Origin: an uncultured Opitutales bacterium
Lineage (GTDB): Bacteria; Verrucomicrobiota; Verrucomicrobiia; Opitutales; Seribacteraceae
DNA length: 45,917 bases
Direction: 5' to 3'
Assembly: GCA_905478775.1 (NCBI GenBank)
Contig: CAJQKB010000047.1
Span: 1 to 45,917, forward strand
In this document: positions 1 through 45,917 of the stretch, in pieces
Layout: every line of letters begins with the position of its first letter
Position numbering within the stretch: the first letter of the stretch is position 1
The notes under the pieces: generated by a model
Told to the model about the DNA's origin: nothing
Seen by the model: only the letters and a program-made list of their open reading frames with translations
Database searches by the model: none
Position numbers and translations under genes: made by a program

Positions 1-253
1 GAACGGGAACCGGACCATCTTCTGTGGCGTCCCCCAGGAAAAAACGCTCAACTCGTCCTATCCTTACTCCGTTTAGGGTCACCTTTCCTCCTTCATGCAA
101 ACCATAAACATTTTCATGAAAAACCATCACGAATCTTTCATTTGCACCTCGAAATGAGGAAAAACCACCAGTAAATACAATGAAACCAATAATTAAGACT
201 ATTGCACCAAAGCAAAATATCCCCACCAGTACGTTATTTCCTTTTGTTTTCAA
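1..253 (-). CDS. mlaD: MlaD-like MCE-domain protein (partial, C-terminal part beyond the window)
   Basis: This is the N-terminal part of a substrate-binding MCE protein of an Mla-type phospholipid transporter. It is anchored in the inner membrane and faces the periplasm. After a TTG start at 253 the translation gives a short basic N-terminus, one membrane segment (VGIFCFGAIVLIIGFIVF) and the opening of an MCE domain (FHENVYGLHEGGKVTLNGVRIGRV, shown here only in part of its length). The frame is closed by a stop two codons upstream, so TTG is the only plausible near start. It begins 38 bases after the ATPase gene ends, on the same strand, which is the usual mlaE-F-D order. The coding frame runs off the left edge. 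MCE identity rests on motif and context. Confidence 0.8.
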   Translation of the reverse strand, partial: MKTKGNNVLVGIFCFGAIVLIIGFIVFTGGFSSFRGANERFVMVFHENVYGLHEGGKVTLNGVRIGRVERFFLGDATEDGPVPV

Positions 254-291
254 TAACTAATAATAAAGGTGTTTTAAAGTTTACTGCAATC

Positions 292-1071
292 TTAGTTTTT
301 ACTAATTGGAGTACCCCTGCGTAGAAATGAGCGGACCCGCTCATGCTCAGAGTTCTCTCTCAGGTCACTCGGCAACCCCTGAGCTAGTAAAGTTTTTGTC
401 TGTCCATCGAGAAAAATGGAATCGTCTGCAATGTCGAAAATACTGGGCAGTTCATGAGTGACCACAATAAATGTGATTCCCAAGCTAACTTTTAATTCAT
501 TAATCAAATTATCCAAACGATGTGAATTAATCGGATCCAGTCCCGCTGAAGGTTCATCCAAGAATAAAATATCAGGATCAAGAGCCATTGCACGGGCTAG
601 TCCCGCTCTTTTTTTCATTCCTCCACTTAATTGGGCAGGATAAAAATCGCCATATCCCGAGAGGCCAACAAGGTTTAACTTATAACGGGCCAGATCATTA
701 ATCTCAGCCTCATTCAGTTCAGTGTAAGTCTCTAATGGCAAGGAGACATTTTCCACCAGATTCATTGACCCCCATAGTGCCCCACCCTGAAAAAGAACTC
801 CATATTTCTTCAAGATCGATGTTTTCTCCTCTTGATCCACTGCCCAAAGGTCAATCGTATCGACGAGAATTCTACCACCTTTAGGAGCCAACAATCCAAC
901 CATAGACTTCAGTAGCGTACTTTTACCACAACCACTCCCCCCCATTAAGACCGTACATTTACCTCTCTTCGCTGAAAAAGAAACTTTTTCAAGGACCTGG
1001 TATTCGCCATATGCCAAATTTAAATTCTCTACTTCCAAAATGGAAGGCTTTTTGAATGAGTCCTCTTTCAT
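292..1071 (-). CDS. mlaF: Mla-type phospholipid ABC transporter ATP-binding protein
   Basis: Cytoplasmic ATPase that powers lipid movement between the inner and outer membranes with the MlaE permease and MlaD. All ABC motifs are present: Walker A GGSGCGKST (about residues 44-52), Q-loop near residue 95, signature LSGGMKKR (148-155), Walker B ILFLDEP (168-174), and the switch histidine in VTHE (H206). The 259-residue length is normal for MlaF. Its ATG overlaps the end of mlaE by four bases (ATGA), so the two are translationally coupled. The GGMKKR variant of the signature is typical of the MlaF/Ttg2A branch. Substrate direction cannot be read from sequence. Confidence 0.93.
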   Translation of the reverse strand: MKEDSFKKPSILEVENLNLAYGEYQVLEKVSFSAKRGKCTVLMGGSGCGKSTLLKSMVGLLAPKGGRILVDTIDLWAVDQEEKTSILKKYGVLFQGGALWGSMNLVENVSLPLETYTELNEAEINDLARYKLNLVGLSGYGDFYPAQLSGGMKKRAGLARAMALDPDILFLDEPSAGLDPINSHRLDNLINELKVSLGITFIVVTHELPSIFDIADDSIFLDGQTKTLLAQGLPSDLRENSEHERVRSFLRRGTPISKN

Positions 1072-2243
1072 CGCAAATCCAAATAACTAAAAGTTACCTC
1101 AAACAAAGCATCTACCACCACTATGATAGTCACTGCCACTACAACTGATGCGGTAACTGCACGTCCAAGAGAAGAGGAATCATTTCCGCTGTGCATTCCT
1201 TTGTAACAACCCACCAATCCAATAATTAATCCAAAAACAACGCTTTTCAACAATCCAGAATAAACCTCCCACATACTTTGCAGTGCGACCTGAGTCTGCT
1301 CGAAATAGTGAATCACGGAAAAATCCATCACGACTGTACCCACCACTAATCCACCAAGAATGCCCACCACATCGGCATAAATTGTTAAAAGAGGGATCAT
1401 CAAAAGTAAAGCTAGGGTGCGGGGTATAATTAAAAATTCCATGGGGGAAATTCCAAATGTTCGCAAAGAATCGATTTCCTCATTCAACTTCATACTCCCA
1501 ATTTCGGCAGCAAAAGAAGCCCCTGTACGACCTGCCATAATAATAGCCACCATTAACGCTCCCATTTCTCGAACCATTGCAAGACATACTAGGTCGGCCA
1601 CATAAATTTTTGCATTAAATTTCTCCAACTGGACACTGCCCACAAATGCCATAGTTAACCCTGTTAAAAAACTGATTAAGGTAACAATGGGTAAGGCAGA
1701 GGCACCACAGGCACGACAAGAAACAGCAAAGTCTTGAAAACGGGTTTGGGATCGCCCCGTGATCAGCAGTACAACTGATGAAATCCATTCCCCAAAAAAT
1801 GAGAAAATCGATAAAGTGGCATCTCGAAAGTAATTTATGGTATCGTCAATAAGCTCGAGAGAAAGAGAAAATTCATTTTGTTTCTTTTCCAGTAACGTCG
1901 GCTTACTTAATTCTAACAATTGGATGAGGCCAGAGGGTAACGCCTGAAAATCTATGGACTTATGAACCTCCGCCAGATCATTCCTACATTTATGAAGAAA
2001 TGAAACTAATGTTGAATCCCAATCAATATTAGAATCGAGCTGGAATTTAAAAACTTCAACGGTTGGATTACTCTTAAAAAACGACTCCCATTCGTTCCGA
2101 ACCTGGAAACCGGAATTGTTTTCGATCGACCAATTCCCCATCAATATGCAATCAACAAAATCCTGTTCCCTGCGAAATTGAATGTAGGAGGTTTTTGATT
2201 CTCCTTGCATGGGATGATTGCTTCTATTTGCTTCAGAACTCAT
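1068..2243 (-). CDS. mlaE: MlaE-type lipid ABC permease with fused N-terminal STAS (MlaB-like) domain
   Basis: Inner-membrane permease subunit of the Mla lipid transporter, 391 residues. About the first 120 residues form a soluble domain that looks like a STAS fold, the counterpart of MlaB in E. coli. The remainder is the MlaE membrane domain, with the family segments FLTGLTMAFVG, MVREMGALMVAIIMAGRTGA and an EIDSLRTFGISP loop that contacts the ATPase. Fusion of STAS and permease is known in other phyla. The stop overlaps the mlaF start. It is transcribed away from the HAD gene, with only 40 bases between the two starts, so the operon promoter must lie in that gap or inside the neighbour. Confidence 0.9.
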   Translation of the reverse strand: MSSEANRSNHPMQGESKTSYIQFRREQDFVDCILMGNWSIENNSGFQVRNEWESFFKSNPTVEVFKFQLDSNIDWDSTLVSFLHKCRNDLAEVHKSIDFQALPSGLIQLLELSKPTLLEKKQNEFSLSLELIDDTINYFRDATLSIFSFFGEWISSVVLLITGRSQTRFQDFAVSCRACGASALPIVTLISFLTGLTMAFVGSVQLEKFNAKIYVADLVCLAMVREMGALMVAIIMAGRTGASFAAEIGSMKLNEEIDSLRTFGISPMEFLIIPRTLALLLMIPLLTIYADVVGILGGLVVGTVVMDFSVIHYFEQTQVALQSMWEVYSGLLKSVVFGLIIGLVGCYKGMHSGNDSSSLGRAVTASVVVAVTIIVVVDALFEVTFSYLDLR

Positions 2244-2283
2244 TCTTTAATTTAAACATCTTACTTCTACATCAGAATAAACT

Positions 2284-2937
2284 ATGACAATTCGAGCAAT
2301 CTTATTTGATCTTGATGGTACATTGATCGACCAATTCCAAGCCATTTACAAATCATTTAGCCAAGTTATTAATGAAATGGGATTTCCTGTTCCCAGTTTT
2401 GAAACTGTTAAAAAAGCGATTGGTGGTGCTTCAGAGACAACAATGGCAAAGTTAATTGGAAAAGAATATGCCAAGGAAGCCGTTCATCGCCTTCGTCCCA
2501 TTTTTGAAAAAGAAATGCTCAACGATTTATTTGTTCTCCCCGGTGCACCTGAAATATTAAAGTTTTGTAAAAAAAATAATATTAAAACCGCTGTATTGAC
2601 AAATAAACATGGTCCACACGCAAGAGCTGCCTGTGAATTCTTACAATTGTTGCCACCTCTTGAATTTGCACTTGGCGCCAATGATACTCAATGGAAAAAA
2701 CCTGAGATTGAATTAACTCAGCTTGCACTTAGTAAAATTGGGCACAGCAGTCAAGATACCGTTTACATTGGTGACTCTCCCTATGACTTTCAAACTGCAA
2801 AAAATGCCAATATGCGTTGCTTTCTTCTTTCCACGGGAACACATAGTGAATCTGAATTGGTGAAGGAGTGCCCTGTATCAGTGGATACAGATCTCTTCAC
2901 CCTCCTGGAAAAAAGAATTATCCCATCACTGGACTGA
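2284..2937 (+). CDS. HAD-superfamily phosphatase, phosphoglycolate-phosphatase-like
   Basis: Small-molecule phosphatase of the haloacid dehalogenase superfamily, 217 residues, with no signal peptide, so cytoplasmic. Motif I is FDLDGTLID (residues 8-16), with the nucleophile and acid/base aspartates. Motif II is the threonine in AVLTNKHG (about 100-107). Motif III is a lysine in WKKPE, and motif IV is YIGDSPYDF (about 160-168). The helical cap between motifs I and II places it with phosphoglycolate phosphatase/PGMB-like enzymes (Gph family). The exact substrate is not decided by sequence. It is divergent from mlaE and followed by about 110 bases before the next gene. Confidence 0.85.
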   Translation: MTIRAILFDLDGTLIDQFQAIYKSFSQVINEMGFPVPSFETVKKAIGGASETTMAKLIGKEYAKEAVHRLRPIFEKEMLNDLFVLPGAPEILKFCKKNNIKTAVLTNKHGPHARAACEFLQLLPPLEFALGANDTQWKKPEIELTQLALSKIGHSSQDTVYIGDSPYDFQTAKNANMRCFLLSTGTHSESELVKECPVSVDTDLFTLLEKRIIPSLD

Positions 2938-3049
2938 TTGAATTTTGGCCTTAGTTGAACAGCAAACCGAAAAAACTCACTGTAATTAATCAATCAATTA
3001 ACATGATTGACTAAAAGACATCTAATCATTTGTATTAATTCACCCTACT

Positions 3050-3670
3050 ATGAAAAATTCAGATACCCTTAATCAGGTTACCCACAGCCGATCGGTTGTT
3101 GGTAATGTCAATTGGAAACAAATAGAAAAAAAATTCTCGGCAAATACACATTTGTTTACAAGAGAAATTGTTTTCTTTGCAAGTACCGACGAGGTCATGA
3201 ACAAGTGCTTACAAGTATTCAAGGCACCAAACTTTACCTTCAAGTGTTTTGATAATTTTAATCTTGCACTAAGATCAGGCCTCGCGATTTCTGCTGATAT
3301 AGTTGTCTTGGTGGACAGTTTTGCATCCGCGAGCCGTGCAAACTTCACCAAACTTTTAGAATCAAGAAAAATGAAGGGCTTGGAAGTGATCACATTAGAT
3401 AATTCTGATATTGATAAACTGATAGTTGCTATCCAAGAATCTCTTTCAAAATTGAACCAAATTGAAACTAAAGAAATAGTTGTTGAAAATATAATTCAAT
3501 CCAGGTCCGAGTCTAATTTATCCGAACCTCACCAAGATACAGCGTCAAAGAAGATCATGAATGAAAATGATTTCAGAGATCTGTTGAATCGGGAATTATC
3601 TGATACCAAGAATTGTGCACCCGAAAATATATTGGCTTCAGCAATTAAAGTAATTAAGGGAATCAAGTAG
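3050..3670 (+). CDS. Hypothetical protein with a degenerate receiver-like domain
   Basis: A 206-residue soluble protein I do not recognise by family. Residues about 38-132 alternate strand and helix like a response-regulator receiver: strand EIVFFAST, strand ADIVVLVD, strand LEVITLD. The conserved acidic pair after strand 1 and the lysine after strand 5 are missing, so it would be a pseudo-receiver at best. The tail (about 185-206) is a short helical segment after a polar linker rich in Ser, Asn and Glu. It lies 111 bases upstream of a histidine kinase and response regulator on the same strand, which suggests a part in that signalling unit. Function unproven. Confidence 0.6.
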   Translation: MKNSDTLNQVTHSRSVVGNVNWKQIEKKFSANTHLFTREIVFFASTDEVMNKCLQVFKAPNFTFKCFDNFNLALRSGLAISADIVVLVDSFASASRANFTKLLESRKMKGLEVITLDNSDIDKLIVAIQESLSKLNQIETKEIVVENIIQSRSESNLSEPHQDTASKKIMNENDFRDLLNRELSDTKNCAPENILASAIKVIKGIK

Positions 3671-3762
3671 GCGAAGTATTTTATTTTTTGGATATTTCTA
3701 GTATTTTAACTAGTGCTTTGATTTACTAATTATTCTTGGAGTGAATCTGCGATTGAGAAACG

Positions 3763-3782
3763 TAACACTAATAAATGTGTTA
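3763..3782 (+). promoter_or_regulatory. Short hairpin covering the histidine kinase start
   Basis: TAACAC (3763-3768) and GTGTTA (3777-3782) form a perfect six-pair inverted repeat with an eight-base loop. The right arm includes the A of the ATG at 3782. No Shine-Dalgarno is visible. It might affect which of the two in-frame ATGs (3782 or 3797) is used. Such a short AT-rich stem could be chance. Confidence 0.25.
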
Positions 3783-5356
3783 TGGTAATAGATAACATGT
3801 ACTCTAAGAAGAAGGATCTAACTGAAGTTCCTTCACACTTTCTTTCGATAGGATTTAGTTTTCGAACCAAATTTTTTCTCTCTAGCTTTGTTGTGACTGT
3901 GTTACTACCCGTTATTGGCGGGTTGGCCCTTTATAATCAAGATATTAACAGTACAAAAAAACTGATTCGTTCGAATATAGTAAACCAAGTAGATAACTTT
4001 TCGAGACTTCTCTACCCTGCTCTCGCATTTGATGATAATGAATCAGCCTACGAATTGCTTAAGAGTTTTTCAACAAACCCACTCATAAAAAGTTCAATTA
4101 TCTGGAAAAAAAGAGATGCAGATGAGCCCAAATTTACTCTTTTTGCACACTACCCAAGAGAAAAGTTAAACAGTCCCATTCCGCAAAACTCTTTCATCGA
4201 AAACTATGATAACGATGAAGTTATTTTTATTTCTAAGGCAATTACCGCAGTGGATGAAAAATTGGGAATAATCTCAGTCACTCGTTCATTACAAGATTTA
4301 AACTCTAAAAAAGCGGAATACTTACAAGTGGGAATTCTGACTGCTTTATCTATTTTCATTATCATAATTCTGATCACACTGTGGTACCAAAGTTCATTAA
4401 CTAAACCACTTAAGGAATTAAGTTCGGTGGCAGAAAAAATATCAAAAGAAAAGAACTACTCAATTCGTGCAACTAAGACCAGCCTTGATGAATTTGGTAG
4501 TTTGACGGATGTTTTTAATGAAATGTTAGATTCCCTACAAATTTCTAACTCACAACTGCGTACTGCAAACGAGGAGATGGAACAACGGGTGGAGCAAAGG
4601 ACCGAGGAATTAACCTTATCAAACAAAAGAATTATAAAGGAAATGTCCGAAAAAGAATTGGCCACTCAAGAGTTGATCCAAACGAGAGATCAACTTAATC
4701 AAAGTGAAAAACTTGCTAATGTGGGCCAAGTTTCTTCCAACATCGCTCATGAGTTAAGGAACCCACTTGCCGCGATTAGAAACTCCACCTACCTGCTACG
4801 CTTAAAACTGAAGAAAAATGATAAGCTAATGGATCATTTAAAGATTATTGACCACGAGATTTCTAGATCAGACGAGGTCATTGAAAGGCTCTTGGAAATA
4901 ACAAAAGGAGAGAATCTCAAAAGAGTTCCTGTTAATTTAGAAGCGTTAGCTATAGAAGCAATGAACTACGCAAATGTGGCTAAGGAACATGAATTAATTA
5001 TTACATTTATGGCCAAGCCTTTTTGGGTAAAATTAGATAAATTACTATTCAGGCAGATCTTAATCAACATATTCCTGAACTCAATTCAGGCGATGCCTAA
5101 GGGTGGAAAAATAGAAATGAAGGTTAGCCAGGATCCCTCGGAATCAGTAAAAATTTCTATCAAGGATGAAGGAATCGGCATCAAAAAACACCAACTGGAA
5201 ACAGTTTTTGATCCTCTTTATACAGATAAGGCAGAAGGGATTGGACTTGGCTTATCTTTATGCAGGGACTTAATTTCTAGACATAGCGGCACAATTATCG
5301 CAAAAAGTGAACCAGGATTAGGAACCACTATTGAAATTGAACTCCCCATAGAGTAA
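3782..5356 (+). CDS. Membrane sensor histidine kinase (CHASE8-like sensor, HAMP, HisKA, HATPase)
   Basis: Inner-membrane sensor kinase of 524 residues. Order of parts: TM helix about 28-50; a periplasmic domain about 51-178 whose ALAFDDNESAYELLKSF segment resembles CHASE8 sensors; TM about 180-200; HAMP about 201-255; a coiled coil rich in Glu/Gln; then HisKA with H322 in the H-box (IAHELRNPLAA). The ATPase domain has an N-box with N428/N432, G1 DEGIGI (461-466), an F-box FDPLYT and G2 GIGLGLSL (485-492). All catalytic motifs are intact. A second in-frame ATG lies at 3797, and neither start has a clear ribosome site. The partner regulator follows 23 bases downstream. The signal sensed is unknown. 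Confidence 0.9.
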   Translation: MVIDNMYSKKKDLTEVPSHFLSIGFSFRTKFFLSSFVVTVLLPVIGGLALYNQDINSTKKLIRSNIVNQVDNFSRLLYPALAFDDNESAYELLKSFSTNPLIKSSIIWKKRDADEPKFTLFAHYPREKLNSPIPQNSFIENYDNDEVIFISKAITAVDEKLGIISVTRSLQDLNSKKAEYLQVGILTALSIFIIIILITLWYQSSLTKPLKELSSVAEKISKEKNYSIRATKTSLDEFGSLTDVFNEMLDSLQISNSQLRTANEEMEQRVEQRTEELTLSNKRIIKEMSEKELATQELIQTRDQLNQSEKLANVGQVSSNIAHELRNPLAAIRNSTYLLRLKLKKNDKLMDHLKIIDHEISRSDEVIERLLEITKGENLKRVPVNLEALAIEAMNYANVAKEHELIITFMAKPFWVKLDKLLFRQILINIFLNSIQAMPKGGKIEMKVSQDPSESVKISIKDEGIGIKKHQLETVFDPLYTDKAEGIGLGLSLCRDLISRHSGTIIAKSEPGLGTTIEIELPIE

Positions 5357-5379
5357 ATTTTGAATACCCATTAAAAATT

Positions 5380-6063
5380 ATGAAAAATAAAACTGTCAAA
5401 ATACTGATTATAGATGATCATCCAGCCGTAAGGACGACAATGGTCGATGTGTTAAATGAAGAAGGCTTTCAAACTGATCATGCAAAAGATGGAGAAGTCG
5501 GACTAGCCAAGTGCATGGTAAACTCCTACGATTTTGTTTTAATTGATGTGCAAATGCCAAAATTAAACGGCATTGAAGTTTTACGTAAATTAAAACAAGA
5601 AAAAGAAATTCTCCCTCAATTTATTTTCTTTACTGCTTATTCGCTCCCGGAATTAAAGGATGAAGCATTGGAGATGGGATGTTTGGCCTTCTTGCAAAAA
5701 CCAATTCGAATAGAAAAGGTAATCGCCCTAATTAAAGACTTTAAAAGTGTCCCCGTATTAGTTTGTTTGAAAAATCGGGAACAATCAGAAAAAATAACCG
5801 ATAATCTCCAAAATCAGGGGTTCCACACGGTGAATACGAAAAGTGTAGATGAAGCTCTGATACAGCTTAGGCAAATCAACTACAAATTTTTAATTTTTGA
5901 TACTGATTGGCCTGGTTCTGAGCAGGAATCCATTCACACCACTATTAAATCGTTGCAATCAAATACCATTTGCATTGAGACAAATGAAGATGAGACAACT
6001 GAATTATCGCTCGTTCAAATTAAAGAACATACACAAAAAGAAAAACTTGCCTCTGCCGAGTAA
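5380..6063 (+). CDS. Response regulator with a second, degenerate receiver domain and no output domain
   Basis: Phosphate receiver of 227 residues, the likely partner of the kinase just upstream. Receiver 1 (about 6-122) is complete: D12/D13, phosphoacceptor D56 in LIDVQMP, T85 and K107 in LQKP. Residues about 125-215 look like a second receiver (VLVCLKNREQSE; YKFLIFDTDWPG with D174). It has no acidic pair after its first strand and no clear switch lysine. There is no DNA-binding, enzymatic or other output domain, so the protein probably acts by protein-protein contact, as CheY- or Spo0F-like proteins do. The domain-2 assignment is inference from strand/helix pattern. Confidence 0.85.
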   Translation: MKNKTVKILIIDDHPAVRTTMVDVLNEEGFQTDHAKDGEVGLAKCMVNSYDFVLIDVQMPKLNGIEVLRKLKQEKEILPQFIFFTAYSLPELKDEALEMGCLAFLQKPIRIEKVIALIKDFKSVPVLVCLKNREQSEKITDNLQNQGFHTVNTKSVDEALIQLRQINYKFLIFDTDWPGSEQESIHTTIKSLQSNTICIETNEDETTELSLVQIKEHTQKEKLASAE

Positions 6064-6094
6064 CCTCTCGAAAAATTACTATTGTTTGGTCAAT

Positions 6095-6655
6095 CTATAA
6101 CCGAATTGAAGTTTTCTCATTAATATACAAGTGCGTATTTTCGGGGATCAGATTAAATAATTCGATTACACAAGCATTAGACAGTTGTAGACAACCGGAA
6201 CTGGATGGAGTTCCTAGATTTTGTTCATGATTGGTTCCATGAATGTAAACATATCGGTCGAATGTGTCTACTACTCCGCCCTGATTGACTCCTTTCTCTA
6301 AACCAGCAAGTCGTAAAATACGGCTGGTAATTAAATTCTTTTTTTGCTTCTCATCGCTACACTCACTTGCGATCGCTCCGATTGGAACTCTCCCCTCAAA
6401 CACCATACCCGAAGGTTGCCCTTCGCCAATTTTTTGACACACTTCATGCAACCCCCAAGGGGTGCCGAGAGAACTTTCCACACAAGAAGGGGGTTGCTTA
6501 GAACTAGACATTTTATAAACTTTTAAGCTTCTTCCCTGAAAAAGATGCTCTAATTGCTGTTGATCAATATCTGCCAAAAGCAAATGTTCACTCGCTTGAC
6601 ATCCAAGAAAACTTAACTTCTCTTTATACACAGAATATAAATCATTAAAAACCAT
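6095..6655 (-). CDS. L,D-transpeptidase (YkuD) family protein with atypical active-site motif
   Basis: YkuD proteins cross-link peptidoglycan or attach proteins to it through a catalytic cysteine. The family signature is recognisable: a residue stretch YIHGTNHEQNLGTPSSSGCL, then helices and a final strand. The usual SHGC-I-R motif reads SSGC-L-Q here, so the histidine next to the cysteine and the downstream arginine are both replaced. I chose the ATG at 6655 (186 residues). The frame stays open to 6688, but that would run into asd. No signal peptide or membrane segment is seen, which is odd for a cell-wall enzyme. It is divergent from asd, and the start codons share base 6655. Confidence 0.75.
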   Translation of the reverse strand: MVFNDLYSVYKEKLSFLGCQASEHLLLADIDQQQLEHLFQGRSLKVYKMSSSKQPPSCVESSLGTPWGLHEVCQKIGEGQPSGMVFEGRVPIGAIASECSDEKQKKNLITSRILRLAGLEKGVNQGGVVDTFDRYVYIHGTNHEQNLGTPSSSGCLQLSNACVIELFNLIPENTHLYINEKTSIRL

Positions 6656-7686
6656 TGAAAAAATATAGAATCGGCATTGTAGGCGCAACTGGTGCAGTTG
6701 GCCAAGAAATTATCAACTTACTTGAAAAAAGGGAATTTCCAGTTGCTGAAGCAAGGTTACTTGCTTCCTCTCGTTCAGCAGGTCGGGAAATTCAGGCTTG
6801 CGGGAATCTAGAAGTCGTCCAGGAGACCACTCCTGAATCTTTTAAAAATTTGGATATTGCAATCTTCAGTGCTGGTTCCAGTAACACTCAGGAATTTGCA
6901 GACATAGCCCGTAGAAATGATTGTGTTGTCATCGACAACAGTTCGGCATTTCGAATGGAAAAAGATGTCCCCTTGGTAATTCCTGAGATTAATGGAGATG
7001 CACTGGAATCCCACAAGGGGATTATCGCAAATCCAAATTGTTCAACCGCGGTCGCTCTCATGGCCCTTTTCCCCCTCCATAAGAGATTTGGATTAAAGAG
7101 ATTTTTTGCATCCACTTACCAAGCGGTCTCAGGAGCAGGTGCGGAAGGAGTCACCGAACTAGAGGATCAAGTTAAAAGTAAAATTACGGGACAAACTACA
7201 GAAGCAAAAAGTGATCCTGTGTTCCAACATCCAATTGCATTCAACCTAATACCACACATCGATGACTTTCGAGAAGATGGATATACCAAGGAGGAACTTA
7301 AGATGAGGAATGAAACCAAGAAAATTCTTGGTCTGCCCTCTCTCCAAGTTTCCTGTACTTGCGTGCGCGTTCCCGTGTACAGAGCACATTCGATATCAAT
7401 TAATGCTGAATTCGATTCCCCCGTAAATGTTCCCGATGCCCGGACCGCTCTCGAAAATTTTAATGGAATTGAACTGTGGGACCTTCCAAATGCGTTGAGA
7501 TACCCCATGCCAATAAATTATTCTGAAAAAGAACTTTGTGGAGTGGGTCGATTAAGGCTCGATCATGGATTTTCCAACGGATTGGCCTTATGGACCGTGG
7601 GAGACCAGTTATGGAAAGGGGCGGCATTAAATGCCGTACAGATCGCGGAAGAGCTAATTAATAGAAAATGTTTAAAAAATCTCTAA
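6655..7686 (+). CDS. asd: Aspartate-semialdehyde dehydrogenase
   Basis: Makes aspartate semialdehyde from aspartyl phosphate with NADPH, the branch point to lysine/diaminopimelate, methionine and threonine. It has 343 residues, the usual size. The Rossmann motif GIVGATGAVGQE is at about 7-18. The catalytic cysteine is in ANPNCSTA (about 125-132), and the substrate-binding region CVRVPVYRAHS follows. The start is TTG at 6655, because a stop lies three codons upstream in frame. No Shine-Dalgarno is visible. Its promoter and leader must lie within the coding sequence of the divergent L,D-transpeptidase. Diaminopimelate supply and wall cross-linking are thus neighbours. Confidence 0.93.
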   Translation: MKKYRIGIVGATGAVGQEIINLLEKREFPVAEARLLASSRSAGREIQACGNLEVVQETTPESFKNLDIAIFSAGSSNTQEFADIARRNDCVVIDNSSAFRMEKDVPLVIPEINGDALESHKGIIANPNCSTAVALMALFPLHKRFGLKRFFASTYQAVSGAGAEGVTELEDQVKSKITGQTTEAKSDPVFQHPIAFNLIPHIDDFREDGYTKEELKMRNETKKILGLPSLQVSCTCVRVPVYRAHSISINAEFDSPVNVPDARTALENFNGIELWDLPNALRYPMPINYSEKELCGVGRLRLDHGFSNGLALWTVGDQLWKGAALNAVQIAEELINRKCLKNL

Positions 7687-7724
7687 TAGATCCATTTCGG
7701 CATTAGAAATGCTTAATCCACCGT

Positions 7725-8156
7725 ATGGATCCTATTACAGCAAGCGGTGTATTTTCAATTGGTAAAGAATTATTAAGTAAGGCGGCAACTAGCTTGGCTC
7801 CTTCAGAACACGCGGATGGTTCCAAGTTCAGTGAAAAACTTGAAGGGAGTCAAAATGCATCCGTTGTTACAAGTGATCCAAGTCTTAGGCTTCAAAAATT
7901 AGAAGGAAGCTTAAAAGCGGATCTACTCAATGACCCCAAAACCGCCAGTTTCTTTCAACAGAACCAAAATAATAAAGTTTATCTTGAAAAAAGGGCGGAC
8001 GGATCAGTTCAATTTCTCTCCTCCAATGGGCAGAGCTTAGTCTTGGAAGCAGATTCTCCCCACTGTTCAAAAGCGAACGAATTACTCGACCTCTGCTTTG
8101 AAAATAAATTCAACTTAACCGCAATGCGTCCCAATGCGGTTGCGTTTAATTCCTGA
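7725..8156 (+). CDS. Hypothetical small protein
   Basis: A 143-residue soluble protein with no family I recognise. The N-terminus (MDPITASGVFSIGKELLSKA) resembles the short amphipathic start of small structural or secreted-apparatus proteins. The middle has an alternating polar/hydrophobic pattern (VYLEKRADGSVQFLSSNGQS) suggesting beta strands. No signal peptide, cysteine pair or repeat is seen. It sits 38 bases after asd and 6 bases before the HDOD gene on the same strand, so it is probably co-transcribed with the latter. Confidence 0.65.
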   Translation: MDPITASGVFSIGKELLSKAATSLAPSEHADGSKFSEKLEGSQNASVVTSDPSLRLQKLEGSLKADLLNDPKTASFFQQNQNNKVYLEKRADGSVQFLSSNGQSLVLEADSPHCSKANELLDLCFENKFNLTAMRPNAVAFNS

Positions 8157-8162
8157 TTTAAA

Positions 8163-9104
8163 ATGAAGAATGACGATTCAAAAAAAAATCGTCAAAGTGC
8201 AGAAATTACTTCCAAACCACTTTCTGATTTTTTACTGATTGAAAGGATTAATCAGTGCCCAAAATTAGCTTCTCTTAAAAGTATCAATGAGACATTAAGC
8301 GAGTTACTTGATTCTGAAGATAGTTTTGTGAGTCAAATTGCGGAGGTGATTCGGTTAGACCCTTCCCTTACAACACGAGTTTTAGATTTGGTGAACTCGA
8401 TATTCTTTGGCAGTAAAGAAGGACAAAGAATATCCGGGGTGGAAGAAGCATCGATTTTTTTGGGATTAAACAGAATAAAAGAACTTCTTGCTGCTACCCC
8501 AGTTATTGAGGAGATTGCCGAACTCGGTAAGAATGCATCATCCTTCCCTTGGATCAACTTTTGGAAGCATAGTATTGGCACGGCAATTATGACCCGTGAA
8601 ATATTGTCACTGGCCGAGAAGAAATACGAAGACGAATCCGATTATGTAGCAGGCTTACTTCATAACCTGGGCAAACTGATCCTTGCCATTACCTTTCCTG
8701 ATTTATTTCAAAAACTATGTTCTCAATCATTTCAAAATACTGATCATGTCATTGAGATTGAAAAAAAGATCATTGGCTGGGATCATGCTAAAATTGGAGC
8801 TTATTACCTTTGGAACCACCACATATCAGACGAAGTGGTGGAAGCAGTACACTGGCACAATAACCCGAAAGAATCGAAAGACCACAGCGATTTGGCATCT
8901 GCAATACAAATTGCTGATCTACTGACTTGCCAACTTGGAGTGCCGGGTATTGAAAATTGTCCCCCGGTAAAAGATAGTTATTTACAATCAGAGGGCTGGG
9001 CCATTCTTTTTGGCAAAAAAGAGGAGAATGAAATGAATGAGCTTACCCAAAATCTTGAATATACCCTGGAACGAGTTTCCAGAACCTTGCACGGGATTAT
9101 TTAG
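8163..9104 (+). CDS. HDOD-domain protein
   Basis: HDOD proteins are cytoplasmic signalling or stress proteins related to HD phosphohydrolases. Most lack the metal site and work by binding partners. This one has 313 residues. The domain opens with LPKL-like spacing (CPKLASLKSINETLSELLDS), followed by the typical VIRLDPSLTTRVLDLVNS segment (about 62-79) and the region LLHNLGKLIL (about 168-177). There the HD pair of true phosphohydrolases reads HN, which agrees with a non-catalytic role. It follows the small unknown gene by six bases. It meets the MamK-like gene tail to tail, with three bases between the stops. Confidence 0.88.
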   Translation: MKNDDSKKNRQSAEITSKPLSDFLLIERINQCPKLASLKSINETLSELLDSEDSFVSQIAEVIRLDPSLTTRVLDLVNSIFFGSKEGQRISGVEEASIFLGLNRIKELLAATPVIEEIAELGKNASSFPWINFWKHSIGTAIMTREILSLAEKKYEDESDYVAGLLHNLGKLILAITFPDLFQKLCSQSFQNTDHVIEIEKKIIGWDHAKIGAYYLWNHHISDEVVEAVHWHNNPKESKDHSDLASAIQIADLLTCQLGVPGIENCPPVKDSYLQSEGWAILFGKKEENEMNELTQNLEYTLERVSRTLHGII

Positions 9105-9107
9105 ACC

Positions 9108-10247
9108 TTACAGTCGGACCCATTGATCATCGCGAGCGGCCTTAGCCACTTTTAATGCACCAATCGCAACAAATGGCTTCACCTCTCTTGAAGAAATCGT
9201 TACCTCAGGGTCTTCATATCCATCATCTGCAAGTAAGCGCTGGAGTTCCTGGTCGATATTACGAATGCGACTCCCCCCTCCTGTCAGTATTATATTTTGC
9301 AGCAAGGAAAAAACGGACTGAGGAGATGCCATGGCAATGACTTTCTTGATCGATTCAAATACCTCCTGGAGTAATTGATTACAGGACTCTCCCACCTGCT
9401 TACCAATTTCAATCTTCCTTGGTTTCCCACCCACTGGAATTTTGACCCGTGCTCCGGACTCACTTTCTCCAGCATACGAGTAAGATTCCTTAAACTTACG
9501 AATCATGGATAAAGGCACTTCGACTTCTGGATATTCTTCACGAATTGCTTTATCCAAAAGCACATCGACTTCATTTCCAGCAAATGGAATACTTAATAAA
9601 TCCTCGGGCTTTGGAAAATATCCTTGGACAATACAAAAATCAGTCGTCCCAGCACCAATATCCACAAACAACGAATTACTCACTGGATCGCGGTATTCTG
9701 GGTCCTGAAGTTTATCTTCGTCCCTCATTCCCAAAGCAGCTAAGAAAGGCTCCGGTATAAATAATATACCATCGAATGCTCCTTTGGCCGCCTTTTTAAG
9801 GTTTTCCTTTGCATCTGCATCTGCAACCGCAGGAATTCCAATTACACAGAGGACTTCTCGTTTATATTCCGGATCCACTTTACTGCGCAAGTATTTGAGG
9901 AATGATTGAGTTGCTTCTAAATCACTCACCACTCCATCGCTTAATGGATTGACCAAACGTAAATGAAGTTCATTCGCGATTGCATCATCCCCATGAAGCA
10001 TCTTTGAATTACCCGGTAGAATTCCGGATAAAATTCCGTCTTCAGGATACCCCACCACAGTGGGAATTAAAGTGCCGGTATTTTCATCAGAACTCGGTTT
10101 AGAAAGCTTTGTAATAAAACAGGATTGCAGGGTTCCTAAATCTAAACCGACATGTAACTTCCTTTTCTTATCTCCGCTGGAAGCAAGATCATTTTCTCCA
10201 GAAGATTTAATTCCTGTTGGTTCGTTTTTAGTAGTTGATTCTGACAT
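9108..10247 (-). CDS. MamK-like bacterial actin (actin/Hsp70-fold filament protein)
   Basis: Actin-fold ATPase of 379 residues that resembles MamK, the magnetosome-aligning filament protein, more than MreB, ParM or DnaK. Matching motifs: phosphate-1 GLDLGT (34-39), VVGYPEDGI (64-72), PLSDGVVSDLEA (101-112), VIGIPA (135-140), EPF with E166 (the MamK catalytic-Glu position), phosphate-2 DIGAGTTD (196-203), and adenosine motif QNIILTGGGSRIR (317-329). The blocks from DIGAGTTD through PKPEDLLSIPFAGNEVD align without gaps to MamK as I remember it. The first 30 residues are a polar extra tail. No other magnetosome genes are present. It lies 89 bases downstream of an acidic coiled-coil protein on the same strand. 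The MamK assignment is by motif recall, not by a search. Confidence 0.82.
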   Translation of the reverse strand: MSESTTKNEPTGIKSSGENDLASSGDKKRKLHVGLDLGTLQSCFITKLSKPSSDENTGTLIPTVVGYPEDGILSGILPGNSKMLHGDDAIANELHLRLVNPLSDGVVSDLEATQSFLKYLRSKVDPEYKREVLCVIGIPAVADADAKENLKKAAKGAFDGILFIPEPFLAALGMRDEDKLQDPEYRDPVSNSLFVDIGAGTTDFCIVQGYFPKPEDLLSIPFAGNEVDVLLDKAIREEYPEVEVPLSMIRKFKESYSYAGESESGARVKIPVGGKPRKIEIGKQVGESCNQLLQEVFESIKKVIAMASPQSVFSLLQNIILTGGGSRIRNIDQELQRLLADDGYEDPEVTISSREVKPFVAIGALKVAKAARDDQWVRL

Positions 10248-10336
10248 TTTGCAAAGGGATTAGTAAAGGGATGTAATATAACTAAATATTTTATATTTTT
10301 GGCAACGAAAACCTTCAGTTGTTAATAAATTTATAA

Positions 10337-10903
10337 TTATTCTGAAGATAACAACTTATCAATCATCTCTTCAATTTCATCAAACTTCAGTCCCGTTCCA
10401 ACCGGTGGGTCTAAGTCCGATTCTACATCCTGTTGGGGACTAATAACTTCCTCTTTATTTTCATCCTCGCTACTAATTCCCACCTCTTCTTCAATGGGTA
10501 ATTCTTCAATGGGTTCGGGTTCTTGAGGCAAAGGAAGCTGCGTACTACCTAACTGACTTAAAAGAGTTTCCAACTTACTGGAAATCTTTTCAAATTTTTT
10601 CACCATTCCCGAAACTGAATCATTTACACGACTGGCCACACGAGCCTCAAAACGGGCCGCAAACAAGTCAAATGCAACAGCAAGTTCCTCCGCACGGGCG
10701 GATTCGTCATCAAACATTTCCTTGAGCTTGGCTTTTTTCTCTGCCGGTTCCAGGGAACTCGTTTTAGCCCAAGCAACCACAAGCAGTGGAATTTCATTTT
10801 TGAGAACATCAATCGCTCCATTTTCATCACCTACCAATCTCTTTACGCAGGCTCTCCGAAAACCGCCCTTCAATGCTTCCAATGGACTTCCGCTAGTACT
10901 CAT
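10337..10903 (-). CDS. Acidic coiled-coil protein, possible partner of the MamK-like actin
   Basis: A 188-residue cytoplasmic protein of no family I recognise. It has three visible parts. Residues 1-75 form a helical, Ala/Leu-rich domain. Residues about 78-118 form a helix with heptad-like spacing (VASRVNDSVSGMVKKFEKIS), probably a coiled coil. After that comes a Pro/Glu linker (121-165) with a net strong negative charge, then a short C-terminal amphipathic helix (LKFDEIEEMIDKLLSSE, 172-188). Acidic linkers and short helices are common in filament adaptors, for example MamJ for MamK, but there is no sequence match to MamJ. It is encoded just upstream of the actin gene in the same direction. 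A role as its regulator or anchor is inference. Confidence 0.65.
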   Translation of the reverse strand: MSTSGSPLEALKGGFRRACVKRLVGDENGAIDVLKNEIPLLVVAWAKTSSLEPAEKKAKLKEMFDDESARAEELAVAFDLFAARFEARVASRVNDSVSGMVKKFEKISSKLETLLSQLGSTQLPLPQEPEPIEELPIEEEVGISSEDENKEEVISPQQDVESDLDPPVGTGLKFDEIEEMIDKLLSSE

Positions 10904-10945
10904 ATATATATCATTCGCTATCGAATCTGACCCTCTTGCACAACC

Positions 10946-11773
10946 TTATTCTAAACTAAGCTGTTCATTTTCCCACAAATTTGCCTTACTTAATAATTCA
11001 TTCATTTGATCGGATTTAAAATTCAACTTCTCGATCAAAAAGCGCATAAAATCGGGGGCAATATCCGCCTCGAAAATGGGTCCCTCATTTAAATAACCAA
11101 ACCTCCTTGCATGAAGTGCCTGTCGATCCATGCCCAGTTTATCCATCCACGACGGATTCCAACCCGATTCGCAGAAATTTAAATAATAAGATTCATCATG
11201 CCCGTATAATTTCTCTCCCACCAAAGGAAAGCCAATTGATTGTGCATGAACTCGAATTTGATGCTTTCTTCCCGTTTTGGTTACCACCGAAACAAAAGTG
11301 TAGCCCTCCGCACAATGTAGCGGACAAAAACGAGTCTCTGCTTTTTTCGAGGTTCTACTCTTTGCAGTCACTCGTTGTTTAACAAAGACCCTGCTATCCG
11401 GGTCGTTTCCAAGAAAACCAGCGACTTGTACCTCCTCCTTCATTTCCCCCTCCACAATCCCTAAGTAAGTCCTCTTTACCTTTTTTTCCTCCAGTGCCTT
11501 TTGCCACTGCCGCCCTGCAGCTTTAGTTTTCGCCATTACCACCACTCCGCTCGTCTCTCGATCCAATCTCCCCACTAAAAAGATTGTATCAATTCCTAAC
11601 AACTCTCTTGTTGCTCCCACCAAACTTGACCAGGGACCGGATTTCGAGGGATGACAGACAAACCACCCCGGTTTATTGACTACTACAATGTCCTCATCCT
11701 CAAAGAGGATAGATTCTCGAAGGAGTTCTTCAGTGATTAATGGTGCATCTTTATTTTGGGTGGAAAATTTCAT
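10946..11773 (-). CDS. RluA-family RNA pseudouridine synthase
   Basis: Isomerises uridine to pseudouridine in rRNA or tRNA. It has 275 residues. The catalytic aspartate is D71 in GRLDRETSG (family motif HRLDRxTSG, with Gly in place of His). The TGRKHQIRVH segment and the downstream LVGEKLYG are also RluA hallmarks. No N-terminal S4 domain is present, so it belongs with the shorter RluA/TruC-like forms, and the target base cannot be told from sequence. Two more genes follow within 45 and 90 bases on the same strand, so this may be the first gene of the operon carrying the MamK-like actin. Confidence 0.88.
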   Translation of the reverse strand: MKFSTQNKDAPLITEELLRESILFEDEDIVVVNKPGWFVCHPSKSGPWSSLVGATRELLGIDTIFLVGRLDRETSGVVVMAKTKAAGRQWQKALEEKKVKRTYLGIVEGEMKEEVQVAGFLGNDPDSRVFVKQRVTAKSRTSKKAETRFCPLHCAEGYTFVSVVTKTGRKHQIRVHAQSIGFPLVGEKLYGHDESYYLNFCESGWNPSWMDKLGMDRQALHARRFGYLNEGPIFEADIAPDFMRFLIEKLNFKSDQMNELLSKANLWENEQLSLE

Positions 11774-11875
11774 TCAAAATATATTTTAGATAATAAAATC
11801 ATGGAAAATGGGGGGGATTTAAAAAAAAGGGAAACTTTTATTGGAAATAACAATTCCGGTGTGCCAAGTTAGAGA

Positions 11876-11890
11876 TGTCCATCATGGACA
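11876..11890. promoter_or_regulatory. 15-bp palindrome upstream of hpf
   Basis: TGTCCAT-C-ATGGACA is a perfect 7+7 inverted repeat around one central base, 34 bases before the hpf ATG. It lies in the intergenic region between rluA and hpf. Perfect symmetry of this size suits a dimeric repressor or activator site. No regulator is identified. Confidence 0.4.
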
Positions 11891-11924
11891 ATTAAAACTC
11901 AATAACCAAAAAAACATAACGCAT

Positions 11925-12275
11925 ATGAAGAACAATCTGATTCTCTCTGGTCTCCACTTCGATCTCAAAGACGGACACAAAAGCCTCGTCTCAGAAAAAA
12001 TGGAAAAGATCTTTAAACACGAGGAGAAAATCATCCGTGCCCGTGTTGAATTGGAGCATGATTCTAAATCTTCTTCTCACAAAGACGAGTTTATTGCGAA
12101 AGGTCACCTGGAACTAAAAGGGACAACAATTACAATTTCAACTGCGAGCGATAATATTAACAAATCAATCGACGACCTGATAGAAAAACTGGATCGGGGA
12201 TTACGAAGACGCTCTAGGCTACTACGGGTGAAACGAAAGCAAAGCTCGCTTCACGATCTTCGAGATGCTGCCTGA
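11925..12275 (+). CDS. hpf: Ribosome hibernation promoting factor / RaiA family
   Basis: Binds the 30S subunit between head and body in slow growth and blocks translation or supports 70S/100S dormancy. I place the start at the ATG at 11925 (116 residues), because homologues begin like MKNNLILSGLHFDLKDGHKS. The frame is open back to 11841, but that part has no family pattern. The hallmark beta-alpha-beta-beta-beta-alpha order is seen, with VSEKMEKIFKHEEKII and IDDLIEKLDRGLRRR as the two helices and a basic tail. It is the short or intermediate form, without the long-HPF C-terminal domain. A palindrome lies upstream and a strong terminator directly downstream, so it is probably a single-gene unit. 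Confidence 0.85.
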   Translation: MKNNLILSGLHFDLKDGHKSLVSEKMEKIFKHEEKIIRARVELEHDSKSSSHKDEFIAKGHLELKGTTITISTASDNINKSIDDLIEKLDRGLRRRSRLLRVKRKQSSLHDLRDAA

Positions 12276-12303
12276 CCTTTTGAATTCACTTTACCCCACA
12301 AAA

Positions 12304-12335
12304 CGTCCGACATTTTTTTGTCGGGCGTTTTTTTT
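12304..12335 (+). terminator. Rho-independent terminator after hpf
   Basis: Arms CGTCCGACA (12304-12312) and TGTCGGGCG (12319-12327) pair over nine positions, one of them G-U, with a six-T loop. Eight T residues follow (12328-12335). It lies 28 bases after the hpf stop. On the other strand the hairpin is followed by GTTTTG, so it may also serve the YoeB gene. Confidence 0.9.
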
Positions 12336-12395
12336 GGCCGTAATTGAATACTCTTAACAACTAGGCACAATAATAAGGCTGCACTCTGACCACGA

Positions 12396-12665
12396 TCATT
12401 CGTAATGGGTCCACATTCGGAGGACAAGTACCGTCTTACCTTCTTTATCCACTTCGTAAACTAGGCGGTGCTGAATATTAATTCGTCTCGAATAAAAGCC
12501 CTGCAGGTCACCTTTCAGACTTTCAAAAGGAGGGGGATTTTGAAAAGGATCCACTCCCAAAATGGCAATCAGTCTCTGGGCGGATTCCTTTAAGTTACTC
12601 TTGGCCAATTTCTTCGCATCACGCTGAGCATGTCGGGAAAAAACAACCCTGTAATTATTCACCAC
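12396..12665 (-). CDS. yoeB: YoeB-type ribosome-dependent mRNA interferase toxin
   Basis: RelE-fold toxin that cuts mRNA in the ribosomal A site when the antitoxin is degraded. It has 89 residues, normal for YoeB. Residues matching the E. coli YoeB active site are present: E48 (in PFESLKG), R67 (in IQHRLVY), and H87/Y88 at the C-terminus (THYE). The core GFYSRRINIQHRLVY is typical. The start is one of two adjacent GTG codons (12665 or 12662), overlapping the antitoxin stop, so the genes are coupled. It has all the residues expected of an active toxin. Confidence 0.92.
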   Translation of the reverse strand: MVNNYRVVFSRHAQRDAKKLAKSNLKESAQRLIAILGVDPFQNPPPFESLKGDLQGFYSRRINIQHRLVYEVDKEGKTVLVLRMWTHYE

Positions 12666-12901
12666 TCAAGCTCGTCACTGGCTTGTTCAATCCCTTCCTC
12701 ACTTGCCTGTTTGATCGAGTCGACCATGCCAGGAATGGCTTGAAGATGAAGGGTCTCCTGGATCGCCCGCCAATCACTCTCCGAAAGTAGAACCGCATTG
12801 GAACGCTTCCCGGTGATTTGAATAGGTTGGTGGGAATCATTGGCTTCATCAATGAGGGAATATAAATTCTTTCTAGCCTGAGTTGCGGAAATCGTAGTCA
12901 T
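12659..12901 (-). CDS. yefM: YefM/Phd-type antitoxin
   Basis: Antitoxin and autorepressor of the YoeB toxin encoded directly downstream. From the ATG at 12901 it has 80 residues and begins in the family manner (MTTISATQARKNLYSLIDEA). The fold-forming N-terminal DNA-binding part is followed by PIQITGKRSNAVLLSESDW. The C-terminal third (SIKQASEEGIEQASDELEW) is acidic and forms the toxin-wrapping tail. An in-frame GTG at 12928 would add nine residues but lies inside the repeat-rich operator, so I prefer the ATG. The pair lies tail to tail with hpf. Confidence 0.92.
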   Translation of the reverse strand: MTTISATQARKNLYSLIDEANDSHQPIQITGKRSNAVLLSESDWRAIQETLHLQAIPGMVDSIKQASEEGIEQASDELEW

Positions 12902-12910
12902 AACAGAAAA

Positions 12911-12931
12911 GCGTACGCATTTACGCACGCA
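12911..12931. promoter_or_regulatory. Probable YefM-YoeB operator
   Basis: GCGTACGC (12911-12918) is a perfect palindrome. ACGCA occurs three times in a row (12915-12919, 12923-12927, 12927-12931). It lies 10-30 bases upstream of the antitoxin ATG, where YefM-type autorepressors bind. The known E. coli site has a TGTACA core, and here the core is GTAC within TGCGTACGC on the gene strand. Binding is inferred from place and symmetry. Confidence 0.5.
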
Positions 12932-12944
12932 TTGTCAAATTAGA

Positions 12945-13508
12945 TTACCTAAGTTTAGAAACTACGCACTCGGCGATTGTCTCTATGGATGCCAATTTCC
13001 CTAAGCCTTCATAGCCACAGGCAAGTTCTCCGACCACTGGTTCGATGATTTCCACTCCCCTGCCCTTTACAATTTCCAGATTCTTTTGCACCGCTTCATG
13101 CTCATACATTTTTCCATTCATTGCCGGGGCGAGCAGAACCGGAGCCTTGGTCGCCAAATAAATCGCACCCAATAAATCGGGGGCCAGGCCGTTGGCATAG
13201 TTCCCAACTTGTTGAGCAGTGGCAGGGGCGACCAGAAAGAGATCGATCTTATCCGCCAGTTCAATATGACCGGGTTGCCAGCCTTCTTCCTCCCAGAAGG
13301 AAGAGAGCACGGGATTTCGGGAAAGTGTACTCAAAGTAAGAGCAGAAATGAATTGGGTTGCAGATTCCGTCATCACCACATGCACATCTGCCCCTGACTT
13401 TCTCAATTCACTGGTCAAATCGGCTGCTTTGTAGGCCGCAATCGAACCAGACACCCCGAGGGCAATGGTTTTACCACTAAGTGGCGGACTAGTTTCTGTA
13501 GCAATCAT
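12945..13508 (-). CDS. coaC: Phosphopantothenoylcysteine decarboxylase (stand-alone CoaC flavoprotein)
   Basis: FMN-dependent decarboxylation of 4-phosphopantothenoylcysteine in coenzyme A synthesis. It has 187 residues. The flavin-binding GVSGSIAAYKAADLT is at about 18-32. The catalytic histidine is in GHIELADKIDLFLVAPAT (about 80-97). The substrate-clamp region APAMNGKMYEHEAVQ and the conserved cysteine in GELACGYEGLGKL follow. The protein stops where the CoaB synthetase domain would start, so the usual CoaBC fusion is not present and CoaB must be encoded elsewhere. Other HFCD flavoproteins (UbiX, EpiD) are less likely given the PAMN and ACGYEG motifs. Confidence 0.88.
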   Translation of the reverse strand: MIATETSPPLSGKTIALGVSGSIAAYKAADLTSELRKSGADVHVVMTESATQFISALTLSTLSRNPVLSSFWEEEGWQPGHIELADKIDLFLVAPATAQQVGNYANGLAPDLLGAIYLATKAPVLLAPAMNGKMYEHEAVQKNLEIVKGRGVEIIEPVVGELACGYEGLGKLASIETIAECVVSKLR

Positions 13509-13535
13509 GTTGAATAGGTGCTTATCTTAAATAAA

Positions 13536-13548
13536 CGAAGATTCTTCG
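13536..13548. promoter_or_regulatory. 13-bp palindrome between coaC and leuA
   Basis: CGAAGA-T-TCTTCG is a perfect 6+6 inverted repeat in the divergent gap between coaC and leuA. A nine-base direct repeat GCAATCATG flanks it at 13501-13509 and 13548-13556. It could be an operator for either gene. Confidence 0.35.
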
Positions 13549-13597
13549 CAATCATGATTTAATCAAGGCTTTCCCCTTTTCAATCGAATTGAATTCA

Positions 13598-13603
13598 TAT
13601 AAT
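13598..13603 (+). promoter_or_regulatory. Candidate -10 element for leuA
   Basis: A perfect TATAAT ends 11 bases before the leuA ATG. If used, transcription would begin within a few bases of the start codon, giving a near-leaderless mRNA, and no Shine-Dalgarno is seen to contradict this. There is no good -35 hexamer 17 bases upstream. The region is AT-rich, so chance is possible. Confidence 0.35.
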
Positions 13604-13614
13604 AAGAAATAAAT

Positions 13615-15288
13615 ATGCAACCGCATCCCATTACAAAATACCGCCCATGGGGAACCATCGATCTGCCCGACCGGCAATGGCCGAGTAAAATAATCGACCG
13701 TATCCCCCAATGGTGCAGTGTTGACTTGCGCGACGGGAACCAGGCACTTCCCATCCCCATGGGAGTGAAAGAGAAGCTGGAACTTTTTGAGCTACTTTGT
13801 AATATCGGGTTCAAGCAGATCGAGATCGGATTTCCTTCTGCTGCACAGACAGAATTTGATTTTGCCCGTAAGTTAATTGATGACAAACTCGTCCCCGATG
13901 GAGTCGCCCTTCAGGTACTTACGCAGGCACGGGAACATTTGATTAAGCGTAGTTTTGAAAGTTTACAGGGTGCACAAAAAGCAATCCTACACCTCTACAA
14001 TTCAACATCCCCTCTTCAACGCCGAGTGACATTTGGTAAATCGAAAGAAGAGATTAAAAATATCGCGGTGGAAGGAGTTAAACTGGTCAAAAAATATTTG
14101 TCCGAACTTTCGGATACTGAAGTACAACTTGAATATTCTCCTGAGAGTTTTTCCGATACCGAAGTGGAGTATTCACTCGAAGTATGTGAAGCGGTCATGG
14201 ATGCATGGGAACCAACTGAACAGAACCCGATTATTCTCAATCTGCCCGCAACGGTTGAACTCTTCACTCCAAATGTTCATGCGGATCAGATCGAATGGTT
14301 CTGCCGGAATATGAAGGAGAGAAATAAGGCGATCATTAGTTTACATACTCATAATGACCGGGGGACCGGAACCGCGGCCACCGAACTTGGCTTACTCGCC
14401 GGTGCGGACCGGGTGGAAGGTACTCTATTTGGAAATGGAGAACGTACCGGCAACCTGGATATCGTGACCGTCGCCTTAAACATGTACGCTCAGGGTCTCC
14501 ATCCGGAATTAAATTTTGAAAACTTGGACCAAATTAGAGAAGTCTATGAACAGACTACAGGTATGTCTGTGCATGACCGCCATCCCTATGCCGGGGATCT
14601 AGTTTTCACCGCCTTTTCCGGATCCCATCAGGATGCAATAAAAAAAGGAATGGATCTGCGAGAAAAACAGGACGACTCTGAGAATTCACATTGGCAAGTG
14701 CCCTACCTATCCATTGACCCGGGAGACCTCGGGCGTTCCTATGAGGAAATCATTCGTATAAACAGCCAAAGTGGAAAAGGTGGAGTTGCCTATGTCCTAT
14801 CCCGCGAGTTTGGCCTCGACCTCCCCAAAGCCATGCATCCGGAAGTGGGTAATTTGATTAACGAAAAAGCTGACTCCGAATCCCGGGAACTACCGGCTAA
14901 TGAAATTTATGCCATTTTCAAGGCGGAATTCCTGGAGAAAAACAAACCGCTTGAATTAATTTCTTTCGACTCCGGAAAAGAACATGGTAAAGAAGAGGTT
15001 TCCTGTTCCGCCGTGATCAAATTAAAGGGTGAACAGAAGGAAGTGAATGGTCGTGGCAACGGTCCCATCAATGCTTTCGTCAATGGACTCGAAGAAAACG
15101 GGCTTAAAGATTTTAAACTTACCGACTACCGCCAGCATTCAATCGGTGGTGGTTCGGCAACAGAATCCGCCGCCTTCGTTCAATTACAGACTAAGGTTGG
15201 ACGCGTAGCTTATGGCTGTGGAATCAATTCGAGCATTGAAAAGAGTGGTTTGCTAGCCCTCGTTAACGCTTACAATCGGACAAGGTAA
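13615..15288 (+). CDS. leuA: 2-isopropylmalate synthase (long LeuA type)
   Basis: First step of leucine synthesis: acetyl-CoA plus 2-oxoisovalerate. It has 557 residues, matching the longer actinobacterial-type LeuA2 enzymes, which carry a C-terminal allosteric domain. The catalytic SVDLRDGNQALPIPM is at about 35-49. Metal-binding SLHTHNDRGTG is at about 241-251. GNGERTGNLDIV follows. The C-terminal part, including NGRGNGPINAFVNGLEE, is the leucine-sensing dimer domain. The start MQPHPITKYRPW is the normal N-terminus of this subtype. It stands alone in its transcription unit, divergent from coaC, with a hairpin after the stop. Confidence 0.95.
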   Translation: MQPHPITKYRPWGTIDLPDRQWPSKIIDRIPQWCSVDLRDGNQALPIPMGVKEKLELFELLCNIGFKQIEIGFPSAAQTEFDFARKLIDDKLVPDGVALQVLTQAREHLIKRSFESLQGAQKAILHLYNSTSPLQRRVTFGKSKEEIKNIAVEGVKLVKKYLSELSDTEVQLEYSPESFSDTEVEYSLEVCEAVMDAWEPTEQNPIILNLPATVELFTPNVHADQIEWFCRNMKERNKAIISLHTHNDRGTGTAATELGLLAGADRVEGTLFGNGERTGNLDIVTVALNMYAQGLHPELNFENLDQIREVYEQTTGMSVHDRHPYAGDLVFTAFSGSHQDAIKKGMDLREKQDDSENSHWQVPYLSIDPGDLGRSYEEIIRINSQSGKGGVAYVLSREFGLDLPKAMHPEVGNLINEKADSESRELPANEIYAIFKAEFLEKNKPLELISFDSGKEHGKEEVSCSAVIKLKGEQKEVNGRGNGPINAFVNGLEENGLKDFKLTDYRQHSIGGGSATESAAFVQLQTKVGRVAYGCGINSSIEKSGLLALVNAYNRTR

Positions 15289-15296
15289 TCAAATTC

Positions 15297-15319
15297 AATA
15301 GATTTCGAAAAAATCTATT
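15297..15319 (+). terminator. Hairpin after leuA, possible weak terminator
   Basis: AATAGATTT (15297-15305) and AAATCTATT (15311-15319) form a perfect nine-pair stem with a five-base loop, nine bases after the leuA stop. The stem is AT-rich and the following tract (TGCTTATTT) has few T residues in a row, so strength is doubtful. Confidence 0.45.
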
Positions 15320-15362
15320 TGCTTATTTAAATTAAAACAAGATAGGGTTTTATTTAATCCTT

Positions 15363-17681
15363 TTGCTTAGAAATTTATTTTGCCCAAATATTTTTTTCCC
15401 GCAAGCACTCCCACTTGCAGTTAGCTTTCTATTGCCCCAAATAAAGCCTTTATGCAGTACAACGATATGTTTCTTCATATTATTAAATCTGATAATTATT
15501 CCCGGGCAAACAACAGGTCGGGATAAGAGAGAAGAATCCGAGTCGTTTCGAAATTTTTTGGACGGGCCAGTTTCATTTAAAATACTGAGAGACAGTTCTG
15601 TTGATATCCTTAAAAGTTATTCTGAATTAAAAGGGCAAAGTAGTGCTCAATATATAGTTACCTCGATCTTTAAGTTCGGGATAAATCCATCAATAGCTAT
15701 CGGATTAAATGATTCAGGAGAAAGCATTATTACCTCAGAATCGAACTCCCCTCATATTTCTATTATCATTCAAGCTAATAATGAACACAGCGACCTAAAC
15801 GCCTGGGCATCTGCACAACAGAGAAATTGGGCTAACTCTCCAACTGGTGAACTTTTTTCAGCAGAAAAATTTGTTACCGACTCTGGATTCGATGGTATCT
15901 CTATAGTTCGGGAAAACGGATCTGAAAAGGACTTTTATATATCATTGAACCTCACTACCAAAGTATGGAGTGAGAAAAATTTAGAAATTACAAATAACCC
16001 AAAAACTTGGCTACAAGTTCAAATCTTTGGATTCAAGGATCCGCAAGAAGAAGGTGTATACTCAAGTGCTTTAAATATTGCCAAATCAATCCACTTTGAT
16101 CCCAAAAAACTAGTCTTAATACAAAATTTAAAGCAGATAAAAACAGACTACCCAAAGGTAAATAATAATCCGATGAGAAAAATATCGGACGGTCCAGTTT
16201 CCTACAATATTCCAAGTAATATGAAAATCGAATTCAAGGATAGTTATTTTGAAATAGGTAAAATCACAAAGGTTCAACACAACCTTGAAATTAAATCTGA
16301 AGATTCATCCACAACTTTAATTGCTCATTCTGAAGCCCATTATCCCGATCTCGAAACTTGGGCAATCCATCAAAGTTCAACTTGGGAGAAATCCGAAAAA
16401 GGTCAGCTTTTCTTGGTTGAGGATTTCAAAAACAATTATGGGTTTAACGGAGTTTCTATAGTCAGGCAGGTAGGTACAACTCTCGATTTCTTCATCACAG
16501 TTGATTTAACAACACCAGAGTGGAAAAATAGACATTCAACATCTACAAACGGAAACGATAGTGCGTGGTTAAAAGTACAAATCGTTGGATTTTACGACCC
16601 GATCCATCAAGGTGTTTTTCCAACCGCCATGGAAATGGCAAAATCTTTAAATTTTGAAAATGATCAAATCGAATCACACGATAGCAATTTTGAAATTAAA
16701 GAAATTAGCATTCCATTATTCGCGGAAAATAATCAAACGATATCAGATGGTCCCATTACATTCTCAGTTCCGTATGATATAACAGTTGATTTTATAAAAA
16801 CATTCGTCGGCCAGGATATAAATTCTAAAGGTCTTTATAATCTTTCTAATGAATCATCAAATTCCTTTATCACACTAAGTGCGTATTCAGAAAAAATATA
16901 CCCCGACCTTAATAATTGGGCTTTTCATACGATAAAAACTTTGAATCGTGATTCAGAGACTACTTCTGTTTCTTCAGGAAAATTTAGGACCCAAAATGGA
17001 TTTCCATGTATTTTTATTAAACGGGAAACTTTAAATTCCCAGGATTGTTATATCTCATTGGATCTAACCACTGAAAAATGGAGAACAAAATTACCCCAAT
17101 CAATAAACACATGGCTTAGGGCAGAAATAAAAACAAGAAATAACTCTCTTAGTAGTACCTTGTATGAAACCGCTCTAAATATTTCAAATTCATTACAATA
17201 TAACGAGGCAGGAAATCAACCCCTCCCAAAATTCTTGGAAATTTCTTCTAATACTCTTTTTAAATCTCCAGAAATTTTACCACTTTGGTTCAAATCAAAA
17301 TGGTTTGGTGTTTTTTACCAAGATCAAAACAAATGGATTTATCATGAGTTTATGGGATGGTTGTATCCGACAGAAATATCTATTTCAGAAGGTTGGTTTT
17401 GGAATGAAGCTTTCAACTGGCTCTGGACTTCAAGTAAGACATTTCCCTATTTTTATAGTCCCGAATATTCTGCCTGGCTTTTCTTCGACGAGAATTTCAA
17501 AGAACAAAATATCTTTTTTAATTCAAAATCAAATCAATGGGAAGAAGCAGATATACTTCAAAAAATCATGCGCGATTATGCGGGAGATGAAAGTCTAACA
17601 ATAATCAAAATAATGAAATCTAGCTTAAGCGAGAATGAAAAACTCAATGGTGTAGCAAGAGTTATTCTCTATGGGAATTAA
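15363..17681 (+). CDS. Secreted protein with three tandem copies of an unrecognised domain and a Trp/Tyr-rich C-terminal module
   Basis: I do not recognise the main domain. A hydrophobic N-terminal segment (CFFILLNLIIIPG) looks like a signal peptide. The open frame starts with TTG at 15363, but a TTG at 15432 would give a more normal signal peptide. Three copies of a roughly 165-190-residue unit follow, at about residues 65-255, 272-440 and 458-620. Each begins (I/L)SDGP or LDGP then (V/I)(S/T)(F/Y), and contains YPDL/SDLN..WA, a GF.G/P(V/I).I.R patch, (S/T)(L/V)(D/N)LTT..W and a final A..(I/M)(A/S).S(L/I). Residues about 630-730 form the aromatic module (KWFGVFY, GWLYP, NWLWTSS, FPYFY) seen at the ends of many Verrucomicrobiota exported proteins. 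The partner gene follows after three bases. Confidence 0.75.
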   Translation: MLRNLFCPNIFFPQALPLAVSFLLPQIKPLCSTTICFFILLNLIIIPGQTTGRDKREESESFRNFLDGPVSFKILRDSSVDILKSYSELKGQSSAQYIVTSIFKFGINPSIAIGLNDSGESIITSESNSPHISIIIQANNEHSDLNAWASAQQRNWANSPTGELFSAEKFVTDSGFDGISIVRENGSEKDFYISLNLTTKVWSEKNLEITNNPKTWLQVQIFGFKDPQEEGVYSSALNIAKSIHFDPKKLVLIQNLKQIKTDYPKVNNNPMRKISDGPVSYNIPSNMKIEFKDSYFEIGKITKVQHNLEIKSEDSSTTLIAHSEAHYPDLETWAIHQSSTWEKSEKGQLFLVEDFKNNYGFNGVSIVRQVGTTLDFFITVDLTTPEWKNRHSTSTNGNDSAWLKVQIVGFYDPIHQGVFPTAMEMAKSLNFENDQIESHDSNFEIKEISIPLFAENNQTISDGPITFSVPYDITVDFIKTFVGQDINSKGLYNLSNESSNSFITLSAYSEKIYPDLNNWAFHTIKTLNRDSETTSVSSGKFRTQNGFPCIFIKRETLNSQDCYISLDLTTEKWRTKLPQSINTWLRAEIKTRNNSLSSTLYETALNISNSLQYNEAGNQPLPKFLEISSNTLFKSPEILPLWFKSKWFGVFYQDQNKWIYHEFMGWLYPTEISISEGWFWNEAFNWLWTSSKTFPYFYSPEYSAWLFFDENFKEQNIFFNSKSNQWEEADILQKIMRDYAGDESLTIIKIMKSSLSENEKLNGVARVILYGN

Positions 17682-17684
17682 ACG

Positions 17685-18464
17685 ATGAGAAAAATCTTTT
17701 TTCTATTTTGGATTTGTAGTTACCTCATTACAATTAGGGCGGAAATTAAATCAATCTCGGAAAGTCTCAATCAGCTGACAGAGCGGATTGATAAGCTTAA
17801 CCGTACTTACATGTCTATCGATGAGAAGATTGAGATAATTATCGTGAAAAGGAACGAAGAACGCCTGGAATTAAAAAAGTCAGAAATAAATACACTGAAA
17901 GATGATCTTATTATTAAGAAAAAAAACAAAATAAAGGAAAGTTTAAAAAATGAATTAAATCTTTATTTTGGTTTTTTATTACCAAAAAACTCAACATTTC
18001 GAAACTACGGAATCCACTTTGAACATGGCAGTCAATTTGAACTGGAATATGCAAGACGCTTTGGTTCCTTTTCACTGGGTACTTCTGTTTCCGGAAAGTT
18101 TTTTGGAAATGACAAGATTGTTGGTATTCCAATGGTTGGCGAAATGCTTACCGCGGGTGAAAATAAAGCATTTATGACTACCTTACTTGCCGGATGGAAG
18201 ACTCATTTAAACGACACCGTCTTCATTAATGGAAAAATATCTGTTGGTCTTGCATTCACTAATCAAAACTTACGTATCCTTACTAATTCAATTGCCCAAA
18301 GTGATACTTCTTTTTACTATTCATCGTTAATTGGAATTGGTCTGCAATGGACAAACGTTGTTAATACAAATTTATACTATCAGTACGATGGATATGAATC
18401 TAAGGGAAATTTCGGCGATCAGTCATTTCATCAAATAGGCCTGAGTTTAGGGATGAATTATTGA
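17685..18464 (+). CDS. Exported coiled-coil protein with predicted C-terminal outer-membrane beta-barrel
   Basis: A 259-residue protein, unrecognised by family. It has a signal peptide (FFLFWICSYLITIRA, cut near residue 20), then a charged helical stretch of about 70 residues with coiled-coil spacing (SISESLNQLTERIDKL). From residue about 95 there are alternating short amphipathic strands (LNLYFGFLL, FELEYARRFGSFSLGTSV, SLIGIGLQW, NLYYQYDGY). It ends in HQIGLSLGMNY, whose terminal aromatic and alternating pattern match the signal read by the BAM machinery. The layout, a periplasmic coiled coil and a small barrel, resembles porin-like or adhesin anchors. It follows the three-repeat protein by three bases, so the two probably act together at the cell surface. 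Confidence 0.65.
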   Translation: MRKIFFLFWICSYLITIRAEIKSISESLNQLTERIDKLNRTYMSIDEKIEIIIVKRNEERLELKKSEINTLKDDLIIKKKNKIKESLKNELNLYFGFLLPKNSTFRNYGIHFEHGSQFELEYARRFGSFSLGTSVSGKFFGNDKIVGIPMVGEMLTAGENKAFMTTLLAGWKTHLNDTVFINGKISVGLAFTNQNLRILTNSIAQSDTSFYYSSLIGIGLQWTNVVNTNLYYQYDGYESKGNFGDQSFHQIGLSLGMNY

Positions 18465-18498
18465 TTTGCTTTAAATATCCTGAAGGGCATTTCATTGA

Positions 18499-20709
18499 AT
18501 GAGCAAATTTTCATTCATGTCCCAATCTAAAAACAAATCACCAAGTTCCACCCTGGAAGGTGTTCTTGAGCGAATTACTTTCTACAATGAAGAAAATGGT
18601 TTTCTGATTGGTAAACTTCGGGAGAATGATAAAAGTGTCGAAATTGCGGTTGTTGGAAAAGCACCGCAAATTCAATGTGGAGAAACTTTAGTACTGGAAG
18701 GGAATTGGTCCAACCACCCGAAGCACGGGAAACAATTCTCTTTTCAAAAATTTGAAAGTAAATTGCCTGCATCTGCCTATGGAATTAGAAAATATTTAGG
18801 TAGTGGGTTGGTTCATGGAATTGGGAAGACTTATGCCAATAAAATTGTCGATCATTTTGGAGCGGATACATTAAAGGTGATTTCTGAAGATTCGGGCCGA
18901 CTCCGAGAAATTCCGGGGATTGGTTCCAAAAGAGTGAAGGGAATTAAAGAGGCATGGGCCGAGCAAAAAGCCATCCGTGAAGTTATGATGTTCCTTCAGA
19001 CATATGGAGTAACAGACGCCCTGTGCCTGCGCTTGGTTCGGAAATATGGAGATAATACCAAGTCCGTGTTGGAAAACGATCCCTACCGGATAATCCGAGA
19101 TGTAAAGGGAATTGGATTTAAAACTGCGGATAAAATTGCCCTGAATCTTGGCTTATCAAGTAACGGCCCCGAAAGAATCGAGGCGGGCATTCTTCATACT
19201 CAGCAGGAAGCCGAGGATGAAGGGCATACCCATATGGAACGCAGGGAGATTGCATTACAGGCCAGTACTTTACTGGAAGCCCAGGCAGGTGAGGTGGAAA
19301 ATAGAATTCAATCGTTGTTGGCTAATGGAGAATTAGTTACTACCCATCCAGACTGGTTGCAGTTCCCTTCTTCCTCGAAAGCCGAGCAGAGTATTGCCAA
19401 GGCACTCAAAGCCAGTCTGAAAACGCAGTCATCTCTTCCCAGTATATTAATTGATAAAGCAGTCGAATGGGCGCAAGCAAAGGCTGGTTTTTCATTCGCA
19501 GACGCCCAAAGCGAAGGAATTCGAAATGCACTGTCTTCAAAAGTAGCCATTTTGACCGGTGGACCGGGAACGGGAAAAACCACTATTCTTCGGGCAATTG
19601 TATCGATATTAAAAGCGAAGAAGGCAAAGGTTCTGTTAGCGGCTCCGACCGGCCGTGCGGCGAGAAGAATGGCTGAGAGTGCATCTCACATGGCACAAAC
19701 AGTTCATCGTTTATTAAAATTTGATCCCGCCCATGGTGGCTTCACAGTCAACGAAAGAGCACCCCTGGTTTGCGATTTCCTGATCATGGATGAAACCAGC
19801 ATGTTAGATATTCGCTTGGCGGCAGCTCTTTTTCGCTCCGTTCCTGCTCATGCCCATGTGCTCTTGGTGGGGGATGCCGATCAACTTCCTTCGGTTGGAT
19901 CTGGTAATGTTCTTAAAGATCTCATTGAGTGCGAATTATTTTCTGTTACTCGTTTACAAGTTACCTTTCGCCAGGCAGAAAACAGCGGTATTGTTGAATT
20001 GGCACACGGTATCCTTTGTGGAAAGTGCTCACTTCCCACGCCAATTGATTCCCCGGAAGAGATAAACCCCGGGCAGGATGTTACCTTTATTCGAGCGATT
20101 ACTCCTGAGCTTTGTATTGAAGCAGTAACCAAGCTTTGCCGTCAAATTCTGCCCAGGAAATTGTCCATTAACCCAAATCAAGACGTACAGGTTCTTGCTC
20201 CGCTTCATCGAGGAATTGCCGGGATCGGAAATTTAAATGATCAGATTCGAGATTCACTCAATCCCCATGGTGCCTCCCACAGCATGGGCTCTACTCTTTT
20301 TCGTGAAGGGGACAAAGTCATTCAAACTCGAAATAACTATGACAAAGATGTCTTTAATGGGGATATGGGAATCATTGATTCCGTAGACTCAATTAATGGA
20401 AAGATCGAAATTCTATTCGAAGGAAAAAGAATTATTTACGAACGCATGGAAATTGCCGACCTCCAGCCTGCCTATGCAATTTCTGTCCATAAAAGTCAGG
20501 GAAGTGAATATCCCATTGTGATCTTCCCTCTCCTCAAGCAACACTTTATGATGCTCCAACGAAATCTGGTCTATACTGGTCTTACTCGGGCCAAGAAAAA
20601 AGTCATATTTGTGGGTGACCCGGCTGCCTATTCCATGGCAATTCGAAATGATAAAACATTAGTCAGACAGACTGACCTGGTAAGGAAATTAACAAAAATA
20701 GAAACATAA
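18499..20709 (+). CDS. recD2: RecD2-type ATP-dependent DNA helicase
   Basis: SF1B 5'-3' DNA helicase acting in repair or recombination without RecBC. It has 736 residues. The long N-terminal part that marks RecD2 is present, with the strand pair LEGVLERITFYNEENGF and two helix-hairpin-helix-like segments (VHGIGKTYANKIV; IPGIGSKRVKGI). Walker A GGPGTGKTT is at about 353-361 and Walker B LIMDETSML at about 427-435. The VGDADQLPSVGSGNVLKD, TFRQA and C-terminal AYAISVHKSQGSEYP (motif V/VI region) segments complete the helicase core. The start is ATG at 18499, or MSQSKNK at 18517. It lies 34 bases after the barrel protein but is functionally unrelated to it. Confidence 0.93.
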   Translation: MSKFSFMSQSKNKSPSSTLEGVLERITFYNEENGFLIGKLRENDKSVEIAVVGKAPQIQCGETLVLEGNWSNHPKHGKQFSFQKFESKLPASAYGIRKYLGSGLVHGIGKTYANKIVDHFGADTLKVISEDSGRLREIPGIGSKRVKGIKEAWAEQKAIREVMMFLQTYGVTDALCLRLVRKYGDNTKSVLENDPYRIIRDVKGIGFKTADKIALNLGLSSNGPERIEAGILHTQQEAEDEGHTHMERREIALQASTLLEAQAGEVENRIQSLLANGELVTTHPDWLQFPSSSKAEQSIAKALKASLKTQSSLPSILIDKAVEWAQAKAGFSFADAQSEGIRNALSSKVAILTGGPGTGKTTILRAIVSILKAKKAKVLLAAPTGRAARRMAESASHMAQTVHRLLKFDPAHGGFTVNERAPLVCDFLIMDETSMLDIRLAAALFRSVPAHAHVLLVGDADQLPSVGSGNVLKDLIECELFSVTRLQVTFRQAENSGIVELAHGILCGKCSLPTPIDSPEEINPGQDVTFIRAITPELCIEAVTKLCRQILPRKLSINPNQDVQVLAPLHRGIAGIGNLNDQIRDSLNPHGASHSMGSTLFREGDKVIQTRNNYDKDVFNGDMGIIDSVDSINGKIEILFEGKRIIYERMEIADLQPAYAISVHKSQGSEYPIVIFPLLKQHFMMLQRNLVYTGLTRAKKKVIFVGDPAAYSMAIRNDKTLVRQTDLVRKLTKIET

Positions 20710-20880
20710 TCTGTTTCTTAAATCGAAAACCAAGAAGTTCCCAGAAAATCAAAGAACTACAGTCACTCACTGAGAAAAGTAGAGGATTTCGCCACCCCTG
20801 TACTGCAATAAACAGTATGACAATAAACTTTTGCTAACTTACAAAACTATCCTGGCAAGACGAAGAATGGAAGGTCTGGG

Positions 20881-21135
20881 TCAATAATTCCCAAGCAGTT
20901 CAACAAAACGGAGCAACATGTAATAGAAAGAAACAATGATCCCTATTCCGAATATGCCGAAGAATAGTACATCGAATAACTTTTTGGCGATTGCTCCATC
21001 CAAAAACTTAGGCTGCTTTTCCATCGAACCCACCATTACGATTACCCAAACAATAAGAGCAAAAACGGGCATTGTTATCATAAACCAATCAAATTCAGAA
21101 GTCATTGCAACCATTTTGCCAAGGATTGCGAGCAA
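20881..21135 (-). CDS. Small two-helix membrane protein, hypothetical
   Basis: Up to 84 residues, with internal starts at M8 and M11. Two hydrophobic helices are clear: WFMITMPVFALIVWVIVMVG and LFFGIFGIGIIVSFYYMLL, joined by a charged loop. No family is recognised. It stands alone on the minus strand between recD2 and the Dabb gene. It may be real because the hydrophobic pattern and stop-free frame are good, but small size and lack of neighbours on the same strand lower certainty. Confidence 0.5.
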   Translation of the reverse strand: MLAILGKMVAMTSEFDWFMITMPVFALIVWVIVMVGSMEKQPKFLDGAIAKKLFDVLFFGIFGIGIIVSFYYMLLRFVELLGNY

Positions 21136-21200
21136 GTCAAGAGAGGGGTTGATAAAATATCATATTATTTTAACTTTGATTTCTTATCATCTATTTTTCC

Positions 21201-21542
21201 ATGAACAAACTCTCTCTCAAAACAAATAAACAACACACTCTTGTTCAACATATTGTATGTTTTAAATTTCTTACAAATACATCCTCTGATCAAGTGAAAC
21301 TGCTCGAACAATCTTTTTTTGCACTGCAGGATAAAATCCCCGGTGTGCTCAAAATCGATGGGGGAGAAAATAACAGTCCGGAAAACTTAAATAAAGGACT
21401 AACCCATTGCTTTATTATTACTTTTGAAGATGAAGATGCCCGGGCAAACTACCTACCCCATCCGAAACATCAGGAATTTGTTGATCAACTTAAACCAATA
21501 CTGGAAGATGTATTGGTAATTGATTTTAACTCTCAAAATTAA
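21201..21542 (+). CDS. Dabb (stress-responsive alpha/beta barrel) protein
   Basis: Small dimeric ferredoxin-like fold protein of 113 residues. The Dabb pattern is complete: VQHIVCFKF as strand 1, a helix with LEQSFFALQDKIPGV, strand KIDGGENNSP, and HCFIITFEDEDARANYLPHPKHQEFVDQLKPIL with the conserved Tyr-x-x-H-x-x-H. Members occur in plants and bacteria with roles in stress response or as small enzymes, and no specific function follows from sequence. It lies upstream of the glycan operon on the same strand but with a gap of 78 bases. Start at ATG 21201. Confidence 0.85.
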   Translation: MNKLSLKTNKQHTLVQHIVCFKFLTNTSSDQVKLLEQSFFALQDKIPGVLKIDGGENNSPENLNKGLTHCFIITFEDEDARANYLPHPKHQEFVDQLKPILEDVLVIDFNSQN

Positions 21543-21620
21543 TCGACATCCAAAATTTACTTTTAGGGATCTTGTCTATTATGGCTTGACCGACACAGTA
21601 CCTGTTTTTTTTCTGATCTT

Positions 21621-23207
21621 ATGAAACTGTTTCCATTTAATTCCCCTACCTTACTAAACGCCTGCTTTTGTATTTCTGGGTTGTTTGCAATTCTGTCCTC
21701 TTGCTTGGCGGATGTAAAAACTCCTGCAATCATTGGAGACAACATGGTCCTTCAACAGAACCATAAAAACCCGATTTGGGGATGGGCCGATGCAGGGGAA
21801 ACGATAAAAATTTCAATTGCGGGGCAAAACCATACTACAAAAGCGGATGCAAAAGGAAATTGGAAGGTCAAATTAGACCCAATGAAAGCATCTTCGGATG
21901 CAAAGACTTTAAAGATAAATAATGTAAAATATAACAATATTCTCGTGGGTGAAGTTTGGCTTTGTTCCGGTCAATCCAACATGGGATGGGGTCTCGGAAA
22001 TTCTGATGATGCCGACCTTGAAGTAATGACTGCAAACTACCCCAATCTTCGCCTAATCAGCATACCGCAAATAGGAACACAGGAAGCCCAAAAAGACTTT
22101 AACGGGCAATGGGAAGCCACCACCCCGGACATTGCTAAGAATTTTTCTGCGGTGGGATACCTGTTCGGTCGACGTTTACATCAGGCATTAGGGATTCCTG
22201 TTGGTCTGATTGATAACGCGTGGGGCGGTTCAGCCTGCGAGGCATGGATTCCCAGGGACAGATTGAACAAGCTAGCAGTCGCAAATCCCTACATGAAACA
22301 ATGGGAAGAGACTGAAGCAACCTTTGATTACGACAAACTCCTGGCCAGTTACGAAGCAAAACTCAAGGTGTGGCAAGAAAAGGCCCAAGCCGCACGCAAA
22401 CTGGGCAAGCCCCAGCCTTCTGGCCGTCCCCGTGCCCCTCGCAACCAACTCACCGGACAACACCGACCTGCCAATCTCTACAATGGCGTTCTAAATCCAA
22501 TTATTGGCTACGGTATAAAAGGAGCAATCTGGTACCAGGGTGAAAGCAATGGTAGGCGCGGACACGCCTACCGCGAGGTATTTCCATTGATGATTCAGTC
22601 CTGGAGAGATGCATGGAACCAAGGAGATTTCTCCTTCTACTGGGTCCAATTGGCGGATTTTATGAACGAGGTTCCCGAACCCCCCACCGAGCAGACCTGG
22701 CCCGAATTACGAGAAGCTCAGACATTGACCCTCGATAAACTGAAAAATGTCGGAGAAGCCGTAATCATAGACGTCGGAGAAGGACGGGACATTCATCCAC
22801 GCAATAAACAAATTGTGGCCAACCGGCTCGTTCGTAATGCTCTACACAAAGACTACGGGATAGAAATCGCCTGTCAAAGTCCGCGCTACCAATCAATGGA
22901 AATCAAGGGGAACAAAATGATTATTACTCTTGGTGATGTCGGGCAGGGACTTTATTGCTTTGATGTGCGTGAACCTGTTGGCTTTGCAATTTGTGGAAAG
23001 GACAAGAAATTCGTGTGGGCTCAAGCAAAGCTCCTGGGTAAGAACCAAGTGGAAGTCTGGGCAGAAGGAATCGAAAATCCTATCGCGGCCCGATACGCCT
23101 GGGCAGACAACCCAGTTTGTAATCTCTACCGCAAAGACGGTTCGGTCACTCTTCCGGTTACTCCCTTCCGAACCGATGACTTTCCCATGATCACCAAGGG
23201 GCAGTAA
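21621..23207 (+). CDS. Sialate O-acetylesterase-like SGNH hydrolase
   Basis: Removes acetyl groups from sugars (9-O-acetyl sialic acid or other acetylated glycans) outside the cytoplasm. It has 528 residues. It starts with a signal sequence (LFAILSSCLA, which could even be a lipobox LSSC with C28). An early Ig-like beta domain (about 35-105) is followed by the SGNH core: Block I GEVWLCSGQSNM with the nucleophile S119, and IWYQGESN (about 296-303), matching the SASA family (DUF303). The C-terminal third has the conserved DVGEGRDIHPRNK with the catalytic Asp and His. It is the first gene of the glycan operon, and the next gene is 19 bases away. Confidence 0.9.
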   Translation: MKLFPFNSPTLLNACFCISGLFAILSSCLADVKTPAIIGDNMVLQQNHKNPIWGWADAGETIKISIAGQNHTTKADAKGNWKVKLDPMKASSDAKTLKINNVKYNNILVGEVWLCSGQSNMGWGLGNSDDADLEVMTANYPNLRLISIPQIGTQEAQKDFNGQWEATTPDIAKNFSAVGYLFGRRLHQALGIPVGLIDNAWGGSACEAWIPRDRLNKLAVANPYMKQWEETEATFDYDKLLASYEAKLKVWQEKAQAARKLGKPQPSGRPRAPRNQLTGQHRPANLYNGVLNPIIGYGIKGAIWYQGESNGRRGHAYREVFPLMIQSWRDAWNQGDFSFYWVQLADFMNEVPEPPTEQTWPELREAQTLTLDKLKNVGEAVIIDVGEGRDIHPRNKQIVANRLVRNALHKDYGIEIACQSPRYQSMEIKGNKMIITLGDVGQGLYCFDVREPVGFAICGKDKKFVWAQAKLLGKNQVEVWAEGIENPIAARYAWADNPVCNLYRKDGSVTLPVTPFRTDDFPMITKGQ

Positions 23208-23226
23208 GCCCCCCCTTCTGTCCACC

Positions 23227-24240
23227 ATGAAGTCACTTGCGTTCGGCTTGCCTCTTCTCACCATCGCTCTATTTACCTATGGAAAGGCTCAACTGAACGA
23301 GATACTGGGTCCGAAAAATGGCCTCCATTCCCCCTTCGGAGTTGCATTTGATGACAGGGGTAATACCTACATTGCTGAATATGAAGGGGGACGAATCCTC
23401 AAACTCGATAAAAAAGGGAAACTTCAAACCTTATCTGGTAATGGGAAAAAAGGGTATGCCGGGGATGGACTTTCAGCGGACAAAGGAATGTACAGTAGCA
23501 TGCACAACCTGGCATGGGCTTCGAATAATTTTCTATACATATCTGATACCCATAACAACTTGGTTCGTAAAATTAACGGCAATAACAACCGACTATCCAC
23601 CCTTGCTGGAACTCCAAACCAAAAGGGCTTTTCCGGAGACAATGGACTAGCAGAGAAAGCAAAGCTAGATACGCCCATTTCCATCAGCCTAACGCCTGAT
23701 GAGAAAACGCTGCTCATTGCGGATATCCGAAATCGGCGAATCCGAGCGGTCGATCTCAATTCCGGAATAATTCGCACCATCGCAGGCAACGGCCAAAAAG
23801 GAAAACCCGTTGACGGCAAACTCACCTTGGAACAACCATTGATGGACCCGAGAGCCGCGGTCATGGATGACGAGGGTAATCTATTCGTTCTTGAACGAAG
23901 TGGTAACGCCCTGCGAGTCGTCCATCCAGATGGAAAAATTTACACATTGGCAGGAACCGGTAAAAAAGGTCAGCGGGACGGCCCAGCCTTACAAGCTACT
24001 TTCAATGGACCGAAACACCTTTGCCTAGATGCAAAAGGACGAATCATTATTGCAGATGACAATAATCACCTGGTTCGCCTATTCGATCCGAAAACTAAAT
24101 CCGTTTCTACGATACTTGGTGGCCAAGCCAAACCCAAGACCACACTTAATCGGCCACACGGAGTGGCTCTTGCTCCTGACGGAAGCCTGTGGGTCTGTGA
24201 CAGTTGGAATAACCGGGTGCTGACCCTTACGAATTACTAA
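23227..24240 (+). CDS. NHL-repeat secreted beta-propeller protein
   Basis: A 337-residue exported protein with a signal peptide (LPLLTIALFTYGKAQ). It has five to six NHL-type repeats, each with the pattern PxGVAxDxxGNxYIAxxxNxRIRK: LHSPFGVAFDDRGNTYIAEY, LNRPHGVALAPDGSLWVCDS and others, with GNGKKGYAGDG type linkers. NHL propellers bind proteins or sugars, and some carry lyase activity. The repeats show no obvious catalytic residues. It lies between the esterase and the first sulfatase, two bases before the latter, so it is part of the same operon. It may hold or sense the glycan, or support the sulfatases. Confidence 0.9.
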   Translation: MKSLAFGLPLLTIALFTYGKAQLNEILGPKNGLHSPFGVAFDDRGNTYIAEYEGGRILKLDKKGKLQTLSGNGKKGYAGDGLSADKGMYSSMHNLAWASNNFLYISDTHNNLVRKINGNNNRLSTLAGTPNQKGFSGDNGLAEKAKLDTPISISLTPDEKTLLIADIRNRRIRAVDLNSGIIRTIAGNGQKGKPVDGKLTLEQPLMDPRAAVMDDEGNLFVLERSGNALRVVHPDGKIYTLAGTGKKGQRDGPALQATFNGPKHLCLDAKGRIIIADDNNHLVRLFDPKTKSVSTILGGQAKPKTTLNRPHGVALAPDGSLWVCDSWNNRVLTLTNY

Positions 24241-24242
24241 TT

Positions 24243-26102
24243 ATGAATACAATCACCAAAATCTTACTCCTCTGTGTTCTAGGAGTTCCTCTTGTCCATG
24301 CCTCTGATTTGCCCAACATCCTCTGGATCACAAGTGAGGACAACGGCCCTCATCTCCGATGCTACGGAGATAAATACGCCACCACGCCCAACCTCGACGC
24401 ACTTGCAAAGAAAGGAATGATCTACACCCGGGCCATTTCCAACGCACCGGTATGCGCCCCCGCCCGAACCACTATCATTTCAGGAATGTATCCCACTTCG
24501 ACCGGATCCGAGCATATGCGCAGCATGGCCAAGCTACCATCCAGCTTTAAAATGTATCCGTCCTATCTCAGAGAACTGGGTTATTATTGCACAAATAATT
24601 CAAAGGAAGATTATAACCTAATGAAAGAGGGAGAGGTTTGGGATGAGAGTGGTCGCAAAGCAAATTGGGAAAATCGCCCGTCCAAAGATAAGCCTTTTTT
24701 TGCCATTTATAACTTTACGGTTTCTCATGAAAGCCAAATTCGCAAGCGCCCCCATTCCCAGGTCCATGATCCCTTAAAAGTTAGAGTCCCCGCTTATCAT
24801 CCCGACCATCCGGAAGTACGAAAAGACTGGGCACAATACTATGATAAAATCACCGAGATGGATAAAATGGTGGGAGCTAAACTCAAGACCCTTAAAGACC
24901 AGGGATTAGCTGAGGATACCATCATATTCTACTACGGCGACCATGGCTCGGGCATGCCTCGAAGCAAACGCTGGCCTTTTTTCTCGGGTCTCAATGTCCC
25001 CCTAATTGTCCATGTGCCAGAAAAATGGAAACACCTTGCCTCTTCCGATTACAAGGCTGGTGGAAGTATCGATCGGCGGGTCGGATTTGTCGATCTCGCC
25101 CCCACCCTGCTAAGCATTGCCGGAAAAAAGCCTCCCGCTCATATGCAGGGTCATGCCTTTATGGGAAAGTATGAAACTACCGAACAGCAATATGGTTACG
25201 GATTCCGGGGACGCATGGACGAACGCTACGACATGGTTCGCTCCGTAGTGGGTGAGCGTTATATCTACATCCGCAATTATATGCCCCATAAACCGTACGG
25301 TCAGCACGTCTCTTACATGTTCCAGACCACCACCACACAAGTTTGGAAAAAACTCTTCGAAAAAGGAAAATTAAATAAAGCACAAAGCCATTTTTGGAAG
25401 ACCAAACCAGCTGAAGAACTTTATGACTTACAAAAAGACCCGGATGAAGTCACCAATTTAGCCCAGTCTCAAGAACATGCTGCTATTCTTAAAAAAATGA
25501 GAAAAGCACATTTTTCTCATATCCGAAAAATTCGTGATGTCGGCTTTCTTCCCGAAGGGGAAATTCATTCCCGCTCAATAGGCTCAACCCCCTATGAAAT
25601 TGCCCGTGATTCGAACAAATATCCTTTTGAAAAAATTATTTCCGCTGCCGAGCTTGCCACCTCACTTAAAAAGAAAGACCTTCCCGAAATTGCTCAACTC
25701 CTGATGGATAATGACTCAGCTGTTCGATACTGGGGTGCCATTGGACTCCTCACTCATAAAAAAGCAGGAACTCAGGCATTTACTAAAGAACTACTCAATG
25801 CACTGAATGATAAATCGCCCTATGTTCAAGTAACTGCAGCCGAAGCTCTCGGTAGATTTGGGACTAAGGAGGAACAGATTCTTGCCGTTAACACCTTGGG
25901 CAAACTGGCAGACCCTGTAAAGAATGGCTGCTTTCCCTCGATGCTTGCTATGAATGCAATTGATCATTTGGACAATAAAGCCAAATCCCTCCTCTCCCTA
26001 ATAAAATCAATGCCCCGAACTCCTGAAGGAGTAGATAAACGCTTTCAGGGTTATGTTGGACGTCTTGTTGACACCACAGTTACCCAACTCGAAGGAAAAT
26101 AA
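24243..26102 (+). CDS. Secreted sulfatase, sulfamidase-like, with C-terminal HEAT-like repeats
   Basis: Formylglycine-dependent sulfatase of 619 residues with a signal peptide ([14 protein letters not shown]). The active-site motif CAPAR has C71, which needs conversion by an FGE or anSME maturase. No maturase is encoded in the window. Metal ligands are in [15 protein letters not shown] (29-42) and [15 protein letters not shown] (about 234-248). The start [13 protein letters not shown] is shared with N-sulfoglucosamine sulfohydrolases, so an N-sulfated or similar glycan is possible. The last 130 residues contain armadillo/HEAT-like repeats ([34 protein letters not shown]), a known extra in planctomycete and Verrucomicrobia sulfatases. 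Substrate unproven. Confidence 0.92.
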
Positions 26103-26103
26103 T

Positions 26104-27513
26104 ATGTTTCATTCAAAACTCATTCCGTTCATCTTCCTTCTCACCGTACCATTTGCATTCGCAAAGACTAATATTATTTTCATTATGGCCGATGATCTTG
26201 GCTATGGTGACCTTGGGTGTTTTGGCCAAGAACTGATCAAGACTCCAGAGCTCGACAAAATGGCGAAAGAGGGAATGAAATTTACCCGCTTTTATGCCGG
26301 ATCCACAGTATGCGCACCGTCGAGAAGCGTCTTAATGACTGGTCAGCACATGGGACACACCCATGTCCGGGGAAACGCGGGCGGAGATATGATGCGACAA
26401 AGCCTACGCGATGTGGATATAACCGTCGCAGAAAAATTAAAGGAAGCGGGATACAAAACCGCATTGATTGGCAAGTGGGGATTAGGAGAGATGAACCAAC
26501 CGGGTCATCCCCTAAAGCAAGGTTTTGATTATTTCTATGGCTACCTCAATCAGGTTCACGCTCATAATTTCTATCCTGAATTTCTTTGGCGTAATCTCAA
26601 AAAGCATAAACTTTCCAATATCGTAAAACCGGTATCAACCGAGTCGAGGGCAGGCTTTATAGGGGGAGCCGCCACCAAGCGGGTGGAATATTCTCATGAT
26701 CTTTTTGCACAGGAAGCTCTCAGTTGGATAGACAAAAATAAAAATGATCCATTTTTTCTCTACCTGTCCCTTACTATTCCTCACGCAAATAATGAAGGTA
26801 GCCGAATGTTTGGAGATGGTGCCGAAGTACCAGATTATGGAATATACGAAAAATTGGACTGGCCCAAACAGGACAAAGGACAAGCCGCAATGATTACGCG
26901 AATGGACAAAGATATTGGACGGATTCTGAATTTGCTAACAAAACTAAAAATTGCCGATAACACATTAGTCATATTCACATCGGATAATGGCCCTCACAAT
27001 GAAGCAAAGCATAACCCCGAACGGTTCAACCCATCTGGACCACTACGGGGAATGAAAAGAACCCTGACCGAAGGGGGTATACGCGTGCCCACAATTGCTT
27101 GGTGGCCGAACACCGTGGCCAAGAACTCAGTATCTGAACAACCCTTCTATTTTGGAGACCTCATGGGTACCGCTTGCGAAATAGCAGGCGCCTCAAAACC
27201 TGAAGTTTTAGATAGTGTATCTTTTCTGCCAACCCTGAAAACAGATTCCAATAAACAATTAAAGCACAGGTATCTCTATTGGGAATTCTATGAACGTACC
27301 TTCCGTCAGGCCGTTGTCATGGAAGAATGGAAACTCATTCGTTCAGATATGGACGATTTAAAGATCGAACTTTATGACTTATCAAATGATATCCATGAGG
27401 ATAAAAATATTGCATCCGAGCATCCTGCCTTGGCTCAAAGATTAATCTCCTACATGGAAGAAGCTCATACCCCGCACCCGAATTGGAAAACGCCCCGGAC
27501 GGCTCAGAAATAA
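26104..27513 (+). CDS. Secreted sulfatase, arylsulfatase A-like
   Basis: Second sulfatase of the operon, 469 residues. Start at ATG 26104, one base after the previous stop and directly before the signal peptide ([20 protein letters not shown]), although the frame is open from 26053. The active-site motif is CAPSR with C70. The metal-binding start is [16 protein letters not shown] (27-42), followed by LIGKWGLG and [12 protein letters not shown] with the metal-ligand pair. The family is close to S1 arylsulfatase A and N-acetylgalactosamine-6-sulfatase enzymes. Unlike the first sulfatase it has no extra repeat domain, so the two probably cut different positions of one sulfated glycan. Confidence 0.93.
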
Positions 27514-27516
27514 GGT

Positions 27517-28884
27517 CTATTTCGCGGGGAGCAATGCCCCATCTTTCATGCCGTGAATAATTTTTTTGTCTGCAGGACAAAAAGTGGCCAATGAACCACT
27601 CCATTTTACCTGCTCGCCAATTACAAAAAAATAAGGCGATAACCTTAGCCTTCCACGCATCGGGACAATCTCTGCTTCATGATCAAAAACAGGGTGTTCC
27701 AAAAGTACAGGTTTATGAAATTCCTGCAGGACAGAGACGGGGGAAGGAAAGGATTTTACTGCATCGGAAAGAGACTGCCCCCACTCTTCCCCAGAGACAT
27801 CATCCCCAATGACCACACTTCTTGCCCCCCATGCGGTTTCATGAAATCCACTCGCCTTAATCACTAATGACCTTTCTTTCTTCGAAGCCCCGCTCAACTC
27901 ACTCCAATTCCCCAAACGCTTCCCCTGGACTAGCGGACCATCCACAGTAGCACCCGGGGGTATTGGAGCCGGATCAAGAACCCAGGTTTTAGGAATAACG
28001 CCCTGAAGAAGGGCTAATTCCTTCTTATTTAAATTCTCCTGCCAAAACTCCTGCAATCGATGATGGTGGAAAAGGGCCAGAGATAATTTCTCTTCCTGAA
28101 AGGGACGCATGGGAGGAGTGACCACCAATTTTTCTTCCTCCACTAACCTTGCCAACTCTTTCATTTCGGGGACCTGTTCATAATCAAACAACTCCCAAAA
28201 ACGATACAGTAAATCGATTTTCTCATTTTCCAGGAAAACTCCTGAATCCCTCATTTGAAGATCACTGGGTGCACAAACCACAATCCAATAACCAAGGGAA
28301 CGGAGACTCTCTGCAAGCCATTCCATTTCGGGTAAATAAGTCTCTGCCTCTTCACTCACGGCAATTGCAAATTTAGATTCTCCCTGTTTTGTCCCAGGAC
28401 AAGCCTCCATTAATGCTTCGCCAAAAGAATTAATCATTTCCGAGCTATTCCTTCCGAAATAAATCTGATTTAAAAATGCGGTCAGTCCGATTCCACCTGG
28501 AACGGCATCCCATTCCGTCAAAGCAAGTCCATCTTGAGTTGGTAATAAATCGGGCCGCAATACAGCAGGCATTGAACCCAAAACCGACTTTGAAGTAGAA
28601 TGCTCGACTAACCACTTGGGTTTTCCCACATCATAATAGTCAGCAACCCAAGGCACTTTTAAATCCTCATTCCTCAAAATCTTCTGACCATTCTTCGACT
28701 TTACATACAGTTTTTCAATTGCCTGGTAAAAAGAGAATGCAGCTTGCCCAAGGGCTTCAATCTCAACTTGTGCAGATTCTAAAATCGACCAATACTGGGG
28801 AGACCACTTCCAAGTTTTCCCAGCAAACAAAGGATTTTTTTGATGCAATTCAATGTCGTCCCAACTCAGGTCAGGTGATTCCAT
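27517..28884 (-). CDS. Hypothetical protein, possible circularly permuted ATP-grasp
   Basis: A 455-residue cytoplasmic protein whose family I cannot name with certainty. The order of parts (a helical start, then ALTEWDAVPGGIGLTAFLNQ near 123-142, a Rossmann-like core with YWIVVCAPSD, and late strands with RSLVIKASGF and SVLQEFHKP) resembles circularly permuted ATP-grasp or glutathionylspermidine-synthase-like enzymes that bind ATP and ligate a carboxylate. The Lys and Glu in KASGF and VLQEFH would suit ATP contacts. It starts on the ATG of a TAATG overlap with the prfB stop, so it is translationally coupled to prfB. It meets the sulfatase tail to tail with three bases between. Confidence 0.6.
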   Translation of the reverse strand: MESPDLSWDDIELHQKNPLFAGKTWKWSPQYWSILESAQVEIEALGQAAFSFYQAIEKLYVKSKNGQKILRNEDLKVPWVADYYDVGKPKWLVEHSTSKSVLGSMPAVLRPDLLPTQDGLALTEWDAVPGGIGLTAFLNQIYFGRNSSEMINSFGEALMEACPGTKQGESKFAIAVSEEAETYLPEMEWLAESLRSLGYWIVVCAPSDLQMRDSGVFLENEKIDLLYRFWELFDYEQVPEMKELARLVEEEKLVVTPPMRPFQEEKLSLALFHHHRLQEFWQENLNKKELALLQGVIPKTWVLDPAPIPPGATVDGPLVQGKRLGNWSELSGASKKERSLVIKASGFHETAWGARSVVIGDDVSGEEWGQSLSDAVKSFPSPVSVLQEFHKPVLLEHPVFDHEAEIVPMRGRLRLSPYFFVIGEQVKWSGSLATFCPADKKIIHGMKDGALLPAK

Positions 28885-30023
28885 TAATCCTCGACCTGTA
28901 TATCTTTATTTCTCTGCCTGGGGCACCCGGCACGTAACCAACCGTTTACAAAAGGATCCAACTCTCCATCCATTACCGCCTGCACTCCCGAAGTTTCCAC
29001 ACCGGTACGTAAATCCTTTACCATTTGATAGGGTTGAAATACATAGCTTCGGATTTGATTCCCCCACCCCATTTCTCCTTTCGAACCGTAAAATTTTTCC
29101 ATCTCCACCCGCTTTTCATCCTGCTCCTTTTCATAGATCCGGGATTTCAGGACCCTCATCGCAGTTTGTTTATTCTTTAACTGTGAACGTTCATTCTGGC
29201 ATTGAACTACAATATTGGTGGGCAAGTGAGTTAAGCGGACTGCGGAATCAGTCTTATTTACATGCTGACCTCCCTTACCACTTGAGCGGTAGGTATCAAT
29301 TCGAAGGTCATCATCCGGAATGTCCATATCCACATCATCATCCTCCATCTCGGCAATTACATCCACAGAACAAAAGGAGGTGTGCCTTCTTTTATTGGAA
29401 TCAAACGGACTAATTCGGACCAATCGATGAACACCTCGCTCCGCCTTTGCATATCCATAGGCGTGCAAACCCTCCATCTTGATTGAACAACGACTTACCC
29501 CCGCTTCTTCACCGGGCTGAAGATCTTGTAGCTCCACCTTAAATCCACGCCGCTCAGCCCATCGCATATACATTCTCATTAGCATATCAGCCCAATCGCA
29601 CGACTCAGTCCCTCCTGCACCGGCATGAATACTCAACAAGGCAGGTCGGTCGTCAAATGGCTCACCCAAAAAGCTCGCCACTTCTAAATCCTCGACCTTG
29701 CTCAGTAATGCCTCGAGGGTACTCATAAATTCACTCTCCATTTCCTGGTCATTCTCGTCCTCATCACATAATTCAGCGAGGGCATCCAAATCGTCGACTT
29801 GGACTCGGAACGATTCAATTTTCTCAACTGTCTGCTTAAGTCGGTTGGCTTCTGAACTGACTCGTTTTGCCTCGGTTTGGTCATCCCAAAATGTGGGGGA
29901 GGACATAAGTTCCTCCAGTTCAAGGATGGCTTTCTTCTTCTCATCGCAATCAAGAAACTTCCAAAGGTGCCTCGTCTTTTTGATCAGTTCTTGCAGGCGG
30001 GATTTATCATCAGGTAAAATCAT
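28884..30023 (-). CDS. prfB: Peptide chain release factor 2
   Basis: Stop-codon reading factor for UGA and UAA. It has 379 residues. The stop-recognition tripeptide SPF is at 205-207, which marks RF2, and the hydrolysis motif GGQ is at 251-253 ([11 protein letters not shown]). The gene is one uninterrupted frame from ATG 30023. At the place of the E. coli +1 frameshift (CTT TGA C) the sequence reads CTTGATTGC, giving FLDCDEKK, so the usual autoregulatory frameshift is absent. It follows cysH by 17 bases. Confidence 0.96.
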
Positions 30024-30040
30024 AAGTTACAGGATTTGTT

Positions 30041-30763
30041 TTAAACCGAAAAGTCAAGCCCCTCAGGTACATCTAAGTGTAGTCCACACTCCCGACCATG
30101 CCCCCCATGCCTTGAATCTTCAGCTGATTTCGAGGGATCAATTTTTTGAGTGCTATGATGATCGCCAACCGAGTCATATCCCATTCCTTCGAGCGGATGA
30201 TAAGGGAGATTATTTTGGGGCAAGTATTGGTAGGTCTTTCGATCGTCCCAGTCCAGTATTGGATAAAATTTTAAAACACCACCCTGATTTTCGATAAAGG
30301 GCCTCTTTTCACGATCTGAAGATTGCGCTCTTCGTAACCCGGAAAGCCAAACCGTTGCACCTAATTCTTTCAAGGCGCGCTCCATGGGTTCTTTTTTATT
30401 AATGAAATTGTATTTTTTCATTTCATCCTTCCCCTGCTCCCACAACTTACCAAATTTTACCTCTTGAAAGGAGGGGGTTAATGGAGAGGAGAAGATTCGA
30501 GGATGAAAATCCAATTTTTTCTGCAAAGTTTGTGCATATTGATAAGTTTCTTGAAATAAATAACCGGTATCCACAAAAATAACCGGTATTTCCTTACTTA
30601 CCTGCAAGACAAGATTCAGCATTACAGAACTCTGCAGTCCAAAGCTGGTCGACAGGACAACCCCTGCACCAAACCGCTCCCATGCCCAAGCAATCCTTTC
30701 TTGAGCAGAAAGGGCTTTCATTTCAATATCGAATACCGATAATTCTTTGTCAGACAGATTCAT
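30041..30763 (-). CDS. cysH: Phosphoadenylyl-sulfate reductase (thioredoxin-type)
   Basis: Reduces PAPS to sulfite in assimilatory sulfate reduction, cytoplasmic. It has 240 residues. PAPS-binding LSTSFGLQSSVML (P-loop-like) is at about 37-49. VDTGYLF and SGLRRAQSSDREKRP are family motifs. The catalytic cysteine is C226 in RECGLH. The cysteine pairs of the [4Fe-4S] APS-reductases are absent: the relevant region reads YNFINKKEPM, as in the E. coli enzyme. It is therefore the iron-sulfur-free, PAPS-using type. No cysD/N/I gene is near. It is the first gene of a three-gene minus-strand run with prfB. Confidence 0.94.
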   Translation of the reverse strand: MNLSDKELSVFDIEMKALSAQERIAWAWERFGAGVVLSTSFGLQSSVMLNLVLQVSKEIPVIFVDTGYLFQETYQYAQTLQKKLDFHPRIFSSPLTPSFQEVKFGKLWEQGKDEMKKYNFINKKEPMERALKELGATVWLSGLRRAQSSDREKRPFIENQGGVLKFYPILDWDDRKTYQYLPQNNLPYHPLEGMGYDSVGDHHSTQKIDPSKSAEDSRHGGHGRECGLHLDVPEGLDFSV

Positions 30764-30879
30764 TCAAAATACAAAATTTGCATAATGACAAAATAATCCA
30801 ATTTAGTAAAGAATAGGCTGAGTCATAAAGTGAATGATTTTGATTCGCACTTTTAATAATATTTCTATTAGATTTACCC

Positions 30880-31488
30880 GTGGAAGATATTGTACAGTTA
30901 CTAAATCGAAGGCCGGAATTAAAAGTTTGCCGAGATGACATCCAATCTGCCTGCCAACTCCTCCTCGATTGTTTTCGTTCCGGTAATCAAGTCCTGCTCT
31001 GTGGAAATGGAGGAAGTGCAGCCGACTGTGAACATATTGCCGGCGAATTAGTGAAACGATTCTCCCGACCACGCCCATTAGGCAAAGAACTCGCAGAAAA
31101 ACTGGGCCCGGACCTGGCCCAAAACCTGCACGGTGCCCTCCCCGCATTATCCCTGCCCTCCATGGTCGGGTTTACCACTGCTTTTGTAAATGACGATGAA
31201 CCAGAGTACGCCTTTGCCCAGCAGGTGGTAGCCTTTGGCAAACCGGGAGACATCCTTCTTGGGATCAGTACATCAGGAAATTCCCGAAATATTGTTCATG
31301 CAGTAAAAGCGGCTAATGCCCTTGGACTTCATACCATTGGACTCACTGGTGAATCAGGTGGTGAATTGTCCACCGTCTGCAAACTTTGCATCCAAGCACC
31401 AGCAACCGAAGTGCCCCGGGTGCAAGAACTTCATCTTCCGATCTATCATACTCTTTGCCAGGTGGTGGAAGATACTCTCTTCCCCTAA
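30880..31488 (+). CDS. gmhA: Phosphoheptose isomerase (SIS domain)
   Basis: Isomerises sedoheptulose-7-phosphate to the heptose precursor of LPS inner core. It has 202 residues. SIS motifs: LLCGNGGSAADCEHIAGEL (39-57) with E56 as the probable active-site glutamate, GISTSGNSRNIVHA (about 129-142), and a C-terminal ELHLPIYH with H190, in the place of the second catalytic residue. A long insertion (SRPRPLGKELAEKLGPDLAQ) is common in this subtype. The start is GTG at 30880, since no ATG lies near. Divergent from cysH; the next gene begins two bases after its stop. DiaA-type SIS proteins are the main alternative. Confidence 0.88.
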   Translation: MEDIVQLLNRRPELKVCRDDIQSACQLLLDCFRSGNQVLLCGNGGSAADCEHIAGELVKRFSRPRPLGKELAEKLGPDLAQNLHGALPALSLPSMVGFTTAFVNDDEPEYAFAQQVVAFGKPGDILLGISTSGNSRNIVHAVKAANALGLHTIGLTGESGGELSTVCKLCIQAPATEVPRVQELHLPIYHTLCQVVEDTLFP

Positions 31489-31490
31489 TT

Positions 31491-32882
31491 ATGAGCAAAT
31501 CGATTGATTTGCAAAGTCGCCTACCTAAAAGTCTGGCCGACCTTTCCCGTTCAATCGCCACTTTGATTCAAAAAAAAGGCGGCCACTTTCTCCTTGTGGG
31601 CGGAACGGTTCGTGACCTGTTTATCCAAGAAACTCCCCTCGAACTCGATGCCGAAGTACGCGGTCTCAGTACCGAACAACTCATTGATTGTCTCCGCCCC
31701 CACTATCCGACCGATCAGGTAGGCAAATCTTTCGGGGTGCTCAAACTGAAGGGAATTCCGGTGGAAATTGCCCTTCCTCGAACCGAGATTAAAACGGGCT
31801 CTGGACATAAGGGATTTTCAATCGAGGTCGACCCACACTTACCTTTTGAACAAGCGGCTTTGCGGAGAGACTTTACGATCAATGCAATGGGACTCGATCC
31901 ATTAACCGGAGAAATCAAAGATCCATTTCGGGGGGAATATGACCTGAAAGAAAAAATCCTTCGTCATGTAAGTACTGCCTTTTCGGAAGACCCACTCCGT
32001 GTACTGCGGGGTATGCAGTTCGCCGCTCGCTTTTCTCTTCAAGCCAATTCCGATACAATTGAACTCTGTCAAAAAATCGAATTGGAAGGCCTGGCCTCGG
32101 AAAGAATTTTTGGAGAATGGAAAAAGCTCATTATTCAGGGGGGCTCGATTTCCAAGGGTCTGAATTTTCTCCGACAAACTAAATGGCTTCGCTTCTTTCC
32201 AGAATTGCAGGCTATGGTTGATTGTCCACAGGACCCAACGTGGCACCCCGAGGGAGATGTCTGGACCCACACACTGCATTGCCTCGATGCATTTGCCAAA
32301 AAGCGAATGGGTGAGGAATGGGAAGACCTCGTGGTGGGACTAGCGGTTCTTTGTCACGATATTGGCAAACCATTAACTACCAAGATCGGTGAGGATGGAA
32401 GGATACGTTCTCCTAAGCACGAGCCCTTGGGCGAAGAACCGACCCGAAACTTCCTCTCCCGAATGACCAATCAAAATGACCTGATTGAGCAGGTCGTCCC
32501 ACTAGTGAGAAGACACCTGGCCCCCCGTACATTCTACAATGATCAGGCAAGCGACGGAGCGATTCGCAGACTGGCCCGCCAGGTGATTCGGATCGACCGT
32601 TTAGTTCGAGTCGCCGATGCAGATATTTCAGGCAGACCACCAAGAGAAGATACTTTCCCCGAAGGCCCATGGCTGTTGAAACGGTCGGAGGAGTTAAAAG
32701 TCAAAGATTCCGCCCCACAATCTATCATTATGGGAAGGCACCTAATCGAACGAGGACTCACTCCGAGCCCTGATTTTTCCCGTATTCTCGAAAAATGCTT
32801 TGAAGCACAGCTCGATGGTACATTCACAGAGCAGCAAGGCGGGCTACAATATCTAGGTTCTTTGCTGGCTGAAGAGCATTAA
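31491..32882 (+). CDS. CCA-adding tRNA nucleotidyltransferase / poly(A) polymerase family with HD domain
   Basis: Adds or repairs the 3' CCA of tRNA; some family members add A or CC only. It has 463 residues from the ATG at 31491 (the frame is open back to 31386 across the gmhA end, without family pattern). The head domain has LLVGGTVRDLFI (34-45), and the metal residues are D53 and E55 in LELDAEVRG, a DxE variant of the DxD. The neck has RRDFTINAMGLDPLTG and RVLRGMQFAARF. A C-terminal HD domain carries LCHDIGKP (about 287-294) with RRHLAP downstream. The HD domain would give the phosphohydrolase activity seen in E. coli-type enzymes. It is coupled to gmhA by two-base spacing. Confidence 0.92.
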   Translation: MSKSIDLQSRLPKSLADLSRSIATLIQKKGGHFLLVGGTVRDLFIQETPLELDAEVRGLSTEQLIDCLRPHYPTDQVGKSFGVLKLKGIPVEIALPRTEIKTGSGHKGFSIEVDPHLPFEQAALRRDFTINAMGLDPLTGEIKDPFRGEYDLKEKILRHVSTAFSEDPLRVLRGMQFAARFSLQANSDTIELCQKIELEGLASERIFGEWKKLIIQGGSISKGLNFLRQTKWLRFFPELQAMVDCPQDPTWHPEGDVWTHTLHCLDAFAKKRMGEEWEDLVVGLAVLCHDIGKPLTTKIGEDGRIRSPKHEPLGEEPTRNFLSRMTNQNDLIEQVVPLVRRHLAPRTFYNDQASDGAIRRLARQVIRIDRLVRVADADISGRPPREDTFPEGPWLLKRSEELKVKDSAPQSIIMGRHLIERGLTPSPDFSRILEKCFEAQLDGTFTEQQGGLQYLGSLLAEEH

Positions 32883-33001
32883 GTTCTTCTCGCCAATAAA
32901 CTCGGACTCATTGCCCTTAATCTAATACGACTCGAATCTAATCATTACTAAAATCCAAGCCCCGGGCTTTCCTCACCGCGATAAGTGAGAATAATTCCCT
33001 T

Positions 33002-34489
33002 TTAGCCTACAACCAACTTCTTAATCGTTCTCTGGTCGGCATCTAACCGACGGGCAGCTTCTCGATAACTACCGGTATTTTCATAGGCCTTCCTCGCGTA
33101 GATCTGATTCCATTCAGAAAGAGTGACCTGAGAGCCAGCATAAATTCCCTCTATATCCTCTTCATTCCGATCGGAATTCACCAAAGGAACAAATTCATCA
33201 TGGACAATAATATTACGCACCGCCTGCTCTAACTCTCTGAAATTACCCGGCCAGGAATAATGGGAAGGAAGAACGGATTCTAATTTATTCACGACCCTTG
33301 AACTGAGCTCCTTTGCACCATCACTACCGAAAAGTTTAGTGCAAATGTAATGGACCGAATTAACAATCTCCTTCGGACTGGAAGCAAGGATATCCTGCAA
33401 GCCGATCGTAGTAACCTGATCCCCACAAAGGCGGTAAAAGAAATCCTCCCTCATCCCTCCATTCCTTACCTGCTCCCCTAAGTCCCGATGTGTGGCCGCG
33501 ATAATCTTACCCTCGTAAAAAGAAGGAGCATCCCCACCAATAGCCTGAAATTCACCCGACTGTAATATTCTGAGTAATTTTACCTGAATGGATTCCGGGA
33601 CTTCGCCAATTTCATCAAGAAAGACGGTTCCATATTGACCTGCTGTTTTAAAAATCCCCGCATGATCGCGCATCGCACCCGTAAAAGATCCCTTGCGATG
33701 ACCAAATAGCTCAGATTCGATTAAAGTCTCGGTTAACGCAGACAAATTGACCGGACAAAAACTTTTCTTCGGATTAGATGCAAATTGTCCACTCCTTGAG
33801 TCATAAGGAATAAACCTTGATAACCCGATCGCCCGGGCCACAATTTCCTTTCCCGAACCAGTTGGGCCAAGAATTAGTGTCGGAAATCGACCAACGGATT
33901 CATGCATCCACTGTTGGTAGCTAAGCATGTCTTTTGTAAAAACACTCTCCCATACCCGAACCCTCAGTGCCCTCAATGGCGCACTCCACCCTACAATTTC
34001 ATTAAATAGACAGAGGAAGGCTCGCCTTAATTGATAAAAACAGGAAAAAATATGTGCAGGCTTCTCCCACATCGCACTTCTTCCCCCCAAAACCAAAGGC
34101 CTTCTTTTCTTAATTCCTGCCTCAATCTTTTTAAATAATTTTCGATTGGCAGTTAAATCTGATTCCTCGCTTTCAATTAAAGCATCCAAATCATCCACGA
34201 GCTCATGATAGAGAGAAAAATATGCCAAAGATGCCATCTGTTCAGCCCTTACAGCCGACTCGTAACCTTTCGCCATACCCGAAAGGAGTGATTGTTCTGC
34301 CCGCTCAACCCAATAAAGAACCTGATTAAACTCGTTGGTAAACTTTGAGTTTCTTATCCAAGGTTTCTCTGTCCGCCCCATCTGCCTGATAATGTTCCCT
34401 TCAATTTCATCCCTTTGCTCTGCGAACGGATTGACGAAAGCAAGTGAGTGTATGCCCTCCAACAAGAAACTCAATTTAAACTTGTCCAT
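33002..34489 (-). CDS. Sigma-54-dependent activator (enhancer-binding protein) without receiver domain
   Basis: AAA+ activator that opens sigma-54 RNA polymerase complexes, 495 residues from the ATG at 34489 (the frame stays open to 34543, but that part reads as a stray hydrophobic run). Walker A GPTGSGKE is at 208-215. The sigma-54 loop is ELFGHRKGSFTGA (GSFTGA for GAFTGA), Walker B is VFLDEIGEVP, and the R-finger region LLRILQSGEFQAIGG follows. A Fis-type helix-turn-helix is at the C-terminus (SYREAARRLDADQRTIKKLV). The first 200 residues are helical and match no receiver, GAF or PAS domain that I know, so the signal input is unknown. It is divergent from two lipoprotein genes, with sites in between. 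Confidence 0.9.
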   Translation of the reverse strand: MDKFKLSFLLEGIHSLAFVNPFAEQRDEIEGNIIRQMGRTEKPWIRNSKFTNEFNQVLYWVERAEQSLLSGMAKGYESAVRAEQMASLAYFSLYHELVDDLDALIESEESDLTANRKLFKKIEAGIKKRRPLVLGGRSAMWEKPAHIFSCFYQLRRAFLCLFNEIVGWSAPLRALRVRVWESVFTKDMLSYQQWMHESVGRFPTLILGPTGSGKEIVARAIGLSRFIPYDSRSGQFASNPKKSFCPVNLSALTETLIESELFGHRKGSFTGAMRDHAGIFKTAGQYGTVFLDEIGEVPESIQVKLLRILQSGEFQAIGGDAPSFYEGKIIAATHRDLGEQVRNGGMREDFFYRLCGDQVTTIGLQDILASSPKEIVNSVHYICTKLFGSDGAKELSSRVVNKLESVLPSHYSWPGNFRELEQAVRNIIVHDEFVPLVNSDRNEEDIEGIYAGSQVTLSEWNQIYARKAYENTGSYREAARRLDADQRTIKKLVVG

Positions 34490-34559
34490 ATTACAAATTA
34501 TGTAACATACAATAACACTTAATGAAATAACGAAATATAGCAAAAGCGAACAGGAAAAC

Positions 34560-34589
34560 CTTAAGTCACTAATAAACAGACACTTAAGT
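34560..34589. promoter_or_regulatory. Paired CTTAAGT sites, candidate enhancer for the sigma-54 activator
   Basis: CTTAAGT occurs at 34560-34566 and 34583-34589, 23 bases apart, which is close to two helical turns. A weaker copy CACTTAATG is at 34516-34524. They lie between the activator and the lipoprotein gene, about 14-43 bases upstream of the -24 element. TTACA-AATTA-TGTAA (34491-34505), next to the activator start, is a further inverted repeat. That the activator binds these is inference. Confidence 0.4.
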
Positions 34590-34602
34590 TAACACTAAAA
34601 AG

Positions 34603-34619
34603 CTGGCACAATAAATGTT
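34603..34619 (+). promoter_or_regulatory. Candidate sigma-54 (-24/-12) promoter for the lipoprotein gene
   Basis: CTGGCACAATAAATGTT fits YTGGCACGRNNNTTGCW with a perfect -24 block (TGGCAC) and correct spacing. The -12 block reads ATGT, so the conserved GC is GT. Expected start near 34630, about 30 bases before the ATG at 34661. It faces away from a sigma-54 activator gene, which supports the call. A match with a degenerate -12 alone would be weak. Confidence 0.5.
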
Positions 34620-34660
34620 ATTTAAGATAGTAGGTTTTATAAAATTAACATATTCAAAAA

Positions 34661-35437
34661 ATGAAAAGCAGAGCTATACAAATCGGACTATTAATTATTT
34701 TATCCCTTGCATCAATAGGTTGCCAGTCACATTCGGTTCAAATGACATCCGGCAAAAAATACTTGTCGAACTATACGAACCACGATCTGACTGAAACGAA
34801 CGCAAGCGACTTGAACGAAGAGGTTAAGGCAATAGCAACCATTGAACCCTCGATAAATTTTCCATCAAGGATCGGTTTAGTAAAACTTTATAATGGTAGA
34901 ATAACGAACTTATCAGTCCAAGAGGTCGAGGCATGGGAAGAGCTAAGAAGTACGATGGGTTCTGAGTTTGGTGATTTCATTCCGGTGAGCCCAATGATTG
35001 CGGAAATGGTCTACACTCCCGGAAAAACCGACAGTAAATCGAAGGGCAACCCTTCGGAAATATTCCGCAAAGTACGACTCGGTGCGGCAAGGCAACACTT
35101 GGACCATGTACTTATTTACGAAGTTTTCTCTGATACAAAAACTACTAAACTTGCTTCTTCAGTGGCGAACTGGACGATCATCGGTGGATATTTCGTTCCA
35201 TCCCGCGAAATAGAAACAACTGGTTTTGCCAACGCACTTTTACTTGATGTACGAAACGGGTATCCCTACGGCACGGCAAGTGCCACCTTAAACGCCACTG
35301 AATTTTCCGCAAGTCAGACCTATCGCGACAAAACAAGAAACCTGACTGACAAAAACCAGATCTCCACGGTTATCAAACTTATACCGCAAGTTCAGCAAAT
35401 GATGATAAAATTAATGCAAGATCCAAAACAAGCATAA
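34661..35437 (+). CDS. Predicted lipoprotein, hypothetical
   Basis: An exported lipoprotein of 258 residues. The signal peptide ends in ILSLASIGC, with the lipidated cysteine about residue 21 and Gln/Ser after it, which does not signal retention in the inner membrane. The mature part mixes strands and helices (FPSRIGLVKLYNGRITNLS; YFVPSREIETTGFANALLLDV) and ends in a Gln/Met-rich helix (PQVQQMMIKLMQDP). The family is not recognised. The gene starts 41 bases after a candidate sigma-54 promoter and heads a same-strand run with a second lipoprotein and a 937-residue secreted protein. An envelope role is the simplest reading. Confidence 0.75.
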   Translation: MKSRAIQIGLLIILSLASIGCQSHSVQMTSGKKYLSNYTNHDLTETNASDLNEEVKAIATIEPSINFPSRIGLVKLYNGRITNLSVQEVEAWEELRSTMGSEFGDFIPVSPMIAEMVYTPGKTDSKSKGNPSEIFRKVRLGAARQHLDHVLIYEVFSDTKTTKLASSVANWTIIGGYFVPSREIETTGFANALLLDVRNGYPYGTASATLNATEFSASQTYRDKTRNLTDKNQISTVIKLIPQVQQMMIKLMQDPKQA

Positions 35438-35468
35438 GAAACAGAATAAATCCGCTCATCTTAACCCG

Positions 35469-35891
35469 ATGATTTTTTTAAAGACACTCCCTCTGGTCTT
35501 ATTGATTGGCCTTGGATCTTGCTCAATCAACCCCAAAAAATTCATTCTTACAGATGCAGCTACCCCCTTGGCCTATGATATTGAATCAGCAGCGCTAAAA
35601 TGGGAGGCATCCGATAAGAATAGCACCGAAATAAAGCACACGCCATGGGCTTACCCCGAAGGCGTAAAAGGGGATTACAATGTGTCGCTCTGTCGAAGCG
35701 TAAGTGTCCATAAATATAGTACCAGTTATCATTGTCGCTTTGTCAGCGTCCCCGAGTTTTTACATGTGGAAAAAAAAACAGATGAACCCACTTATTTATT
35801 ATTACAGAAAACGGATAAACCATGGAACTACACTGGCGGTGGAAAAACTCTCAAGGGAAACAAAACCATTGAAATCATTTCGATCCGATAA
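35469..35891 (+). CDS. Small predicted lipoprotein, hypothetical
   Basis: A 140-residue protein with a signal peptide and lipobox LLIGLGSC (cysteine at residue 18). The mature part has a beta-rich pattern (YNVSLCRSVSVHKYSTSYHCRFVSV) with two cysteines that could pair. It ends in strands and a threonine/lysine-rich tail. No family is recognised. It begins 31 bases after the previous lipoprotein and 86 bases before the large secreted protein, all on the same strand, so the three probably share expression control by the upstream sigma-54 promoter or run-through from it. Confidence 0.7.
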   Translation: MIFLKTLPLVLLIGLGSCSINPKKFILTDAATPLAYDIESAALKWEASDKNSTEIKHTPWAYPEGVKGDYNVSLCRSVSVHKYSTSYHCRFVSVPEFLHVEKKTDEPTYLLLQKTDKPWNYTGGGKTLKGNKTIEIISIR

Positions 35892-35977
35892 TCCAATAGA
35901 TAATTTCCTCGACCTAAGTAATACGCCCCAACACACTAACAATAGAATTACACGACACCTAAAGGCCCATTCTTCCT

Positions 35978-38791
35978 ATGAAAAAATACATATTATTACT
36001 CCTCTCCTTTACACCGCTATTTGTACAATCCCAAACTTTCCTAAGCCTTCAGTTAGAAGACCTCGTCTTCGATAAAGAGAATCCGGTTCCCGAGGTATTT
36101 GAGGTAAGCAGAAGTTATAGAAGGGAATTAAGAAAGTGGATCAATCCACCCGTTCCTTATTTACGAACTTCTGATGCCAAAAGATCCTTCATTCATATCG
36201 TGAGCCAAGCAAACAACCCAACCAACTTACCCACAAGTGCATTGCGAATATGCCTACTCAATCCAAAGGCGATTGTAAATGGATCACTTTTTATTCCGAA
36301 CAAGGATAATGAACTAAGCGAGCATCCCTTCACCTTTAATCGGAAAAATGCCAAGAACCTGACACTGGAAAAAAAGAACGAAGTAACCTACCAAAAAAAT
36401 AAATTAGCGTACTATCAAAAACTTCAGAAGCTCAGTGTCCCCGGAACTGCCTGGTTTCGGCATCAATCTGAACAGGCTTCTAATAGATTGAAGAAACTTC
36501 TGCCGAAGGATGAGCATAAACATCAGCATAATCACGCAACCCGCAACATTCGTCCGGTTCGCAAGCGTGGAATTGAGAGACAGATGGACTTATTCTCAGG
36601 AGGACGCGCGATCAGCGAAAACCTTCAACTCGATCGGGATTTGCAACTCTCCCACGATGAGCAAAACCGGACAATTCAGATCTCCTCGATCAAAGGGATC
36701 ACCATCGATGAAATGCCATGGAAAGAATTAATCGGAGACGCAAAGCCAGAACTTGATCCACTTGCCAATGCCCTGGCCTCCGATCAGCACGCACTCTTTT
36801 TTCCTTCTTTTCAATCGATGGTCGAGGTGATGGACAAAGCAACTCTTTGGGGAACCCCCCTCCTTCGACTGAGCGAAGGGCGTGCAGAAAGTGCCCGCTC
36901 GCGTGAGAAATACCGGGACCAACTTTGCCTTCCCGACACGGAACTCAGTCGCTTACTTGGACCAAAACTAATTTCCTCTGTTGCCATGACCGGAAGCGAT
37001 CCATTTCTTCGCACCGGAACCTCGCTTACCGTACTATTCGAGGCGAAGCAAACGGATGCCCTTGTTGCAGCTTTGGCACTTCGTAGACTCGAATCTTCCC
37101 AAAAGAATAAGAGTGCAAAAAATGTTAGCGGTACCATTTCGGGTGTGAAATATTCCGGATTGGTTGCTCCGGGAGACATGATTAAATCGTATTCCGCAAC
37201 CGTAGCTAAAAATATCGTGGTGGTCACAAATTCACTCAATCAATTAAAGAACATCATCCAAGTCTCTCAAGGCAAGAAAACCAGCCTATCCTCCCTTGAG
37301 GAATACCATTATTTCCGGACTCGCTATCTTCGGCCACCCGCACAACACGAACATGCATTCGTTCTTATCTCGGATGCCACCATCCGTCGATGGTGTGGTC
37401 CAGAATGGCGCATTGGAGCCTCCCGCCGTACCCGTGCTTCCTCCGCCCTCGCGGAACTGCAGGCACGCCATGAATCAGGCTCGGCACTCAATGCAAAAGA
37501 TTTTCCTGAACTCGGTAAAGTGAAACTCATAAACGGACGTGTTCATAGTCCCCGCTTTGGCAATCTTACCTTCCTCCGCTCGGTCGAGGATTTGGGCATT
37601 ACTAAAATTACAGAGGAAGAAAAAAGGGCATATGTATTCTTTCGCGACCGCTACCAAAGTCATTGGTCAAAATATTTTGACCCCATCGCAGCCCGCCTTT
37701 CCATCAAAGAAGGAAAGATTTCGGGTGACCTCACCATTCTTCCCCTGATCGGTGGAACGGATTATCGGCGAATGGTCAGCACCACTGGCGATGTCAAACT
37801 GAAGGACTCATCAGGCGACCCCCACACGGAAGCACTCCTCCACTGGGTCACCGCACTGGACATGGATTCACCCGAGTTAAGACAGGTAACTAATTTTGCT
37901 TCGATCATGGCCCCATCCCTGGGAGCGGGTGCATTCAGTTGGATTGGCGAGTCCTGCTCTGTATACCTCGACCAATCTCCCTTCTTTAAGGAATTGGGTA
38001 AAGCCTTCTCAACGGGCGAAGAAAAAGGAGCCGGAGAATTCATGGAAAAAAACTTCGGTCGGATTCCTGTTGCACTGAATGTAGAAGTGAGCAACCCCTT
38101 CAAATTAACTGCATTCCTGGCAGGCTTTCGGGCCTGGCTCGAACAGACTGCTCCGGGCATGACCGTATGGTCGAATCATTCTCACAAAAAACAGGGATAT
38201 GTTAAAATTGCACCCGGACAGAATCTTGAGGACGACTTAATGAAAGAAGGTTCCGCCCCCGTTGCACTTTATTATGCCCCCTCTGCAAAACACCTCACTG
38301 TTAGCCTGAGCGAAGACATGATCAAACAGTCCATTGACCGTAACCTGCTTCGGCGATCTGGAGATAAGAACCAAACGATTGCACCTTGGGCAGGAAAAAG
38401 CTCCGCATTTTTTGCCAAAAACCCCTTAGTCGAGCTTTTAGATGGAGTTTTCCAAAAAGAAAGCCTCAAAACCTTCCAGAAAAAATCATGGTCAAACCTT
38501 TATGCACTCAACGAATGGCGCGTACAACTTAACAAACCGGATGCCCCCTCTTACCACCTTAAAGTTTGGCAAACCGAACTTCAATGCCCCGGAGGCGGAA
38601 AGTATAGCTGGAATCAAAAATTTCAGACTTATGAATCCAGCATCTTCGGTCATCCGGGCAAACCCCGCATGCCTCAAAGGGGAATTGGCTTGCTCAGCCC
38701 TTTCGGTGGAGTCGACTTCGGGCTGACTTTTGAAAATGATGGTTTGCGTGCACAGGCATCAATCGAGGAAAAAAGGGATACTGAAAATTGA
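35978..38791 (+). CDS. Very large secreted protein, hypothetical
   Basis: A 937-residue exported protein with a clean signal peptide (LLLLSFTPLFVQSQ). I do not recognise its family; part of the middle has the look of DUF3352-like periplasmic proteins (SSVAMTGSDPFLRTGTSLTVLFEAK). A histidine-rich patch (DEHKHQHNH, about 177-185) could bind metal. Large stretches alternate helix and strand, and no catalytic motif, repeat or membrane anchor is seen. It is probably periplasmic. It lies after the two lipoproteins on the same strand. The start MKKYILLLLSF is supported by the signal peptide. Confidence 0.7.
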   Translation: MKKYILLLLSFTPLFVQSQTFLSLQLEDLVFDKENPVPEVFEVSRSYRRELRKWINPPVPYLRTSDAKRSFIHIVSQANNPTNLPTSALRICLLNPKAIVNGSLFIPNKDNELSEHPFTFNRKNAKNLTLEKKNEVTYQKNKLAYYQKLQKLSVPGTAWFRHQSEQASNRLKKLLPKDEHKHQHNHATRNIRPVRKRGIERQMDLFSGGRAISENLQLDRDLQLSHDEQNRTIQISSIKGITIDEMPWKELIGDAKPELDPLANALASDQHALFFPSFQSMVEVMDKATLWGTPLLRLSEGRAESARSREKYRDQLCLPDTELSRLLGPKLISSVAMTGSDPFLRTGTSLTVLFEAKQTDALVAALALRRLESSQKNKSAKNVSGTISGVKYSGLVAPGDMIKSYSATVAKNIVVVTNSLNQLKNIIQVSQGKKTSLSSLEEYHYFRTRYLRPPAQHEHAFVLISDATIRRWCGPEWRIGASRRTRASSALAELQARHESGSALNAKDFPELGKVKLINGRVHSPRFGNLTFLRSVEDLGITKITEEEKRAYVFFRDRYQSHWSKYFDPIAARLSIKEGKISGDLTILPLIGGTDYRRMVSTTGDVKLKDSSGDPHTEALLHWVTALDMDSPELRQVTNFASIMAPSLGAGAFSWIGESCSVYLDQSPFFKELGKAFSTGEEKGAGEFMEKNFGRIPVALNVEVSNPFKLTAFLAGFRAWLEQTAPGMTVWSNHSHKKQGYVKIAPGQNLEDDLMKEGSAPVALYYAPSAKHLTVSLSEDMIKQSIDRNLLRRSGDKNQTIAPWAGKSSAFFAKNPLVELLDGVFQKESLKTFQKKSWSNLYALNEWRVQLNKPDAPSYHLKVWQTELQCPGGGKYSWNQKFQTYESSIFGHPGKPRMPQRGIGLLSPFGGVDFGLTFENDGLRAQASIEEKRDTEN

Positions 38792-38818
38792 GCCCCCTGA
38801 AGCAACTGGAGATTTTAA

Positions 38819-39424
38819 TTAAATAATATCCAACTCGGCCAACCACTTCCCGAGCATTTGAACGGGAAGGCCAATCACATTAGAATGTGATCCCTCAAAT
38901 GATTCTATAATTAAATCGGGTCGGGTCTGAATGGCATAACCTCCCGCCTTGTCGAGGGGATTAACTTCATTAAAATATTCTTCAATCGTTGAATCATTAA
39001 TTTCTTTAAAAGTGACCTGACTGGTTTCCACCCGAGTCTCTTCGTAATCGAGGGTTCTATTGATCAGGCACAAACCAGTACTCACCTGATGAGTTTGACC
39101 GCTAAGAAATTGAAGCATATCCGCTGCCTCACCGATTGATTTTGGTTTGCCCAAAACCCGCTCTTCCAATGCAACCAAAGTATCCGCCCCTAAAACCCAG
39201 CTTTGCATATTGGATTGAACCACTGAAGATGCCTTTATCCGGGCATTTTCCATAACCAAAGCAAGAGTTCCTTTGGGATGAGAGTATATTTCCTCTGCAT
39301 CTGAAACCTCGACTGAAAAATCAGACATGATTTGCCCGAGTAATTCCCTACGCCGTGGAGAGCCGGAGCCAAGGATAAAGGGAAAAGAGCCATTCTTGTT
39401 CGCTTTTTCGACAAAATTTTGCAT
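38819..39424 (-). CDS. maf: Maf-family nucleoside triphosphate pyrophosphatase
   Basis: Hydrolyses non-canonical or modified nucleoside triphosphates and has been linked to division control. It has 201 residues. The signature [16 protein letters not shown] is at about 17-32. The conserved ADTLVAL is at about 99-105, and the motif DKAGGYAIQ is at about 158-166, matching dTTPase/UTPase members (YhdE-type) rather than YceF. Divergent from nadE, with 42 bases between the two starts. No neighbour with a related function. Confidence 0.92.
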
Positions 39425-39466
39425 AATGATTTCCTTTATGACATCTTTTCAAACCATGGCAACAGG

Positions 39467-41089
39467 ATGAGAATTGGGATTGCACAATTGAACCCAACCG
39501 TCGGGGATGTGACGGGAAACCTGGCCCTTGCTACTGATGCCTATGAACAGCTTATTGGACAAGGAGTTGACCTTGTTGTTTACCCGGAACTATTTCTTTG
39601 CGGTTATCCTCCACGTGACCTGCTCCTCAAAGAGAAATTTGGTGACGATCTGAAGGATGCCCTTGAAGTCTTTGCAGCGACGACCGGCCCTGTCCCCGCC
39701 GTCATTGGTTTCCCTGAAAAAAGCACCCATTCCAAAAAACATTTTTTTTACAACGCCGCGGCATGGTGTGAAGAAGGCATGGTGAAGAAAACTTTTCATA
39801 AGCGCCTGCTCCCCACTTATGATGTTTTTGACGAGACCCGTTATTTCAAGCCCGGGGAAAAAGACTTTTTCATTCAATATAAAGATCAAAATATTGCGGT
39901 TACTATTTGCGAAGACATTTGGAATATTCGGCAAGGTGAATACGACTCAGATCCAATTGATGAAATTGCTGAGCAAAAACCTGATTTATTACTCAATTTA
40001 TCAGCGAGTCCCTGGCACTTCAATAAGGACAGGCACCGCACCGAATTATTGAGCCAAATTGCGAAGAAATGCAAATGCCCAATTGTCTACTTAAATGCAG
40101 TCGGTGGAAATGATGAACTCGTTTTTGACGGAATGTCCATGTCATTTAATCGAAAGGGAGATCCCATTGCTATATCCGACTCATTCAAGGAAAAAATTGA
40201 AGTCCATGACTTGAGCCATGAAAATGAATTCAACCATTCAGAAGACATCTCAATGGAAAGCCTGCGACAGGCACTGGTCTTGGGCGTGAGGGACTATGCT
40301 CATAAAAGCGGATTCTCAAAAGGCCTAATTGGTTTGAGCGGCGGAATCGATTCCGCGGTAACCGCTGCCATTGCCGTCGAAGCTTTAGGTCGAGAAAATG
40401 TTGTCGGCATAAGCCTGCCTTCCTCGATCTCCAGTCAGCATAGTAAAGTGGATGCCGAGGAGCTTGCCAACAATCTGGGCATTGAATTTCATACTCTTCC
40501 CATTCAAAGTATAGTTGATTCTGCAACCCGCGAACTTCAACCCATTTTTCAAGACCGTCCGATCGATGTAACCGAAGAAAACCTCCAGGCTCGATCTCGT
40601 GGACTGCTCCTCATGGCAGTTTCCAATAAACTGGGAACACTCCTTCTAACCACTGGTAATAAAAGTGAACTCGCAGTTGGATATTGTACGCTGTACGGGG
40701 ATATGTGTGGAGGACTGGCAGTTATTTCTGATGTTCCTAAAACTCAGGTTTTTAAACTGGCAAGGTATTTGAATCGTGATCATGTGATAATTCCCAAAAA
40801 TACAATTGAAAAACCTCCGTCTGCGGAGTTACGCCCCGATCAAAAAGACAGTGATTCCCTACCTGAATATGATATCCTAGACGCTATTCTTCAATCCTAT
40901 GTCGAGGAGGGGAAATCAATCGCATCCATAATTAATGCAGGATTTGAGGAGGAGGTGGTTCGAAAAATCACCCGTTTAGTCAACCTTAACGAATACAAAA
41001 GAAATCAGGCTGCCCCGGGAATCAAAACCACTCCTCTCGCCTTTGGAGTGGGAAGAAGGATTCCCATTGTTCAAAAATACGCTAATTAA
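39467..41089 (+). CDS. nadE: NAD+ synthase, glutamine-dependent
   Basis: Last step of NAD synthesis, using glutamine. It has 540 residues in two domains. An N-terminal nitrilase-type glutaminase carries the triad E41, K112 and C148 (the last in TICEDIW), and the C-terminal synthetase has the P-loop SGGIDSAVT at about 291-299. The chosen start ATG 39467 ([14 protein letters not shown]) fits the family, while the frame is open back to 39419 into maf. The later [22 protein letters not shown] is also a family hallmark. hemL begins nine bases after the stop, so both form one unit. Confidence 0.95.
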
Positions 41090-41098
41090 AAAATTAAT

Positions 41099-42376
41099 AT
41101 GAATCAATCTCACGAACTCTTTGAACGTGCAAAAAAAATTATTCCCGGTGGAGTGAACTCTCCGGTCCGTGCATTTCGCTCAGTCGGAGGAACTCCCTTT
41201 TTCACGAAAAAAGCGAGTGGAAGTTACCTCACGACTGTAGATGACAAGAAATTACTCGACTATGTGTGCACATGGGGACCGGCAATCCATGGGCATGATC
41301 ATCCTGTCATCCGGGAGGCGATCAGTAAGGCATTACAAAATGGAACCAGTTTTGGCACCCCTGGGCCCGACGAGGTAGAAATGGCTGAACTTTTAGTGGA
41401 CATCGTACCCTCTGTTGAAAAAGTAAGAATGTGCAACAGTGGAACCGAAGCCACCATGTCCAGCATTCGACTCGCCCGTGGATTTACAGGAAAGTCAAAA
41501 ATCATTAAATTTGCCGGATGTTATCACGGACATGTGGACAGCCTCCTTGTCAAAGCAGGTTCCGGTGCTCTCACCTTTGGTAATCCGGATAGTGCCGGCA
41601 TACCCGAAAGCTTTGCCAAGGAAACAATTGTACTTCCTTACAACGATATCCAGGCAGTAGAAAATGCATTCACTCAAACGGAAGAGGGCATTGCTGCGAT
41701 TATCGTCGAACCATACCCCGCAAACTGCGGATTCATGCTGCCAAAAGATGGATATCTCGAAGCATTAAGGAAGATTTGTAGCCAAAATAATGCCGTGTTG
41801 ATCTTCGATGAAGTAATGACTGGGTTTCGTCTTGGATTAGGAGGGGTACAGGAAAGAACAGGGGTCACTCCCGACCTTTCTGCAATGGGGAAAATCATTG
41901 GCGGGGGTCTACCCGTGGGTGCATTCGGAGGGAAGACTGAAATAATGAATTTCCTCGCTCCACTCGGCCCGGTATATCAAGCGGGCACCCTAAGTGGAAA
42001 TCCACTGGCGATGGCGGCCGGGATCGCGTCTCTAAAGTTACTGCGCGAGACAATGCCCTATGAACGGCTTGAAAAACTGGGGAATCAACTCGCCGAGGGG
42101 GTCAAAGATCTGGCCAATCAATTTTCCATCCCCCTTCAGGTTCCTCAAGTAGGGTCGATGTATTGTCTATTTTTTAGCGAAGTCCCGGTTCAAAATTTTG
42201 AAGACGCCCTCTCTTCGAATGCCGAAAGTTTCAAAAAGCTTTTCCAACATTGCCTAAACAATGGAGTATACCTTCCCCCCTCTGCCTACGAAACCTGCTT
42301 TATCAGTGCAGCTCATCAGGAGGATGATATCGCCCATACAATAGATTGCATAAAAAATGCATTTCGCTCATTTTGA
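41099..42376 (+). CDS. hemL: Glutamate-1-semialdehyde 2,1-aminomutase
   Basis: Makes 5-aminolevulinate for haem by the C5 pathway, PLP-dependent. It has 425 residues, the usual size. The N-terminal [16 protein letters not shown] is diagnostic. [18 protein letters not shown] and [11 protein letters not shown] are family blocks. The Schiff-base lysine is in [18 protein letters not shown] (about residue 265). [13 protein letters not shown] follows. nadE is nine bases upstream, so they are probably co-transcribed. A likely promoter for the next gene overlaps the end of this one. Confidence 0.96.
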
Positions 42377-42400
42377 CCCACTTTCAATTGACATAATAAT
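42373..42400 (+). promoter_or_regulatory. Candidate sigma-70-type promoter for the following secreted protein gene
   Basis: TTGACC (42373-42378) and AATAAT (42395-42400) each match the -35 and -10 consensus at five of six bases, with a spacing of 16. The predicted start would be near 42407, 15 bases before the ATG at 42422. The -35 overlaps the hemL stop. Transcription start not shown. Confidence 0.45.
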
Positions 42401-42421
42401 TCGAATTAAAGAAAAGAAATA

Positions 42422-44149
42422 ATGCACTTCCCTCTTATTAAGTTCTGCTTTTTTATAAGCCTCTCTGTATTTTCATTAACGCTGACTGGAAAAGAAAACC
42501 GGATCCCATTTTACGAAGATTATTTAAAAAGCTCCGATCTCTCTGGCTTTTTAGAGGTGGCAAAAAAGTTTCTTGTAGAAAACCCCGATTCAATCGAAGC
42601 TCCTCGGGTAAGTCATGATTACCTCATTGTAGCAAAAGCAAATCGTGACATTGAGGGAATCAATTTTGCCACATCCCTTCTATTATTTAAATATGGAAAC
42701 AGCATCCCAGCGCTTCACTTCATCACCTCTTTTGAAAAAGATTCAAAAACCCTGACCAAGTTACTGATTGGAAAAGCGAACTTTGGAAACCTGGAAAGTA
42801 AAGAATTCGCAATTTCATACTGTCGAGCGTTGATCTTAATTGCCCGTACCCGTGGACCAGAATTCCTTGCTAATTCCTCTCTGCGACTCCGGGCGTTCTT
42901 GCTGGCCCAAAAAGCAGGGGTGGATGAAATTGAAACAAGTGCAGCCAAGGCACTTCAAATAGAAGCAGAAAAAAATAATGGATTTTCAAAAGTCGCGAAA
43001 ATCGTTACTTCAGACAAGAATCTTACGGACAAGCTTTCCGCACTAAGCCAGTACTCGGGAATGGACGCAGAATTTACTACGGCTTACTATCTCGCTCAAT
43101 TATCTAAGAAAGAAAGAACATCGGATGCAATTATTACCATCCAACTCAAACAGGCACTCTTTGGTACTCCTCCCAGTATTGAAAAAGCACTCCAGTCAAT
43201 TGCATCACTACCCACTAAAATTGGAAAGCAAGCCGATGTGCAGACCTTTTTGGGAATGGCCCATCACTTAGACGGTAAATCCGAACTTGCCATCAAGACC
43301 CTTTCCAAAATTCCCTCCTCCTCGTCCAATCAAATTATGGCCCAATGGGGAGAGACTGCCCAATCATTTGCAAATGGAATTCAATTTAGTGAGAACCGAA
43401 AGAAATTACTCCTCGAGGCACTGGGAAAAGCGTTCGATCAACTGAGTACCGATCAGGACTCTTTATTTGCTACACTCAACTGGAATAGTGAATCAAATAA
43501 AGACAGTATCAATTACACTGCACACATTGGAATTTCAAAAGAACAGGAGAGATTGGAAATTAATGTAATGCGTGGAAATAAGACCATTTTTGCCTACCGA
43601 ACAGATGAAAAAAATTCATCCCTTTTTTCCTCCGACCTCAATCAATCGATCCATTTTAATTCGCAAGGTGTTTTTCCAGTCCCTCAATTTGATATTAAAA
43701 GAGATGTGGAAACGGGTGGATTCTCCTATAACTTCAATCTGAATTTTTCTGCCACTCAGGACAAGCTACTGGCAGAAGGTACCCGCCTCATTGAAAATCC
43801 ATACCTCAGTACGTCAAAGGGTCGTAATGTTTTTCTCACCTACCTATTGAGTGAAAAGCCAATGTGGATGTCTCCGGCAAAAAGTGTAACTGGAGGAACG
43901 AGTTTTCCGCTCTTCCTACTCGATGCAGAAAGCCCCACTCCAACCTCTATTACGATCACTACCGACCTGAGTAATAACTTAAAAGAGATCCAAATTGGCC
44001 GATTTTCCCTTTCTAATATTTCTCTGGGAGACACAGATAGTTTTGACAATATCCCCGTCTGGCCGCAAGCAACCCCAATGGATAAGGAAAAATTTGACTT
44101 CTCCCTTTTCATGAAAGTCCTGCAAGAGTTTTCAAAAGCAAGTCAATAG
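42422..44149 (+). CDS. Secreted helical-repeat protein, hypothetical
   Basis: A 575-residue exported protein with a signal peptide (FCFFISLSVFSLTLTG). Residues about 30-330 are a run of alpha-helix pairs with TPR-like spacing (FLEVAKKFLVENPDSIEAPR; FLGMAHHLDGKSELAIKTLSK). The C-terminal 220 residues are beta-rich (YTAHIGISKEQERLEINVM; SFPLFLLDAESPTPTSITI). No family is recognised. The combination of a helical superhelix and a strand domain suggests a periplasmic scaffold. It has its own candidate promoter. The next gene starts 42 bases downstream. Confidence 0.7.
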   Translation: MHFPLIKFCFFISLSVFSLTLTGKENRIPFYEDYLKSSDLSGFLEVAKKFLVENPDSIEAPRVSHDYLIVAKANRDIEGINFATSLLLFKYGNSIPALHFITSFEKDSKTLTKLLIGKANFGNLESKEFAISYCRALILIARTRGPEFLANSSLRLRAFLLAQKAGVDEIETSAAKALQIEAEKNNGFSKVAKIVTSDKNLTDKLSALSQYSGMDAEFTTAYYLAQLSKKERTSDAIITIQLKQALFGTPPSIEKALQSIASLPTKIGKQADVQTFLGMAHHLDGKSELAIKTLSKIPSSSSNQIMAQWGETAQSFANGIQFSENRKKLLLEALGKAFDQLSTDQDSLFATLNWNSESNKDSINYTAHIGISKEQERLEINVMRGNKTIFAYRTDEKNSSLFSSDLNQSIHFNSQGVFPVPQFDIKRDVETGGFSYNFNLNFSATQDKLLAEGTRLIENPYLSTSKGRNVFLTYLLSEKPMWMSPAKSVTGGTSFPLFLLDAESPTPTSITITTDLSNNLKEIQIGRFSLSNISLGDTDSFDNIPVWPQATPMDKEKFDFSLFMKVLQEFSKASQ

Positions 44150-44191
44150 AATCCAAAGCTTGAATTTTGATCTCATCTATTAATTGTTAGG

Positions 44192-45319
44192 ATGAGATTT
44201 TTTGGTCTTCTTCGAGATTCCATTTTTCTTTTCGCTACGACGATTGGGATTTGTGGGGTTACTGATGTTGAACTCTTTCATCAATGGGACCGCAATCAAG
44301 ATAATCTGCTTATTCAATCTGAACTTCCCCCAAGCATACAAAAAAACTTTAATCGGGTTGATGTAAATCAAGACAAGACAATTTCCCTGAAGGAACACCT
44401 CCAATTTCTTTCAAAAAAAACAAAGAATTCAAAGAGTAAGAACGAATCAGAAAGTATATACAGCACCATTCTTCTTGATCTCCCCTATGCTTCTTCCAAG
44501 AACCCCAGACAAAAACTCGATCTTATTTTACCTAAAAACCGGGATACAAAAAATCCACCCCCCCTCGTCGTTTGGATACATGGAGGAGGTTGGAAAAGCG
44601 GAAATAAAAAAACAGGACATTCTCCAAATCGAATCCCTGCACTCGTCAAAACGGGGAGGTACGCCGGGGCAACGATTGGCTATCGATTGAGCGGAGAAGC
44701 AAACTGGCCCGCTCAAATTTATGACTGTAAAGCCGCCATTCGTTGGTTACGAGCAAATGCGGGCAAGTTTGGCTATGACCCGACTCGAATCGCTCTATGG
44801 GGCTCCTCCGCCGGTGGGCATCTAGTCTCCATGCTCGGTACTACGGGGAGAAATAAAGAACTCGAAGGCACATTAGGCAATCACTTGGACCAATCCAGTC
44901 ATGTCCAGGCAGTGGTCAACTATTACGGCCCCAGTGCCCTCCTGCAAATGAACGACCATCCAAGCAAAATAGACCACAACGCTCCAGGTTCTCCCGAAAG
45001 TCAATTAATTGGCGCTCCTATTCAACAATCAAAAAAGAAAGCCAGGCAGGCCTCCCCGCTCCACCATGTGACAGCAGACGACGCCTCTATTATCCATTTC
45101 CACGGGACTGACGACCCATTGGTCCCCGCTCATCAATCAACCCTATTTCATCGGGCCCTCAAAGATAAAGGGGTACCGAGCACCCTGATTACCCTTCAAG
45201 GAGGCGGGCATTCCATGCCCAGTACATTCACCCAAAGCAAAGTAATCCCCTTCCTCGATTTTATACTATACCAAAAAGGGACGCCCCTGTCGGATCAAAC
45301 AATACCATCTAATAATTGA
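44192..45319 (+). CDS. Secreted alpha/beta-hydrolase esterase with N-terminal EF-hand pair
   Basis: A 375-residue exported esterase. After a hydrophobic start (IFLFATTIGICG) come two perfect EF-hand loops: DRNQDNLLIQSE (33-44) and DVNQDKTISLKE (57-68), each with D, N/D, D and the final E at the calcium positions. The hydrolase domain begins near 95: oxyanion-hole motif HGGGWKSG (about 129-136), nucleophile in WGSSAGGHL (Ser about 208), catalytic Asp in HGTDDPLVP (about 308) and His in GGGHSMP (about 339). This is the BD-FAE/carboxylesterase style of hydrolase, and a glycan ester is a plausible target. EF-hand plus hydrolase fusions are common in planctomycetes and Verrucomicrobiota. Confidence 0.9.
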   Translation: MRFFGLLRDSIFLFATTIGICGVTDVELFHQWDRNQDNLLIQSELPPSIQKNFNRVDVNQDKTISLKEHLQFLSKKTKNSKSKNESESIYSTILLDLPYASSKNPRQKLDLILPKNRDTKNPPPLVVWIHGGGWKSGNKKTGHSPNRIPALVKTGRYAGATIGYRLSGEANWPAQIYDCKAAIRWLRANAGKFGYDPTRIALWGSSAGGHLVSMLGTTGRNKELEGTLGNHLDQSSHVQAVVNYYGPSALLQMNDHPSKIDHNAPGSPESQLIGAPIQQSKKKARQASPLHHVTADDASIIHFHGTDDPLVPAHQSTLFHRALKDKGVPSTLITLQGGGHSMPSTFTQSKVIPFLDFILYQKGTPLSDQTIPSNN

Positions 45320-45360
45320 AGATCCGATCTGGAACACATAATCAATTAATAAGCACCGCC

Positions 45361-45588
45361 CTAGAAGACATAGCCCAGGGAAAGCTCAGCAAGGTGAAGG
45401 TCGCGGGCGGTGAAGAGTGCCATCTCTTCCACCTTCATCCATCGATAACGTAGACCAACCCGAAAATGTTCCGAGGGAGAAGAGAGGAACCAGTAAGACC
45501 GCCAAAGAAAATGATTTAAGGGAAATGATCGGTTTAATTTGACACGAAACTTATCATAAACAAGAAGAAAAGCTTGAACGATAACCAC
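45361..45588 (-). pseudogene. Possible remnant of an outer-membrane protein gene
   Basis: The last 45 codons of this short frame read as amphipathic strands (FRVGLRYRWMKVEEMALFTA; LHLAELSLGYVF) and end in an aromatic residue as outer-membrane barrels do. The frame begins at a stop just before 45588 and has no signal peptide, so a complete barrel gene is not present. It may be a truncated or frame-broken copy, or a chance frame. It partly overlaps the upstream region of the dioxygenase gene. Nothing else is visible between 45320 and 45597. Confidence 0.3.
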
Positions 45589-45597
45589 TCACAAGGA

Positions 45598-45917
45598 TTG
45601 AAAAAGAGAACTCCAATAAATTCATCCTCTCACCACGATATTGTAAATAATATCAGAAACTTACTAGAGAAGGGAGAGGGAACCTACAGAGAAAATTGTA
45701 AAAGTATTGATGGGGTTGAAGAAAATCAGGAAGAACTTTTTTGGAACCTTTGTAATTTGATCGGCACTCCTCTTTCACAAAGTACACAGGGGGAGAAAAT
45801 TCTCAGTATCAAGAATGCCGGACTTTCTGCGGATGATCCAAAAGTACGTGGGCCCAATACCAATCAAAAACTGAGCTTTCATTCGGATCGTTGTGATGTA
45901 ATTGCATTTCTTTGCCT
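45598..45917 (+). CDS. TauD/TfdA-type Fe(II)/2-oxoglutarate dioxygenase (partial, 5' part only)
   Basis: Iron and 2-oxoglutarate dependent dioxygenases of this family hydroxylate small acids such as taurine or gamma-butyrobetaine-like compounds. The window holds about 106 residues. The frame reads a helical start (DIVNNIRNLLEKGEGTY), a strand region, then GPNTNQKLSFHSDRCDVIAFL, in which H and D of FHSD are the first two iron ligands. There is no ATG. TTG at 45598 or 45574 are the possible starts, and the frame closes upstream at a stop near 45535. It runs off the right edge, so the rest and the substrate are unknown. Confidence 0.75.
   Translation, partial: MKKRTPINSSSHHDIVNNIRNLLEKGEGTYRENCKSIDGVEENQEELFWNLCNLIGTPLSQSTQGEKILSIKNAGLSADDPKVRGPNTNQKLSFHSDRCDVIAFLC

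Follow-up and report, generated by a model that had tools for sequence, protein, structure and literature searches.

A conserved helical protein, a probable partner, encoded beside the actin BeeR in Verrucomicrobiota

The window analysed here, a stretch of 45,917 nucleotides from an uncultured Opitutales bacterium, encodes an actin of the BeeR family and, directly upstream, a small helical protein whose relatives accompany BeeR in most of the lineages that possess it. The actin family itself is already known (BeeR, published in 2025), and the partner appears to represent an undescribed protein family. The two genes are proposed to form a two-component cytoskeletal module, in which BeeR provides the filament and the partner acts as its dedicated adaptor or regulator; the probability of this reading is estimated at about 0.6. 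The wider claim, that this is a distinct and ancient system of the Verrucomicrobiota in which a new motif-bearing family controls a three-stranded actin tube and places a cargo, is put at even odds. BeeR was published as a new filament architecture without a known function or binding partner, and the partner family provides a concrete lead. Since the partner is also present in Opitutus terrae, the species from which BeeR was purified, the question of function is open to simple tests.

Identity and distribution of the actin

Both open reading frames are found at the positions, sizes (379 and 188 amino acids) and strand given in the first-pass annotation (Table 1), which had described the actin as MamK-like. 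The similarity to MamK is real (NCBIfam model, 230.6 bits, E 2.5e-68); however, the BeeR model scores far better (517.8 bits, with MreB at 67.4 bits), and the PDB matches are led by BeeR (8r2n, E 2e-105, 355.7 bits) over MamK (5jyg, E 4e-43, 151 bits). On these comparisons, the actin is a BeeR rather than a MamK, and it shares 44% identity with the BeeR protein of O. terrae. MamK is the closest actin family outside BeeR in both the model and the structure matches; as regards a sister relationship, the MamK/BeeR/MreB tree includes a single MamK, which sits on a long branch. The assignment of E166 and D196 to the catalytic positions of MamK holds, as residue counts on the 5jyg alignment place them opposite E143 and D161. 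In the whole genome, the best score of the MamK model is 231 bits, which is under its curated cut-off of 400 bits, and a separate, ordinary MreB (448 bits) is also encoded.

The BeeR score of 517.8 bits lies below the curated equivalog cut-off of 530 bits of the NCBIfam model (NF053558). This cut-off is reached in 5 of 92 relatives and thus leaves out most of the wider BeeR clade; the term BeeR family is used here for the clade in a tree of 99 distinct BeeR genes, not for the narrow NCBIfam equivalog. As the cut-off is too high for nearly all relatives, annotation pipelines may miss their BeeR genes. At two further loci (L149 and L150, in genomes G085 and G070), an open frame of about 511 amino acids encodes another actin-like protein, which is placed on a long separate branch and matches BeeR weakly (40-48 bits).

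According to the available part of the original report, BeeR of O. terrae forms three-stranded tubular actin filaments, is able to polymerise by itself and carries a disordered N-terminal extension of 30 to 50 residues; its hosts are described there as non-magnetotactic Verrucomicrobiota, and no function is given (Bergeron et al. 2025, PMC11929497, PDB 8r2n). The same part of the report makes no mention of a neighbouring partner gene. The window protein also has an N-terminal extension, a Ser/Lys-rich tail (residues 1-30) judged disordered by its composition, which precedes the actin core (residues 31-378). The hydrophobic cross-strand pocket of the O. terrae protein is kept (I277/L284 to V272/I279), as is E148 of the cross-strand interface. 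Several polar residues of this interface differ (E149A, R157K, R242E, N246E, T307K and Q310A), one of them changing to the opposite charge, so that three strands are not assured for the window BeeR. Where PMC11929497 names R252 and N380 as interface residues, the chain of PDB 8r2n as numbered here has H252 and Q380; the remaining interface residues checked agree between the two sources.

BeeR was found in nearly every sufficiently complete member of the window's family; its occurrence in the rest of the order and phylum is patchy, with 18 positive genomes among 388 drawn across the phylum. The distribution is chromosomal and follows the gene tree of the hosts; the 79 named BeeR loci carry almost entirely the labels Opitutales, Opitutae, Opitutaceae or other Verrucomicrobiota, and a few names are apparently misassigned. 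A viral origin of the actin was considered and rejected, since the viral contig search returned no contig encoding BeeR and the matches to phage families were weak and generic.

Table 1. Features of the BeeR locus in the window (positions are those of the whole window)
Feature	Position	Strand	Basis
BeeR-family actin, 379 aa	9108..10247	(-)	ORF; NCBIfam BeeR model; PDB 8r2n; tree
Gap of 89 bases between partner stop and BeeR start	10248..10336	(-)	sequence; spacing over loci
BeeR partner, 188 aa (P0002)	10337..10903	(-)	ORF; AF2 pLDDT 82.5; conserved directly upstream of BeeR
C-terminal motif helix FDEIEEMIDKLLSSE, partner residues 174-188, proposed BeeR-binding element	10340..10384	(-)	motif enrichment; AF2 helix 174-186
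Pseudouridine synthase (PF00849)	10946..11773	(-)	Pfam; neighbour clustering

Linkage and co-occurrence of BeeR and its partner

An iterated HMM was started from the 188-residue protein as its only seed and run against every ORF of the loci, among which some genomes are represented twice. It converged after four rounds, with 105 ORFs; each of these immediately precedes BeeR on the same strand, and the neighbours of the actin gene in related genomes are therefore clearly not random. Among the 99 distinct BeeR genes, 77 have the partner, 14 lack it and three have no upstream DNA. In the other five, the upstream ORF carries the same C-terminal motif behind an N-terminal part that is matched weakly or not at all, which brings the BeeR genes preceded by a partner or a motif-bearing ORF to 82 of the 96 with upstream DNA. 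Nine of the 14 partnerless BeeRs form one clade with 100% support, which suggests that the partner was lost there. The whole-genome profile detected no partner anywhere in eight of the nine genomes of this clade, so that the partner is not essential for every BeeR; it also detected none in the L111/L121 pair or in G052. O. terrae was recognised in locus L035, which encodes residues 27-382 of PDB 8r2n without a single difference; here, the partner (153 amino acids, L035:2706-3164) lies directly upstream of BeeR and is matched by the whole-genome profile with an E-value of 4e-9. Neighbour clustering revealed that the linkage between partner and BeeR holds across orders while the other neighbours change.

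The spacing between the two genes has a median of 51 bases and is at most 120 bases in 102 of 103 loci; their common strand and short gap in the window are consistent with one transcript. The pseudouridine synthase gene, located directly upstream of the partner on the same strand with a gap of 42 bases, is possibly co-transcribed with it; beyond the window's family, neighbour clustering places it outside the conserved module. Promoter and terminator scans at the locus did not exceed chance level. On the other side, a gene for an HDOD-domain protein (8163-9104, plus strand) converges with BeeR and recurs at this position in about 33 loci, all from the window's family. It was rejected as a third component, as it is downstream, convergent and restricted to this family. 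Further upstream, two overlapping genes for 89 amino acids each (12396-12665 and 12659-12928, minus strand) look, by eye from their translations, like a RelE/YoeB-type toxin and a Phd/YefM-type antitoxin.

The association also holds when whole genomes are searched with the profiles. Both genes were detected in 38 of 92 relatives, BeeR only in four, the partner only in one and neither in 49; in the phylum-wide draw of 388 genomes, the corresponding numbers are 13, 5, 2 and 368. Fisher's test gives p-values of 4e-20 and 1.5e-18, respectively, which are indicative only, because relatedness of the genomes inflates them. Most of the exceptions can be explained: G029 and G033 represent contig ends, G132 is a marginal match within a frame of 1074 amino acids, and all five BeeR-only genomes of the phylum draw possess a partner gene or a motif-bearing ORF upstream of BeeR. 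Two genomes (G051 and G055) carry an intact partner that is unlinked to BeeR; thus, the association outlasts the loss of linkage. G461, the ninth genome of the partnerless clade, has two BeeR genes, one of which adjoins a partner. In G387, BeeR is absent and the partner persists as a remnant with two stops (locus L136), an apparent joint loss of both genes; this remnant adjoins genes resembling type II secretion pseudopilins. Apart from a contig end, no intact partner was found in a genome without BeeR.

Anatomy of the partner and its C-terminal motif

In the AlphaFold2 model of the 188-amino acid partner, two helices (residues 7-23 and 27-48) precede a long one (53-120), from which a disordered, acidic and proline-containing linker (121-173; 16 D/E against 2 K/R) leads to the C-terminal helix (174-186). 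This layout agrees with the helical domain, coiled coil, Pro/Glu linker and terminal helix read from the sequence by the first-pass annotation. That annotation had further described the protein as acidic and its design as typical of filament adaptors. Its adaptor-like design is indeed conserved, but the acidity is restricted to the window's family, and the linker of Opitutaceae partners is Pro/Ala-rich. The model of a distant Opitutaceae-type partner (L118, 20% identity) has the same topology, in which two helices and a longer third one are followed by a disordered linker that ends in a short helix at the C-terminus. Across the partner family, the N-terminal domain and a C-terminal motif are kept.

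The motif reads approximately F-D-[DE]-I-x-x-M-I-D-x-[LMVI]-L, with IxxMIDxxL as its core. A strict form of it, sought in the last 45 residues, is present in 72 of 80 distinct partners and in 15 of 2199 other ORFs. A notable helical moment was calculated for two of the motif peptides, that of the window and one other, and not for the other four. Profile comparisons between disjoint groups connect the window family with Limisphaerales-type partners (E 2e-12) and these with Opitutaceae partners (E 5e-15), whereas the direct comparison of the window family with Opitutaceae partners yields only 0.006. Homology of the latter two groups is thus supported at the sequence level through the Limisphaerales-type members.

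No Pfam domain matched above the cut-off in 30 members of the family, and Foldseek with the partner model returned no match at an E-value of 0.001 or better. VIA-align gave Z-scores of at most 6.7 against generic helical bundles such as FliT, an uninformative result for a helical protein. A literature search of papers outside subscription found no description of the family.

Near the C-terminus of BeeR, the position of K366 is occupied by lysine in 75 of the 77 rows with a partner, and none of the nine rows of the partnerless clade has a lysine there. The K366 region presumably lines the actin groove, so that the lysine could meet the acidic residue of the motif. The correlation reflects one evolutionary event, and K366 is kept at three loci without a detected partner (L111, L121 and L133); the correlation is therefore taken as a lead only.

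Proposed role of the module and known systems

We infer that the partner binds BeeR and couples it to a cargo, as follows. BeeR would polymerise with ATP into a stiff filament, as others have demonstrated for the O. terrae protein. The N-terminal helical and coiled-coil domain of the partner probably oligomerises, holds a cargo or cell site, or does both, and the flexible linker would give the C-terminal IxxMIDxxL helix enough reach to dock on BeeR. By analogy to other actins, the docking site is most likely the hydrophobic groove between BeeR subdomains IA and IIA. Clustered C-terminal helices would then capture, nucleate or cap BeeR filaments, thereby coupling them to the cargo. Two observations speak against such a module: the partnerless clade of nine BeeRs, and the ability of O. 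terrae BeeR to polymerise alone.

Alternatively, the partner could be a sequestering or depolymerising regulator, which keeps BeeR monomeric until needed and has no cargo. This reading is regarded as rather unlikely, although the stable pairing with BeeR would suit it and the closest architectural match is arcadin-2, in which a non-conserved linker connects the core with a conserved C-terminal helix that binds crenactin in its hydrophobic groove and depolymerises it (PMC5173319). The long helix 53-120 of the model, however, points to oligomerisation, and an oligomer would suit multivalent capture better than the sequestration of monomers; for this reason, the role of an adaptor or nucleator is considered more likely than that of a sequesterer.

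It is also conceivable, albeit doubtful, that the contacts are reversed, with the N-terminal domain binding BeeR and the C-terminal helix binding another target, for instance the membrane or a protein of cell division. Indeed, the N-terminal domain is conserved too, and the motif resembles other docking tails in being short and in having conserved hydrophobic positions. Typical membrane-targeting helices are basic, whereas the motif helices are acidic, and the partnerless clade has lost K366, a C-terminal position that would lie at the groove by analogy.

The same two-gene logic, including a C-terminal actin-binding helix as in ParR, is found in plasmid partition, which would make BeeR a DNA-moving filament and the partner its centromere-binding adaptor. 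This is improbable: a plasmid search returned only MreB-level matches to the actin (25-27% identity), for which the partition reading was disfavoured, and no relative was present in the viral contigs. The distribution is chromosomal and lineage-following, both AlphaFold2 models predict an all-helical fold without the strand of the ParR ribbon-helix-helix domain, and the partner follows its upstream neighbour at a distance of only 42 bases. Equally little credence is given to the view that the linkage reflects operon inertia between genes that do not work together. No interaction between BeeR and the partner is known, which would allow it, but the linkage persists across orders as other neighbours change, the partner is kept when unlinked, and the only intact copy without BeeR sits at a contig end. 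The remnant of a lost magnetosome island, which the first-pass annotation had offered and for which the place of MamK as the nearest other actin family would speak, can practically be dismissed, as model and structure matches give BeeR, which occurs in nearly all relatives of the window's family, follows its hosts in the tree and belongs to lineages described as non-magnetotactic, and as the three models searched in the whole genome (MamK, MamP and MamQ) stay under their curated cut-offs. The other suggestion of that annotation, a non-magnetosomal actin filament system near MamK, is supported by the BeeR identity and the conserved adaptor-like neighbour.

The proposed module of BeeR filament and adaptor resembles several characterised systems in part. 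The window actin shares its family, N-terminal tail, catalytic residues and hydrophobic cross-strand pocket with O. terrae BeeR; it differs in falling just under the NCBIfam cut-off and in several polar interface residues. In the crenactin/arcadin-2 system, an actin is likewise encoded with a small protein of core, non-conserved linker and conserved C-terminal helix; however, that system is archaeal, binding and depolymerisation have been demonstrated there, and the likeness is one of architecture, with no sequence similarity claimed. In type II plasmid partition, the actin ParM is likewise bound by the C-terminal helix of a small adaptor, ParR, as predicted here for BeeR, and this helix uses the same groove on ParM, but no plasmid link, centromere or ribbon-helix-helix domain was seen at the BeeR locus. 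In the magnetoskeleton, MamK is the nearest actin outside BeeR, and the acidic MamJ joins the filament to its cargo (PMC5059902); in the partner family, acidity is not conserved, MamP and MamQ are under cut-off, and the likeness to MamJ is one of description only. If the motif binds the groove of BeeR, it would be another C-terminal helix that controls an actin at the same hot spot.
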